Source of the DNA: an uncultured Fidelibacterota bacterium
GTDB taxonomy: Bacteria; Fidelibacterota; Marinisomatia; Marinisomatales; TCS55
Assembly: GCA_913049685.1 (NCBI GenBank)
Contig: CAJWZD010000007.1
Location: 1 to 64,000, forward strand
DNA: 64,000 nucleotides
Direction: 5' to 3'
Part shown: piece after piece, positions 1 through 64,000 of the stretch
Numbering within the stretch: position 1 is the stretch's first letter
Layout: each line of letters begins with the position of its first letter
Made by a program: the position numbers and the translations under genes
The notes under the pieces: model-generated
What the model was told of the DNA's origin: nothing
The model's database searches: none
Seen by the model: only the letters and a program-made list of their open reading frames with translations

Positions 1-640
1 TTTCTCCAAAAAATATTAAATACCTAAGGTCATAGAGAAGCATGTTAAAAGGATTATTAAAAAATATCATATTCATCATTTGAGAATAAATTTGCTGCTC
101 AAATAAAATATTTGAACTAACAAATAATAGCTGAAGAAAAACAAAAGATAAAAAGAGGAATGTAAAACCTCTTTGCACATAAATAGATAACGTAATGATG
201 CAGTTTCCAAATAGACCTAGATAAAAGATTAAATAAAATAAAATAGATAAAAATTCTGAAAAAGAAAAAGGGTCAGGCATAAAAATGAGTAAGGTCAAAG
301 TTGAAATAATACTATAAAAAAGACACTCGATAAGTGAACTTAATAATATCGCTAAAATGATTTTGAATTTACTATTGGGTGAAATTGATAATAATTTTAA
401 AAATTGGAGATTGCTTTGCGGGTTAAATAGATCTCTGTAGAGTATTGCAAGCATTGTTAAAGATCCAAAGCTGAAAATAACCCCAGGAAGAAGCCAGGAT
501 TCTATTGGGATACCATTAGGTGATGAAGAATATATATTATTTATAACCGAAGATAAAAAAACATGAAATGCTATAGGTGTGAGAATAATTATTGGTGCAG
601 TAATTACCAATCGATTCCTCAAAAGCCAAAATCTTCTCAT
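1..640 (-). CDS. ABC-2-type transporter permease (3' end cut off by the window edge)
   Basis: Manual translation of the minus strand from ATG at 640: MRRFWLLRNRLVITAPIIILTPIAFHVFLSS...GIPIESWLLPGVIFSFGSLTMLAILYRDLFNP..., open to the window edge; hydrophobic segments; directly downstream of an ABC ATPase. Not in the ORF track. Confidence 0.75.
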   Translation of the reverse strand, partial: MRRFWLLRNRLVITAPIIILTPIAFHVFLSSVINNIYSSSPNGIPIESWLLPGVIFSFGSLTMLAILYRDLFNPQSNLQFLKLLSISPNSKFKIILAILLSSLIECLFYSIISTLTLLIFMPDPFSFSEFLSILFYLIFYLGLFGNCIITLSIYVQRGFTFLFLSFVFLQLLFVSSNILFEQQIYSQMMNMIFFNNPFNMLLYDLRYLIFFGE

Positions 641-654
641 TATAAGCGCCTTAA

Positions 655-1581
655 TCAATGTATACCATCCTTTGCATACTTGGCATCCATTAGATCTTGC
701 AAGCCAAGCTTCTTAATCCTTAGATCTTTCATTATTGAAGAAGAAGCGATATTGAGTACTTCAAAAAACACATTTCTCTCTCTTCCATAAAAATGTATAC
801 TATGACCTACTCTTGAGGGATTCTTTACATGCGGAATTTTTGAAAGCTTGTCAAATAAATCATCATCTAACTCATCAAACTCAATCTGAAATTGATGAAA
901 TTCAAAAGTACTTCCAAGCAATCGATCAAGGCTTCCATCTAGTGCAATACGACCATTTTCTAAAACCAAAATTCTATCGTGAGCACTCTCAACTTCTTGA
1001 AGAGATTGACTCACATATAAAATTGTTTTTTCACCTTTCAATCGTAATAATAAATCCCAAGTATGCCTGTAAGATTCAGCATCCATAAAAGCAGTTGGAT
1101 CATCTAAAATCAAAATTTCGGGATCATGTACTAAAGCTCTAACTATCATACCCATTCGAATAATTCCTGGAGAAATATACTTAACCATTTTCCCTAGATA
1201 TGGAACAATATGCAAATCGCGAGAAAATTGCACCATTCTAGTATTTATAGTTTCAAGGCTAACAGAGTGAAGAAGTCCAAAGAATCTTATATTCTGCTCT
1301 AATGTCAACCACGGGTCAAGGTCGAGCTCATGGGGCATATAACCAATTTTAGATGTTACATCTGAGCGACGTTTTTTAGAGTCTACACCATGAATGAAAA
1401 CTTGACCATATTCTTGATACTCAGAAGATGAAATAACTTTTAAGAGAAGAGATTTTCCAGCTTCATTATCGCCAATAATTGCAACTAAAGAACCTCTTTC
1501 AATGCCAAAATTTAACCCGGCGAGTATCGTTTTGTCGTTTATTAATTTTCCAACTTTTTTTAATGTAATACTTGCTTCCAT
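655..1581 (-). CDS. ABC transporter ATP-binding protein with degenerate catalytic motifs
   Basis: Walker A GDNEAGKS and Walker B-like ILILDDPT. The ATG at 1581 (MEASITLKKVGK) overlaps the polA stop as TAATG, more likely than the 1599 start in the track. Confidence 0.85.
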   Translation of the reverse strand: MEASITLKKVGKLINDKTILAGLNFGIERGSLVAIIGDNEAGKSLLLKVISSSEYQEYGQVFIHGVDSKKRRSDVTSKIGYMPHELDLDPWLTLEQNIRFFGLLHSVSLETINTRMVQFSRDLHIVPYLGKMVKYISPGIIRMGMIVRALVHDPEILILDDPTAFMDAESYRHTWDLLLRLKGEKTILYVSQSLQEVESAHDRILVLENGRIALDGSLDRLLGSTFEFHQFQIEFDELDDDLFDKLSKIPHVKNPSRVGHSIHFYGRERNVFFEVLNIASSSIMKDLRIKKLGLQDLMDAKYAKDGIH

Positions 1582-4298
1582 TAATGAGCCTCGTACCAAG
1601 ATTGACCATAGCCGCTATCTACTTCGATTGGGACCGATAAAGGGAGTGCTTTTATCATTTTATCTATCACCATCTCTTCTAAGTCTTTTAACTCATTTTT
1701 TGGAGCTTCAAAAACCAATTCATCATGAATTTGTAAAATCAACTTGGTTTCCATATTGTTTTCATTCATGTAATTTGAAACAGAAGTCATAGCTATTTTA
1801 ATCATTTCTGCACTAGTTCCCTGTATTGGCATATTTATTGCCATTCTTTTAGCGGCCTCGCGATGTAAATGATTACTGCTATCTATATCCCAAACGGGGC
1901 GCTTTCTCCCAAGAAGTGTTTGAACAAAACGGTTTTTCTTTGCATTCTCCATAGTATCTTCAACATACTTTTGAATTCCAGAATAAGTAGCAAAATATTT
2001 TTCAATTAACTTCTTTGCTTCTTTTTGAGGAATCCCTAACTCTTGACTCATTCTAAAAGGTCCCGCACCGTACAAGAGTCCAAAATTAACAATTTTTGCT
2101 GTCCTTCTCATGTGCGGCTTAACATCATCTATTGAAACATTATAAACATCAGCAGCAGTTCTAGAATGAATATCTTCCCCGTTGTTAAAAGCGTCAACAA
2201 GAGACTTATCCTGACTGAGATGTGCCATGATCCTTAATTCTATTTGCGAATAATCAGCAGAAAATATTACCCAGTCTTCCGTGCTTGATTTAAATGCTTT
2301 TCGGATTTTGCGACCCTCTTCTGTTTTGATTGGAATATTTTGAAAATTCGGATTACTAGAAGACAATCTGCCAGTTGCAGTAATTGTTTGGTTAAATGTT
2401 GAATGTATTCTACCGGTTGATGGTATCTTCAACTCTGGTAGGGCATCAATGTAAGTATTTTTTAATTTATTTAATTTTCTATAATCTAATATCAGTCCAG
2501 GGAGAACATGCTGTCCTTTCAATCTTTCAAGAACATCTTCAGCTGTAGACTTTTTTTTGATTTCAGGCAAACCTATTACTTCAAAAAGTATCTTTGCTAA
2601 TTGCTGCGTTGAATTAATATTAAACTCAAAACCAGATTCTTTGTAAATCTGCTTAATTAGTTTATCGAGTTTTGTGCCAATCTTTTCTGACATGGATTTT
2701 AGTAAATCAGAGTCAATATAAATGCCATTGTGCTCCATTTCAATCAACACTGACAATAATGGAATTTCAACTTCATTAAAAAACTTTGATAGATTTTCTT
2801 CTTTCAATTTCTTTTCAAAAATAAGGGTTAACTGCAAGGCAATATCGGCATCTTCAGAAGCATAAAAAGATATTTTATCAACATCAACTTCAGCCATTGA
2901 TATCTGATCTTTCCCTTTTCCAATTAAATCCTGAATAGGAATCATTTGGTAATTCAAATAATCTAAACTCAGCGTTTCTAGCTTAAGGCTTCTTGACTCA
3001 GGTTTAAGTAGGTGCGCCGCAATCATAGTATCAAATAAAATACCTTCTACTTTCAAACCATGTCTCATTAATATCAGTGAATCAAATTTTACATTTTGAC
3101 CGGTTTTTGGAATTGAAATATTTTCCATTACAGGTCGCATCATCTCGATCACTTTTCCAGCGTAATCATCAAATAAAGAGTCTTTTTTTTCTGGCCAATG
3201 TATTGGGATATAAACTCCTGAATTTTCCTTATTAGAAAAAGAAAATCCAACAATGTCACAATTCATTGGCTGTACTGAAGTAGTTTCAATATCAAATGAA
3301 AGCCATTGATTTTCCTTGATTGAGCTAAAAAAGTTCTGTATCTCGTCAGCTTTAAAGAGCGTTTTATATTCTTTCTTTGGAACGTCTTTATTTTTTTGAA
3401 TAGCTCCCTCTGCTCCAAGAATCTGTTTTTGCAATGTTTCAAATTCAAGCTCTTGAAATATATCAACCAAAGAATCCTTATCAATGTCATTTGTCTTCAA
3501 GGTTGAAAAATCAATATCAAGGTTCATCTTGGTATCAATTGTTACCAATTCCTTGCTTAGCAGGGCTTCGCTTTTCGCATTTTGCAACCCTTCCCTCGCT
3601 CTTTTATTCTTCACTTCATCAGCATGATCTAATGATGCTTCAAGCGAGCCGTATTCATTAATGAGTTTAACTGCAGTTTTTTCACCTACACCTGGAACTC
3701 CTGGGACATTATCCGATGAATCGCCCATCAAACCGAGAAGGTCAATAATTTTTTCTGGTGGTACTCCCCATTTATCAACAACGCCATTTCGATCATAAAT
3801 TTTAATATCAGCTTGCCTTCCAGATGGTGCATATAAGAATATTTTTTCATTAACCAGCTGCATAAAATCTTTATCTCCACTTACAATATAAACATCTAAT
3901 TCTTCTTTTGCTGCCATGGTAGCAAGTGTTCCAATAATATCATCTGCTTCAAAACCAGGTCGCTCAAGCGTTGGTATGCCCATAGATTCTAAAATCTTCC
4001 ACAAATAAGGGAGTTGCGCAACCATTTCTTCTGGCATCTTTTCTCGGGTGGCTTTGTATTCAGGATATTTTTCATGTCTGAAAGTTTTTTTTGATGAGTC
4101 AAATGCTGCCACCATCAAATCTGGTTTATCTTTATTAATTAACTTCATTATTTGGTTTATAAAACCAAATAATGCGGAAGTATGCATGCCCTTACTATTT
4201 ATTAAAGGATTTCTAATTAAAGCAAAATGCGATCTGTAGAGCATGGCATAGCCATCAATTAAGTACAATCTTTTGTTTTTCGTTTTATTTGCTGGCAT
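1581..4298 (-). CDS. polA: DNA polymerase I
   Basis: 905 aa with 5'-3' exonuclease N-terminus (LYLIDGYAMLYRSHFA), 3'-5' exonuclease motif (SFDIETTS) and polymerase motifs (FSADYSQIELRIMAHLS, RRTAKIVNFGLLYGAG, LQIHDELVFE). Confidence 0.98.
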   Translation of the reverse strand: MPANKTKNKRLYLIDGYAMLYRSHFALIRNPLINSKGMHTSALFGFINQIMKLINKDKPDLMVAAFDSSKKTFRHEKYPEYKATREKMPEEMVAQLPYLWKILESMGIPTLERPGFEADDIIGTLATMAAKEELDVYIVSGDKDFMQLVNEKIFLYAPSGRQADIKIYDRNGVVDKWGVPPEKIIDLLGLMGDSSDNVPGVPGVGEKTAVKLINEYGSLEASLDHADEVKNKRAREGLQNAKSEALLSKELVTIDTKMNLDIDFSTLKTNDIDKDSLVDIFQELEFETLQKQILGAEGAIQKNKDVPKKEYKTLFKADEIQNFFSSIKENQWLSFDIETTSVQPMNCDIVGFSFSNKENSGVYIPIHWPEKKDSLFDDYAGKVIEMMRPVMENISIPKTGQNVKFDSLILMRHGLKVEGILFDTMIAAHLLKPESRSLKLETLSLDYLNYQMIPIQDLIGKGKDQISMAEVDVDKISFYASEDADIALQLTLIFEKKLKEENLSKFFNEVEIPLLSVLIEMEHNGIYIDSDLLKSMSEKIGTKLDKLIKQIYKESGFEFNINSTQQLAKILFEVIGLPEIKKKSTAEDVLERLKGQHVLPGLILDYRKLNKLKNTYIDALPELKIPSTGRIHSTFNQTITATGRLSSSNPNFQNIPIKTEEGRKIRKAFKSSTEDWVIFSADYSQIELRIMAHLSQDKSLVDAFNNGEDIHSRTAADVYNVSIDDVKPHMRRTAKIVNFGLLYGAGPFRMSQELGIPQKEAKKLIEKYFATYSGIQKYVEDTMENAKKNRFVQTLLGRKRPVWDIDSSNHLHREAAKRMAINMPIQGTSAEMIKIAMTSVSNYMNENNMETKLILQIHDELVFEAPKNELKDLEEMVIDKMIKALPLSVPIEVDSGYGQSWYEAH

Positions 4299-4352
4299 AA
4301 CGCTATAAAGTTAAATGAAATTAGTAATTATATATCGGTAAAAAATTTATAA

Positions 4353-4784
4353 ATGAAGATAAAAATCATATCTGTTGGAAAAATTAAAGACAAAGGGATT
4401 TTTCAACTATGCTCAAAATATAAGGATAGAATCAAACGCTTTACAAAGCTTGAAGAAGTGGTGCTAAAAAGCGGATCAAATTATTCTGAAAATGAAAAAA
4501 TAGTAAATCACTTAAAGCATAGTAAAGGACTTCATTTTGCACTAAGTGAAGATGGAAACAGTTTTAATTCAAATGATTTTGCAAATAAGCTTTCAAGTAT
4601 TTTTGGACAATTATCTTTTGTAATTGGAGGGGCTGAAGGACTAAACGAAGAGGCAAAAGCAAACTGTGATGAAATTATTTCGTTATCATCAATGACGTTT
4701 ACCCATGAGATGGCACAATTGTTTTTATTAGAACAGGTCTATAGAGCATTTACAATTAAACAAAATATAAAATATCACAAATAA
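4353..4784 (+). CDS. rlmH: 23S rRNA (pseudouridine1915-N3)-methyltransferase RlmH
   Basis: MKIKIISVGKIKDKG...FVIGGAEGLNEEAK...SSMTFTHEMAQLFLLEQVYRAFTI: SPOUT-family RlmH signature. Confidence 0.95.
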   Translation: MKIKIISVGKIKDKGIFQLCSKYKDRIKRFTKLEEVVLKSGSNYSENEKIVNHLKHSKGLHFALSEDGNSFNSNDFANKLSSIFGQLSFVIGGAEGLNEEAKANCDEIISLSSMTFTHEMAQLFLLEQVYRAFTIKQNIKYHK

Positions 4785-4786
4785 CT

Positions 4787-7099
4787 TTACAATTTAACGG
4801 ATACATTTATAAATGTATTTCGTTCCGCTCCTGGCCAATAAAACGCATTATAACCATTATAATCATAACTGTATCCATATGTGGAATATAGCTTATTCAA
4901 TGCATTGTTAATTTTTAATGATACGTTGACCATTTTCCAAGAAGCATGAACACCTAAATTTAATACGACAAAACTATTTATATATCCGTCTTCAGAATTT
5001 ATGTTGTCGATATACATGCCACCTATTTTTCGATAGTGTGCAAATAATTGCAAATTATCTGAAAAATTGCGGCTTAAAGATATATTCATCATGCTAGATG
5101 GGGTATTAGGTAAAAAATTACCGTTGTTGAAAACGTTCATTTGAAGAGCACCATTAATTCCAAGTGTTGTATTGCTATCAATAAATATTTTTGATTCATA
5201 TTCAAAGCCACTATGAGTTGTCGAATCAGCAGAGTAATAAGAATATTCACCCTCTTGTGAAAGGTTGATATTTTTTAACTGTTCATTAAGGTAGAGCATC
5301 CTGTAGCCATTTATTTTCGCATAACCATTGTTAAAAGTAAAATTCATTCCTAATTCCAGATCGGTAATTACTTCATTGGCAGCCATTACTGGTTTGCTAA
5401 ACATATCGTCTGCTGCAATTATTTGATTATCTGCAGGTTCTTTTTGCGCTTTACCAGTATTAACAAACCAGCTAAGGGAATCACTTAGTTCCCATACGAG
5501 ACCAATTCGAGGGTTTAAAAAATTCCAATTTGCACTTAATTCATGTCCTGCTGCATGGCCAATCTTTTTTTGATTGAGATCCCAGTTAATATTTTGATTC
5601 TGCAGATCAATCGAAACTGCAAATGGTTGTTTTACTGGGGCCCAAATTAACCTTGTAAATGCCGTAAGAATATTTTTCTTTCCCAGGTACTGATAATACC
5701 GATGCCACTCACCAGCAAAACGTGCATTCAATGAAGGGTCTGAAAACTGAGAAGCTTCACCAAAATGATCACCGGCATAAAATCGCACCTCTCCTCCAAT
5801 GTCAAGGCGATAATTGTTATCGGAGATAGTAATCATTGGAACTAAGCCATAATAACTGTTATCAATCCATTTTCTTCTTAATAAATCAGTATTTGCAGAT
5901 TGCTCACTTTCATCACTCATGACATTATTTATGTCAAGGTTGTAAGAATAAAAATCTTGATCTGCCTTAAAAACTTCGTAGTAGCCGCGACCAGTAACAA
6001 GGTACGATATATTCCTAAATGAAATGTTATTGGTTATTTTAGCTGAAGAGTTCAGTGAAAAAATTTTCTGTAAAAAATCGTCAGTATAGGCTTTATAGCT
6101 ATCTCTTCGTTTTGTACGATCTTCAATGTCTGATTGCTTCTCTCCGTTAAGAAAACCGGCAATACCATCCCAGGAAAGCTGGGTATTTTCGTAACCAATT
6201 AATACTCTAAATTGATTTTTTATAACTGACCCTCTATGCTCAAGACCAAAGAATATTCCTCTTTGCTTAGATCCGTGAAATTTTCTGTAACTATCTGAGT
6301 TAATAGATGAGGCTCTTAAAACTAAACTGGTGTTTTTTCCCAAATCTTTTCCAGATTCATATTTTATACGCGCTTTTGAAGTATTGTAACTCCCCAATCC
6401 TTGTGAAAATTCAATATTTCTTTTATCGCTTTGAATTTGAGTTCTAACATTTATAGAGCCACCAAACGATGAGGAGCCATACAGGTTAGTGCCAATACCC
6501 CTTTGGATTTGAATATCCTTAGTATCAGCTAAAAGATCTCCATGATCGACCCAATAAACTTGATGACTTTCATTGTCATTCAATGGAACTCCATCTAACA
6601 ATACTGCGATGCGACTTTGGTCAAACCCACGAATTGATGCGTAGGAATACCCTGTACCATTACCACTTTCACTGTAAGACCAAACTCCTGGCTCAGACGC
6701 TAAAACCATCGGTATATCTTGGGCTGTATATTTCATGCTTATTTCATCCATTGTCAAGGTGGAGAAGGATACTGGTGTGAGGCCTGAAATAGCTCTGTAT
6801 GCACTTACATCTATAGAATTACCAATCAAGGATACGGGTTGAAGAAAAATATTCATATTTTCACTAATTTTAAGCTTTAAGGACTGATATCCGATGTGCG
6901 AGAAAGTAATCGAATCGTTTTTTTCAGCATATAGAGAAAATTTTCCATCTTTATCTGATGCGGTACCTCTTTCAGCTGCAATAATATTGACATCTGATAT
7001 AGGTAGTTTCGTTTGATTATCTAAAATTAACCCACTAATCTGAAAAGATTGAGCTGGTAAAAAAGTAAAATAAAAAAGAAAAGTAAATAACTTATACAT
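4787..7099 (-). CDS. TonB-dependent outer-membrane receptor, candidate thiamin/thiamin-precursor transporter
   Basis: Signal peptide, carboxypeptidase-regulatory-like N-terminus (SGLILDNQTKLPISDVNIIAAERGTASDKDGKFSL), plug domain (YASIRGFDQSRIAVLLDGVPLND...GSSSFGGSINVRT), beta-barrel C-terminus; preceded by a TPP riboswitch. Confidence 0.93.
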   Translation of the reverse strand: MYKLFTFLFYFTFLPAQSFQISGLILDNQTKLPISDVNIIAAERGTASDKDGKFSLYAEKNDSITFSHIGYQSLKLKISENMNIFLQPVSLIGNSIDVSAYRAISGLTPVSFSTLTMDEISMKYTAQDIPMVLASEPGVWSYSESGNGTGYSYASIRGFDQSRIAVLLDGVPLNDNESHQVYWVDHGDLLADTKDIQIQRGIGTNLYGSSSFGGSINVRTQIQSDKRNIEFSQGLGSYNTSKARIKYESGKDLGKNTSLVLRASSINSDSYRKFHGSKQRGIFFGLEHRGSVIKNQFRVLIGYENTQLSWDGIAGFLNGEKQSDIEDRTKRRDSYKAYTDDFLQKIFSLNSSAKITNNISFRNISYLVTGRGYYEVFKADQDFYSYNLDINNVMSDESEQSANTDLLRRKWIDNSYYGLVPMITISDNNYRLDIGGEVRFYAGDHFGEASQFSDPSLNARFAGEWHRYYQYLGKKNILTAFTRLIWAPVKQPFAVSIDLQNQNINWDLNQKKIGHAAGHELSANWNFLNPRIGLVWELSDSLSWFVNTGKAQKEPADNQIIAADDMFSKPVMAANEVITDLELGMNFTFNNGYAKINGYRMLYLNEQLKNINLSQEGEYSYYSADSTTHSGFEYESKIFIDSNTTLGINGALQMNVFNNGNFLPNTPSSMMNISLSRNFSDNLQLFAHYRKIGGMYIDNINSEDGYINSFVVLNLGVHASWKMVNVSLKINNALNKLYSTYGYSYDYNGYNAFYWPGAERNTFINVSVKL

Positions 7100-7101
7100 A
7101 G

Positions 7102-7200
7102 TTTTGATTCCTACGCTGGCATTACCCAGATCAGGTATTCGGGTTTAATCTCAGCCGTTACAACCTGGTTATATAACAGCACCCCAGGACTACAAAATTA
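7102..7200 (-). promoter_or_regulatory. TPP riboswitch (THI element)
   Basis: Minus strand reads TCCTGGGGTGC...GGCTGAGATTAAACCCGAATACCTGATCTGGGTAATGCCAGCGTAGGAATC, containing the conserved CTGAGA, ACCTGATCTGG and TAATGCCAGCGTAGG blocks; sits right before the ATG at 7099. Confidence 0.96.
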
Positions 7201-7287
7201 AAAAATATTTTAATTTTAACAAAAAAATTTCTATTATTGTTTTATAAAAATGTATATCATATGTTTTTTTCAAATTTAAGGATCAAT

Positions 7288-9180
7288 ATGTCCAATAATC
7301 ATAATTCTGAAATCACAATTAAAGCTCTTTTTTTAGGGGTCATTCTATCAATGATTTTGGCAGGCGCAAATGCGTATCTTGGCCTTTTTGCAGGAATGAC
7401 AGTTTCTGCTTCTATTCCAGCAGCTGTTATTTCTATGGGGGTTTTGTCTTTATTTAAAAACTCTAACATTAGAGAAAATAACATTGTTCAAACAGCAGCA
7501 TCTGCAGGAGAATCTTTAGCTGCTGGCGTAATATTTACAATTCCTGGATTAGTCCTCTTGGGATACTGGGACTCATTTAACTATTTTGAGGTTGCTAAAA
7601 TTGCTGCCATCGGTGGTGTTATTGGCGTATTGTTCACTGTGCCGCTGAGACGAGCTCTTATCATCAATGCGAAGCTTAAATATCCCGAAGGTCTTGCGAC
7701 AGCTGAAGTGCTTCAAGCTGGTGATGAAGCAAAAAAAGGGAAAAAAGATGATGGCTCTGGAGGTCTTAAGATAATTGGTCTAAGTAGTTTGTTTGGTGGT
7801 GCAATGAAATTATTTCAAGGGGGATTTGGCGCATGGAGTTCAGAAATTGCTGGTGCAACTGTCGTTAATGCTTCTAGGAGCAGTAATACGCTATTTGGAT
7901 CTATATTTGGAATCGGAACAGATATCTCTCCTGCGCTTATTTCTGTAGGATACATTGTTGGAAGGAATATAGGAATTTTAGTTGTTGGTGGCGGTTTAAT
8001 TTCTTGGCTATTTGCAATTCCTATCTACTCTGCTATCGTTGGGTTTGAAGGTAATCCGCTTGATGCGGCTTGGGATATTTGGAATTCCAAAATCAGATAT
8101 CTTGGTGTAGGGGCTATGGTTGTTGGTGGCGTATGGTCTTTAGTTAAGCTATTGAAACCTCTATCAGAAGGTATCAAATCTAGTTTATCTGCTCTTAAAA
8201 ACGATTCTAGTGATAAAGATATTCCACTTGAAGAGCAGGATATGCCTATTAATTATGTAGGAATAGCCTTAGCTGCCCTCCTAGTACCGGTTTTTCTACT
8301 CTATTTAGGAATTGTTGAGTCAATACCTGTTGCTGCGTTATTAACTGTAATAATGATGGTGTTTGGCTTTCTTTTTTCAGCGGTAGCCGCATATATGGCT
8401 GGTGTAGTTGGATCATCAAATAATCCTATCTCTGGTGTTACAATCGCTACGATCCTTTTCACTTCAATTTTATTATTAGCGCTATTAGGTACTGGATCAG
8501 GGGTTGGGGCTGCAAGCGCAATAATGGTAGGAGCAGTTGTTTGCTGTGCAGCAGCAATTGGTGGTGACAATCTTCAAGACCTTAAAGCTGGACAACTTGT
8601 TGGTGCAACACCTTGGAAACAGCAAATTATGCAGATCGTTGGAACGGTTTCCTCTGCAATAGTTTTGGGATTAGTGCTTGATATACTTCATACAGCATAT
8701 ACTATTGGCTCACCAACCCTTTCTGCCCCACAAGCAACCCTTATGAAATCCGTGGCAGATGGAGTTTTTAGTGGAAATTTACCCTGGGGGTTTGTCTATG
8801 CTGGAGGTTTGATAGCTATAGTTTTAATACTTATAGACCTCAGACAAGAAAAAGTTGGATCTGATTTTCGCGTACCGGTTCTTGCTGTAGCGGTTGGGAT
8901 ATATCTTCCAATTACATTAACGGTCCCTATTTTTATTGGAGGCATGATTAATCATTTTGGTAAATTAGCCGGTGGGTCAAGTGCTTCTGAAAAAAGAGGA
9001 CTATTAATGTCATCTGGCTTTATAACCGGGGAGGCGCTAATGGGTATACTAGTGGCTGTGCCAATATTTATATCAGGTCAGAAATATTGGTGGCCGCAAC
9101 TATCCGGAATAAGTCTTTTGGGGCCAATATTATTTCTAGCAATGATTTTCTGGCTATACAAAGCAGTATCCAAAAAATAA
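7288..9180 (+). CDS. OPT-family oligopeptide transporter
   Basis: Polytopic membrane protein; ITIKALFLGVILSMILAGANAYLGLFAGMTVSASIPAAVISMG is typical of the OPT family. ATG 7288 follows AAGGA; the 7237 start in the track is less likely. Confidence 0.9.
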   Translation: MSNNHNSEITIKALFLGVILSMILAGANAYLGLFAGMTVSASIPAAVISMGVLSLFKNSNIRENNIVQTAASAGESLAAGVIFTIPGLVLLGYWDSFNYFEVAKIAAIGGVIGVLFTVPLRRALIINAKLKYPEGLATAEVLQAGDEAKKGKKDDGSGGLKIIGLSSLFGGAMKLFQGGFGAWSSEIAGATVVNASRSSNTLFGSIFGIGTDISPALISVGYIVGRNIGILVVGGGLISWLFAIPIYSAIVGFEGNPLDAAWDIWNSKIRYLGVGAMVVGGVWSLVKLLKPLSEGIKSSLSALKNDSSDKDIPLEEQDMPINYVGIALAALLVPVFLLYLGIVESIPVAALLTVIMMVFGFLFSAVAAYMAGVVGSSNNPISGVTIATILFTSILLLALLGTGSGVGAASAIMVGAVVCCAAAIGGDNLQDLKAGQLVGATPWKQQIMQIVGTVSSAIVLGLVLDILHTAYTIGSPTLSAPQATLMKSVADGVFSGNLPWGFVYAGGLIAIVLILIDLRQEKVGSDFRVPVLAVAVGIYLPITLTVPIFIGGMINHFGKLAGGSSASEKRGLLMSSGFITGEALMGILVAVPIFISGQKYWWPQLSGISLLGPILFLAMIFWLYKAVSKK

Positions 9181-9193
9181 TTAGCTAGAAAAC

Positions 9194-9394
9194 TTAATGT
9201 TTAATTTTTTTCTTGGCCTTACTGACAATTTTTTTAGTCATTCTTTTTATCGATGGAAAAACACTCCCCAAAAGCATTAGACCTGGTAGACCAAAAATCC
9301 AGCCTTGAAATATTGGTATAAGACCACCTATGACACCAACGACAAGTAAAATGACTCCTAATACCACCCTAAATATTTTTGATATTAGACTCAA
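9194..9394 (-). CDS. small membrane protein (PGPGW-like)
   Basis: 66 aa, hydrophobic with a basic C-terminus (GGLIPIFQGWIFGLPGLMLLGSVFPSIKRMTKK); overlaps the upstream CDS by 4 nt (ATGA). Confidence 0.6.
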   Translation of the reverse strand: MSLISKIFRVVLGVILLVVGVIGGLIPIFQGWIFGLPGLMLLGSVFPSIKRMTKKIVSKAKKKIKH

Positions 9395-11631
9395 TTTCTT
9401 ATAACTGCAATTTTCTTAATGGAGCTAGTATTATGTTTTTTATTTATTATCAAAACTAAATATACCCCGCTTCCAACATACGCACCATTTTCATTCATTC
9501 CATTCCATGTTGCTTGATATCCATACATATCACTCGAAGTCAATGTTTTGATATTATTCCCTTTTAATGACATAATTTGAATGGTACTCTTTTGCGGCAC
9601 CCCATCAATTACCATTGGGCGATTGGAGGGAATCTTAAAAGGGGTCGGAAAAATTGTTATTGAATTGGTTTTTTTAATTTCACTTTTGAATGGGATTTTA
9701 AGTTTACTCACGCCTAGATCAGTAGATATGAAGGCCAAACCATCCTCAGAGCTGAACTTTATATCTGTTATATTATTTGACAATAATTTTGAATTTGAAC
9801 TATTAATTCCATTTGATGAGGGCCAATATTCATTTTGTGTATCCAAAACAAATACCCCCTCATTATTTGAAGTAACCCACACGTTGCCGCTTGGATCAAA
9901 ATAAATTCGCGAGTTTTGATCGAAAGGTATATTTTGAAAGTAAGGATTAATACTACCACTACTTGTTATAGGGCCTGTCTCAGTGACTGGCTGATCAGCT
10001 TGAGCCCTTAGTTTTTTATAAATCAATCCATAGCTTGTTATTATCCAAAGTGTATTATCAGATGAGATTCTATAATTTAATGCTCTGCGGTTAATGCCAT
10101 CAATAATTGGAACATTTACCCACTCTTCACTTTGTGGACTTAAAATATCTCCAGAATAATTATACATAAGCAATCCAGAAAAAGAAGACATCCAAATTCT
10201 ATTATAATTATCAACAACAATGGACCTGCTTCCATCTATTATTCTATTATTGGGAAGTCTGTCTGAGAAATGAATAGTTTGATCTTTAGTAAAAACGCTT
10301 AATGGATAGCTTGGATTATCCAGAGAAATTGCCCATAGATTATTTCGTCTATCAAAAACCATATCACCTACATTGAACTTCACATTAGCCGTATCTTGAT
10401 CAATATAAGTAAAATATTTGCTTGCGATGGAAAATTGATTATTGATGTCCAAGGACACTATTGCCGCCATTTGAGAATTATTAAAACTCAAGAATAATAA
10501 ATCTTCATTGATAAGGGATTTAGATATTTTTTTACCAAAATTATATGGTAGAGTGGAAATTTGGATTTGATCTAAAATTGATTTTGGCGGTATTGAAGTC
10601 ACATAATTCATCCAACCTTCTACTGAAACTCCTTCATTATTAACCATAATTAGATTGTTATTATAGATTTCAATAGCATCAGGATCATGAATAATGGGTT
10701 GATTATATATAAAGCTATCATATGTATTATTATTCAATCTTCCAAAACCAAAGCTTGTTGCCGTCCAAAGATACCTATCAGCTCTAATAATAGAGTTAAT
10801 CAGTAAATTTTGATCTGAAAAGATTGTTGAAACCTCACCATCGGTAATCTGAAAAATAGAAGTATCAGAAAAAGTAAAAATTTCTCCATTTGAAACTATA
10901 ATACCTTTCGTATTAGAAAAATCATAATTGTCCTTAATAGTCTCAAGCGAGTTTTCTGTTGAAAGCCTGTAAATTGAATTAGATGATAAAATGAAAAGAC
11001 TTTCTTTGTCTTGGTGAATATCTAAAGTAGTCTCATTTTTTAAATCTGCAGGATTTGACCATGTTGATATGTGATTTTGAAAAGGGTTCCCTGAGATTAA
11101 GCCATTCGACGAGAGTAAAAACACATTATTATCGAAATAAGTGATTTTAAGTATATTTTCTAAATCAGATCTTTTGTAAAAGTCTCTAAAATAAACTTTT
11201 TCATCAACATATCTAAATTCAAGTATTCCCCATAAGCCATTAATTTTAACCGCAGCGTAAATAAAATTTTCGAAATTAACAAAACCAGATAAATCTTCAA
11301 TATCTAATTGAAACTGATTAATTAAAACTTTTTTTTCTGGGCTCCATACTTGTATTGCTTTTTTTGAACCAATCCATAAGTTATTTTTTATATCTTTATG
11401 TAAATGCGTAAGATCTAAATAAGACAGCCCATTATCAATTGAAACCGTCTCGAATGACTCATCTTCCGTATTAAGAATAATTAATCCAGATTTTGAAACC
11501 CCAACTAATAAACTGTCAAAAAATAATGCATTTATAATATGTGTAAAAGATGAAATAGATTTAAAATCACCGATTCGAGATTGCGAATTGCCAGCTGAGA
11601 AAACTAGCAATATACTTAAAAGATATTTCAA
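9391..11631 (-). CDS. secreted beta-propeller protein with C-terminal FlgD-like/T9SS-type sorting domain
   Basis: Signal peptide; repeated propeller-like segments (NLWIGSKKAIQVW, IWMSSFSGLLMYN, NVWVTSNNEGVFVLD); C-terminus IFPTPFKIPSNRPMVIDGVP...ATWNGMNENGAYVGSGVYLVLI. Confidence 0.85.
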   Translation of the reverse strand: MKYLLSILLVFSAGNSQSRIGDFKSISSFTHIINALFFDSLLVGVSKSGLIILNTEDESFETVSIDNGLSYLDLTHLHKDIKNNLWIGSKKAIQVWSPEKKVLINQFQLDIEDLSGFVNFENFIYAAVKINGLWGILEFRYVDEKVYFRDFYKRSDLENILKITYFDNNVFLLSSNGLISGNPFQNHISTWSNPADLKNETTLDIHQDKESLFILSSNSIYRLSTENSLETIKDNYDFSNTKGIIVSNGEIFTFSDTSIFQITDGEVSTIFSDQNLLINSIIRADRYLWTATSFGFGRLNNNTYDSFIYNQPIIHDPDAIEIYNNNLIMVNNEGVSVEGWMNYVTSIPPKSILDQIQISTLPYNFGKKISKSLINEDLLFLSFNNSQMAAIVSLDINNQFSIASKYFTYIDQDTANVKFNVGDMVFDRRNNLWAISLDNPSYPLSVFTKDQTIHFSDRLPNNRIIDGSRSIVVDNYNRIWMSSFSGLLMYNYSGDILSPQSEEWVNVPIIDGINRRALNYRISSDNTLWIITSYGLIYKKLRAQADQPVTETGPITSSGSINPYFQNIPFDQNSRIYFDPSGNVWVTSNNEGVFVLDTQNEYWPSSNGINSSNSKLLSNNITDIKFSSEDGLAFISTDLGVSKLKIPFKSEIKKTNSITIFPTPFKIPSNRPMVIDGVPQKSTIQIMSLKGNNIKTLTSSDMYGYQATWNGMNENGAYVGSGVYLVLIINKKHNTSSIKKIAVIRN

Positions 11632-12482
11632 AGCTTAAATGGGGCTGGTATAAAGCAGATAATGAAAATTAATAAGCAAAGATATCCTAAAGCCCTATCG
11701 CCTCTAGATAAAGGCTTATTAAAATCATTTACAGGGGGGTGATTTGTTGATCGCATAAGAAAAAAGATCAATAATCCCCAAACCAACCAATTAAGAGAGA
11801 TAAAGCTTAATAAAACAATTGCCATTAATGAGAATCTAGCGATGTATTTCTGTTTATTGCCAAACATTGCATAAGATATATGCCCTCCATCAAGCTGGCC
11901 AACCGGCAATAGGTTTAGCATCGTAACCAAAAGCCCAATCCATCCAGCAAAAGCTATTGGATGTAAAAGCACGTCTTGATTTTCAGCTAAAGTTGGATGA
12001 GTGATCCACATCATTGCCTTCATGAGCAATGAATCCCCAAGGACTATTCCGTTAAAACCTGAAGACTTTTCAAAAACTTCTGAAAGATTAAGACCCACAA
12101 ATAATGAAGGGATAGCTACAATGAAACCTGCTATTGGCCCAGCAGCTCCTATTTGAATGAGCGCAGATCTACTTGTAATTGCGGATTTTATTTTTATAAA
12201 TGCTCCAAAAGTGCCAATTAAAAATATAAATGGAGGAGCTGGAATAAAGTATGGCAATGTGGCTTCAACATTATGTCTGTATGAATAATAGTAATGACCA
12301 AATTCGTGAGTTCCCAGAATAAGTAGCAAAGTGGCTGAAAATGGCACCCCTTTAAAGATAGATATAGGATCACTTAAAATATTCGCACCCTGCATTATTG
12401 CACCTGCCAATAAAGTGGTCAATACAGTAAATGAAAATAGAATAATATGTAGTAATGAAATTTTAGATGTATTAAAAATCAT
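11628..12482 (-). CDS. site-2 protease family (M50) membrane metalloprotease
   Basis: HEFGH zinc motif in a TM segment and NLLPVGQLDGGH second motif. Confidence 0.92.
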   Translation of the reverse strand: MIFNTSKISLLHIILFSFTVLTTLLAGAIMQGANILSDPISIFKGVPFSATLLLILGTHEFGHYYYSYRHNVEATLPYFIPAPPFIFLIGTFGAFIKIKSAITSRSALIQIGAAGPIAGFIVAIPSLFVGLNLSEVFEKSSGFNGIVLGDSLLMKAMMWITHPTLAENQDVLLHPIAFAGWIGLLVTMLNLLPVGQLDGGHISYAMFGNKQKYIARFSLMAIVLLSFISLNWLVWGLLIFFLMRSTNHPPVNDFNKPLSRGDRALGYLCLLIFIICFIPAPFKL

Positions 12483-12508
12483 CTCTAATTAAAAATTGCA
12501 ATTAAAAT

Positions 12509-13012
12509 TTATTTTTTATTACCGCTATATTTTTTTTGCTTCTGATTTAAGAGATTGCGCATTCCTTCTTCTTCCATATTAATTCTCAATTCATTAATCC
12601 AGAACTTTGTTTGATCTATATAGAGATCAATTGTTTTTTTGGATACTTGTTCTGCTTCCATATGAACAATTATAATCGCAGAAACAACTGGAACGTATGT
12701 CATCAGTATATCGCTATAAAAACGGTCTAACTGTCTAATTGTTTCTCTATTTGTTAAATAGTCTAGCTTATCGGAATATAAATTATCAGCAAATTGTCTA
12801 TCTTTTGCCCAAGCTTTTAAATAATAATACAGCCTTCCATCCAATAGGCCTGAGATATAAGCAGATTTAATTTGGTAGATAGATTTAGTACCGCCACTTG
12901 CTCTTTTTTCAATATTTTTCCAATCAGTTCCATCCCAAAGAAGTTTATTTGTTTTCTCAAGCACTTGAGAAAACAAATTAGCTGACAATATTAATGTTAT
13001 GATAATTTTCAT
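12509..13012 (-). CDS. hypothetical secreted protein
   Basis: 167-aa ORF with signal peptide (MKIIITLILSANLFSQ), co-directional and tightly spaced; family not recognised. Confidence 0.7.
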   Translation of the reverse strand: MKIIITLILSANLFSQVLEKTNKLLWDGTDWKNIEKRASGGTKSIYQIKSAYISGLLDGRLYYYLKAWAKDRQFADNLYSDKLDYLTNRETIRQLDRFYSDILMTYVPVVSAIIIVHMEAEQVSKKTIDLYIDQTKFWINELRINMEEEGMRNLLNQKQKKYSGNKK

Positions 13013-13015
13013 GGA

Positions 13016-13744
13016 TTAGATGGCTTTAAACCGTTTATTTAGAGTGTAATATAAAAAATAAGCAGCATAAAAGTGTATTAAAGCTACGAACTCTCCAACG
13101 AAAATATACCATGGCCATGGTCCCATTAAGTCAAGTAAAGATCCAGCTGGAGGTTTATCCATCAACCAAAAATAATTCGATTCAAAGATCATATTGAAAA
13201 TTAAAACTATAATTAAAAAAACATTTAAAGCAATAAATGCACTTTTTAATCCAGAGATTGTAGGTTTAAAATCAAAAACTACAACATAGTAAATTATTGT
13301 GATAACTAATAAGTGATGAGCTGCAATGAACCTAAAATAATGAAAGTGGGGAAAATCATGAGTTATATCAGGTGTGAAAATGGCTTGAAACATTGCTGAC
13401 ACGCCCCAATAGAATAATACTTGAAAGAGAACGCCATTTTTGTTTAAAACTGCAAAAGGAAGAGCAAGGTTTGCAAATCTACATAAGTGGAGTGGCAGAT
13501 GAAGCTTTAGGTCAAATGAGCCAGCTATTATTTCAAGAAGCACCCAAATGGGAAAATTTATAAAAACAAAAAAGACTAAAAAGTAGCTTGTTATGTTTTT
13601 GAGAGATCTAGAAAAGAATTTTTTTGCAAAAAATGGTAAAAAAAATGCTGCAAGAAAAAATAAAATAATTGAAATCCAATGAGAGATGCCAAAAAGGTGA
13701 AATGGCTCGTAATCATTAAGATATCTACTCACCTGATCGCGCAT
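13016..13744 (-). CDS. TIGR02206/YwaF-like integral membrane protein
   Basis: FHLFGISHWISI...LPLHLCRFANLALPFAVL...ALFTPD-like segment QAIFTPDITHDFPHFHYFRFIAAHHLLV: pattern of the YwaF-like family. Confidence 0.8.
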   Translation of the reverse strand: MRDQVSRYLNDYEPFHLFGISHWISIILFFLAAFFLPFFAKKFFSRSLKNITSYFLVFFVFINFPIWVLLEIIAGSFDLKLHLPLHLCRFANLALPFAVLNKNGVLFQVLFYWGVSAMFQAIFTPDITHDFPHFHYFRFIAAHHLLVITIIYYVVVFDFKPTISGLKSAFIALNVFLIIVLIFNMIFESNYFWLMDKPPAGSLLDLMGPWPWYIFVGEFVALIHFYAAYFLYYTLNKRFKAI

Positions 13745-13750
13745 TAAATA

Positions 13751-13960
13751 TTAATTCTTTTTCCTTTTATTTTTTGGTTTTTTTGACTCTTCAATCTTTT
13801 GTAAATGAAAGACAGCGCCAACTATCATTATCATTGCTAAATAAAAATACTGATCAAAAGATTCCCCATAGAAAAAGCTATAGCCAAAGGTAGATATGGA
13901 TGATAAAATCAATATTACGCTAAATGCAAGTCTCAACTTATTTGTTAATTCTTTTGACAT
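13751..13960 (-). CDS. small membrane protein
   Basis: 69 aa, two hydrophobic segments, Lys-rich C-terminus; its ATG abuts the stop of the upstream basic-protein gene. Confidence 0.6.
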   Translation of the reverse strand: MSKELTNKLRLAFSVILILSSISTFGYSFFYGESFDQYFYLAMIMIVGAVFHLQKIEESKKPKNKRKKN

Positions 13961-14131
13961 TTACTTCTTCTTTGCTGGAGCTTTTTTAGCTGCGGTCTTC
14001 TTTGCTGGAGCTTTTTTAGCTGCAGCCTCCGTTTTCGATGAACTCTTTGCTAAAGATGCCTTTTTTAGCTCTTTCATCCTTTCTTTATTTTTTCGATGTT
14101 TTTTTGAAACTAATTTTTGTTTTTTATTCAT
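13961..14131 (-). CDS. 56-aa Lys/Ala-rich basic protein (histone H1-like tail)
   Basis: Manual translation: MNKKQKLVSKKHRKNKERMKELKKASLAKSSSKTEAAAKKAPAKKTAAKKAPAKKK*. Below the ORF-track size cutoff. Confidence 0.75.
   Translation of the reverse strand: MNKKQKLVSKKHRKNKERMKELKKASLAKSSSKTEAAAKKAPAKKTAAKKAPAKKK
13966..14023. repeat. 30-nt-period tandem repeat, two copies, within the basic-protein gene
   Basis: TCTTCTTTGCTGGAGCTTTTTTAGCTGC is identical at 13966-13993 and 13996-14023; encodes the AAKKAPAKK repeats. Confidence 0.9.
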
Positions 14132-14163
14132 TTTATTCCTTATTAAATATTTTAAAATTTTTG

Positions 14164-14256
14164 CGGGAACGCCTGGGAATTGAACCCAGCTCCTGATTTA
14201 TCGGCAGGACAACGGTGTTGAAGACCGCGAGGGGCACCAGCCACCCAATCATTCCC
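14164..14256 (-). tRNA. selC: tRNA-Sec (anticodon UCA)
   Basis: Minus strand GGGAATGATTGGGTGGCTGGTGCCCCTCGCGGTCTTCAACACCGTTGTCCTGCCGATAAATCAGGAGCTGGGTTCAATTCCCAGGCGTTCCCG: acceptor GGGAAUG/CGUUCCC, anticodon arm GCGGU-CUUCAAC-ACCGU, long variable arm UCCUG/CAGGA, T arm CUGGG-UUCAAUU-CCCAG, G discriminator. About 93 nt. Confidence 0.93.
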
Positions 14257-14274
14257 ATATTTCAACAAATATTG

Positions 14275-15114
14275 TCATTTTGGGCTATTGATTATACGGA
14301 AATCTAAACCAAATTTAGATTTAAGACTTCTACCAATTTTATCTGCTTGATTTTTTGTTTCATATCTAACAACTCGAACGGCATGCAGCCTATTGCCATT
14401 TGAATTAATTCTGTGCACTTCAGTTGGAAATCCACTGCTTTGAAGCTGTTTTTTTAAACGATTTGCATTTTCATATTTACCAAAAGCTCCAACCTGAACC
14501 ACCCATGGCATGTATGCTTTTTTCTTTGATTTTGCTTTTGTTCGTTTAGCTTTGACTATTTTTATTCTTTCATTAACAGAATTTTTTTCAATACGAACCA
14601 GTCTGGAATCTTTTTTTGATGAAGGCGTAACTCCGAGATTATATTTTTTATAATCTAGCTTTGGATAAAGATCGCTAATTAGCGTTAAAGAAATTCTAGC
14701 AGAATCCTTTTCACCAGTTGCTATATATGAATTTATCATTAAATCGAGAGCTCTTTGATGAAAATCTGATTTTGGGTAATCAAAAATTGTTTTTTTTAAT
14801 TGCGCGCTTGCCTGAGAATATAAACCTCGAGCAAATAAATATTCACCAATCTTAATAGATGATTGAGATGCAAATTCTGAATCAGGAAAATTTTCTATTA
14901 CTTTTTTATATTGTGCTAATGACGCATCTCCATCGTTATTTATTAGTGCTTGAATATATTTCACACCAGGCTCATTTGGATATCTAGACAAAAGATCAGG
15001 TATGTTTTCTCTAACCTCGTCATATCTACCTTTTTCAATTAATGTTAGATAAAGATTTATATTCTGTGAATATGCAAAACTAAAAAAAATTAGGATGATA
15101 GCAAGCCGCTTCAT
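14275..15114 (-). CDS. tetratricopeptide protein with C-terminal SPOR domain
   Basis: Signal peptide, TPR-like repeats, C-terminal PWVVQVGAFGKYENANRLKKQLQSSGFPTEVHRI. Confidence 0.88.
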   Translation of the reverse strand: MKRLAIILIFFSFAYSQNINLYLTLIEKGRYDEVRENIPDLLSRYPNEPGVKYIQALINNDGDASLAQYKKVIENFPDSEFASQSSIKIGEYLFARGLYSQASAQLKKTIFDYPKSDFHQRALDLMINSYIATGEKDSARISLTLISDLYPKLDYKKYNLGVTPSSKKDSRLVRIEKNSVNERIKIVKAKRTKAKSKKKAYMPWVVQVGAFGKYENANRLKKQLQSSGFPTEVHRINSNGNRLHAVRVVRYETKNQADKIGRSLKSKFGLDFRIINSPK

Positions 15115-16160
15115 GAGATATTTTTTTCTTTGAATTGGTCAATTATTCTATCAACTATTTCATTAAAACGCGAATCATCAGATTGCTTTAACGATAGTTT
15201 TAGTTTCATTAAATTTATGAAGATAGAATCTTCATTATTCATAAGAGCATCATCAATCAAAGACATTGAAGCATCGTATTCACCTTTTTGTTGAAGAACA
15301 TTAGCTAGGTTTACCAGTGCAACTAAATTAGAAGGGTTTTTTTGCAAAACTCGATCGTAAAACTTTTCGACTTCATCAAATTGACCGATGTCAAAATATG
15401 CAGATTCAATTTTTGACAAGACATTTTTACTTTCACTAGGATCTAGCTCAACGAATTTTTCCCAGTTTTTTATAGCATCTTGCAATTTCTTTTCTTCATA
15501 AAAAACATCACCCAATTTTAGATAAGGTAAGCTGAAATTTGGAGAGTTTTTAATTGCTTTTTTAAGCAAAGCAATGGCTTCATTCGTTTGGCTATTTTTT
15601 AGCTTATCCATTGATTGAAAAACTAAGAACCTAGATACTTGATCTGGGTCTTTTGATGATTTTATTCTTTGAACAGTTTTTGAAAGCTGTGATGCTTCTT
15701 TCCAGTCATTTTGCTCTTCACTTATTTCTAAGAGAAATTCATTTGCCCATAAATTTTTTTTGTTTGTTTTGACAATCTTCAACGCCTCTTCTTTTGCCCT
15801 ATCAAGATTATTAAATCTAAAATAATCTAGTGCTAAAGATTTATGAATTTGCCTATGAGTATCTTTAGATAAATTAGGTCTCACTGTGAGAGATCTGTGA
15901 ATTTTAATTGCTGCTTCAACATTGCCTTGTTCTCGTAAAATATTCCCAATCTGAAGATATGCGTCAATATGGTCAGTATCCTGCTTAACAACGTCTTTTA
16001 AGCGTTTAAGAGCAACCTGAGTTTCTCCCTGGATAATTGCATTAAGCGCTTTAGTGTATATTGATTGGGTGGGCTGTTTCTTTTTAGGCCTTTTAAATAT
16101 TAAAAATCCAAAAATGGTTAGGCTGATTAGAATTAATATTAGAAAGAAATATATATTCAA
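15111..16160 (-). CDS. LapB/YciM-like TPR protein lacking the rubredoxin domain
   Basis: N-terminal TM helix then TPRs; IDAYLQIGNILREQGNVEAAIKIHRSL resembles the E. coli LapB region VEAHLTLGNLFRSRGEVDRAIRIHQTL; adjacent to a LapA-like gene. Confidence 0.8.
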   Translation of the reverse strand: MNIYFFLILILISLTIFGFLIFKRPKKKQPTQSIYTKALNAIIQGETQVALKRLKDVVKQDTDHIDAYLQIGNILREQGNVEAAIKIHRSLTVRPNLSKDTHRQIHKSLALDYFRFNNLDRAKEEALKIVKTNKKNLWANEFLLEISEEQNDWKEASQLSKTVQRIKSSKDPDQVSRFLVFQSMDKLKNSQTNEAIALLKKAIKNSPNFSLPYLKLGDVFYEEKKLQDAIKNWEKFVELDPSESKNVLSKIESAYFDIGQFDEVEKFYDRVLQKNPSNLVALVNLANVLQQKGEYDASMSLIDDALMNNEDSIFINLMKLKLSLKQSDDSRFNEIVDRIIDQFKEKNIS

Positions 16161-16163
16161 ATT

Positions 16164-16481
16164 TTAATCATCTCCGCTTTGATTTTCGTATAAATCGTCC
16201 TCAATAGATGCATTTCGTAGTTCATTTAATTCTTCTGATAATTGCTGGTTTTTATTCTTTAAAGTACGAAGCTCTGATTTTCCTGCAAGTATCATCATAA
16301 GAGCAACGCCGTAACCAATTAGCATCCCTATCCCCAACGCTCCAAGCATAACCACAGATACGGGAACATTTTCTTTCTGGTAAAAAACTAGGTCAACATT
16401 AACGAGGTTATTATTTTGTAATAAAAAATATAAAATTATAATTACTAAAACGAGAGCTGCAAAGATTTTTACTAGCTTCAT
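16164..16481 (-). CDS. LapA (DUF1049) family membrane protein
   Basis: Two TM helices with LLQNNNLVNVDLVFYQKENVPVSVVMLGALGIGMLIGYG, then a coiled-coil tail. Confidence 0.85.
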   Translation of the reverse strand: MKLVKIFAALVLVIIILYFLLQNNNLVNVDLVFYQKENVPVSVVMLGALGIGMLIGYGVALMMILAGKSELRTLKNKNQQLSEELNELRNASIEDDLYENQSGDD

Positions 16482-17809
16482 GATACTAACTCCATTTCTT
16501 GAATTTTTTGTATTTTGCCTTGCAATGTTATTCCATGTGCTGATGTTATATATACTGGAACAATATCGCCAATTTTCTCAGACTTTTTATTGAAGATTAC
16601 CCATTTGTTTGAATCGGTTCTTCCTGCCCATTGATGAACTGACCGCTTACTCTCTTTCTCAACTAAAACTAATTCAACTTTATTTATAAATTTTTTATTT
16701 CTAATCAAGGTATGTTCACTTTGTAGTTTTATAACACTTTCAAGTCTACGCTGTTTTTCTTTTTCAGGAACATGGTCGTCATATTCAGCAGCCTTTGTTC
16801 CTGGTCTTGAAGAATATTTAAAGGTGAAAGCTGAATCAAATACTACTTCATTCATAACATCAAGTGTCTCATAAAATTCTTTTTCATTTTCTCCAGGAAA
16901 ACCGACAATTATATCAGTTGAAATACCAACTCCAGGCAATTTATCTCTTATAACATTCGATAACTTAATAAATTCTTCTTTTGTATATGTTCTATTCATT
17001 CGCCTTAATACGTTATTATTTCCAGCCTGAAGAGGCAAATGGACATAATTACAAATATTATCATAACTACTCATCACACTTAGAACATCTAGAGTCATGT
17101 CTTTGGGATGCGGAGAAGTATACCTTATTCTCTTAACATTTTTGATTTGAGCTATTTCTTTTAGAAGCTCATGGAATTTCTTCCCTTCATAGTCATATGA
17201 GTTTACATTTTGACCTAAAAGTGTTATTTCAGAAAAACCATTATCAACTGCTAATAATACTTCATTTTTAATACTATCAATGCTTCTTGATCGCTCTCTT
17301 CCTCTAGTAAATGGTACAATGCAGAAAGTGCAAAATTTATCACAACCTCTCATAATTGAAACCCAAGCATTTACCCCCTCAGCTCTGCTTGGAAAAAGAT
17401 TATCATAAACTTCAAATCTCGATAATTTTGTATCAACTATGTGAGAACTTTTGGCGGTTCTATCATTCAACATTTCAGGCAATTTTCTGTAAGAGTCAGG
17501 ACCAAGAACGATATCAACATAGGGCTTACTTTCAAGAATATTCTCTTTTAAGTTTTGAGCCATGCATCCAAGCACGCCAATAATTGTAGAAGGTTTTTTT
17601 TCTTTAATTTTATTATAGAAGCCTAACCTTGAATGGACTTTATCTTCAGCATGCTCTCTTATGGCGCAAGTGTTTACGAAAATTGCATCAGCTTTTTCAA
17701 TGTTTCCAGTTTCTTGGTATCCAGCTTTTTGAAGCATAGCAGAAACAAGCTCAGAATCTGCGACGTTCATCTGACATCCATAGGTTTCGATATGATATGA
17801 TTTAGACAT
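16478..17809 (-). CDS. miaB: tRNA-2-methylthio-N6-dimethylallyladenosine synthase MiaB
   Basis: YHIETYGCQMNVADSE, radical SAM motif MRGCDKFCTFCIVPFTRGRERSR, TRAM-like C-terminus. Confidence 0.97.
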   Translation of the reverse strand: MSKSYHIETYGCQMNVADSELVSAMLQKAGYQETGNIEKADAIFVNTCAIREHAEDKVHSRLGFYNKIKEKKPSTIIGVLGCMAQNLKENILESKPYVDIVLGPDSYRKLPEMLNDRTAKSSHIVDTKLSRFEVYDNLFPSRAEGVNAWVSIMRGCDKFCTFCIVPFTRGRERSRSIDSIKNEVLLAVDNGFSEITLLGQNVNSYDYEGKKFHELLKEIAQIKNVKRIRYTSPHPKDMTLDVLSVMSSYDNICNYVHLPLQAGNNNVLRRMNRTYTKEEFIKLSNVIRDKLPGVGISTDIIVGFPGENEKEFYETLDVMNEVVFDSAFTFKYSSRPGTKAAEYDDHVPEKEKQRRLESVIKLQSEHTLIRNKKFINKVELVLVEKESKRSVHQWAGRTDSNKWVIFNKKSEKIGDIVPVYITSAHGITLQGKIQKIQEMELVS

Positions 17810-17852
17810 ATGCTTGATTAAAATTATGAAAAGTTAACTAGAGGAAAAAGGC

Positions 17853-18791
17853 TTACTTGAGATAGCCGGAGAAAAAGTAATCAAGAGGGTTTTGAGGTGC
17901 ACCATGATGATGAACTTCGTAATGAAGATGTGGACCAACAGTTCTTCCGCTATTTCCACTAAAAGCTATTAAATCCCCTCTCTTAACTTTTGATCCAGAT
18001 TTTACATTGATTTTCGAAAGATGGGCAAAAATCGTTCTATATCCATTAGTATGATCAATTTTCACAACTTTTCCATAGCCACCTTGATTGCCCGCGAATT
18101 TAATTTTTCCATCAGCGGGCGCATATACTTTGGTGCCGATATTTACTGCTATATCTTGCCCATAGTGAAATCTTGTTTTACCATTAAGAGGGTCTTCTCT
18201 GTATCCATATCCTGAGCCAAGATAGCCTGATTGAGTGGGTCTTATCGATGGTACATATTTTAGGTTGTCTGAGTGATTCCTAACTACCTCATAAAGGTTA
18301 TTATAGCTGCTTAGCTCCAGCTTAACCTTTCTTGAAAGAGCATTTACGTTCATCTCTATTTCAGTGATACGATTTGATATTTCTGAGGGAATATCATCGA
18401 TAGTGTTTAATTTGAAATCTGTTCCTCCAACTCCTAGCTTTCGAATATCTTTATCAATCTGTGGAAGGCCAGCATAAGTTCTTATCGCTTGATCCTTCTT
18501 TTCAATTGAACCCACTTCTCCAGAAACATTATCCAATTGAGACTGCAGAGAAACAAGAGTTTCAGATAGATGTTCATAGCTTGATCTCAAATTATCCATT
18601 TTGGCTTGATGAATAACCCCAGTTAGAGCATTTGCAGCAAAAAAAAGGACAGAAGAGATTGCAAGAACTGAGACTCCAATAGAAATTAGTATAAATTTTC
18701 TTGAAAAATGGTAATTGCGAACACCGGTATCTTTTTCAGAGACAATTATATAATTATGATATTTGTTTGAATTCTTTTTTGATTGAAACAT
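17853..18791 (-). CDS. M23-family metallopeptidase with N-terminal TM and coiled coil
   Basis: GSGYGYREDPLNGKTRFHYGQDIAVNIGTKVYAPADGKI...GRTVGPHLHYEVHHHG. Confidence 0.93.
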   Translation of the reverse strand: MFQSKKNSNKYHNYIIVSEKDTGVRNYHFSRKFILISIGVSVLAISSVLFFAANALTGVIHQAKMDNLRSSYEHLSETLVSLQSQLDNVSGEVGSIEKKDQAIRTYAGLPQIDKDIRKLGVGGTDFKLNTIDDIPSEISNRITEIEMNVNALSRKVKLELSSYNNLYEVVRNHSDNLKYVPSIRPTQSGYLGSGYGYREDPLNGKTRFHYGQDIAVNIGTKVYAPADGKIKFAGNQGGYGKVVKIDHTNGYRTIFAHLSKINVKSGSKVKRGDLIAFSGNSGRTVGPHLHYEVHHHGAPQNPLDYFFSGYLK

Positions 18792-18854
18792 TATTTTTAA
18801 TAAAAGTTAGACTAAATTAACAAATTTTTTAGTAAATCCTCAAAAAATAAATAA

Positions 18855-19295
18855 TCACTGTGAAGACTTATCTTCCTCTTGATTTTGTGTTGATTCTTCT
18901 AAATTATCATGAATTATCTCTTCAGTAGAAATTGTTGGAGTCGAAATCTGGTCATCATTTATGCTATAAGCCTTTATATCGTCTATCTCTTTTTCTTTGT
19001 CGAGAATTTCAACATTTATACTATCAATTTTTTCAACATGTGAAAAAAATTCTGCATTACCTGTAAAATTTGACATATTTGCTTCTTTAGAATGGTTGTA
19101 TACCAACCTACCTAACGATGATAATTCTTTATTTTTATCTCTTTGTAGTTGATGAATAACAAGTTTTATCTTGCTGATCTTAGTTAATTCTTCAGTTTTA
19201 GCTACTGCTACTTTACTTACTTCCTCAGCTTTTTCGACAGCAGCATTGCTCCAATCTTTCATATTTGACTTTAAATCATCCCATATTTTTGACAT
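18855..19295 (-). CDS. hypothetical coiled-coil acidic/charged protein
   Basis: 146-aa ORF in a co-directional run; low-complexity charged sequence; no family recognised. Confidence 0.6.
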   Translation of the reverse strand: MSKIWDDLKSNMKDWSNAAVEKAEEVSKVAVAKTEELTKISKIKLVIHQLQRDKNKELSSLGRLVYNHSKEANMSNFTGNAEFFSHVEKIDSINVEILDKEKEIDDIKAYSINDDQISTPTISTEEIIHDNLEESTQNQEEDKSSQ

Positions 19296-19329
19296 ATTAT
19301 TCTCTTTTTATTAATTATAATTTCCGATA

Positions 19330-19494
19330 TTAATTTTTCTTCAGCAACAAGTTTGCTATATAAAATAAACCTGAACCTATGATAAGAGCATTGAGCTCTA
19401 TAGAAACATTGCTATCGCGAACTCCTTTGATTAATCCAGAAAAAACTATAAACATGGAAAAGATTTGGATGCTTCTAAGTAGGACGTACTTCAT
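19330..19494 (-). CDS. 54-aa membrane protein
   Basis: Manual translation: MKYVLLRSIQIFSMFIVFSGLIKGVRDSNVSIELNALIIGSGLFYIANLLLKKN*; start overlaps the 3' end of the upstream CDS by 20 nt. Below the track size cutoff. Confidence 0.55.
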   Translation of the reverse strand: MKYVLLRSIQIFSMFIVFSGLIKGVRDSNVSIELNALIIGSGLFYIANLLLKKN

Positions 19495-20521
19495 ATCTAT
19501 TTTTAATTTTAAGCCACCTTACAAGTGCTTTATAATCCCAAACGTAAGCCTGTTCTAAGATAGAGAGAGGGTTGTTTGAAATTGAGAATTTTTTTGCAAA
19601 ATAGTACATATTTTCGTCATTCAATCTTTCGTAAAGAATTCGATTCAAAAAAGAAATCCTTCTTTTCTTGTTAATTTTTTTCAATAGCATTTTTGCTTCT
19701 GATCTTTCTCTATTGATATACATGCCAGCTGCTAAACCTGAGATCATGGACATCTTCATTCCAAATCCAAAAAGATAATCTTGAAAACCGCCTGCCTCAC
19801 CAATATGCATTGGCAATCTAATCTTGCTCGATGAGAAGGCAAAGCTCCCTACACTTCCAAAATCTTTTTCATTTGATATATCAATATTTAGCTTTCTAAA
19901 GTACTCTTTGCAATTATATAAATAATTTATGTTGGTATTTTTTACTTTTTTGAATGCGGTAGCGATTGTTCCAAATCCATTGCAAATAATTAAATAAGCA
20001 TATCCTTTTGGAGAAAATTTATGCCCCAATAATAGATGAACTTGATTTTTTTCTGAAGTTTTAAAACTCGAACCACAAACATAAGCTGAAGCTTTTCTCG
20101 TTCCTGTAGCAATAATATCGCATTTATTTGAGGCAATGGTGTTAAATCTAAAATCTACTCCGACATCAAGACATTGTTGATATAATTGATTATCAAAATC
20201 ATTATTTTTTTCACCGCGTTTAACTAAATAGAAAAAGGGCTCTTTATTTTTAACTAATAAAGGCTCTTCATTAAGAACGTGTACCTTAAATTTATAAACT
20301 GGATGAGATTTTATTTTACTATAATCAAAACCTATTTTGTAAAAAAAAGAGGAAATATTATCATCAAAAATCCAATTTTCAAGGCCCTCATAATCTCCGT
20401 GTCTACTTTGACCTGGCCTTGATTTTCGCTCCTGAATAGTAACCGGAATACCTTTACTGGAAAGATAAATCGCCGCCGACATTCCAGCAATTCCACTACC
20501 AGCAATATTAACTTCTTTCAT
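19475..20521 (-). CDS. FAD-dependent oxidoreductase (geranylgeranyl-reductase-like)
   Basis: N-terminal dinucleotide-binding motif VNIAGSGIAGMSAAIYLSSKGIPVTIQERKSRPG and the GEAGGFQDYLFGFGMKMSMISG motif. Confidence 0.8.
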   Translation of the reverse strand: MKEVNIAGSGIAGMSAAIYLSSKGIPVTIQERKSRPGQSRHGDYEGLENWIFDDNISSFFYKIGFDYSKIKSHPVYKFKVHVLNEEPLLVKNKEPFFYLVKRGEKNNDFDNQLYQQCLDVGVDFRFNTIASNKCDIIATGTRKASAYVCGSSFKTSEKNQVHLLLGHKFSPKGYAYLIICNGFGTIATAFKKVKNTNINYLYNCKEYFRKLNIDISNEKDFGSVGSFAFSSSKIRLPMHIGEAGGFQDYLFGFGMKMSMISGLAAGMYINRERSEAKMLLKKINKKRRISFLNRILYERLNDENMYYFAKKFSISNNPLSILEQAYVWDYKALVRWLKIKNRYEVRPT

Positions 20522-20525
20522 TAAA

Positions 20526-22106
20526 TTACTTATCCTCGCAAGTCACTTGCTGAACTGAAATTATTTCTTTAAGGTTTATAATTTCTTGGATAGTTTCTTC
20601 TCTGACATAATTTTCTACTCGTATCACAGAAAAAGCTTGTCCTTTATCCGTCTTGCTTAAAATATACCCGCTTATGTTTATTTTATATTGTCCAAGAATT
20701 GTTCCTATCTTTCCTATAACTCCAGGAATATCTATATTTTTTGTTAAAAGTAAACAGCCATACGGAGTGACATCAATATCATATCCAAGTATATTAACTA
20801 ATCTTGGCTGATTATACCCAAAAATTGAGCCTGCAATTCGCGTTGGATGAGCATGCCCTGATACTCTAGTCCTGATAAGATTTGTATAAGAAAAACTATC
20901 ATTTGTGTAGCTATGTTCAATTTTAATACCAAGTTCAATAGCTAGAGCTTCTGAATTAATATAATTAACTCTTTCAGGAATTCTTCTGTTTAAAAAGCCT
21001 TTTAAAAATGACAGCGCAACAGGCTTGGAATCTTTTAAGGTTCCAGAGCATTCAATCTGAATTTTTTTTACGCCTCCTGGATTTAATTGGTCCTGGAGGC
21101 GACCCATCATCTCTGCAAGATCTAAGCTGGGCTGTATCTCTTTAATTATAGATAAATCTGAAATTGGAACGTTAATGGCATTGTCCAATTTATTTTCCAA
21201 TAAATAATCTCGAATTTGCTCACAAATTGAAATGCTGACACCTTCTTTTGCCTCTTCGGTAGATGCTCCTAAATGGGGAGTCAATAATGTATTAGGAGCG
21301 CTTAGAAGAGGGTTTGATCTGTCAATAGGCTCTTTAGCAAAAACATCTATAGCTGCTCCAGATATATCATTATTTTTTAATGATTTCGCCAAGTCTTCCT
21401 CGTTAATTATTCCCCCTCTTGAAACATTTATTATTCTTGCGGTTTTTTTCATTTTTTTTAAGCGGTCTTCATTAAAAAGATTTTTAGTCTCTTTATTTAA
21501 GGGAACATGGATAGTTATAAAATCAGATTGCTGTGTTATTTCATCTAAATCAACAATTCTAATTTCATCTGAATTGAACATTTTTTGATTGACAAAGGGG
21601 TCGTAGCCTAAGATTTTCATACCAAATGGTAGCGATCTGGACATCACTTCTCTACCAATCTTGCCTAATCCAATAATGCCTAAAGTCTTGTTTCTTAATT
21701 CAGTTCCAATAAGGAGATGGCGATTCCATTTATTTTTTTTTAATTCATAGTCTCCTTGCGAAATGTTTCTGGATAATGTTAAAATCATAGCAAGAGTGTG
21801 TTCAGCCGCTGAAATTGTATTTACATCTGGTGTGTTCATAACGATTACACCATTTCTAGTAGCTGCAGATAAATCTATATTGTCAATCCCTACACCAGCA
21901 CGACCTATAACTTTCAGATTTTTTGATGCTTTAATAGTCTTCGCATCAATTGTTGTTCCGCTTCTTATGATCCATCCAGAAACGTCGCTACAAGCTTTAA
22001 TTTTGTCACTATTTGATCCATTAAAAATTTTAATGGTTTTAATATCTGCATCCTCTAAAATAGAAATTCCAGACTGCGATATTGGGTCTGTGATTAGTAC
22101 TTTCAT
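20526..22106 (-). CDS. serA: D-3-phosphoglycerate dehydrogenase (long form with ACT domain)
   Basis: VIGRAGVGIDNIDLSAATRNGVIVMNTP, LGIIGLGKIGREV, C-terminal ACT domain (NIDIPGVIGKIGTILGQYKINIS). Confidence 0.97.
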   Translation of the reverse strand: MKVLITDPISQSGISILEDADIKTIKIFNGSNSDKIKACSDVSGWIIRSGTTIDAKTIKASKNLKVIGRAGVGIDNIDLSAATRNGVIVMNTPDVNTISAAEHTLAMILTLSRNISQGDYELKKNKWNRHLLIGTELRNKTLGIIGLGKIGREVMSRSLPFGMKILGYDPFVNQKMFNSDEIRIVDLDEITQQSDFITIHVPLNKETKNLFNEDRLKKMKKTARIINVSRGGIINEEDLAKSLKNNDISGAAIDVFAKEPIDRSNPLLSAPNTLLTPHLGASTEEAKEGVSISICEQIRDYLLENKLDNAINVPISDLSIIKEIQPSLDLAEMMGRLQDQLNPGGVKKIQIECSGTLKDSKPVALSFLKGFLNRRIPERVNYINSEALAIELGIKIEHSYTNDSFSYTNLIRTRVSGHAHPTRIAGSIFGYNQPRLVNILGYDIDVTPYGCLLLTKNIDIPGVIGKIGTILGQYKINISGYILSKTDKGQAFSVIRVENYVREETIQEIINLKEIISVQQVTCEDK

Positions 22107-22113
22107 AGTAGTT

Positions 22114-24375
22114 CTATTTAGCTTGAGATCGAATTAGGTTTAATGCTGATCCAGCCTTAAACCATTGTATCTGAGACTCATTATACGTATGAACACACTT
22201 AATAATATCCGTTGACCCATCTTCGTGAGTTATTGATAAAGAAAGTGGTTTTTCCTTACAAAACTTATCAAGATCAATGAATTCAAAAATGTCGTTTTCC
22301 TGAATCAAATCATAATCGGATTTTTCTTTGAATGTAAGAGCCAACATACCCTGTTTTTTTAGATTAGTTTCATGTATTCTTGCGAATGATCGCACTAAAA
22401 CAGCCAAAACTCCTAAAAACCTTGGCTCCATAGCTGCATGTTCGCGAGAAGAGCCTTCTCCGTAATTTTCATCTCCAACAATAATTGTTGGTATATTATT
22501 AAACTTGTAATCACGTTGAACCTCTGGTACAGGAGCATAATTACCATTTAATTGATTTTTTACAAGATTGATCTTATCATTGAAATAATTAACAGCTCCT
22601 GTTAGCATATTGTCAGATATGTTGTCTAGATGCCCTCTGAATTTTAACCAAGGTCCAGCCATGGAAATATGATCGGTAGTACATTTACCTTTAGCTTTGA
22701 TAAGGAGTCTTGCTTTTTCTAAATTATTGACATTCCATGGTTGGAATGGTTCTAGTAATTGCAAACGGTCTGAATTTTTATCAATCTTGATTTTTAAGCT
22801 ACCGCCATCCGCGACAGGCTCCTGGTAGCCAGAATTGTCAAACTTAAAACCATCCTCTGGGAGCTCGTCACCTACTGGAGGATCAAATGTAATTTTTTCA
22901 CCTTTATCATTTATTAAATAATCTTTAAGTGGGTTGAAAGAAAGGTTTCCAGAAATTGCAATCGCAGTTACAAGTTCAGGGGAACCAACAAATGCATGGG
23001 TATTTGGATTTCCATCAGCTCTCTTCGAAAAATTCCTATTAAAGGAATGGACAATTGTATTCTTTTCCTCTTTTTCAGATCCATCTCTCGACCATTGCCC
23101 TATGCAAGGACCACATGCGTTAGCAAAAACTTTAGCGCCAATTTTTTCAAAATCATTAACATAGCCGTCTCTTTGGATGGTTTGCCTGACTTGCTCTGAG
23201 CCTGGAGTGATTGTAAAGTTAGCTTTTGCCTTTAATCCTTTAAGGTTTGCCTGTTGAGCGATAGAGGCTGAACGAGAAATATCTTCATACGAGGAATTTG
23301 TGCATGAACCGATAAGCCCAACCTGAACATCATTTGGCCAATCGTTTTTAATAACGCTGTCTTTCATTTTTGAGATTGGAGTTGCTTTGTCTGGCGTAAA
23401 AGGTCCATTTAAATGAGGCTCTAATTCGGATAGATTAATCTCTATTACATCGTCAAAGAATTTTTTTGGATTATCAACAACCTCTAAATCAGGGACTAAA
23501 AATTCTTTTATTTTATTAGCCATATCTGCCAACTCACTTCGTCCGGTTGCATTAAGATATTCTTCCATTTTATTGTCGTAGCTAAAAATTGATGTGGTAG
23601 CACCAATCTCGGCACCCATATTGCAAATAGTGCCCTTGCCAGTGCAAGATAAGGTACTTACCCCATCCCCAAAGTATTCTATGATTGAACCAGTGCCGCC
23701 CTTAACAGTTAAAATTCCAGCTAATTTAAGTATTACGTCTTTTGGAGAAGCCCAGCCTGATAATTCACCTGAAAGTTTAACGCCAATTAATTTTGGTAGT
23801 TTGAGCTCCCATGGCATACCTGTCATGACATCAACTGCATCAGCACCACCAACGCCTATCGCAATCATGCCTAAGCCACCAGCATTTACAGTATGACTAT
23901 CGGTCCCAATCATCATGCCTCCTGGAAAAGCATAATTTTCTAAAATTACCTGATGAATTATTCCTGCACCTGGCTTCCAAAAACCAATTCCATATTTATT
24001 GGAGACAGACTCTAAAAAATCAAATACTTCATTATTAATATCTAAGGCACTTTTTAGATCTGAACTAGCATCAACTTTAGCTTGAATTAAATGATCGCAG
24101 TGAACCGTTGACGGTACTGATACTTTATCTTTTCCTGCCATCATAAATTGAAGGAGTGCCATTTGAGCAGTAGCATCTTGCATAGCAACTCTGTCAGGAT
24201 CAAATTCTACATATGACCTTCCGCGTTCAAAAATATCTAAGTCATTGTTTAGAGAAAGATGGTTAAAAAGAATTTTTTCAGTCAAGGAAAGAGGCTTGCT
24301 TAGCTTTTTTTTAGCTTTAAAAACATTATCCGGCATTCTGTCATAGCATTTTTTAATCATTTTTAAATCAAACAT
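22114..24375 (-). CDS. aconitate hydratase (mitochondrial-type)
   Basis: 753 aa; [63 protein letters not shown]. Confidence 0.96.
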
Positions 24376-24522
24376 GAATTGTAACCTTAATTTTAGAAAT
24401 AGAAAAATATTTGCGATTATTAAATACTAAATTACACCTTTCTTAATTTGTATTCAATCTTCATAATCTATAATAAAATATAATTTTATAAAAAATTTCA
24501 AAAAAACTGCTCAATTTAAAGT

Positions 24523-27500
24523 ATGCTAACAAAGCAAATTATAGTTAAAATATTAAAAAAGGGTGTTGTCGCTTATTGCATTGGATTCTCCTTTCTTTTT
24601 TCGCAATCAAATTTAAAAATTCTTAATTCTACTGAATCTGAACTTATTTTAGAGATATATACCAATCTTCAGTCACATGAAGATCTCAAGCCATTCGAAC
24701 TATTAATTGGACTACCCAATTCTATTTTACCAAAAATTGAAATTATTAGGTCAAATAAAAAAATACATTCATACAATATTCCAAAAGATCCTCATCAAAT
24801 AAAATGGATAAACAATCAAAAGGTTAACGGTCTAAATACTGCAACACTGCGAATATCACCTTTAGGAAAATCTTATAATTATTTTGAAAAATTAATGATT
24901 AAAATTCCTTTTTCTTTTCAAAGAACTGAGGAATCAAATTTAGAAAAAATTCATTTTGATTTACTTCGACCTAAGCTCATTAATTGGGATATCGCCAAAA
25001 ATTGGATAGGTAAAGTAGAAAGGGGATTTTCAAAAAATTCGAGCTTACCTGACGGAACATGGATTAAATTTGCAATAGATAATGATAATATATATAAAAT
25101 TGATGGAAAAAGTATTAATTCATTATTTCCAGCTACTTCAAATTTTGATCCCCGAAGCATTATGCTGTTTTCTAGCCCAGCTTTTGGAAGAGATAACACA
25201 TATAGTGAATCTCAAAGCCCTTCCCAGCCAAAAGAAGTTCCAGACAATCTTTTGGAAATCCCAATTACAATCTTTGGCGAGTCGGATGGTAATCTATCAA
25301 ATCAAGATTACTTATTTTTTTATGCCAGAGGCCCTAGCGGTTTTAATATAAATACCGATAAAGTAAAATGGCATCAAAATCTGTATTTCAATGAGAGTGT
25401 TTATTGGCTTTTTATACCAAATGATAATTCTCTTCGAGGTCAAAGGATAAATACAGCAAGCTTAGTAAATAATGGTCCCTTTGAAGCAGACTATGGGATG
25501 GTTTTTAATCATTATGAAATTGACAAAATTAATCCACAAGAATCAGGTCTCCTTTGGGGAAACAAGGTGATCTCAAGCGGTGCATCAATAGTTGAATCAA
25601 TTGAGATTTTATATCCAATGCTACAAGCAAGAGTTGATGGGTCTTTTGGAATGATAGGAAATGAAAAAATTGACACCCGCTATAAAAACACAAATCACTC
25701 GGTCGCACTCTATGGAAATGATCTAAAGATTGTTGAGTTTGATTGGAACAATACTGGCTCTAAGTCTGCAGATTTTTCAATTGATTCTGGTATTATTAAA
25801 GATGGCTTAAATGATTTTAAAATAACCAACCAATCACTTAATTCAAATTCAGAGCCTTTTTTTGATTATATAAATTTTTCTTACCAGAGAAAACTCAAAT
25901 ACGATAAGCCGTTTGAGTTTTTTTCTTCGGTTCAGTCAAGTGACATAACTTTCAAAATTAGTGGCGAGAATGTTATTGTATGGGATATTTCAGATGAAAT
26001 GAGCCCTGTAAATCAGCCCGTATCTTCTGTAGCAGTTGAGACGTTTATGCGAGTAGCAATTCCTCAAGATTCAATAAAAAGATATAAAGTTTTCAAGACC
26101 GAAGATCTAACTATTATAAGCGAACTAGCTATTGAAAATAATAAAAAATGGAATAACCTTAGATCTGAAAAAAATGATGCGAATCATTTAATAATTGGGC
26201 CAGAATCATTTAGAAATGCATCCGATCAACTAGTTAATCATCGAACAAAATCTCTTTTTTGTTCCTTAGAGGATATCTACAGTGAATTCGCTGGTGGAAA
26301 TGAAGACCCTATTGCTATAAAATATTTTTTAAAATGGGCACAAGTAAATTGGAAAAATGCACCAACAAGTGTTCTTTTTATGGGTGACGCAGACTATGAC
26401 TATAGAAATATTACAGGTCAATCAAAAATGATTGTTCCTACTTTACAAATTGGAATGATCAATAGTCATGCAACCGATGATAGATATGTCGCTTTTAATG
26501 GTGTAATACCTGAAATGGCAACTGGAAGATTTCCAGCAAGATCTGCTTCGGAGGTTTCAGATTTTAGTGATAAAATAATTGAGTTTGAAAGCAATATGAA
26601 AAATGGAATATGGAAACAGCGAGTAACTTTAGTTGCAGATGACCCTATTCGACCTGAAAAAGAAAGCTTTGAGCTCTCTATCGGTAAAAGTCATACTTAT
26701 AATTCTGAAAAAATTGCTGGGATAATACCAAATTTTATGGAAATGAAAAAAATTTATTTAGTTAAATATGATGATTTTAGCGAGGGATCATCTTTAAATG
26801 TAACAAAGCCATCTGCAACCAAACAACTCATTGAGACAATAAACCAAGGAACATCAATTATTAATTATATTGGTCATGGTAATTCTAGGCAATGGGCACA
26901 GGAAAAGCTTTTAATCATTGATGAAAATAGAAATGATATTAATTTAATTAATACTGAAATGAAATTACCTCTGTGGATCGCTGGAACATGCAATTGGGGG
27001 CATTTTGACAAAATAGATGAAGAATCATTTGCAGAGGAATTAATAAGAACTCCAATGGATGGAGCTTCTGCGGTAATAAGCACTTCTCGCGGTATAAGCG
27101 TTTCAAGTAATATTAATTTTTTAGAGAAAATTTTTAATCAAATATTTAAAGATAAGGGAGTTGCAAATTTAACGGTTGGCTCTCTTCTGCAGTCTGTTAA
27201 GACTGGAGGTTCAGATGGTGAGCTTTTCCATCTATTCGGCGACCCTGCAATGCCATTACCCCTTCCACAAAAGATTATTAAAAACGCATATGTTAGTCCG
27301 GACACTCTTTCAACTTTAGAAATAGGAGTTTTAAATGCACAGATAGACAATGCTAGAGGTACGGGAAACTTTGTCCTTCAAGACGCTCCAGCAGAAGTTT
27401 CAGTAGATTTTTATTTTGGATCACAGAATGAAAGCATATCTTACTTAGAAAATGGTTCAAAATTATTTAAAGGAGCTTTTACATATTCAAATAATACTTT

Positions 27501-28281
27501 ATCTCCAAAATTTCGCGTTCCAAAGGATATTTCATTTTCAAGTGGATTTGCTAGCGTTAGATTTAATTTAGATGGAGAGGATGGATTTGAAGCTATAGGA
27601 GCTGCGTCAAATATTTCCTTTTCCCCAGGTGTCCCTTCTGCAGATGTTGATGGACCAATTATTACATTTTTAACCAAATCCGGAAGAGTCCTTCGAGATA
27701 GCGATCACGTTAAAAAAGGCGAAGAAATTCAAGTTAGGCTGTCTGATCCAAATGGAATAAATATAACAAATAGAAAAGGTCATGAAATGATCTTATTTGA
27801 CGAAGTTAAATCAGTAGAATATTATATTGCTGATAGTTTTGAATATGATATCAACAGCTTAACGACGGGAACATTTATTTTCAAACCTGATCTAAGCGAT
27901 GAAGAAATATATATTAATGTAAAGGCTTGGGACAATGCTAATAATCCAAATGAAGAGAAAATAAACCTAGATTTGACCAATAGTGAAATTTTTGAATTAA
28001 GAAGCGTATATAATTTCCCAAACCCGTTTTATGACAAAACCCAATTTTCCTTTGAAATAACCCAGGGCGCTGATATTGCTATCGACATCTACACCCTTAG
28101 CGGTCTAAAAGTTAGCACAATTTCTCCTGGGTACTTTAATGAAGGATATGGAATTATCGATTGGGATGGAACCGATAATTATGGCCAAATTCTTTCGAAT
28201 GGCGTTTATCTTTTTCAAATGAAAGCAAGTAGCAACAGTCAAAAGATTAATTTCACCGGAAGGATCGCTATAATAAGATGA
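24523..28281 (+). CDS. PorU-like peptidase C25 (gingipain-like) protein with C-terminal FlgD/T9SS-like domain
   Basis: Catalytic-region motifs IINYIGHGNSRQWAQE (His) and LPLWIAGTCNWGHFD (Cys); C-terminus NFPNPFYDKTQFSFEIT...IDWDGTDNYGQILSNGVYLFQM; 1252 aa with signal peptide. Confidence 0.87.
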   Translation: MLTKQIIVKILKKGVVAYCIGFSFLFSQSNLKILNSTESELILEIYTNLQSHEDLKPFELLIGLPNSILPKIEIIRSNKKIHSYNIPKDPHQIKWINNQKVNGLNTATLRISPLGKSYNYFEKLMIKIPFSFQRTEESNLEKIHFDLLRPKLINWDIAKNWIGKVERGFSKNSSLPDGTWIKFAIDNDNIYKIDGKSINSLFPATSNFDPRSIMLFSSPAFGRDNTYSESQSPSQPKEVPDNLLEIPITIFGESDGNLSNQDYLFFYARGPSGFNINTDKVKWHQNLYFNESVYWLFIPNDNSLRGQRINTASLVNNGPFEADYGMVFNHYEIDKINPQESGLLWGNKVISSGASIVESIEILYPMLQARVDGSFGMIGNEKIDTRYKNTNHSVALYGNDLKIVEFDWNNTGSKSADFSIDSGIIKDGLNDFKITNQSLNSNSEPFFDYINFSYQRKLKYDKPFEFFSSVQSSDITFKISGENVIVWDISDEMSPVNQPVSSVAVETFMRVAIPQDSIKRYKVFKTEDLTIISELAIENNKKWNNLRSEKNDANHLIIGPESFRNASDQLVNHRTKSLFCSLEDIYSEFAGGNEDPIAIKYFLKWAQVNWKNAPTSVLFMGDADYDYRNITGQSKMIVPTLQIGMINSHATDDRYVAFNGVIPEMATGRFPARSASEVSDFSDKIIEFESNMKNGIWKQRVTLVADDPIRPEKESFELSIGKSHTYNSEKIAGIIPNFMEMKKIYLVKYDDFSEGSSLNVTKPSATKQLIETINQGTSIINYIGHGNSRQWAQEKLLIIDENRNDINLINTEMKLPLWIAGTCNWGHFDKIDEESFAEELIRTPMDGASAVISTSRGISVSSNINFLEKIFNQIFKDKGVANLTVGSLLQSVKTGGSDGELFHLFGDPAMPLPLPQKIIKNAYVSPDTLSTLEIGVLNAQIDNARGTGNFVLQDAPAEVSVDFYFGSQNESISYLENGSKLFKGAFTYSNNTLSPKFRVPKDISFSSGFASVRFNLDGEDGFEAIGAASNISFSPGVPSADVDGPIITFLTKSGRVLRDSDHVKKGEEIQVRLSDPNGINITNRKGHEMILFDEVKSVEYYIADSFEYDINSLTTGTFIFKPDLSDEEIYINVKAWDNANNPNEEKINLDLTNSEIFELRSVYNFPNPFYDKTQFSFEITQGADIAIDIYTLSGLKVSTISPGYFNEGYGIIDWDGTDNYGQILSNGVYLFQMKASSNSQKINFTGRIAIIR

Positions 28282-28874
28282 AAAATCTTGATAATCTTGG
28301 CAGAATCATATTGGCATCTCAATCACCAAGAAGAAAATATATCTTAAAAAAAATAAATCTAGACTTTAAGGTTATTCCGAGTGACATTATTGAAGATTTT
28401 GATGAAACAAGCCCCTCAACACTTGTACAAACCTGTGCTTTTGAAAAAGCGAAAAAGGTCTCTATGGATAATCTAAACAATTTGGTTATTGGGGCTGACA
28501 CAGTTGTGGTATTGGATAAAATAATAATGGGAAAACCACGCAATGTTAACGAAAGTCGAGAAATGTTATGTATGCTTTCTGGCAAAACTCACAAAGTTTT
28601 TACTGGAGTTTCTATTCAAAATATTAATAAGAATATAAATGAATTATTTTACAGTATGACTGAGGTTGAACTGCATATTATTCCTGATAATATTATTAAC
28701 TATTATATTAAAAATTATGAACCATATGATAAAGCTGGAAGCTATGGAATTCAAGACTGGTTTTCATCTCAAATTAAAAAAATTAACGGATGCTATTACA
28801 ATGTTATGGGTCTACCTCTATCAAAAGTTTTTAAGTGCTTATATGACCTTTCAGTGAATAATTTAAATGATTAA
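28278..28874 (+). CDS. maf: Maf-family nucleoside triphosphate pyrophosphatase
   Basis: ILASQSPRRKYIL, VIGADTVVVLD, KAGSYGIQ motifs. Confidence 0.95.
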   Translation: MKNLDNLGRIILASQSPRRKYILKKINLDFKVIPSDIIEDFDETSPSTLVQTCAFEKAKKVSMDNLNNLVIGADTVVVLDKIIMGKPRNVNESREMLCMLSGKTHKVFTGVSIQNINKNINELFYSMTEVELHIIPDNIINYYIKNYEPYDKAGSYGIQDWFSSQIKKINGCYYNVMGLPLSKVFKCLYDLSVNNLND

Positions 28875-28895
28875 AATTAAACACAATTCAATAAT

Positions 28896-29735
28896 TTGAC
28901 TGAATTTTATAAAGATTTAAAAACTATACGCACTGAAAAAGGCATAGAGCTAGAAAAAATCCACGAAAGGACAAAAATTAGCCTTTCAGCTCTTCATGCA
29001 ATTGAAAAAGGGAAATTTGATCAACTGCCATATACATATGTCCGGCTTTTTATAAGGGCATATGCAGTTGAAATTGGTGTTGATCCTGAAGATGTATTAA
29101 ATGATCTAGATGTTTACTTAGGCAATAAAACCCTGCCCAAAAAAAAGAGTAACAAATCAGCTGTTAAGTTCAAAATTGAAGAAAAAAAATCAACACCTGA
29201 TGCAAAGATCAAAAAGAATCAGATATCTAAAAGGCCGTCGATATCTATTCGTTCAGATATCATTAAGAGTATTTTTGTAATTGCAACCCTGCTCTTTGCT
29301 CTTTACATAATATTATCAATCAATAGAGATACCGAAGATTTTAACACTAAAACTTCATATGAAAGCGAATTTGAAGAAGAGGGCCCCATAAGCGATCAAA
29401 TGCTAGATGAAGGATATATTAAAATCTCTGAAACCAAGCAAGCCTTAAAGACTTCAGCTCCATACTCTATTAACCTTACTACCGATCAAAGGCTTTGGTA
29501 TGAAATTAAAACCGATGACCTATTAAGCTCTGAACAAGTTTTGCCTGCAGGCGACAATCATCTACATCGCTTTAATAGTGCAATAAATATTAAATTTAAT
29601 CAAACTCTTGGATTAAACCTTAACTTGAACGGTAGCACTATAAGTATTTTAAAATCAGATATTTATCCAATTCGAGTTTTGATTTCAGTACCTAAAAAAA
29701 CTGTTATAGTTCAAAAGTTCTCCCCCAAGAAGTAA
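28896..29735 (+). CDS. RodZ-like HTH/TM/DUF4115 protein
   Basis: N-terminal HTH_25-like LKTIRTEKGIELEKIHERTKISLSALHAIEKGKFDQLP, single TM, C-terminal beta domain; TTG start; precedes the dcw cluster. Confidence 0.85.
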   Translation: MTEFYKDLKTIRTEKGIELEKIHERTKISLSALHAIEKGKFDQLPYTYVRLFIRAYAVEIGVDPEDVLNDLDVYLGNKTLPKKKSNKSAVKFKIEEKKSTPDAKIKKNQISKRPSISIRSDIIKSIFVIATLLFALYIILSINRDTEDFNTKTSYESEFEEEGPISDQMLDEGYIKISETKQALKTSAPYSINLTTDQRLWYEIKTDDLLSSEQVLPAGDNHLHRFNSAINIKFNQTLGLNLNLNGSTISILKSDIYPIRVLISVPKKTVIVQKFSPKK

Positions 29736-29749
29736 AACAATACCATCAC

Positions 29750-29795
29750 TTACAAACTTTTGTTAATCCATTTCTGGATTAACAAAAGTTTGTAA
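29750..29795. terminator. perfect 21-bp inverted repeat with 4-nt loop (terminator or regulatory hairpin)
   Basis: TTACAAACTTTTGTTAATCCA-TTTC-TGGATTAACAAAAGTTTGTAA; arms 29750-29770 and 29775-29795 are fully complementary. No clear T-tract, so termination is uncertain. Confidence 0.6.
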
Positions 29796-29801
29796 TAATC
29801 A

Positions 29802-29847
29802 TTGACAAATGTGGGTTATATACAATATATTGTGGGTAATAGTGGGT
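29802..29847 (+). promoter_or_regulatory. mraZ promoter with TGGGT MraZ-box-like repeats
   Basis: TTGACA (29802-29807), 18-bp spacer, TATATT (29826-29831); TGGGT at 29812, 29833 and 29843 (the last two 10 nt apart). Confidence 0.7.
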
Positions 29848-29867
29848 TAATATCCCTTTATTTTAAC

Positions 29868-30332
29868 ATGACATTAAACAAAAACACATTTATTGGTGAA
29901 TATAGTTATACGCTAGATGCAAAAAGTAGAATCAATATTCCATCAAAATTCCGAAATTCTTTAAGCAAGGACAATAAAGGGTCTCTAGTTGTTACAAGAG
30001 GAATGGATAAATGTGCATGGATATACCCGCTTGTTATATGGAAGTCAATTGAGGATGAACTCAGGAAGCTCTCATCTCTTTCAAGCGTGAATAGATCATT
30101 TATAAGAAACACTGTTCGTCATGCTTCAATATCAAAGCTTGACAAGCAAGGCAGAATAGCTTTGAATCAAAACATAATAAAATTTTCAAACATTAAAAAA
30201 AATGCCTTAATAATAGGCATGGTGAATAAGATCGAAATTTGGGATCCATCCTATCTTTCAAAAATTGATAATAATTTTAATAAGATAGATTCTAATCAAT
30301 TTGATGAACTTTCAGATAAAATCATTCTCTAA
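29868..30332 (+). CDS. mraZ: transcriptional regulator MraZ
   Basis: FIGEYSYTLDAKSRINIPSKFRN...VTRGMDKCAWIYP; start corrected to ATG 29868 because the 29802 TTG in the track is the -35 hexamer. Confidence 0.94.
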   Translation: MTLNKNTFIGEYSYTLDAKSRINIPSKFRNSLSKDNKGSLVVTRGMDKCAWIYPLVIWKSIEDELRKLSSLSSVNRSFIRNTVRHASISKLDKQGRIALNQNIIKFSNIKKNALIIGMVNKIEIWDPSYLSKIDNNFNKIDSNQFDELSDKIIL

Positions 30333-30337
30333 TCTAT

Positions 30338-31228
30338 ATGTCAGATATGCAGGGATATTTACAACACCACGCCCCTGTTATGACTACAGAAGTTTTAAAA
30401 TTACTGAATCTAAAAAAAGATGGTATTTATATTGATGGAACAATTGGAGCAGGTGGCCACACCTTTGAGATCCTTTCAAAGCTTTCACCAAACGGAAAAG
30501 TGATTGGACTGGATCGTGATATTGAGGCCTTGGAACTTTCCTATCAAAGACTTATTTCGTTTAAAGAGCAAATCAACCTTCATCACAGTTCGTATCATAA
30601 AATACCAAATATTATGAAGAAAAATAATATTACTGGAGTTGATGGAATCCTACTTGACCTTGGCTTATCATCCATGCAACTAGATTTAGAGGATCGAGGC
30701 TTCTCTTTTCAAAAAAATAGCAGGGTAGATATGAGATTTGACCAAACAGAGGGTGAAACAGCTTCTGAGCTTATAAATAGACTGAATCAAGAAGAATTGG
30801 CAAACATTATTTATGAATTTGGAGAAGAAAGAAGATCCAGAAGAATCGCTAAATCAATTAAAAAAAGTAACACTATAAATACTACTATAGATCTTGCGGA
30901 TGCTATTAAAAAGTCAACACCTCTAAACCAAAGAAATAAAACCTTAGCAAGAGTTTTTCAAGCCATTCGCATTGCAGTTAATGGTGAAATTGAAAAATTA
31001 AAAATCTTTTTGGATATATTTTTACAATATTTGAATAAAGAGGGACGGCTTGTTATAATGTCATATCATTCTATTGAAGATAGAATTGTAAAAAACTTTT
31101 TTCGTGAATTGAAAAAAAGAAATAAAGCCTTCGTTTTAACAAAAAAACCCCTTACCCCTTCCACAGAAGAAATACAGCTTAACAGAAGATCTCGAAGCGC
31201 TAAAGTTAGAGCGTTAGAAAAAAAATAA
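30338..31228 (+). CDS. rsmH: 16S rRNA (cytosine1402-N4)-methyltransferase
   Basis: HHAPVMTTEVLKLL, YIDGTIGAGGHT, VDGILLDLGLSSMQLD, VMSYHSIEDRIVK. Confidence 0.98.
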   Translation: MSDMQGYLQHHAPVMTTEVLKLLNLKKDGIYIDGTIGAGGHTFEILSKLSPNGKVIGLDRDIEALELSYQRLISFKEQINLHHSSYHKIPNIMKKNNITGVDGILLDLGLSSMQLDLEDRGFSFQKNSRVDMRFDQTEGETASELINRLNQEELANIIYEFGEERRSRRIAKSIKKSNTINTTIDLADAIKKSTPLNQRNKTLARVFQAIRIAVNGEIEKLKIFLDIFLQYLNKEGRLVIMSYHSIEDRIVKNFFRELKKRNKAFVLTKKPLTPSTEEIQLNRRSRSAKVRALEKK

Positions 31229-31229
31229 A

Positions 31230-31568
31230 ATGGCAAATACAAAAAGAAGAAGAAGATCAAGAAAAAATAGAGAATATTTGCAAAGCTTTTTATTCTTTTG
31301 CAGTTCGATTTTATCAATCGCAGGACTACTGATATATTTATGGGTTTACACTGAAATTGATGAAACAGTGATTAATATTGAAACACAAAAACAGGTTGCC
31401 TTTGAACTAAGAAACACCATCGACGAGCTTGAAATCGAAATATCAAAATTATCTCGAGGTGATAGAATTTCATACGTAGCAAGAACTGAGCTCGGTATGA
31501 TTCCAGCAAAGCCTGAAACAATAATGATTTATGTAGGTCAAAAAGATATTGCTCTTCTAAATGACTAA
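31230..31568 (+). CDS. ftsL: FtsL-like cell division protein
   Basis: Small bitopic protein, coiled coil, position between rsmH and ftsI. Confidence 0.8.
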   Translation: MANTKRRRRSRKNREYLQSFLFFCSSILSIAGLLIYLWVYTEIDETVINIETQKQVAFELRNTIDELEIEISKLSRGDRISYVARTELGMIPAKPETIMIYVGQKDIALLND

Positions 31569-33522
31569 AAGCTATCATAAATACCGCTCACGCATAATAT
31601 TTATTTCGTTAGGATTTTTGCTTATTTGGGCAGGGCTGTCTATGCGATTAATTAAAATAATGGTGATTGATGGATCCCATTACAGAACAATAGGCTTTAA
31701 GCAGAGCAAAAGGCAAGAACCTCTTATTGCAGTAAGAGGAAATATTTTTGATAAAAACGAAGTACAGTTAACAAAAAATATTATTCATTATTCTGTCGGG
31801 GTTCATGCAGAAAAAGTAAGAGACATAGATCGAATCGCAACTTCTCTTTCAAACATAACTGGGCGTGATTTTAATTTTTATTCTAAAAAATTAAATAACA
31901 AAAAAAGAGGTTACCAGGTATTAGAATTAAAGGTTAGTAGAAAAATTGGAGAGCAAATTGAAAAGGAACTCCCTGAACTTATAACAAGTAAAAATTCAAG
32001 GCGCTCGTACCCACATTCAAATATTGCAAGCCAAATTATTGGTTTTACTAATGATGATGATTCTGGTTTAGTAGGAATTGAAAGATATTATGAAAAATAT
32101 TTATCTGGAACAGATGGTTGGGTTGTTAAGCAAAAAAATGTTGCGGGAAGAAAAGGATCATTTTATAAGTCAAGCTTTCCAATTAAAGAACCAATTGAAG
32201 GGTCTAATATTCAATTAACAATTGATATTGAATACCAAAGTATTTTGCAGGAAGAACTGCAAAGAAGAATAGATGAATCCGATGCTAAAGGTGCTATGGG
32301 TATTCTGATGAATCCTCAGAACGGGAATATTTTAGCCATGGCATCTTTGCCTGATTTTGACTTAAACAATCCCAATCAATATTCACTTGAGAATCAAAAA
32401 AACAAGGTTGTCACAGATCGATTTGAGCCTGGATCTACATATAAAATTGTTACTGCAACAGCTGCACTGGAATCTGGAAAGGTAAATAAATCAGATGAAT
32501 TTAATTGCGAAGAAGGTAAAGTAGAGATAGATGGTTGGACAATTTCTGATCATGAGCAATTTGGTGTACTAACATTTCCTCAGATTATTGCGAATTCTAG
32601 CAATGTTGGAATAATTAAGATTGCCCAAAAAATAGGAAGAGATCCTCTTTACAGCGCCTCTAAAAGCTATGGATTTGGTTCATATACTGGAATAGGATTC
32701 CCTGGAGAATCACAAGGAATCTTAAGAAAAAAAAGTGAATGGAACCATATGTCAGTAGCTTCGATTTCAATTGGGTATGAAGTTGCGGTTACTGTTTTAC
32801 AGATCGCTTCAGCATATGCCGCAATTGCAAATGGAGGCGTATTACTTAAGCCCCAGCTTGTTAAGCAAATTATTAACGAAAATGGCGATATAGTTTTTGC
32901 ATCAAAACCAAAGCCAATCAGAAAAATCACTAAACCTGAAATTATGGCTGAAATGAAAAATATTTTAGAAAAGGTTGTTAGCGAAGGTACTGGCACAAAA
33001 GCAAATATTGAAGGATGGTCAATTGCTGGAAAAACTGGTACAGCGCTTAAATACATGAATGGCTCATATTCGAAAAAATATATTTCTAATTTTGCAGGTT
33101 TTTTTCCATCTGAAAACCCTCAGGTTGTTGGTGTTGTGGTCTTGGATGAGCCCAAACACGGTTTGCATTGGGGAGGATATGGCGCAGCTCCACTTTTTAA
33201 AAGAATAGCACAAAGAATTATAAATTTAGATGACACTTTTAAACATTATAAAAAAAATGAGGATTTTTCACGCGGTGCTTTGGCTTTAAATGAGAATGAT
33301 GCTTTGCCAGCTTTAATGACCAAAAATACTTATACCCCTTACACAGATGGATATGTAATTATACCTGATGTAAGAGGCATGAGTATTAAAAAAGCTAAAA
33401 AACTTCTAATTAAAAATAAATTAAAGCCAAAATTTGCTGGCTCAGGCAAAGTTGTTTGGCAGAATCCCAAACCTGGAACAAAAAAACTCCCAGGAACCTT
33501 ATTGGATATGGGCCTCAAGTAG
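31561..33522 (+). CDS. ftsI: peptidoglycan transpeptidase (class B PBP) with C-terminal PASTA domain
   Basis: SxxK (PGSTYKIV), SxN (ANSSNVG), KTG (AGKTGTA); C-terminal PASTA VIIPDVRGMSIKKAKKLLIKNKLKPKF. Confidence 0.95.
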   Translation: MTKSYHKYRSRIIFISLGFLLIWAGLSMRLIKIMVIDGSHYRTIGFKQSKRQEPLIAVRGNIFDKNEVQLTKNIIHYSVGVHAEKVRDIDRIATSLSNITGRDFNFYSKKLNNKKRGYQVLELKVSRKIGEQIEKELPELITSKNSRRSYPHSNIASQIIGFTNDDDSGLVGIERYYEKYLSGTDGWVVKQKNVAGRKGSFYKSSFPIKEPIEGSNIQLTIDIEYQSILQEELQRRIDESDAKGAMGILMNPQNGNILAMASLPDFDLNNPNQYSLENQKNKVVTDRFEPGSTYKIVTATAALESGKVNKSDEFNCEEGKVEIDGWTISDHEQFGVLTFPQIIANSSNVGIIKIAQKIGRDPLYSASKSYGFGSYTGIGFPGESQGILRKKSEWNHMSVASISIGYEVAVTVLQIASAYAAIANGGVLLKPQLVKQIINENGDIVFASKPKPIRKITKPEIMAEMKNILEKVVSEGTGTKANIEGWSIAGKTGTALKYMNGSYSKKYISNFAGFFPSENPQVVGVVVLDEPKHGLHWGGYGAAPLFKRIAQRIINLDDTFKHYKKNEDFSRGALALNENDALPALMTKNTYTPYTDGYVIIPDVRGMSIKKAKKLLIKNKLKPKFAGSGKVVWQNPKPGTKKLPGTLLDMGLK

Positions 33523-34964
33523 TGAAATTAGATTCTTTAATAAAAGATATAGTTCAGGATAAGAATGATATATCAGATGTTAATATCAATAAAATCTGCA
33601 CTAGCTCAAAAGATGCTAAAAAGGGAAGTTTGTTTGTTGCAATCAATGGAACTGTAAATGATGGGCATGATTTTATAAATGAGGCAGTTGAAAATGGTGC
33701 ATCTGCAGTAATTTCAAATGGCAAAAATGTTAGCAAACTTTCTGTTCCAAACATAAAAGTAAGTAATACTCGGCTAGCTGCAAGCAGAGTATCTGCAGAA
33801 TTTTACAACTATCCTTCGAAAGAACTTAAAGTAGTTGGAATAACAGGAACGAATGGCAAAACCACAACTGCTTCATTGATTTATTCAATTTTAAAATCTG
33901 CCAACTATAAAGTTGCTCAAATAGGAACACTGGGTCTTATTGCAGATGGCTATGACAAAAATAAAACATTAACAACCCCTGATCCTATAACGCTACATAA
34001 GATACTAAGAAACCTTTCGGATGATAATTTCTCCCATGTCGTAATGGAAGTCTCATCACATGCGTTAGACCAATTAAGGGTTGCAGATATTGATTTTGAT
34101 ATATCTGTATTTACAAATTTATCAAACGAGCATTTAGACTACCACAATGATATGGAAACATATTTCAGAGCAAAATCCAAGCTTTTTAGAATGATGCCAA
34201 TTACAAGCACTTCAATTATAAATGTAGATGACGAATATGGTGCAAGAATAAAAAATGAGTCCTCTGCACCAGTAATAAGCATTTCAACGAAAAATAAGTC
34301 AGATATTTTTTTTAAAAAAATTAATTACTCTCTTGAAGGGATAAATGGATTAATAAGAGCTGGAAATGAAGAGATTGCCTTCAATTCTAAATTAATTGGA
34401 GAATTTAATGCTGAAAATATTATATCTGCAGCAAGCGTTGGGATTGCTTTAAATATCGGCTTAAAGAAAATTGAAAATGGAATCAATAATGTAAAGGTAA
34501 TAGATGGACGAATGGAGGTTTTTAAAACTAGTGGTAATAAAAATATTGTTGTTGATTATGCACATACTCCTGATTCTTATATCAAAGTTTTATCTACAAT
34601 CAAAAAATTGATTGGCAAAAAAAAGAAGGTGTACGTTTTATTTGGGTGTGGTGGTAACAGAGACAATTCAAAACGAAATAAAATGGGTAAAATTGCTGCC
34701 GATTTTGCAGAAAAATTATGGATTACACCTGATAATCCAAGATTTGAAAATATCGATGAAATTAATTTAGAAATCACTAAAGGACTTAATGCTAATAAAT
34801 ATGAGATCTTCAATGACAGAGAATTTGGCCTGAAAAAAGCTATATCTAAAATGAAGAGTAATGATACTTTAGTTGTTTTAGGAAAAGGAAGAGAAGATTA
34901 TCAAGACATTAAGGGGAAAAAGATAGAATACTCTGATATTGAAATAATTGAGAAATATTTATGA
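33522..34964 (+). CDS. murE: UDP-MurNAc-tripeptide synthetase MurE (meso-DAP-type motif)
   Basis: GITGTNGKTTTASLI, DNPRFENIDEI; GTG at 33522 overlapping the ftsI TAG is more likely than the 33456 start. Confidence 0.96.
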   Translation: MKLDSLIKDIVQDKNDISDVNINKICTSSKDAKKGSLFVAINGTVNDGHDFINEAVENGASAVISNGKNVSKLSVPNIKVSNTRLAASRVSAEFYNYPSKELKVVGITGTNGKTTTASLIYSILKSANYKVAQIGTLGLIADGYDKNKTLTTPDPITLHKILRNLSDDNFSHVVMEVSSHALDQLRVADIDFDISVFTNLSNEHLDYHNDMETYFRAKSKLFRMMPITSTSIINVDDEYGARIKNESSAPVISISTKNKSDIFFKKINYSLEGINGLIRAGNEEIAFNSKLIGEFNAENIISAASVGIALNIGLKKIENGINNVKVIDGRMEVFKTSGNKNIVVDYAHTPDSYIKVLSTIKKLIGKKKKVYVLFGCGGNRDNSKRNKMGKIAADFAEKLWITPDNPRFENIDEINLEITKGLNANKYEIFNDREFGLKKAISKMKSNDTLVVLGKGREDYQDIKGKKIEYSDIEIIEKYL

Positions 34965-36304
34965 GAATAAATCTTCCAAATTCTAGAACATTTTCAAAGA
35001 TTTTCACGAAAGCGATTGGTGCGGATATAGTTGAAAATATCAATGGCATTACAACTGATAGTAGAGAAATTCAAAAAGGCGACCTATATATAGCTATCAA
35101 AGGTGAGAATGTTGATGGTACTATATTTTTAAATGATGTTTTTAAAAAAGGTGCGTTATGCGCAATCGTTTCTGAGCTTATACCTGATGTAAATGGAAAT
35201 CAAATTGAAGTTTCAGATACAGTTAAGGCTATAGGTAAAGTTGCCACTGAATGGAGGTCGCAATATGATATACCTGTAATTGGAATTACTGGTACTAATG
35301 GGAAGACATCAACGAAAGAACTTCTAAAGCACATACTTTCTTCAAAATTTGATATTCATGCTACGGAAGGAAATTATAATACATCTATCGGTCTTCCGCT
35401 TACCTTGTTGCAGCTAACTAGTTTTCATGGAGCATCAATCCTTGAAATGGGTGCCAATCAAATTGGTGATATTGATATACTAGCAAAGATAGCCAAACCA
35501 AATATTGGACTTATTACAAATATAGCTCCCGCGCATCTTGAAGGGTTTGGAAGCATTGATGCTGTAGCAAAAACCAAGGCTGCCATTTTTGAAAATTTAC
35601 ATGATGGCATTGCATTTATAAATTATGCTGATGATAAAGTGCGCAAGATTAAGGCGCCTAGTAAATCTATTTCTTTTGGAATAAATCCTGATTGCGATTA
35701 TCCTGCAGACATTCATTATGATGAAGATGGTACAATTACTTTGACCATAAACGCCGAAGAAATACCCACCTTCTCACCAAATCTATCTTTTGCCAAAAAT
35801 ATAATTGCCTGTACTGCAATAGCAAGAGAGCTAGGTGTTGAATGGGATGCAATTAAAGATAGGGTGCACACATTTATTCCCCCAAAAGGAAGATGTGAGG
35901 TTAAAAATAATGGATCTTATATAGTTATAGATGACACATATAATGCAAATCTTGAATCAACCGTAGCAGCTATTGATTATCTAAGCGCGTTTTCAGGTGA
36001 AGGAAAAAAGATTTTTATTTTTGGCGATATGCTTGAACTTGGCGACCTTTCAGTTGATCAACATATGGCTGTAGGTAGAAAGTGTGATGAAATAAATCTA
36101 GAAGCAGTTTTAACCTATGGAAATCATACTTACTCAACTAACGAAGCAATTAAAAAAGTTAAAATCAACCATCATTTTAAGACTAAAACAGAGCTATCTG
36201 AATTCGCAAGCGAAATAATCTCACCCAAGGATAAAGTGCTTGTGAAAGGGTCAAGAGGAATGAAAATGGAAACGATAGTGGAAAGATTATTAGAGATAAA
36301 ATGA
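34961..36304 (+). CDS. murF: UDP-MurNAc-pentapeptide synthetase
   Basis: GITGTNGKTSTKELL, LEMGANQIGDI, VIDDTYNANLESTVAAI. Confidence 0.97.
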   Translation: MRINLPNSRTFSKIFTKAIGADIVENINGITTDSREIQKGDLYIAIKGENVDGTIFLNDVFKKGALCAIVSELIPDVNGNQIEVSDTVKAIGKVATEWRSQYDIPVIGITGTNGKTSTKELLKHILSSKFDIHATEGNYNTSIGLPLTLLQLTSFHGASILEMGANQIGDIDILAKIAKPNIGLITNIAPAHLEGFGSIDAVAKTKAAIFENLHDGIAFINYADDKVRKIKAPSKSISFGINPDCDYPADIHYDEDGTITLTINAEEIPTFSPNLSFAKNIIACTAIARELGVEWDAIKDRVHTFIPPKGRCEVKNNGSYIVIDDTYNANLESTVAAIDYLSAFSGEGKKIFIFGDMLELGDLSVDQHMAVGRKCDEINLEAVLTYGNHTYSTNEAIKKVKINHHFKTKTELSEFASEIISPKDKVLVKGSRGMKMETIVERLLEIK

Positions 36305-37404
36305 TTTATAATTTTCTTGAGCCACTAAAAGAAGTCTTCTCGCCCCTTAATGTTTTTCAATATATTACTTTTAGAAGCGCTGCGGCAGCTATTCTGGCGC
36401 TTTTTATTAGCTTCATCCTCGGACCGGTCATAATTCGAAAACTTCGTCAAAATCAAATTGGTGAAGAAATTCGAGAACATGGCCCGGAGAGCCATATAAA
36501 AAAGAGAGGCACTCCAACAATGGGGGGGTTAATTATCCTTACAGCAATTATCCTCCCCACTCTTCTTCTTGCTGATCTGCAAAACTCATATATTCAGATT
36601 GTTCTGATTTCAATTATTTGGATGGGTCTAATTGGTTTTCTTGATGACTACCTAAAAACAATCAAAAAAATTAAAAGCGGTTTAGTAGCTAAATATAAAC
36701 TTGCGGGTCAAATTTCTCTTGGAGTGATAATTTCTTTTTGGATTTATAACACACCCACATGGGACAATTTTAGAACGGTAACATCAGTTCCATTTTTAAA
36801 AGACGCTGTAGTTGATTTTGGACTATTGTACCCTCTAATTATTATTTTAGTAATTACGGGATCATCAAATGCTGTCAATTTAACTGATGGTTTAGATGGA
36901 TTAGCTTCAGGTTTATTGGCAATATGTTTTACGGTATTTTCAGCAATTGCATATATAAGTGGTCGTATCGATTTTTCTGACTATCTGAACATTATTTATC
37001 TTCCTGGAGTTGGAGAATTAACTATTTTTTCCGCTGCTTGCGTCGGGGCATGTATAGGATATCTTTGGTTTAATGCTGCACCAGCTGAGGTTTTCATGGG
37101 AGATGTTGGGTCTCTATCAACAGGTGCGGCGTTGGGGACATTGGCAATTCTTCTTAAAAAAGAATTTTTGCTAGTCATAATTGGTGGTGTATTTGTAGCT
37201 GAAGCGCTATCAGTAATTCTTCAAGTATCATATTATAGATATACAAAGCGAAAATATGGAGAACCAAAAAAACTTTTTCTTATGACACCTTTCCATCACC
37301 ACTTTGAACTTAAGGGTTATCCTGAATCTAGGATTGTGATAAGATTCTGGATAGTGGGTCTATTGCTTGCTCTTTTAACTTTAACAACATTTAAAATCCG
37401 CTAA
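36301..37404 (+). CDS. mraY: phospho-MurNAc-pentapeptide transferase
   Basis: GTPTMGGLII, NAVNLTDGLDGLASG, FMGDVGSLSTGAALG, TPFHHHFELKG. Confidence 0.98.
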   Translation: MIYNFLEPLKEVFSPLNVFQYITFRSAAAAILALFISFILGPVIIRKLRQNQIGEEIREHGPESHIKKRGTPTMGGLIILTAIILPTLLLADLQNSYIQIVLISIIWMGLIGFLDDYLKTIKKIKSGLVAKYKLAGQISLGVIISFWIYNTPTWDNFRTVTSVPFLKDAVVDFGLLYPLIIILVITGSSNAVNLTDGLDGLASGLLAICFTVFSAIAYISGRIDFSDYLNIIYLPGVGELTIFSAACVGACIGYLWFNAAPAEVFMGDVGSLSTGAALGTLAILLKKEFLLVIIGGVFVAEALSVILQVSYYRYTKRKYGEPKKLFLMTPFHHHFELKGYPESRIVIRFWIVGLLLALLTLTTFKIR

Positions 37405-38771
37405 TGGTAACTTCAAAAAGAATAAATCCTAAGAATAAAAATATTGCAATCATTGGAATTGGTGAAACCGGTCAAGGCGCAGCGCTCTTAGCAAAAAAAC
37501 TAGGTGCAAATGTTTTAGTAAGCGATTCAAGTGAAATAAACAATAAAACATTCTTCAAAAAAGCACATGAAATGGGTATAAACCTTGAAATTGGTGGTCA
37601 TACAAATAAAATATATAATTCAGATTTATGGATTATTTCTCCTGGAATATCTGACAAAATTGAAATTATAAGAAATGCTAAAAACAAAGGAATCACAATT
37701 GTAAGCGAAATAGAGTTTGCAAGCTGGTTTACAGATAAGCCAATTATCGCAGTTACTGGTACTAATGGGAAAACTACAACTGTCAGCATTATTAATGATA
37801 TTTTAAATAAAAGCGATCTCAATCCAGTCTTAGCAGGAAATATCGGATTTGCTTTTTCTAAGGCAATATTAGATGATCTTGCTCAATGCGACGAGAATAG
37901 AATATATGTTCTTGAGCTATCCAGCTTTCAATTAGAGCATATATCTACATTTAAACCTTTTATTTCTATCCTATTAAATATTACGCCTGATCATCAAGAC
38001 AGATATGAAAACATGGAAGCGTACATTAAAGCGAAGATGAAAATTGCAATAAATCATGACTCTGAAAGTTATCTACTATTTAACTCTGATGATTCCCAAT
38101 TAGCAAATAAATGCAAAAATTTACACACAAATAAAATATCCTTTGGATTGGTTAATGATAATCAAAATACTTTAAAAATTAATAATTCTCATATCGCTGA
38201 AAATCAAACCAAAATAACAAGTATCGACAGTGTTGCTTTAAAAGGTAAACATAATCTTTCAAATATTTTAGCTGCAGCATCTGTTGCTAAAATATTAAAT
38301 GTATCAAATAAGCATATTTCAGAGACTTTATCAAATTTTAGCGGCATTGAACATAGATTGGAAAAAGTAGAAACAATTTCAGGAGTAACGTATTACAATG
38401 ATTCAAAAGCAACAAATGTTGAGTCTGTTATAGCAGCTATTGCTTCCTTCAATAATCCAATAATACTAATACTAGGCGGTAAAGATAAAGATAGTGATTT
38501 TAATTCATTATTCCCTTTTCTAAACAAAAACATCAAAAAAATAGTTTCATACGGTGAAGCTCGTAATAAAATATCTATTGCTCTCAGGGATGCGGTAGAG
38601 CTGAATAAAGTATTCAGCCTCAGGGATGCGGTAGAGGAATGTAGAAAAAGCGCAGTTTCTGGAGATATAGTTCTGCTATCTCCAGGCTGCGCTAGTTTTG
38701 ATCAATTTAAAAATTATGAACACAGAGGAAATGAATTTAAGAAAATAGTAAAAAACGTGGCTCATGCATAA
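37404..38771 (+). CDS. murD: UDP-MurNAc-L-alanine:D-glutamate ligase
   Basis: VTGTNGKTTTVSII, GIEHRLEKVETISGVTYYNDSKATNVES, LLSPGCASFDQFKNYEHRGNEF. Confidence 0.97.
   Translation: MVTSKRINPKNKNIAIIGIGETGQGAALLAKKLGANVLVSDSSEINNKTFFKKAHEMGINLEIGGHTNKIYNSDLWIISPGISDKIEIIRNAKNKGITIVSEIEFASWFTDKPIIAVTGTNGKTTTVSIINDILNKSDLNPVLAGNIGFAFSKAILDDLAQCDENRIYVLELSSFQLEHISTFKPFISILLNITPDHQDRYENMEAYIKAKMKIAINHDSESYLLFNSDDSQLANKCKNLHTNKISFGLVNDNQNTLKINNSHIAENQTKITSIDSVALKGKHNLSNILAAASVAKILNVSNKHISETLSNFSGIEHRLEKVETISGVTYYNDSKATNVESVIAAIASFNNPIILILGGKDKDSDFNSLFPFLNKNIKKIVSYGEARNKISIALRDAVELNKVFSLRDAVEECRKSAVSGDIVLLSPGCASFDQFKNYEHRGNEFKKIVKNVAHA
38583..38636 (+). repeat. 18-nt exact direct repeat in murD (36-nt period)
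   Basis: CTCAGGGATGCGGTAGAG at 38583-38600 and 38619-38636, encoding LRDAVE twice. Confidence 0.9.
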
Positions 38772-39934
38772 TGCAGTTAGATATTATAATTAAAAAATAT
38801 GACAAAACATTATTATGGATAATTTTAGCTTTATGCGGAATTGGAATGGTCATGCTTTATAGCGCGAGTTCGTTCAAATCACTATATCTTTCTAGCGGAT
38901 TAAGTGATACAATCTATCTTCGATCTCATTTAAAAAGGATGATCATTGGAGTGACTGCAATGTTTTTCTTTGCCATACTGGATTATAGGAAGCTAAAATC
39001 AATAGCTCCATATTTTATAATTATATCTATTTTTCTTTTATTTCTTACAAAAGCAATGTCGGTATTTAATGGATCCACTTCTGCTGATCGATGGCTGAGC
39101 TTAGGGTTTATTTCAATGCAAACATCAGATATCGCTCGATTATCTTTGATTATTTATTTGTCGTATTATATGGATAAAAAAGGGAGTAGAATAAAAGATT
39201 TTTACACAGGAATTTTTCCACCACTTTTAATAATTGCCGTTATATTGTTTTTAATTATAATTCAACCTGATTTTAGCACAGCTGCAGTTTTAGGAATAAT
39301 TGGATTTATTATGCTATTTATAGGGGGAGCAAAATTTTCTCACCTAGCTGCAGCCTCTGGAGGGGCATTAGCAATTATGATACCTGTAATGCTTATGATG
39401 CCTTATAGGATGAAACGCATAATCTACTGGATAAGTTCTATTTTTGGTGAATCGGGAGCCATAAGCCAAGATTTGGGTTATCAGGCCCAGCAATCATTAA
39501 TTAGCCTTGGAAATGGCGGAATAAAGGGTCTTGGTATTGGCAATAGTCTTGAAAAAAATCTTTTTCTTCCAGAACCACATACTGATTTTATATTTGCCAT
39601 AATTGGTGAAGAGCTTGGATTGTGGGGGGCAATTTCTGTCTTATCTATATTTATGTTCTTATTTCATAGAGGCATAAAGATTGCAAAAGAGACCACCGAC
39701 CCTTTTGGCATTTTTCTTTCAATTGGAATTGTGGCGAGCATTTGTTTATATACATTTATAAATATTGGCTACGTTACAGGAATTCTGCCAGTTACAGGTC
39801 TCCCAATCCCACTTATTAGCCATGGAGGCAGCAATCTAATTATCACACTTACAAGCCTAGGAATACTTTTAAACATCAGCGAGTCAAAAAGAAGCATAAA
39901 AAACAAATTTTGGAGCAATAAGTTTGATGACTGA
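38771..39934 (+). CDS. ftsW: SEDS peptidoglycan polymerase FtsW
   Basis: MLYSASS, GNSLEKNLFLPEPHTDFIFAIIGEELG, LPLISHGGSNLI; position between murD and murG. Confidence 0.96.
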   Translation: MQLDIIIKKYDKTLLWIILALCGIGMVMLYSASSFKSLYLSSGLSDTIYLRSHLKRMIIGVTAMFFFAILDYRKLKSIAPYFIIISIFLLFLTKAMSVFNGSTSADRWLSLGFISMQTSDIARLSLIIYLSYYMDKKGSRIKDFYTGIFPPLLIIAVILFLIIIQPDFSTAAVLGIIGFIMLFIGGAKFSHLAAASGGALAIMIPVMLMMPYRMKRIIYWISSIFGESGAISQDLGYQAQQSLISLGNGGIKGLGIGNSLEKNLFLPEPHTDFIFAIIGEELGLWGAISVLSIFMFLFHRGIKIAKETTDPFGIFLSIGIVASICLYTFINIGYVTGILPVTGLPIPLISHGGSNLIITLTSLGILLNISESKRSIKNKFWSNKFDD

Positions 39935-41030
39935 AGCTAGAAATATAATTATTTCAGGAGGGGGTACCGGAGGACATCTCTTTCCAGCAATTGCAATCAG
40001 AGATCAAATTGTAAAAGACAATCCAAGATTCAATGTTCACTTTGTTGGTTCAATTTATGGAATTGAAAAAAATGTATTAGCACATAAGGGGTACAAACAT
40101 ACCCTTTTACCAGTAAGCGGTTTACAAAGACAGCTAAATTTGAGATCAATATATAAAAATTTGTTGCTACCCTATAAACTGGTTAAATCAAATTTTTTAA
40201 TTAAAAAATTATTTTCTGAACTCAAACCAGCTCTTATCATAGGTACGGGTGGATATGCCTCTGCACTCCCCTTAATGGAGGGCCTAAAAAGAAGTATTCC
40301 TGTGATCATACAAGAGCAGAACGCCTTTCCTGGGATTACTACTAGATGGTTCTCTAAGCGGGCTAATGAAGTATTCATAGCTTTTAAAGAAGCCCAAGAT
40401 TTTATTGAAAATAAATGTACCTTAAGTGGCAATCCAATTAGGCATGGCATTGATAAAGGAAGTCGAGCTAATGGTTTCAAAAAATTCTCATTAAATGATA
40501 AAACAAAAACAATTTTGATTTTTGGTGGAAGCCAGGGATCTCTGTCTATCAACAATCTTATAAGTAAAATCATTGAGCCCCTTACAAAGCTTAATATTCA
40601 ATTTATATGGCAGACAGGACCAAGTAATTATAATCAATTTAAATCTTTTGAAAATAAATTTGTTAAAGTTTTACCTTTTATTGAAAACATGGCAAATGCC
40701 TATGCTGTTTCAGATTTAGTTATATGCAGGTCTGGTGCATTAACTTGCTCTGAAATAACATATTGTGGAAAACCCTCTATCCTGCTACCACTAAAAAATT
40801 CAGCTGGAGATCACCAAAGAAAGAATGCTGAATCTTTATCAAAAAATGGAGCAGCTATAATCGCAGAAGAAGGATCTTTAGCTAATAAAGATTTTATAGA
40901 ATTAATTGATGATTTAATTAGATCAGAAAAAAAATTAAAAAAAATGGCTACTAATAGCTTGAATTTAAGATATCCTAATGCAGTTTCTGAGATTTCAAAG
41001 TCTGCAATGAGGTTAACAAAAAATGTTTAG
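39927..41030 (+). CDS. murG: undecaprenyldiphospho-muramoylpentapeptide beta-N-acetylglucosaminyltransferase
   Basis: ISGGGTGGHLFPAIAI, IIQEQNAFPGITTRWFS, LVICRSGALTCSEI; ATG at 39927 follows the track's TTG. Confidence 0.97.
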   Translation: MTEARNIIISGGGTGGHLFPAIAIRDQIVKDNPRFNVHFVGSIYGIEKNVLAHKGYKHTLLPVSGLQRQLNLRSIYKNLLLPYKLVKSNFLIKKLFSELKPALIIGTGGYASALPLMEGLKRSIPVIIQEQNAFPGITTRWFSKRANEVFIAFKEAQDFIENKCTLSGNPIRHGIDKGSRANGFKKFSLNDKTKTILIFGGSQGSLSINNLISKIIEPLTKLNIQFIWQTGPSNYNQFKSFENKFVKVLPFIENMANAYAVSDLVICRSGALTCSEITYCGKPSILLPLKNSAGDHQRKNAESLSKNGAAIIAEEGSLANKDFIELIDDLIRSEKKLKKMATNSLNLRYPNAVSEISKSAMRLTKNV

Positions 41031-42402
41031 AAAGGTTAATAAAGTTCACTTTGTTGGTATAGGGGGTATTGGAATGAGCGGTATTGCAGAACTATTATTA
41101 AATCTAGGTTTTGAGATTAGTGGCTCAGATGTAAGTGATTCTGAAATAATAGATAGACTGAGATCCAATGGAGCAAAGGTTAATATTGGTCACAAAACAG
41201 ATAATTTATTTGAAACTGAAGTAGTTGTCTATTCTAGCGCAATTCCAGAAGACAATGTAGAGCTTATTTTTGCGAGAGAGATGAATATTCCCACAATAAA
41301 AAGAGCAGAAATGTTAGGAGAACTAATTGCTTTAAAAAATACTAGTATAGCAGTTGGTGGTACACATGGCAAAACTTCTACTTCATCGATAATTGGGACT
41401 TTGCTTTCTCATTCAAAATTAGATCCAACCTTGATTGTTGGAGGGCTTGTTAAGAATCTTGATTCAAGCTCAAAACTTGGCTCAGGAGAAATAGTAGTTG
41501 TTGAAGCTGATGAGTATGATAAGAGTTTCTTACAGTTAAAACCTACTGTTGCAGTAATTACAAACATTGAAAAGGAGCATATGGATTGCTATCAAAATAT
41601 GGATGATCTGTTTGAGTCTTTCATTTCCTTTGCAAATTCTGTCCCATTTTATGGTTCAGTTGTTATTTGTTCAGATTCAAGCGGAGCTAATGATATAATT
41701 AATAAAATCAAAAGGCCAATTACTACATACGGAATAAAATCAAATGCGAATGTTTGCGCTTCAAATATTAGCTACAATAAAATGAAATCTAGGTTTAGTC
41801 TAAGTTTTCAAGGTGAAAATTTAGGCGAAGTTAATCTTTCTGTTCCTGGTGAGCATAATATATTGAATTCTCTTGCAGCTGCAGCAATAGGCATTGAGCT
41901 TGGAATAGATCATAAGGATATTATTTTAGGTTTAAATACATATCAGGGTGTTAGAAGAAGATTTGAAATTAAAGGTGAGGTTAACGATATTACAGTTGTT
42001 GATGATTATGCTCACCACCCTACTGAAGTAAAAGCCACACTAAGCGCTGCTAAAAATAGCTGGAACAAAAGAATAATTGGGGTATTTCAACCGCATCTTT
42101 TTTCAAGGACACAAGAGTTTTATAAAGAATTTGCAGAATCTATGATGATATGTGATGTTGCTATAATCACAGATATTTATCCAGCAAGAGAAAAACCTAT
42201 AACTGGGGTTACTGGAAAATTAGTTTATGATACATTGAAAGAATTGGGTCATAAAAATTCGCACTATATATCAGAATTGAGCAATCTTAATGGGGTAATT
42301 GAAAATAAGGTAGAAAAAGGAGATATGTTAATTACAATGGGTGCTGGCACCATATGGAGATATGGAGAATCAATTTTAAAATATTTGTCTGAAAAGAATT
42401 GA
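41023..42402 (+). CDS. murC: UDP-MurNAc:L-alanine ligase
   Basis: VHFVGIGGIGMSGIAELL, VGGTHGKTSTSSI, VDDYAHHPTEVKATL. Confidence 0.98.
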   Translation: MFRKVNKVHFVGIGGIGMSGIAELLLNLGFEISGSDVSDSEIIDRLRSNGAKVNIGHKTDNLFETEVVVYSSAIPEDNVELIFAREMNIPTIKRAEMLGELIALKNTSIAVGGTHGKTSTSSIIGTLLSHSKLDPTLIVGGLVKNLDSSSKLGSGEIVVVEADEYDKSFLQLKPTVAVITNIEKEHMDCYQNMDDLFESFISFANSVPFYGSVVICSDSSGANDIINKIKRPITTYGIKSNANVCASNISYNKMKSRFSLSFQGENLGEVNLSVPGEHNILNSLAAAAIGIELGIDHKDIILGLNTYQGVRRRFEIKGEVNDITVVDDYAHHPTEVKATLSAAKNSWNKRIIGVFQPHLFSRTQEFYKEFAESMMICDVAIITDIYPAREKPITGVTGKLVYDTLKELGHKNSHYISELSNLNGVIENKVEKGDMLITMGAGTIWRYGESILKYLSEKN

Positions 42403-43325
42403 AAAATAGTATGAAGAAAAAAGAAATAACAAATATCGCAAAGGGAGCTATTCTATTTGATGAACCAATGTCAAGACATACTTCTTACGGTATTGGCGGA
42501 CCTGCATCAGCATATATTACACCAAAAGACAAAGAAGACCTTAGGACAATTTTAAAATATGCAAAACAAAAAAATATTCCAGCATACTTTATTGGTTCAG
42601 GGTCAAATATTCTCGTTTCAGATGAAGGTATAAATGGGATTGTAATAACTCTTGGGAAATCGTTTAATAAATTAGAAATAAATAAAAATCGGGTTTTTGC
42701 TGAAACCGGTGTTATGCTTGGAAAAATGGTAAAAGAGTGCACAAAAAGGAATTTATCGGGAATTGAAAGTTTAATAGGTGTTCCTGGTACACTTGGAGGA
42801 GCATTAATTATGAATGCAGGCGCATTTGGAGGTGAGATATCAAATTGCCTTGAAAGTGTTAATGCGATAACTATGTCTGGTGATGAAAAAAAATATAAGT
42901 ATGACGATTTAGAGTTTAATTATCGAAATTCATCATTTTCCAATGATGAAATATTAATTGATGCTAATTTCAAGTTTATTGAGTCAAACAAAGAAACGGT
43001 TTCAAAGAATAAATTAAAAGCAAGCGGAGGAAGAAAATCATCACAACCTCTTAGGTTTCGCTCAGCTGGAAGTGTATTTAAAAATCCTAAGGAAGGTGCA
43101 GCAGGCTACTTTATTGATAAAGCAGGTTTAAAAGGTACTAAGTCTGGTGATGCTGAAATTTCAAGTATTCATGCAAATTTTTTTGTCAACCATGGCACTG
43201 CATCTGCTTCAGATGTGATTAAACTTATTAATATAGCAAGAAAAGAAGTATCAAAGGAATTTGGTATCATGCTTGAACTTGAAATTAAAACTTTAGGTTT
43301 TACTCAAGAGGTTTTAGAACAATGA
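42399..43325 (+). CDS. murB: UDP-N-acetylenolpyruvoylglucosamine reductase
   Basis: MSRHTSYGIGGPASAYI, IGSGSNILVSDEG, IGVPGTLGGALIMNAGAFGGEIS; start may be ATG 42411. Confidence 0.96.
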   Translation: MKNSMKKKEITNIAKGAILFDEPMSRHTSYGIGGPASAYITPKDKEDLRTILKYAKQKNIPAYFIGSGSNILVSDEGINGIVITLGKSFNKLEINKNRVFAETGVMLGKMVKECTKRNLSGIESLIGVPGTLGGALIMNAGAFGGEISNCLESVNAITMSGDEKKYKYDDLEFNYRNSSFSNDEILIDANFKFIESNKETVSKNKLKASGGRKSSQPLRFRSAGSVFKNPKEGAAGYFIDKAGLKGTKSGDAEISSIHANFFVNHGTASASDVIKLINIARKEVSKEFGIMLELEIKTLGFTQEVLEQ

Positions 43326-44086
43326 ATAAAAGTAAAAAGGTAAAATTATCAATGTTTAGGGTAAAAATATTTTTTTGGGTTATGATTACATCGTCCATTA
43401 TCACCTTATCATTTAAATGGTCTGCGTATAGAGAAATTTTTGACGCAAGCAACTTAAATATATCGGGTGATGTGATTCTAGATCAGGAGGACTACTATGA
43501 AATTATTGGAGAAATTAAAGGAAAACAAATAGCCGAAATAAACTCTAGAAAGCTTTCAAATGAGCTAGAAAGAAATCCATATGTAAAAGCTGCCAGAGTA
43601 AGTAAGCATTATCCTAATAAGATAAATATTGATATCGTAGAGAGGGAGCCGATAGCGATTATCAATAATAAGAAGAAATTTTTAATTGATAGTGAAGCTA
43701 TCATTTTGCCAAATAGGAACTCATTTTTTGAAAGCGCTCTCATTCCAATGCTTTCAGGGTTTAATCCCGCAAATGACCTTTATCCAGAAGGAGATATTAC
43801 TCTTTCAATTAAAGTCAAAGAAGCAATCAAAATACTCGATTTCATTCAACTTAATTTCAATGAGCTATTTAATGAAATTGCTGAACTTAGAATTAATAAG
43901 GATGATGAATTTGAAATCATACTTAGCGAAGAGCCTACAATAGTAATTCTTGGTCAAGGAGATTTTCATAATAAAATTAATATTTTAAAGAAATTTGATG
44001 AAGCTTTAGGACAACGACAGCTTACAGATTATCGTCTTCTTGACATGCGATATAGTAAGCAACTAGTAGCAAGGGAGTGGATATGA
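43322..44086 (+). CDS. ftsQ: FtsQ/DivIB-like cell division protein (POTRA)
   Basis: Bitopic, POTRA-like (LERNPYVKAARVSKHYPNKINIDIVEREPIAII); position before ftsA. Confidence 0.88.
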   Translation: MNKSKKVKLSMFRVKIFFWVMITSSIITLSFKWSAYREIFDASNLNISGDVILDQEDYYEIIGEIKGKQIAEINSRKLSNELERNPYVKAARVSKHYPNKINIDIVEREPIAIINNKKKFLIDSEAIILPNRNSFFESALIPMLSGFNPANDLYPEGDITLSIKVKEAIKILDFIQLNFNELFNEIAELRINKDDEFEIILSEEPTIVILGQGDFHNKINILKKFDEALGQRQLTDYRLLDMRYSKQLVAREWI

Positions 44087-45351
44087 TTAGATCAAATCTC
44101 AATTCAGATAAATATATTCAAGCGGGTCTTGATATTGGATCGGATAAAATTTGTTGCGCTATATCTGAAATTGATCTCAAATCTGATACTGTAAAATTGC
44201 TAGGTTTGGGAAATTCCCAAGCTACTAGTATAAATAGGGGCGCTATAACCCATAGAGACAACCTCATCGATGAAATAGAATATGCAATAGACGAAGCTCG
44301 TACTATGTCTGGTGTATCCATTGAGAATTTGTCTTTAGGTATTTCAGGTGAACACATACGCGGAATAAACACCCAAGGTGCTATCGCAATTGGTGGATCA
44401 CAAGCTTCTAACGTTACTTTGCAAAATGAAATAACAAAAAATGATGTAAAGAAAGTTTTAGATCTAGCAAAAGCAATCTCATTGCCAATGGATAGAGATA
44501 TACTTCATGTTCTTCCACAAGAGTACGTTATTGATACGATGAATTCAATAAAAGATCCTGTTGGGTTAACCGGAAGAAGGCTTGAAGCAAAAGTTCATGT
44601 TATAACAGTTGCAACTACCGCAGCTACCAACTTAGTGAGCTGCGTCGAAGAACTAGGAATTCGAGTAGATAGCATCATATATCAGGGCCTTGCATCCAGC
44701 CTTTCAACATTAAACGATGATGAAAGAAAACTTGGGGTAGTAAGTGTTGATATTGGCGCAAGTACTACAGATATTGTTATTTATTACGAAGAAGGTATAC
44801 AGCACACTGCAACCCTTGGAATCGGTGCAGCAAGCATAACAAACGACATTGCATCATTGCTTCAAATTGGTATAGATGAAGCGGAAAAGATTAAGCGACA
44901 ATATGCTTCAGCCAAGGCATCAATGTCATCACCAGACCTAGAATTTGAACTTCCAGGGCAAAATGGAAATCTCAAAAGGAAAATATCTGAAAATCAACTA
45001 TCTCAATATGTAGAAGCTAGGATGTACGAGATACTTCAACTCGTTATGAAAGAAATTTCACGAGCAAATTTAGATGATAAATTAACTTTTGGAATGGTGC
45101 TAACTGGAGGAGGATCTGAACTTAAAAATTTATCTAGCCTGGCTCAAGAAATTTCAAATATTAAAGTTAGAATTGGGCAACCAGAAAATATTAGTGGATC
45201 TGTTGAAATAGCTTCAGATCCAGCATTTGCAAGCGCGATAGGATTAACTAAATGGAAGTTTGTTGAGGATGATTTAATAATTAAAAATGAAGAAATAACA
45301 ATTTCAAAGGCGATTGGTAAGGTAAAATCGCTTTTTAAAGAATTATTTTAA
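44083..45351 (+). CDS. ftsA: cell division protein FtsA
   Basis: AGLDIGSDKICCAI, VVSVDIGASTTDIVIY, LTGGGSELKNL; ATG 44083 has an AAGGGAG Shine-Dalgarno. Confidence 0.97.
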   Translation: MIRSNLNSDKYIQAGLDIGSDKICCAISEIDLKSDTVKLLGLGNSQATSINRGAITHRDNLIDEIEYAIDEARTMSGVSIENLSLGISGEHIRGINTQGAIAIGGSQASNVTLQNEITKNDVKKVLDLAKAISLPMDRDILHVLPQEYVIDTMNSIKDPVGLTGRRLEAKVHVITVATTAATNLVSCVEELGIRVDSIIYQGLASSLSTLNDDERKLGVVSVDIGASTTDIVIYYEEGIQHTATLGIGAASITNDIASLLQIGIDEAEKIKRQYASAKASMSSPDLEFELPGQNGNLKRKISENQLSQYVEARMYEILQLVMKEISRANLDDKLTFGMVLTGGGSELKNLSSLAQEISNIKVRIGQPENISGSVEIASDPAFASAIGLTKWKFVEDDLIIKNEEITISKAIGKVKSLFKELF

Positions 45352-45386
45352 ATGAATAATAAACCACATACAAAAGGAGTAATACT

Positions 45387-46589
45387 ATGCTATTTGAATT
45401 TGATAGCTTAGCTGAGCAAAAAGCAAATCTAAAGGTTATTGGTGTTGGGGGTGCAGGAGGAAATGCAGTTAATAGAATGATTCAGGCGGGCATGAAAGGC
45501 GTTGATTTTATGGTAATAAATACAGATGCCCAAGACTTAGAAAACAACGCCGCAGAAAATAAGATACAAATAGGAAAAAACCTTACTAGAGGTCTTGGAG
45601 CAGGAGCAAAATCTGAAATCGGCAGAGATGCAATTGAATCCGATAAGGATGCAGTGAAATCTTTAATTGAAGGTGCAGATATGGTTTTTATCACAGCTGG
45701 AATGGGTGGTGGCACAGGCACAGGTGCAGCTCCAAGAGTTGCACAAATTGCTAGAGAAATGGGAGTCTTGACCGTTGGGATAGTAACTCTACCATTTAAT
45801 TTTGAAGGACCAAAGCGAATGAACAGAGGGCTTGAAGGCATAACAGAGCTAAGGAAGGTTTGCGATACGTTGATTTCAATACCTAATCAAAAACTAATGA
45901 CTGTTGTTGATAAGAATACAACTGTTGTAGAGGCGTTTAAATTAGCTGATTCTGTATTACATCATGCATCAAAAGGTATCTCAGATTTAATCAATGTTCA
46001 TGGTTTAGTAAATCTTGACTTTGCTGATGTTGAAACAATAATGAAAAATATGGGTGAAGCAATAATCGGAACAGGAACCGCTAAGGGTGAAGAACGTGCA
46101 GTTTTAGCTGCTCAGCAAGCTATTTCTAGCCCATTACTTGACAATGCATCGATCTCTGGAGCTCAAGGTGTATTGGTCAATATTACAGGAGGATCTGATC
46201 TTGCAATAATGGAGGTAGATCAAGCAACGAATATTATTTTTGAAGAAGCTGGACAAGGTGCAAATATAATATTTGGAGCTGTAATAGATCCTAGCTTGAA
46301 TGATGAAATTATGGTAACTGTAATTGCTACAGGATTTAACCATAAATCTTCAAGTGACGAGATAACAAACAAAAGAATAGAGTCTCATATCGAAAACCAA
46401 CAACAGTTTAAATCTGTTACAGAACAAGAGAATGTACCTCTTCATCAACAAGATGCAATTGATACAAGTGAACTTGAGCAGAAACCAATAGAAAATAGTG
46501 CTCCAGCGAAATTATTTGATGATTTGAGTCCAGCTATGAGAGAAAATGATTTGGATGTACCAGCTTTCATTAGAAGACAACAAGATTAA
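45387..46589 (+). CDS. ftsZ: cell division protein FtsZ
   Basis: [34 protein letters not shown]-terminal peptide [11 protein letters not shown]. Confidence 0.99.
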
Positions 46590-46618
46590 ATTAAGATAGG
46601 ATTACAAAATAAAAACTA

Positions 46619-46645
46619 TCCCCTCAGACATATGATTAGAGGGGA
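46619..46645. terminator. possible hairpin between convergent ftsZ and rpmB
   Basis: TCCCCTC-N13-GAGGGGA; location fits, but no T-tract follows. Confidence 0.4.
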
Positions 46646-46680
46646 AACCTAAATGAGATAGAAAGAACAAAAAAAGCGAC

Positions 46681-46917
46681 TTAAACTTTTTTTCCTTCAG
46701 CTTTCATTTGGTTAATAACTTTTCTAAGGCCAATCTTGTCAATCAATCTAAGTCCTTGGGTAGATACAGTTAAAGTTACCCATCGGTTTTCATCTGCTAG
46801 CCAAAATCGTTTTTTTTGAAGATTGAGGTTGAACCTTCTTCTGGTTTTATTGTGCGCATGGCTAACATTATTTCCAAACATTGGCTTTCGTCCTGTTACA
46901 TCGCATACTCTACTCAT
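46681..46917 (-). CDS. rpmB: 50S ribosomal protein L28
   Basis: [39 protein letters not shown]; start corrected from 46950 to 46917. Confidence 0.97.
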
Positions 46918-47016
46918 AATAATTATCTTCTCATTTAAATTAGAAGGCAAATGTAAAATTATATCCTACATAATGAAAGAATTATTTAACTAGCATTTCA
47001 TTCATTAAATTTAAAG

Positions 47017-47976
47017 ATGAAAATCGGCAACCTTTCAATTAATACACCTATTCTTTTAGCGCCCATGGCAGGCGTTACTGACTATCCATTTAGAGTCCTG
47101 TGTAAAGAGCAAGGTGCTGGTATTGTTTATTCTGAATTTGTTTCTGCACATGGAATAATACGTGAAAACTCAAAAACACTTCAAATGATTGAGTTTTCAG
47201 ATTTTGAACGACCGATCGGAATTCAAATTTTTGGTGATACACCTGAGGTTATGAGTGAGGCAGCTAAGCAAATAGATGAAAAATTTTCTCCTGATATTAT
47301 AGATATTAATTATGGTTGCCCTGTTCCAAAAATAACAAAAAAAGGTGCTGGGTCTGCTGCGCTTAGAGATTTGTGTTTAATGGATGATATAACAGCAGCA
47401 GTTGTAGAATCTGTCCCAAATACACCTGTTACTGTTAAAATGCGCGCTGGCTGGAATGATAAATCTTTAGTTATACCTGAAGCAGGCCAAAGACTTGAAA
47501 AAATAGGAGTCAAAGCTATAGCTCTTCATCCGCGTACTACAAAAGAAGGTTACACAGGAAGCGCAAATTGGGATTTAATAAAGGTGCTAAAAAATTCTGT
47601 ATCAATACCTATAATTGGAAATGGAGATGTTAAAAACCCAGGTGATGTAATATCTATGTTTGAGTATACAGGATGTGATGCAGTAATGATTGGAAGAGCC
47701 GCATTAGGAAATCCATGGTTTTTTAAAGAAGCTATAGCAATGTATAAAGGAAAGGATCGCCCCTCCCCTCCTACTATTTCAATTCGAATAAATGGCTGTA
47801 AAAATCATTTTTTGAACATGATTGAATGGCATGGTGAAAAAACTGCAACAAATTTAATGCGTAAACACTTTGGTTGGTATTTAAGAGGTTTTGATGGTGC
47901 CAGTAATTATCGAAAATCTCTTGTGTCAGCATCAGATAGAGATGAAATGTTTTCCATATTGAATTCAATTGTTTGA
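47017..47976 (+). CDS. dusB: tRNA-dihydrouridine synthase
   Basis: LAPMAGVTDYPFR, DINYGCPVPKITKKGAGSAALRD, TVKMRAGW, MIGRAALGNPWFF. Confidence 0.95.
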   Translation: MKIGNLSINTPILLAPMAGVTDYPFRVLCKEQGAGIVYSEFVSAHGIIRENSKTLQMIEFSDFERPIGIQIFGDTPEVMSEAAKQIDEKFSPDIIDINYGCPVPKITKKGAGSAALRDLCLMDDITAAVVESVPNTPVTVKMRAGWNDKSLVIPEAGQRLEKIGVKAIALHPRTTKEGYTGSANWDLIKVLKNSVSIPIIGNGDVKNPGDVISMFEYTGCDAVMIGRAALGNPWFFKEAIAMYKGKDRPSPPTISIRINGCKNHFLNMIEWHGEKTATNLMRKHFGWYLRGFDGASNYRKSLVSASDRDEMFSILNSIV

Positions 47977-48050
47977 TTGAATAGTCAACAATTAACCAAT
48001 AAATTCGCAACCTATTAATAAATTATTTATTTTAATTTTGAGAGAAAAAA

Positions 48051-49679
48051 ATGTCATACCCTTTTGATAAGCCTATTAATGAGCCAGTTAAAGATTATTC
48101 ACCTGGATCTATTGAAAAAGAATCATTAAAACAGAAATTATTTGAGCTTAAGTCCCAACAAATTGAAGTGCCATTAATAATTGATGGTAATGAAATAAAA
48201 ACAAGCAATACCTCAACAATTGATATGCCTCATAATCACGAAATTCAACTTGGAAAGTTTTTCATGGCTAGTCGTGACGAGGTAGATTTGGCTATTGAGT
48301 CAAATTTAAAAGCTTGGCATTCTTGGTCAAAAGTAAGCTTAATTGATCGATGTAGTATTTTTAACAAAGCAGCTGACCTTTTATCAACAACATGGCGTGA
48401 TACAATCAATGCAGCTACAATGCTAAATATGAGCAAAAATGTTTACCAAGCTGAAATAGATGCAGCATGTGAAATGATAGATTTCTTTAGATTCAACTGT
48501 TGGTATGCTTTTGAGTTAAATAAACAGCAACCAATGTATTCAACGGAATTTGTTAAGAATTCATTAGAAATAAGACCGCTAGAGGGATTTGTTTTTGCTG
48601 TTTCCCCATTTAATTTTGCTTCTATAGGTGGCAACCTTCCCTCCTCCCCTGCATTAATGGGAAATGTTTCATTGTGGAAGCCGGCATCAAGCGCTGTTCT
48701 ACCAGCTTATTTCATCATGAAGTTGCTTGAAGAAGCAGGGCTGCCTGATGGTGTTATAAATTTTGTACCAGGCTCAGGAAAAGATATTGGCCCTCGAGCC
48801 TTAGAAAGTCCAGATCTTGCGGGAATTCATTTTACAGGATCAACAAATGTTTTTAAAGGGATGTGGAAAACGGTAGGAAATAATATAGATAACTACAAAA
48901 CCTATCCTCGAATAGTTGGTGAAACCGGAGGTAAGGATTTCTGCATTGCTCATGAATCAGCAAATATTGAAATATTGGTTACAGCAATGATTAGAGGAGC
49001 TTTTGAATATCAGGGTCAAAAATGCTCAGCTATGTCAAGAGCATACATTCCTAGCACCATTTGGTCAGAAGTTAAAGATCTCTATGAACAAGAAGTGGAT
49101 AAAATTAAAATGGGTGATCCTGAGGATTTTTCAAATTTTATGAATGCGGTCATTGATAAATCTGCATTTGATTCAATTAAAAATTATATTGACCATGCTA
49201 GCGCCTCTTCTGAAGCTGAAATTCTCACCGGTGGCAAGTGCGATGACAGCAAAGGTTACTTTATAGAGCCAACAACTATCATTACTTCAAATCCAAAATT
49301 TAAAACAATGTGCGAAGAAATATTTGGACCTATTCTAACAATTTATATCTATGATCCAATGAAATGGGATGATGTTCTCAAATTGATTGATAATACTTCT
49401 GATTATGCTCTCACAGGGTGCGTTATATCTGAAGATGAAGATGCAATCATAAATGCTAGAGATACCTTAAAGTATTCAGCGGGAAATTTTTACATTAATG
49501 ATAAACCTACTGGAGCTGTCGTTGGCCAGCAACCATTTGGTGGCAGTAGGGCATCAGGGACGAATGATAAAGCAGGGTCAATGTTTAATCTTATCCGCTG
49601 GGTATCAATGCGCACTATTAAAGAGACATTAGATTCTCCAAAAGATTTTAGATATCCATTTATGGGTGAAGAAGAATAA
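48051..49679 (+). CDS. pruA: L-glutamate gamma-semialdehyde (1-pyrroline-5-carboxylate) dehydrogenase
   Basis: FAVSPFNFASIGGNLPSSPALMGNVSLWKPA, GETGGKDFCIAH, EYQGQKCSAMSRAYIP. Confidence 0.95.
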   Translation: MSYPFDKPINEPVKDYSPGSIEKESLKQKLFELKSQQIEVPLIIDGNEIKTSNTSTIDMPHNHEIQLGKFFMASRDEVDLAIESNLKAWHSWSKVSLIDRCSIFNKAADLLSTTWRDTINAATMLNMSKNVYQAEIDAACEMIDFFRFNCWYAFELNKQQPMYSTEFVKNSLEIRPLEGFVFAVSPFNFASIGGNLPSSPALMGNVSLWKPASSAVLPAYFIMKLLEEAGLPDGVINFVPGSGKDIGPRALESPDLAGIHFTGSTNVFKGMWKTVGNNIDNYKTYPRIVGETGGKDFCIAHESANIEILVTAMIRGAFEYQGQKCSAMSRAYIPSTIWSEVKDLYEQEVDKIKMGDPEDFSNFMNAVIDKSAFDSIKNYIDHASASSEAEILTGGKCDDSKGYFIEPTTIITSNPKFKTMCEEIFGPILTIYIYDPMKWDDVLKLIDNTSDYALTGCVISEDEDAIINARDTLKYSAGNFYINDKPTGAVVGQQPFGGSRASGTNDKAGSMFNLIRWVSMRTIKETLDSPKDFRYPFMGEEE

Positions 49680-49698
49680 TATACAGGGACAAATAAGA

Positions 49699-50877
49699 AT
49701 GAAAATACATGAATACCAAGGAAAAGAAATATTTAGAAATTTCTCTATAGCAACCCCGAAAGGATACTTAATCGAGGATATTGTTGAAGCTGAGAGCGTT
49801 GTTTTAAAAGCTCAAAAAGATTTTAAAACTGAAGCTCTAGTAATAAAAGCGCAGATTCATGCTGGTGGCAGAGGAAAAGGCGGCGGAGTTAAAGTTTCAC
49901 AAGATTATGATTCAGCTATTTCAAATATCAAGGCGATTCTTGGCATGAACCTTGTAACGCATCAAACAGGGTCAAGCGGTCAAAAAGTGAAGAAGGTTTA
50001 TGTTGAAGAGGCTTCAAGTATTAAAAGTGAATTTTATTGTGCTATCACTCTTGATCGAAATACTGGTAAAGATGTATTTATGGTTTCAACTGAGGGTGGT
50101 GTTGAAATTGAAAAAGTTGCTGATGAGACACCAGAAAAAATTGTAAAAATCTGGATAGACCCTCTTATTGGAATGAAATCATATCAAGCGCGAAAACTTG
50201 CATTCGGATTAAAACTTGAGGGAGCAGCATTAAAAGAATGTATATACCTGCTTCAGAAATTGTACAAATGTTACGTTGATACTGACGCATCATTAGTTGA
50301 AATAAACCCTCTAGTTTTAACATCGGACGATAGAATTATAGCTCTAGATGCAAAATTTAATTTTGATAATAATGCTTTATACAGACAAAGTGATATTTCA
50401 TCATTGAGAGACTTTGATGAGGAGGATCCTACGGAAGTTGAAGCGGGAAAATATGATTTAAATTATATCAAGCTTGATGGGAATGTAGGTTGTATGGTAA
50501 ATGGTGCAGGATTAGCAATGGCAACAATGGATATCATCAAATTAGCTGGTGGTGACCCTGCAAACTTTCTTGATGTTGGTGGTGCAGCTAGCGCTGAGAC
50601 CGTAAAAAATGGGTTTAAAATCATTCTTTCTGATAAAAATGTAAAAGCTATATTAATAAATATTTTTGGTGGGATTGTTAGATGTGATCGAGTAGCTAAC
50701 GGAGTAATTAAAGCAGTTGAGGAGCTTGGGCTTCAAGTGCCTGTTATAGTAAGGCTTGAGGGGACAAATTCTAAAAAAGCTAAATCTATACTTAAAGAAT
50801 CAGGTTTATCAATAATTCCAGCTAACGATATGCAGGATGCTGCCAAAAAAGTTGTATCATCCGCTACTAAATCTTAG
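49699..50877 (+). CDS. sucC: succinyl-CoA ligase beta subunit
   Basis: MKIHEYQGKEIFRNF, AQIHAGGRGKGGGVK, NIFGGIVRCDRVA; start corrected from 49666. Confidence 0.97.
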   Translation: MKIHEYQGKEIFRNFSIATPKGYLIEDIVEAESVVLKAQKDFKTEALVIKAQIHAGGRGKGGGVKVSQDYDSAISNIKAILGMNLVTHQTGSSGQKVKKVYVEEASSIKSEFYCAITLDRNTGKDVFMVSTEGGVEIEKVADETPEKIVKIWIDPLIGMKSYQARKLAFGLKLEGAALKECIYLLQKLYKCYVDTDASLVEINPLVLTSDDRIIALDAKFNFDNNALYRQSDISSLRDFDEEDPTEVEAGKYDLNYIKLDGNVGCMVNGAGLAMATMDIIKLAGGDPANFLDVGGAASAETVKNGFKIILSDKNVKAILINIFGGIVRCDRVANGVIKAVEELGLQVPVIVRLEGTNSKKAKSILKESGLSIIPANDMQDAAKKVVSSATKS

Positions 50878-50884
50878 GAGTATT

Positions 50885-51775
50885 ATGTCAATTTTAGTCA
50901 ATAAAGAATCAAAAGTTATTGTCCAGGGTATTACTGGTTCAGAAGGAACATTTCATGCCGCTCAAATGCTCGAATATGGAACATCTATTGTGGGAGGAGT
51001 TACACCAGGTAAAGGTGGAACAAAAGCTGTTGAGGGTAAAGTTGATGTTTATAACTCTGTTGAGGAAGCACGAAAAAATACTAAAGCAAATGTATCGATT
51101 ATTTTTGTACCTCCGCCCTTTGCAGCTGAAGCAATAATTGAGGCTTCAGAAGCTGGAATTGAGTTGGTGGTTTGTATATCCGAAGGTATACCTATTAGGG
51201 ATATGGTTATTGTTAAAAAGATAATAAATCAAAATAAAACGCGTTTAATTGGACCGAATTGTCCAGGGGTTATTACGGTTGATGAATGTAAATTAGGGAT
51301 TATGCCTGGGTTTATATGTAAAAAAGGTGATATTGGCGTTGTATCAAAATCAGGAACTTTGACCTATGAAGCTATAGGACAACTTGTTGATGCTGGCCTA
51401 GGGCAGACTACTGCCGTAGGAATAGGTGGTGACCCTATAATAGGAACATCAATGATAGAGATTTTAAATCTTTTCGAAAAAGACGAATCTACTAAGGGGA
51501 TTGTTATGATTGGTGAAATTGGAGGGCAAATGGAAAATGAAGCAGCTCAATGGGCAAAAGAAAATGTTACAAAACCTATTGTTGGCTTTATTGCTGGACA
51601 AACTGCTCCTGAAGGAAGAAGAATGGGCCATGCTGGCGCTATAGTCTCTGGTGGAGATGATACTGCAGAAGCTAAAATGAAAATTATGGCTGAATGCGGC
51701 ATTGGAGTTTGTGAATCTGTAGCCGAAATTGGGAAAAAAATGAAAGAAGCGCTTAAAAAAGGAGAAATAAATTGA
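50885..51775 (+). CDS. sucD: succinyl-CoA ligase alpha subunit
   Basis: VIVQGITGSEGTFHAAQML, IGPNCPGVI, GRRMGHAGAIVSGG; start corrected from 50837. Confidence 0.97.
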   Translation: MSILVNKESKVIVQGITGSEGTFHAAQMLEYGTSIVGGVTPGKGGTKAVEGKVDVYNSVEEARKNTKANVSIIFVPPPFAAEAIIEASEAGIELVVCISEGIPIRDMVIVKKIINQNKTRLIGPNCPGVITVDECKLGIMPGFICKKGDIGVVSKSGTLTYEAIGQLVDAGLGQTTAVGIGGDPIIGTSMIEILNLFEKDESTKGIVMIGEIGGQMENEAAQWAKENVTKPIVGFIAGQTAPEGRRMGHAGAIVSGGDDTAEAKMKIMAECGIGVCESVAEIGKKMKEALKKGEIN

Positions 51776-52197
51776 ATGATCAAACGTTTGCGATAATTAA
51801 ACCAGATGCATTTAAAAATGGTTATTCTGGGAAGATTATTGATAGAATCATAAACAGTGATTTTAAAATTTTAGGATTGAAACTTATCAGAATGACTAAA
51901 TCTCAAGCTGAAGGTTTTTATGAAATCCATAGGGACAAACCTTTCTTTTCCGAGCTCACAGAATTTATGTCATCAGGTAAATGCATGGTAATAGCCCTTC
52001 AAAAAGAGGATGCAGTTAGCCAATGGAGAGAATTAATTGGTGCAACTAACCCTTCTGAAGCCAATAAAGGTACCATACGAAAAGATTTTGCCACTTCGTT
52101 GGGGGAAAATGCCGTCCATGGAGCCGATAGCGATGAGAATGCAGCAAGAGAAATAGGCTTTTTCTTTAGCGATATTGAAATAATTGCAAATCACTAA
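51772..52197 (+). CDS. ndk: nucleoside diphosphate kinase
   Basis: TFAIIKPDAFKNG, catalytic NAVHGADSDENAAREIGFFF; TTG start. Confidence 0.97.
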   Translation: MNDQTFAIIKPDAFKNGYSGKIIDRIINSDFKILGLKLIRMTKSQAEGFYEIHRDKPFFSELTEFMSSGKCMVIALQKEDAVSQWRELIGATNPSEANKGTIRKDFATSLGENAVHGADSDENAAREIGFFFSDIEIIANH

Positions 52198-52253
52198 ATG
52201 TTGCATTTTTCATACTCAACTCTTCAAATTATATATTAGATTTTGTATTAATT

Positions 52254-53090
52254 ATGAAAAGACATATTTACATATTAGCTCTTTTGGTTCTTGTTTCTAG
52301 CTGTTCAAGAGAAAACCCCATTGGTTATGTTGGTCAACCTCTTACTGTCACTGTTGATATTCCAGATGAGAGTGAAGATTTAGAATTTCTATGGGAACTA
52401 ACGAGCATTCCTGAAGATAGTTATTTAATCAATACAGATATTCAAGCAGGAAATGATAGTTATTCTGTTATTTTCATACCTGACGTTATTGGTGATTATA
52501 GCATTGAAGCCTCTGTATTTCAATATAATGATGAAGTAGAAACTCAATCGTTTACATTTTCTGTCAATGAAGCTTTAAAAGTTGACGCAACACCAATCAC
52601 TGAATCAGATAAAATCATTCTTGATACTTTAGCTTTGGCTGAGCTTTTATTAAGCGAAGACAGTGAGTCAAATTGGTATGACTCATACAATACCAATGAC
52701 AATCTAAGCTATTCTATGATAGATACTATTTCATCTTTAGAGGATGATTCAAAATATGAAAAGAATAATCCTCCACAGCCTGCTAAAAAAATTGCTAAGA
52801 AAAAAAAGGAAATCAAAGGTCAGTCTATTCCTTTTGACAAGAATAGATTTACCATTCAAATTGCATCAAAAAGAAAGCTAGATGATGCAAAAAAAGTTGC
52901 AGGAAAACTTATTGAATCAGGCTACGATGCATATATTCAAAAAGCAAGTTTTAAAAAATCTAATGAGGTCTGGTTTAGGGTAAGAGTGGGTAGTTACGAT
53001 AATCGTCAAACTGCAAGCGCAGTTGCTGAATCACTTTCAAAGACTCAAAAAGAAACAGCTTGGGTTGATTTTGTGAGATATGAAAATTAG
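52254..53090 (+). CDS. SPOR-domain lipoprotein
   Basis: Lipobox LVSSC; C-terminal SPOR FTIQIASKRKLDDAKKVAGKLIESGYDAYIQKA. Confidence 0.88.
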   Translation: MKRHIYILALLVLVSSCSRENPIGYVGQPLTVTVDIPDESEDLEFLWELTSIPEDSYLINTDIQAGNDSYSVIFIPDVIGDYSIEASVFQYNDEVETQSFTFSVNEALKVDATPITESDKIILDTLALAELLLSEDSESNWYDSYNTNDNLSYSMIDTISSLEDDSKYEKNNPPQPAKKIAKKKKEIKGQSIPFDKNRFTIQIASKRKLDDAKKVAGKLIESGYDAYIQKASFKKSNEVWFRVRVGSYDNRQTASAVAESLSKTQKETAWVDFVRYEN

Positions 53091-53116
53091 TCTGAGCTGT
53101 AAATGAGCTTATTGCT

Positions 53117-54217
53117 TTGGAAATTCTCGATAATATTAAAGATATATTTCGCGCACCTAGATTAGCGCTAAGTATTACAAAAATTTTAACTTTTGCTCAA
53201 GCTAATACCGTAGGCTTTATTGCATATTTAATTGCTAATTACCTTGCGCTTTTATCATCAGGATTCTCTTTAATTGAAATCTGGACAAGTCATGGTATTT
53301 TCCCTTGTGCCAATATTTATAAATTAAGCTGGTACTCCTCTTTGTTATTTTGGGCAGGTTCTGTTTATTGGTTTTTGGCTATCTATGGATCAATGGCTAA
53401 GGTGTCAAAAATTACCCTTCAAGAGCTTGAAGGGGATTATTTCTACTCTTTAAATAATGCACATAATTTTATTAAGAATAATTGGCAACCAGTAATTTTT
53501 GCTCCCCTTTCAATATTAGCAATTCTTGTTTTCTATGTTCTTACTACCTCGTTTTTTGGATTTCTTACAAAAACTCCCTTTATCGGAAGCCTATTTCTAG
53601 CTATTCCTTTTATCATATACATTTTTGGAGCAGTTTTTGCAATTTTCACATTTTTTGTTTTTTCAATTTCAATTATTTATACCCCTGCAATAGTTGGCAC
53701 CCTTAAAGAAGATACCATGGGATCCGTATTTAATATATTTTTACTAGCCTGGAGATATCCACTTCAGCTAATATTCTATAAATTAATGCTGTTACCGTTT
53801 ATTTATTTATCGCAAGTAATTTTAGTTGTAATCTTAGGCCTTGGATTTAAAGTAATCGATTTAATTTTTTCGAACCCACTATTGATGGGTGAAAGATTTA
53901 GTGCAGTTGTTGGCAATGCGACAAAAACCGCAATCCCTAAAGATGTATTTGAAATAATCTTTGGCTCTTTTATGGCGAGTTATTATGATTTTTTTATAAC
54001 TACCTCTAATAATACACTAAATAATGTTGAAGCTGTAGCAAGTTTTTTGATAGGATTCTTTATACTGTTATTAGTTTTAATATGTTTTTCATATGCACTT
54101 TCAGTTTTTTCAACTGGTTCCGTATTTATTTTAAATATTTTAAATATTAAATCTGGAATAAATATGATTTCTATCAAAAATAAAGCAGGTTTAATAAAAA
54201 CAAATATTGAAGAATAA
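53117..54217 (+). CDS. hypothetical polytopic membrane protein
   Basis: 366-aa ORF with multiple hydrophobic segments; TTG start; no family recognised. Confidence 0.75.
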   Translation: MEILDNIKDIFRAPRLALSITKILTFAQANTVGFIAYLIANYLALLSSGFSLIEIWTSHGIFPCANIYKLSWYSSLLFWAGSVYWFLAIYGSMAKVSKITLQELEGDYFYSLNNAHNFIKNNWQPVIFAPLSILAILVFYVLTTSFFGFLTKTPFIGSLFLAIPFIIYIFGAVFAIFTFFVFSISIIYTPAIVGTLKEDTMGSVFNIFLLAWRYPLQLIFYKLMLLPFIYLSQVILVVILGLGFKVIDLIFSNPLLMGERFSAVVGNATKTAIPKDVFEIIFGSFMASYYDFFITTSNNTLNNVEAVASFLIGFFILLLVLICFSYALSVFSTGSVFILNILNIKSGINMISIKNKAGLIKTNIEE

Positions 54218-54269
54218 GAAGCATACTTAAAATTGCTGATTTTAATTAAAAAAAAATAATAATAATAAA

Positions 54270-54758
54270 GTGAAATTATACCGCACTGAATTAGATTCCG
54301 GACTAAATAAAAAGCAATTTTTAGTTAAATCAGATAGTCTGGGAATTAAAAATGCTAAAGATAGAGTTAAATGTGTTTTATCTTGCGACAAAACATCAAC
54401 AGGTTATCGTTTGTATGGTAAAGTTTTTTGTGATATTAAACTCTCATGTGATAGATGCTTAAGTGAGAATGAGAAACAAATAAAAACTACATTAAATATC
54501 TTACTTACTAACGATAGGGACATTGTAAGAGAAAATAATGCTGACATTGTAATGTTTACTATCTCTGATGATTTTGTTGATATAAGTAGTATTTTACACG
54601 ATGTAATTGAATTAGAAAAACCCATAAAAAGTCTTTGTGGGGATGATTGTAAAGGCATTTGCCCTTCATGTGGTATAGATTTAAACCTAAATCAATGTCG
54701 GTGCAAGAATAATTTTTCTATAAATGAATTTGATAAGCTCAAAGATTTAATTAAATAA
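54270..54758 (+). CDS. DUF177 (YceD-like) protein
   Basis: DIKLSCDRCLSE..., C-terminal zinc-ligand-like CGDDCKGICPSCGIDLNLNQC; upstream of rpmF. Confidence 0.9.
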   Translation: MKLYRTELDSGLNKKQFLVKSDSLGIKNAKDRVKCVLSCDKTSTGYRLYGKVFCDIKLSCDRCLSENEKQIKTTLNILLTNDRDIVRENNADIVMFTISDDFVDISSILHDVIELEKPIKSLCGDDCKGICPSCGIDLNLNQCRCKNNFSINEFDKLKDLIK

Positions 54759-54773
54759 AATTTGGAGTAAAAA

Positions 54774-54953
54774 ATGGCATTACCTAAAAGAAGGCAATCA
54801 AAAGCCCGAGGTAGAAAACGTAGAACGCATTATAAAGCTACTGCGATAAGCTCTTCACCTTGCCCACAATGTGGGCAGCCTAAAATTCCACATAGAATCT
54901 GCTCGTATTGCGGGTACTATAAAGGAAAAGCAATTATTTCTATAACGGAATAA
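54774..54953 (+). CDS. rpmF: 50S ribosomal protein L32
   Basis: Manual translation: MALPKRRQSKARGRKRRTHYKATAISSSPCPQCGQPKIPHRICSYCGYYKGKAIISITE*; GGAG 5' of ATG; below the track cutoff. Confidence 0.97.
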   Translation: MALPKRRQSKARGRKRRTHYKATAISSSPCPQCGQPKIPHRICSYCGYYKGKAIISITE

Positions 54954-54965
54954 CTTTATAATTAT

Positions 54966-55976
54966 ATGTATATAGCTTTAGATGTTATGGGAGGCGATAA
55001 CGCACCCCATGCCCCTGTGCAAGGAGCTATTAGAGCCGTAAAAAATAGTCCCTTTGACTTAAAATTAATTTTAATTGGTGATGAGTTAAGCATTAAAAAA
55101 GAACTGGGTGGCTTTAAATCAGAAAGCATAAGTATTTTACATGCTTCAGAAAATATTACAAGCAGTGATCACGCATCTAAAGTGATTAAAACAAAGCCTG
55201 ACTCATCAATGGTAAAAGGCATTATGCTGCTTAAAGAAGAAAAAGCTGGTGCATTTATTAGTGCGGGAAATACAGGAGCACAAATGGCTACTTCTCTTCT
55301 AGCATTAGGTAGGATTCCTTATGTTAAGCGCCCAGCTTTAAGTGCATTTTTTTCTGGATTATCTGGTGGAAAAATTCTATGTGATGTAGGAGCAAACCCT
55401 GATGCGTCTCCTGAAAATATGCTTCAATTCGCTATAATGTCATCTGTCTATCTAGACCATGTTGAGGGTATAAAAAATCCAAAAATTGGTCTTATGAACA
55501 TTGGTGAGGAACCTGAAAAAGGGTCCGAGCTTTATCAAAAGACATATTCATTACTAAAAAGAGAATTGCCGAATTTTGTTGGAAATATTGAAAGTAGAAA
55601 TATTTTTATCTGCGATGCAGACGTTCTTGTTTGCGATGGTTTTGTTGGAAATACCATAATAAAATTTGCTGAAGGCTGGGTGCTGTCTTTTGCAGACATG
55701 ATTAAAAAGAAGATTTTAAGTAAAGCACGATATAAAATAGGTGCTCAAATGATTCAACCAGCCCTTGACGAAATTAGAAATAAATATGATTATGAAGAGC
55801 ATGGAGGTACGCCGCTACTCGGTGTAAATGGAATTTCAATAGTTTGCCATGGGGCATCTTCCTCGAAAGCTATTATGAATTCTATTTTACTAGCGCAAAA
55901 ATCTATAAATGAAAACTTAATTGATGATATTTCAAAAGGAATTAATGATCATTTGGAGGTATTAAGTGAAAGCTAA
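54966..55976 (+). CDS. plsX: phosphate acyltransferase PlsX
   Basis: IALDVMGGDNAPHAPVQGA, SAGNTGAQMATSLL, CDGFVGNTIIKFAEG. Confidence 0.97.
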   Translation: MYIALDVMGGDNAPHAPVQGAIRAVKNSPFDLKLILIGDELSIKKELGGFKSESISILHASENITSSDHASKVIKTKPDSSMVKGIMLLKEEKAGAFISAGNTGAQMATSLLALGRIPYVKRPALSAFFSGLSGGKILCDVGANPDASPENMLQFAIMSSVYLDHVEGIKNPKIGLMNIGEEPEKGSELYQKTYSLLKRELPNFVGNIESRNIFICDADVLVCDGFVGNTIIKFAEGWVLSFADMIKKKILSKARYKIGAQMIQPALDEIRNKYDYEEHGGTPLLGVNGISIVCHGASSSKAIMNSILLAQKSINENLIDDISKGINDHLEVLSES

Positions 55977-56946
55977 AATTACTGCAACTGCAAAATATCT
56001 TCCCAAAAATACATTAACTAACTTAGACTTAGAAAAAATGGTTGATACGTCTGATGAATGGATACTATCTCGTACTGGGATTGAAAAGAGACATTTAGTC
56101 AGCAATGGAGAAGCAACTTCTGATATGTGCAAAGAGGTTGCTCTAGAACTTTTGAAAAAATCTAATAAAAACCCAGATGAAATCGATTTGATTTTAGTTG
56201 CTACCAGTACGCCAGATGTTCCTGTTGTATCAACTGCGGCCCTTGTTCAAGATAAAATTGGAGCAAAAAATGCATGGGGTTATGATATTGTTGCTGCCTG
56301 CACTGGATTTGTTTATGCTATGGAAACTGGAGCAAAGCTTGTCGAATCTGGGAAATATAAAAATGTAATTGTTATAGGTGCAGATACAATGAGTTCAATT
56401 ATCGATTATACGGATAGAAACACGTGTGTAATTTTTGGTGATGGAGGTGGGGGCGTGCTTCTAGAGCCATCTGATGATGATTGTGGTGTATTGGATTCAA
56501 TTTTGCTTGCTGATGGAAGTGGTCATAAATATTTAACAGTTCCTGCTGGAGGAAGCTTAAGGCCAGCAAGTAAAGAAACTATTGATAAAAAAATGCACTA
56601 TGTTTATCAAGATGGAAAGGCGGTTTTCAAGTTTGCGGTTAAAAATATGGCTGATGTAAGTAAAGAAATTCTTGATAAAAATAACATAGAAGGTAAAGAT
56701 CTTAAGCTGTTTATTCCGCATCAGGCTAATAAGCGTATCATTGATGCTGCTGCAAGACGCTGTGGCTTAAGTGAGAAGCAGGTTCTTGTAAACATAAATA
56801 AGTATGGGAATACAACTGCTGGGACAATTCCTATCGCATTAGATGATGCAGTGGAAGCAAAAATGTTAGAAAAAAATGATATAGTGTTGTTTGCGGCTTT
56901 TGGAGGTGGTTTTACATGGGGAAGCATGTTAATTAAATGGTCATAA
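55966..56946 (+). CDS. fabH: beta-ketoacyl-ACP synthase III
   Basis: SRTGIEKRHL, DIVAACTGFVYAM, PHQANKRIIDAAARR, NINKYGNTTAGTIP. Confidence 0.97.
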   Translation: MKAKITATAKYLPKNTLTNLDLEKMVDTSDEWILSRTGIEKRHLVSNGEATSDMCKEVALELLKKSNKNPDEIDLILVATSTPDVPVVSTAALVQDKIGAKNAWGYDIVAACTGFVYAMETGAKLVESGKYKNVIVIGADTMSSIIDYTDRNTCVIFGDGGGGVLLEPSDDDCGVLDSILLADGSGHKYLTVPAGGSLRPASKETIDKKMHYVYQDGKAVFKFAVKNMADVSKEILDKNNIEGKDLKLFIPHQANKRIIDAAARRCGLSEKQVLVNINKYGNTTAGTIPIALDDAVEAKMLEKNDIVLFAAFGGGFTWGSMLIKWS

Positions 56947-57872
56947 ATTCTCAAAAAGTTGCGCTACTATGCCCCGGGCAAGCTTCTCAGAAAGTTGGAA
57001 TGTGTAATGATTTATATAGCCAAGGAGGTTTTGCAAAAGAGCATATTGACATAGCGTGCGATATTTTGGGTTACGATATCAAAAGCATTATGTTTGATGG
57101 CCCTAAGGAAATTCTTTCTGAAACGATTCATACTCAACCTGCAATATTTATCGCCAGCTTCATTGTTGGAAATTTATTGATAAATAATGGATTAAAACCA
57201 AAGTGTATTGCTGGTCATAGTGTTGGCGAAGTTTCAGCGTATACTTTAGCAAAATCTTTAGATTTTGAGAATGGTCTCAAATTGGTGCAGTTTCGCGCCA
57301 AGTCGATGCATAAAGCAGGACTAGATCGACAAGGTTCAATGGCAGCGGTAATTGGTATTGATGAGAAAATATTAGAGGATATTTGTTTAAAATACTCTAA
57401 CGGTCAAGCATGTGTCGCAAATTACAACTCTCCTACTCAAGCGGTTATTTCAGGCGACAGCTCTGCAATTGAAGATATTACTCCTAAAATTCTTAGCGCC
57501 GGAGCACTTAAGGTGATTAAGCTAAATGTAAGTGGAGCCTTTCATTCACCTCTTATGAATTCGGCAAAAGAGAAACTAAATGAATTCATTAAGAATGTGA
57601 AATTTTATGATCCAATTTTTCCTGTGTATTCAAATACAACTAGTTTCCCGATTGATAATAAAAAAGATATTCCTCAATCTTTAGTTAAGCAATTGATCAG
57701 CCCAGTGCTTTGGTATAAATCAGTCCACGAGATGATATCGAATGGAATTACTTCAGGCATTGAAATTGGCCCAGGAAAAGTCCTTCAAGGGCTCTCAAAA
57801 AGGATTGATTCTTCATTAAATATGTATGGTGCAGAAACACATCAAGATATATTAAATTTAGGCCATGTTTAA
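56937..57872 (+). CDS. fabD: malonyl-CoA-ACP transacylase
   Basis: LLCPGQASQKVGM, GHSVGEVSAYTLA, SGAFHSPLM. Confidence 0.96.
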   Translation: MVINSQKVALLCPGQASQKVGMCNDLYSQGGFAKEHIDIACDILGYDIKSIMFDGPKEILSETIHTQPAIFIASFIVGNLLINNGLKPKCIAGHSVGEVSAYTLAKSLDFENGLKLVQFRAKSMHKAGLDRQGSMAAVIGIDEKILEDICLKYSNGQACVANYNSPTQAVISGDSSAIEDITPKILSAGALKVIKLNVSGAFHSPLMNSAKEKLNEFIKNVKFYDPIFPVYSNTTSFPIDNKKDIPQSLVKQLISPVLWYKSVHEMISNGITSGIEIGPGKVLQGLSKRIDSSLNMYGAETHQDILNLGHV

Positions 57873-58611
57873 ATTAAAAAATAAAGTTGCAATTATTACT
57901 GGAGCCTCAAGAGGCATAGGTAAATCCATAGCTCAAGAAATATCAAAATCTGGTGCGCATGTGGTTTGTGTGAGTAGATCAGAGGGCGACTTGTTAAAGA
58001 TTTCAAATAAACTTAATGATGAAGGATTCTCATCTTCCTTTTTTGTATGCGATGTATCAGATTTCAGTGACTTTAAAAAGCTTATTGATGACACTGTCTC
58101 AAAATTCAATCGAGTAGACATTTTAGTAAATAACGCTGGCATAACTAAGGACAATCTTATAATGAGAATGCCTGAGTCAGATTGGGATAAAGTTATCGAT
58201 GTCAATTTAAAAGGTGTTTTTAATGGCATTAAAGCCGTCTCAAGACAAATGATGAAGCAAAAACATGGAAGAATAATTAATATTTCTTCTATAGTAGGTT
58301 TAATTGGAAATCCTGGACAGGCAAATTATGCTGCATCTAAAGCTGGAGTTATAGGATTAGGAAAGGCAGTATCCAAGGAGCTTGCCTCACGAAATATTAC
58401 AGTAAATACGATTGCACCAGGATATATTGAAACAGATATGGTCGAAGATATTCAGGAAACAGTTAAAGAAGATTTATTCAAGCAAATACCTTTGGGTCGC
58501 ATTGGCAAACCAAGTGATATAGCAACTGCTGTTCTATACCTTGCTTCCGATGAGGCTGGCTATATAACAGGTCAAACATTAACCATTGATGGTGGAATGA
58601 CATCATTTTAA
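57865..58611 (+). CDS. fabG: 3-oxoacyl-ACP reductase
   Basis: ITGASRGIGKSIA, LVNNAGITKDNLIMRM, YAASKAGVIGLGKAVSKE. Confidence 0.96.
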   Translation: MFKLKNKVAIITGASRGIGKSIAQEISKSGAHVVCVSRSEGDLLKISNKLNDEGFSSSFFVCDVSDFSDFKKLIDDTVSKFNRVDILVNNAGITKDNLIMRMPESDWDKVIDVNLKGVFNGIKAVSRQMMKQKHGRIINISSIVGLIGNPGQANYAASKAGVIGLGKAVSKELASRNITVNTIAPGYIETDMVEDIQETVKEDLFKQIPLGRIGKPSDIATAVLYLASDEAGYITGQTLTIDGGMTSF

Positions 58612-58646
58612 TTAATTACTAAATTTTTAATAAAAGGAGAAACCAT

Positions 58647-58877
58647 ATGTCAACATTTGACAAAGTTAAGGACATTATCATAGATAAACTAGGCGTCGAG
58701 GAAGAAAAAATCAAGTCGGAAGCTTCATTCGTTGATGACTTGGGTGCAGACTCGCTTGATACTGTTGAATTAATTATGCAGCTTGAGGAAGAATTTGGAA
58801 TTGAAATTCCAGATGATGATGCTGAAAAAATTACAACCGTTCAAGCAGCTATAGACTATCTAGACTCAAGCAAGTAA
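58647..58877 (+). CDS. acpP: acyl carrier protein
   Basis: [33 protein letters not shown]. Confidence 0.98.
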
Positions 58878-60128
58878 ATGTCGCCAAAAAGAAGGGTTGT
58901 TGTAACTGGACTTGGAGCCCTTGCTCCGAATGGAAATACACTTTCAAACTATTGGGATGCTCTAATCTCTGGAAAAAGTGGGATTAGAAAAATCAAAAGC
59001 TTTGATGCGGAAAACCTTAATGTTAAAATTGCAGGTGAGCTAAAAGATTTTGATCCACAAGCATATTTTGATAGAAAGGATATTCGAAAACTAGACTCTT
59101 TCACGATTTATCATATGGTTTCTGCTGAAGAGGCTATTTCTAGATCTGAATTAGATTTAGAAAAAGAGAATCTTGATAGAATTGGTGTCATAATTGGAAC
59201 TGGAATTGGAGGTATTCAGACTCTTGAGAATGAACATGGCGTTTATTTCCAAAGAGGACAAAGAAGAGTATCTCCTTTTTTTGTACCACGATTTATTCCA
59301 AATATAGCATCTGGCAACCTTGCAATAAGATTTGGACTTAAGGGTCCAAATCATACGATAATTTCTGCGTGCGCATCTGGTACTGATGCTATTGGATGCG
59401 CAGCTAGAACGATTCAATACGGAGATGCTGATGTAATGATTACTGGAGGCTCCGAAGCAAGTATAACAGGATTAACTATTTCCGGATTTGCTAACATAAG
59501 AGCTCTATCAACAAGAAATGGCTCTCCGGAATCTGCAAGTCGTCCATTTGACCTTGAAAGAGATGGCTTTGTTCTGGGTGAGGGAGCTGCAGCTCTTGTT
59601 CTTGAAGATGAGGAGCATGCAAAGAGTCGTAATGCTACTATTTTAGCCGAACTGGCTGGCTATGGAGCAACAGATGATGCATACCATATAACTCAACCTT
59701 CTGAAGGCGGTACAGGCGCAATTAAGGCAATGAATCTTGCAATAAAAGATGCTAGAATTTCTCCAGAGGACGTGAATTATATTAACGCTCATGGAACCTC
59801 CACTCCATTTAATGACAAAACTGAGTCTGCTGCTATTTCTTCTTTATTTGGAAATCATTCATCAAAACTAAGAGTGAGTTCAACAAAATCAATGATTGGA
59901 CATGCTTTAGGTGCTAGCGGCGCACTTGAAGCTGTTGCTTGCGTTAAAGCAATCAATGAAAATATTGCACCTCCCACAATAAATTATGAAAATAAAGATC
60001 CAGATTGCGTTCTTAATTATGTTCCCAACAAGGCTGAGAAAATTCAAATTGATACCGCTATGTCTAATTCTTTTGGTTTTGGAGGCCACAATGCTGTTAT
60101 AGTTTTCAAAAAATGGGAAGACAGCTGA
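58878..60128 (+). CDS. fabF: beta-ketoacyl-ACP synthase II
   Basis: RRVVVTGLGALAPNGN, SACASGTDAIGCA, INAHGTSTPFNDKTES, STKSMIGHALGASG. Confidence 0.98.
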   Translation: MSPKRRVVVTGLGALAPNGNTLSNYWDALISGKSGIRKIKSFDAENLNVKIAGELKDFDPQAYFDRKDIRKLDSFTIYHMVSAEEAISRSELDLEKENLDRIGVIIGTGIGGIQTLENEHGVYFQRGQRRVSPFFVPRFIPNIASGNLAIRFGLKGPNHTIISACASGTDAIGCAARTIQYGDADVMITGGSEASITGLTISGFANIRALSTRNGSPESASRPFDLERDGFVLGEGAAALVLEDEEHAKSRNATILAELAGYGATDDAYHITQPSEGGTGAIKAMNLAIKDARISPEDVNYINAHGTSTPFNDKTESAAISSLFGNHSSKLRVSSTKSMIGHALGASGALEAVACVKAINENIAPPTINYENKDPDCVLNYVPNKAEKIQIDTAMSNSFGFGGHNAVIVFKKWEDS

Positions 60129-60832
60129 TTAGTATTTTGTCATTTTTTGGCTCCTTATTTAAAAATAATTCTTTAACTCAAATAGAGAAAAAATGTGAAT
60201 ATCGATTTAAGAATAGGTCTTACTTAGACCAGGCTTTTTCGCACAGATCAATATCTGCAAAACCCAGAGAAAATTATGAACGATTAGAATTTCTTGGTGA
60301 TGCGGTTATTGATATCGTAGTTAGTAGAGAACTGATGAGAGAATTTCCTGAAGGAGATGAAGGTATTTTAACTCAAAAAAGATCTGCGCTAGTTCAAAAA
60401 TCTTTTCTTTCCACAATGGGCCAATTGCTAAATCTATTAGACCATATTAAGATAGAGCCAAACGTTGATCTATCCCAAGATAAAATAGCGCTTAAACAAG
60501 CTGCAAACCTTTACGAGGCTCTTATAGGGGCAATCTATTTAGATGGAGGTATTAATTCTGCAAAAAAAGTGATTTTATCTACAGTATGGTCTCATAGGGA
60601 ACTAGCTTGGAAATCTGTTAACCATAAAGGTAAACTAATTGAGCTTTGCCATACAAAACATATGGAAAATCCTAGATTTCTTGTATCAAACGTTTCAGGA
60701 CCTGAACATAAAAAATTGTTTGAAGTAAAAGTTAAGATTGGAAATAATTTTTACCCAAGCGGTATAGGTTCGAACAAAAAAATTGCGGAACAGCATGCCG
60801 CTCAATTAGCAATTGATTCAATCAATGACTAG
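60113..60832 (+). CDS. rnc: ribonuclease III
   Basis: NYERLEFLGDAVIDIVVS, ANLYEALIGAIYLDGG, C-terminal dsRBD. Confidence 0.97.
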   Translation: MGRQLISILSFFGSLFKNNSLTQIEKKCEYRFKNRSYLDQAFSHRSISAKPRENYERLEFLGDAVIDIVVSRELMREFPEGDEGILTQKRSALVQKSFLSTMGQLLNLLDHIKIEPNVDLSQDKIALKQAANLYEALIGAIYLDGGINSAKKVILSTVWSHRELAWKSVNHKGKLIELCHTKHMENPRFLVSNVSGPEHKKLFEVKVKIGNNFYPSGIGSNKKIAEQHAAQLAIDSIND

Positions 60833-61383
60833 CTGTCAATATCTTTTATTTTATCTCTAATTCGTGCAGCCATTTCATACTGTTCTTTATCTATAGCCTT
60901 TTGTAGTTGTTGCTCGAGGACTTTCATCTCTGGAGATTGCTTAATCTCATCTTCAATAATTAACGAGTCCTCTTCCCAAACAATAGCCTCTTTCATTACC
61001 TCTTCAGCAACTAAAATAGGTGCATGAATTCTGAGAGCAATTGCAAGCGCATCACTTGGTCTCGAATCAATATTCTTTTGACCTAAAATCTTTGAGTCAA
61101 TATTGATACAAGAAAAATATATACCATCTTCTACTTTGGTTATTTTAATTGAAGATATTTTGCTATTTATTTCATTAATCATATTTACAATTAAATCATG
61201 GGTAAGCGGTCTTGGTGTTTCAACAAATTCCATTGCCATAGCAATTGATTGCGCTTCATAAGCCCCAACAAGGACTGGCAAATTTCTATCACCATCAATT
61301 TCTTCTAAAATAACTGCATAGCTTCTACTTGGATGATAGTAAGAAATTTTTTTTATTTTAACTGGAATCATTAGAGAAGACAT
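60829..61383 (-). CDS. bifunctional nuclease domain (DUF151) protein with UVR-like C-terminal motif
   Basis: LPVLVGAYEAQSIAMAME, IDSRPSDALAIALRIHAPI; C-terminal LQKAIDKEQYEMAARIRDKI. Confidence 0.93.
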   Translation of the reverse strand: MSSLMIPVKIKKISYYHPSRSYAVILEEIDGDRNLPVLVGAYEAQSIAMAMEFVETPRPLTHDLIVNMINEINSKISSIKITKVEDGIYFSCINIDSKILGQKNIDSRPSDALAIALRIHAPILVAEEVMKEAIVWEEDSLIIEDEIKQSPEMKVLEQQLQKAIDKEQYEMAARIRDKIKDIDS

Positions 61384-61413
61384 TATAAAAGTTATATACG
61401 TAATTATCCTAAT

Positions 61414-62460
61414 TCAACTTTTTTCAGATAATATTTTTTTTAATTTATCAATTTTCTTTACAGGGCTAGGGTCAGTGGAATGAAGCAATGCGCACCAATA
61501 ACTAACCCAATCACCAAAATGCAATAGATGAATAAATCTTTCTGTAAAATTTGGACCATCGATTTCGATTTTCTGCTGTAAAGATGGTATGTTGGTCAGA
61601 ATATTATTTGAAGCATCAATTCGCAATGAGTTTCTTGAGTTAATAGATTTATCTGAAATCCAAAGAATGGAGATTTTCTTTAAAAGCTCAGGATTTTCTT
61701 GCCAACCTACAATTTCATTATGATTCATTTCAGGGATATCATTATGATACGCAAGCATTTTTGAATTTTCACAAAATTGGCCTTTCCATCGTAACGCGAT
61801 AGCTGAAGTTGACCCATCCTCACCATAAATAACAGGAAGAGTGTCGTATATTTTTTGAGCGAGATTAAATGTTGGATTTTTATCGACACTTGTGGAATAC
61901 AAATCTCTAGCTAATTCCAGTGCTTCAATGGTTCCTGCAAGGTCATTTATCGCCTCACTTTCAGTTAGGTTTAATTTTTTTAATAAATATAAAAGAGGTA
62001 TAAATGAAAATGCTACAGCAGCTCTTGGTTGCAAACCTGAGGGTATTTCAACTTTGTCGTTATTATTTTTATCAAGCAGAAAAGAAAGCTCCCCGCCAGT
62101 AGTAATTCCAATTACTTTTGCTCCTTTAGCAATAGCATCATGGTATGCATTTAAGGATTCTTCTGTATTGCCTGAATATGAGGAACATACAACAATAGAA
62201 TTACTATTTACCCAATTAGGCAATTCATAGTTTCTATTTACTGTTAAAGGCAGTTTTAACGATTTTTTAACAAGTGACTTTGAAAGATCTCCTCCAATTG
62301 CAGAGCCCCCCATTCCGCAAACAACTATGTTTTGTGCATCACTATACGTATTGTTAAGCTTTATGTTTTCCCCGATTAATTTTGCATCTTTCATCTGTAA
62401 TGGAAATTCATATATGGATTGAAACATATTGCTCTTATCGATTGATTTATCTGTATTCAT
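61414..62460 (-). CDS. bifunctional phosphoglucose/phosphomannose isomerase
   Basis: VVCGMGGSAIGGDL, CSSYSGNTEESL, IPSGLQPRAAVAFSF. Confidence 0.92.
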   Translation of the reverse strand: MNTDKSIDKSNMFQSIYEFPLQMKDAKLIGENIKLNNTYSDAQNIVVCGMGGSAIGGDLSKSLVKKSLKLPLTVNRNYELPNWVNSNSIVVCSSYSGNTEESLNAYHDAIAKGAKVIGITTGGELSFLLDKNNNDKVEIPSGLQPRAAVAFSFIPLLYLLKKLNLTESEAINDLAGTIEALELARDLYSTSVDKNPTFNLAQKIYDTLPVIYGEDGSTSAIALRWKGQFCENSKMLAYHNDIPEMNHNEIVGWQENPELLKKISILWISDKSINSRNSLRIDASNNILTNIPSLQQKIEIDGPNFTERFIHLLHFGDWVSYWCALLHSTDPSPVKKIDKLKKILSEKS

Positions 62461-63413
62461 TAAAATTCCCTGTTTAAAATAAGGTTTGCGTATTTATTAA
62501 GCTGAACTGATCTATCGTCTGAAAGCATGCTTAGACCAGTCAATGCTTTTTCTACATTTGATTCTATTAGATTTTCTACTTCTTTTTTAACACCATTGGA
62601 TTCATAATAATTTTTGTAGTCTTCAAATTTTCTGGTTTTCTTTAAAAAATTATCCCAATCTTTCACATTGATCTTGCGAGCAACAATAGCAAGGATAGTT
62701 TGCTTATTTTCATCAATATCACTTCCAAGGCTCTTTCCCATTGATTCTTCATTGCCAAAAATCTCAAGATAATCATCTTTAATTTGAAAAGCTAATCCTA
62801 GAAAATACCCAAACTTATATATATTGACTGCTTCCTCTTCTGACGCACCACCTAACACAGCACCTAATTCTGAACACATACCTAAAAAACATGCTGTTTT
62901 TTTACCTATCATTTGAATATAGCCATCCATATCAATTGAATGGTCATTTTCGAACTCTTTGTCCATACCTTGACCCTCGCATACTTCAAGCGCAACTTCA
63001 TTAAAGCGTTGAAATATATAATTATCCAAACCAACTAGGGATAACTGCGCTAATGTAAAAAGTCCATCGCCAGCTAAGATAGCAGTTGGAATATCCCATT
63101 TATAGTGAACTGAAGGTTGTCCATGTCGCATACTATCATTGTCCATGATATCGTCGTGGACCAGAGAAAAATTATGCAATAATTCAACGGCTATACCAAG
63201 CTTCATAAGATCATCAGGTTGAGCGTCATATGCTTGTCCTGACAGATGGACAAGAACCGGTCGAAGCCTTTTGCCTCTGCCCTTTACTACATAATGAATC
63301 GGGTTGTAAAAGTATTTAGAAGAATTCAATTTGGGTGTAATCTTTGAAAGCGCCTTATCAGTCTGCGACTGGATAAATTGAATGTGCTCTTCAAATGTGC
63401 TAGTGGCCGACAT
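62460..63413 (-). CDS. polyprenyl (geranylgeranyl/farnesyl) diphosphate synthase
   Basis: GRGKRLRPVLVHLS, LVHDDIMDND (DDxxxD-type), FQIKDDYLE. Confidence 0.95.
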   Translation of the reverse strand: MSATSTFEEHIQFIQSQTDKALSKITPKLNSSKYFYNPIHYVVKGRGKRLRPVLVHLSGQAYDAQPDDLMKLGIAVELLHNFSLVHDDIMDNDSMRHGQPSVHYKWDIPTAILAGDGLFTLAQLSLVGLDNYIFQRFNEVALEVCEGQGMDKEFENDHSIDMDGYIQMIGKKTACFLGMCSELGAVLGGASEEEAVNIYKFGYFLGLAFQIKDDYLEIFGNEESMGKSLGSDIDENKQTILAIVARKINVKDWDNFLKKTRKFEDYKNYYESNGVKKEVENLIESNVEKALTGLSMLSDDRSVQLNKYANLILNREF

Positions 63414-64000
63414 CAAATTTTAACTCACCAATCTCATTTAATTTTGATATAACTAAATTTTTATATTCATCCATTTTTTCAATACTTGTTGCTTCAAACC
63501 TGCATACAATTACTGGTTGAGTGTTTGAAGCTCTTACTAGCCCCCAGCCTTCATCAAAATTGATTCTAACGCCATCCACCGTTGAGCAATTATAATTATC
63601 GGTAAAATATTTAACTGCGATGTCTGAAATTCTAAATTTATCTTCGTCTGATTTTGCTTCAAGTCGCATCTCGGGAGTTGAAAAATATTTAGGTAATTCA
63701 TCTGCAAGCTCAGAAAGTGTCTTAGAAGAGCTTGACAAGGTCTGGAGTAGTCTTGCAGCTACGTATATTCCGTCATCATAACCAAAATAATCATCCGCGA
63801 AAAAAATATGTCCGCTCATCTCTCCCCCAAACTTACAGTCCAGTTCAAGCATTTTTTGTTTCACAAGAGAATGACCTGTTTTCCACATAACAGGCTTGCC
63901 GCCATATTTGGTTATCATTTCTTCTAAGGACTTGGAGCATTTTACGTCAAAAAGTATTTCATCGCCTGGACTAATTATTTCAGGAAGAAAAAGCGCCATT
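63400..64000 (-). CDS. phosphomannomutase/phosphoglucomutase (5' end truncated by window)
   Basis: KTGHSLVKQKMLELDCKFGGEMSGHIFFADDYFGYDDGIYVAARLL, C-terminal RASNTQPVIVCRFEA. Confidence 0.93.
   Translation of the reverse strand, partial: MALFLPEIISPGDEILFDVKCSKSLEEMITKYGGKPVMWKTGHSLVKQKMLELDCKFGGEMSGHIFFADDYFGYDDGIYVAARLLQTLSSSSKTLSELADELPKYFSTPEMRLEAKSDEDKFRISDIAVKYFTDNYNCSTVDGVRINFDEGWGLVRASNTQPVIVCRFEATSIEKMDEYKNLVISKLNEIGELKFDVGH

Follow-up and report, generated by a model that had tools for sequence, protein, structure and literature searches.

A selenocysteine tRNA gene with a non-standard eighth acceptor pair and its decoding genes in an uncultured Fidelibacterota bacterium

A tRNA gene with the anticodon UCA in the genome of an uncultured Fidelibacterota bacterium raises the question of what UGA means in this organism: selenocysteine (Sec) at particular codons, an amino acid throughout the genome, or nothing lasting, the gene being a relic of a trait on its way out. 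We analyzed the stretch of 64,000 nucleotides that carries the gene (the window). ARAGORN called a single tRNA in the whole window, a tRNA-SeC(tca) on the minus strand, and the Rfam model for tRNA-Sec, RF01852, matched positions 14165 to 14256 of that strand over its full length (62.9 bits, E = 2e-10), well above the cut-off of 47 bits. This was the only match above the cut-off genome-wide, 11 further matches being weaker. Once G73 is joined to the Rfam match, the gene is 93 nucleotides long and covers precisely the interval originally given. The original prediction had described a tRNA of about this length with a UCA anticodon, a long variable arm and a G discriminator, and each of these was seen in the sequence. 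The 3' end reads G-CAAAA, i.e., CCA is not encoded, as had also been stated. The minus-strand interval is thereby confirmed as a genuine selenocysteine tRNA gene, and the coordinates of its parts and neighbors are collected in Table 1.

The acceptor/T helix has 13 layers, 12 of which are standard pairs. Layer 8 is A·G, exactly as the original prediction had read it. The extended D-stem has one bulge (nucleotide 14), a feature absent from the earlier description.

Table 1. Features of the tRNA-Sec locus (positions in the window)
Feature	Positions	Strand	Basis
tRNA-Sec(UCA), 93 nt counting the discriminator G73 (14164), no encoded CCA	14164..14256	-	ARAGORN, RF01852
Anticodon UCA within loop CUUCAAC	14219..14221	-	ARAGORN anticodon position 36, sequence
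Acceptor 5' strand GGGAAUGA; A8 (14249) opposite G66 (14172), non-standard pair	14249..14256	-	sequence, tRNA comparison
Acceptor 3' strand GCGUUCCC; pairs 1-7 all Watson-Crick or G-U	14165..14172	-	tRNA comparison
D-arm, 6 pairs (11-13/25-27, 15-17/22-24), loop UGGU, bulged U14 at 14243	14230..14246	-	sequence and covariation
T-arm CUGGG-UUCAAUU-CCCAG, 5 pairs	14173..14189	-	sequence
Upstream neighbor, TPR/SPOR-domain protein	14275..15114	-	Pfam SPOR, tblastn synteny
Downstream neighbor, 56-aa lysine/alanine-rich protein	13961..14131	-	beside tRNA-Sec in 11/29 relatives' loci

A UCA anticodon would also suit a tRNA that reads UGA as sense throughout the genome, a selC*-tRNACys or an allo-tRNA, and non-Sec tRNAs of similar shape exist (PMC7609411). 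However, UGA is an ordinary stop in the window, as the original prediction had noted: it ends 17 of the 43 open reading frames of at least 200 amino acids, the others ending in TAA (19) or TAG (7). Moreover, G73, the six-pair D-stem, the RF01852 match and the co-occurrence of selA, selB and a Sec-containing selD all fit tRNA-Sec. We consider a code change or a non-Sec tRNA to have next to no chance of being correct, and the preference for Sec insertion over a code change, drawn earlier from the UGA stops, now has these genes behind it as well. Among the read-through candidates checked, the 64-kb window contained no UGA-containing selenoprotein gene; the strongest candidates appeared to be frames overlapping or lying antisense to others, or a tail entering the next gene near 61416.

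The window likewise lacks selA, selB and selD, as had been observed, and all three sit on other contigs. A search of the genome, of the kind proposed with the original prediction, detected selA (C16:37105-38436, 524 bits) and selB (C16:35258-37069, 345 bits) as adjacent genes of the same orientation on contig C16. SelA matches PF03841 at 455 bits in Pfam. SelB has the GTPase and beta-barrel domains and SelB-wing_3 (PF09107), the mRNA/SECIS-binding winged helix. selD (409 bits) was found above the cut-off twice, each time with one in-frame UGA. The native gene, C14:31588-32514, reads MKSFNKIKLTQYSHGAG-U-ACKIGPKDLAQ, with the UGA at the Cys/Sec site. Since mnmH, coding for selenouridine synthase, is also present (310 bits), SelD probably feeds selenouridine as well. 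selA, selB, selC and selD were thus all found in the same bin. The bin (1.63 Mb, 52 contigs) is 79% complete with 3.3% contamination, and for this reason the linkage of all Sec parts to one organism is inferred. Two of the parts show affinity with the genus: the SPOR neighbor of the tRNA-Sec gene is closest to same-genus loci (65-77% identity), and in the tree C14 SelD and the same-genus copy form a fully supported sister pair.

The second selD lies on contig C31. Two UGA-bearing selD genes in a bin that also carries mnmH might indicate that two Sec-containing SelD proteins divide the work, e.g., one serving Sec-tRNA and the other selenouridine. We regard such a division as very improbable. 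C31 is collinear with C14 over eleven consecutive genes in the same order (48-74% amino acid identity), a run that includes fumarase, a penicillin-binding protein and KorAB, and genes that are normally single-copy are among those duplicated. In the tree, C31 SelD does not join its own genus but falls among other families of the order. The collinearity and the tree placement argue against a duplicate, and because of them we interpret C31 as likely contamination of the bin by a member of a different family within the order.

Apart from selD, in-frame UGA codons were found at the peroxidatic Cys of two Bcp-type peroxiredoxins, FTKASTSG-U-TTEGQGFRDE and FPKADTPG-U-TIQACGFRDI, the first of which also carries UGA in same-genus genomes. 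SelW-like CxxU genes occur in seven of eight relatives; in the 79% complete genome studied here we found neither a SelW-like nor an AhpD-type protein. The list of selenoproteins is a minimum, because it covers the stretches around the selenium genes rather than the whole genome. Together with the machinery and the Sec-containing selD, the two peroxiredoxins bear out the expectation that this genome probably makes selenoproteins. None of the outcomes named beforehand as refuting the original prediction, a genome lacking selA, selB, selD and conserved UGA-containing frames or a low covariance score, was observed.

A bSECIS element next to the UGA had been named as a further check, and here the outcome differed between genes. 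For selD, a GGUCC-N-GACC hairpin is possible 3' of the UGA in most members, with minimum-energy folding of the short stretch sometimes preferring another fold. We counted synonymous sites in 21 selD genes from this genome and its relatives. The Gly codon at position 5 after the UGA was GGT in all 20 Gly cases, compared with 31% of Gly codons in the remainder of these genes. At position 8, Asp was encoded by GAC in 20 of 21, compared with 23% of the remaining Asp codons (binomial p = 5e-11 for Gly and 2e-12 for Asp, with relatedness ignored). These frozen synonymous sites, together with the folding, support GGUC...GACC as the apical stem of a predicted selD bSECIS. For the two peroxiredoxins, folding predicted no convincing hairpin 3' of the UGA.

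We then considered how widely the trait is distributed. tRNA-Sec was found in 47 of the 61 genomes of the order and selD in 54, with UGA in nearly every full-length copy; in a sample of 198 genomes from the phylum as a whole, the tRNA-Sec model matched 124. In a tblastn synteny comparison, the same SPOR gene adjoined tRNA-Sec in 29 of 29 relatives' loci checked, which points to vertical inheritance of the tRNA gene. Similarity of this DNA to plasmids and phages was negligible. The genomes of family f15 (0.8-1.0 Mb, mostly >90% complete) are missing tRNA-Sec in all cases among those listed, and two of them (G050 and G060) are also without selD; the family has apparently lost the Sec trait alongside genome reduction. 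By these counts, selenoprotein synthesis is indicated for most members of an uncultured and probably marine bacterial order, with loss of the trait in a genome-reduced family.

Other features of the window were recorded along the way. The 56-amino-acid protein downstream of the tRNA has KKAPAKK repeats, a conserved N terminus and a variable tail, and it gave no Pfam match. Further along, 13016-13744 on the minus strand encodes a bacterial TMEM164-family protein (PF14808, 141 bits) that is conserved near tRNA-Sec in 10 relatives. A TPP riboswitch at 7088-7196 on the minus strand (RF00059, 55.4 bits, just above the cut-off) precedes a minus-strand TonB-dependent-receptor-like gene at 4787-7099, which suggests that the encoded protein takes up thiamine or a precursor through the outer membrane.

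The eighth acceptor layer and the D-stem bulge could be taken as early decay, i.e., the tRNA would be a relic in a lineage that is losing the Sec trait, much as family f15 has lost tRNA-Sec altogether. We parsed the structures of 118 tRNA-Sec genes of the phylum. Acceptor pairs 1-7 were standard in all 118, arguing against decay. Layer 8 was mismatched in 89 (A·G in 62, A·A in 17, G·A in 7, C·U in 2 and C·A in 1) and standard in 29 (U-A in 25, C-G in 4). The mismatch is also stable, with A·G in 50 of the 54 tRNA-Sec genes of the order. One bulged base in the D-stem accompanied 86 of the 89 mismatched tRNAs versus 8 of the 29 in which layer 8 is standard (Fisher p = 7e-14, relatedness ignored). 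The pairs of the bulged D-stem model covary over the 93 tRNAs that have the 33-nucleotide layout; a three-base linker in place of the bulge fitted more poorly. With the machinery and the UGA-containing targets intact as well, a relic is highly improbable. The comparison instead identifies A8·G66 as a common lineage trait and not a broken or decaying gene, since a layer-8 mismatch, usually together with a D-stem bulge, is present in 89 of the 118 tRNAs. A single tRNA-Sec of the actinomycete Embleya, read by eye, combines a layer-8 mismatch with a bulged D-stem; the form therefore probably occurs outside the phylum too. As for the 3' end, CCA is encoded in some tRNA-Sec genes of families f5, f7, f9 and f14 and of genus g4, most of the order being without it.

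Taken together, these results make it almost certain that the gene is the tRNA-Sec of a complete Sec-decoding system, with UGA targets in selD and the two Bcp-type peroxiredoxins and with A8·G66 and the bulge as a lineage-specific form. Following the established pathway, SerRS would charge tRNA-Sec with serine, SelA would turn the serine into Sec with selenophosphate supplied by SelD, and SelB would bring Sec-tRNA to UGA codons that have a hairpin on their 3' side. In this genome those codons would be the ones in selD itself and in the two peroxiredoxins, UGA elsewhere staying a stop. The components and the UGA targets are read from the sequence, and the biochemical steps are carried over from the families to which the proteins belong.

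A weak point of this reading is the eighth acceptor pair, which is cited in the discrimination between SelB and EF-Tu and is non-standard here (PMC7609411). According to a review, recognition by SelB in E. coli depends mainly on the 8-pair acceptor stem, which also makes EF-Tu bind weakly (PMC7609411). The phylum might accordingly have a distinct tRNA-Sec in which a purine-purine mismatch, coupled to the D-stem bulge, replaces the eighth pair and discrimination by SelB and SelA follows a different rule, but we find this doubtful. tRNA-Sec with 12-bp acceptor/T helices is already known (Santesmasses et al. 2017, PMC5330540). We view the mismatch-plus-bulge tRNA-Sec as a variant worth testing and no new class; a novel mechanism is not needed. 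The mismatched layer 8 is a naturally occurring case against which to test whether eight acceptor pairs are indeed the feature recognized by SelB. In other respects the system is the usual Sec-decoding trait of bacteria, here in a lineage that has received little study, and the finding is largely ordinary.

The lineage is likely Marinimicrobia/SAR406, because what we take to be the 16S target of probe SAR406-97 occurs exactly in 19 of the 61 genomes of the order, including one of the same genus. Three SAR406 single-cell genomes have been listed with SelD and no known selenium trait, i.e., as "orphan SelD" (Peng et al. 2016, PMC5029168, Table 1). They probably belong to the same phylum, and SelD is present both there and here; unlike them, the genomes studied here have the full Sec trait. 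If the lineage is indeed SAR406, the orphan status of those three genomes would probably reflect incomplete assemblies.

Compared with known Sec-containing SelD proteins, in which UGA occupies the Cys/Sec site of SHGAG-U-ACK and a bSECIS-like hairpin lies directly downstream, the selD gene has both features and no notable difference. The tRNA shares with bacterial tRNA-Sec (selC, RF01852, 8/5 fold) the UCA anticodon, long variable arm, G73, six-pair D-stem with a four-base loop, five-pair T-stem and eight acceptor layers; it differs in the non-standard A·G of the eighth layer and in the one bulged D-stem base. It also resembles the tRNA-Sec types with 12-bp helices (Cloacimonetes-type 7/5 and others, PMC5330540) in having effectively 12 standard pairs, and members of that set from the Clostridiales are reported to have a D-stem bulge (13a). 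In contrast to these types, eight residues rather than seven lie between the T-stem and G73 here, so that the thirteenth layer is present but mismatched.
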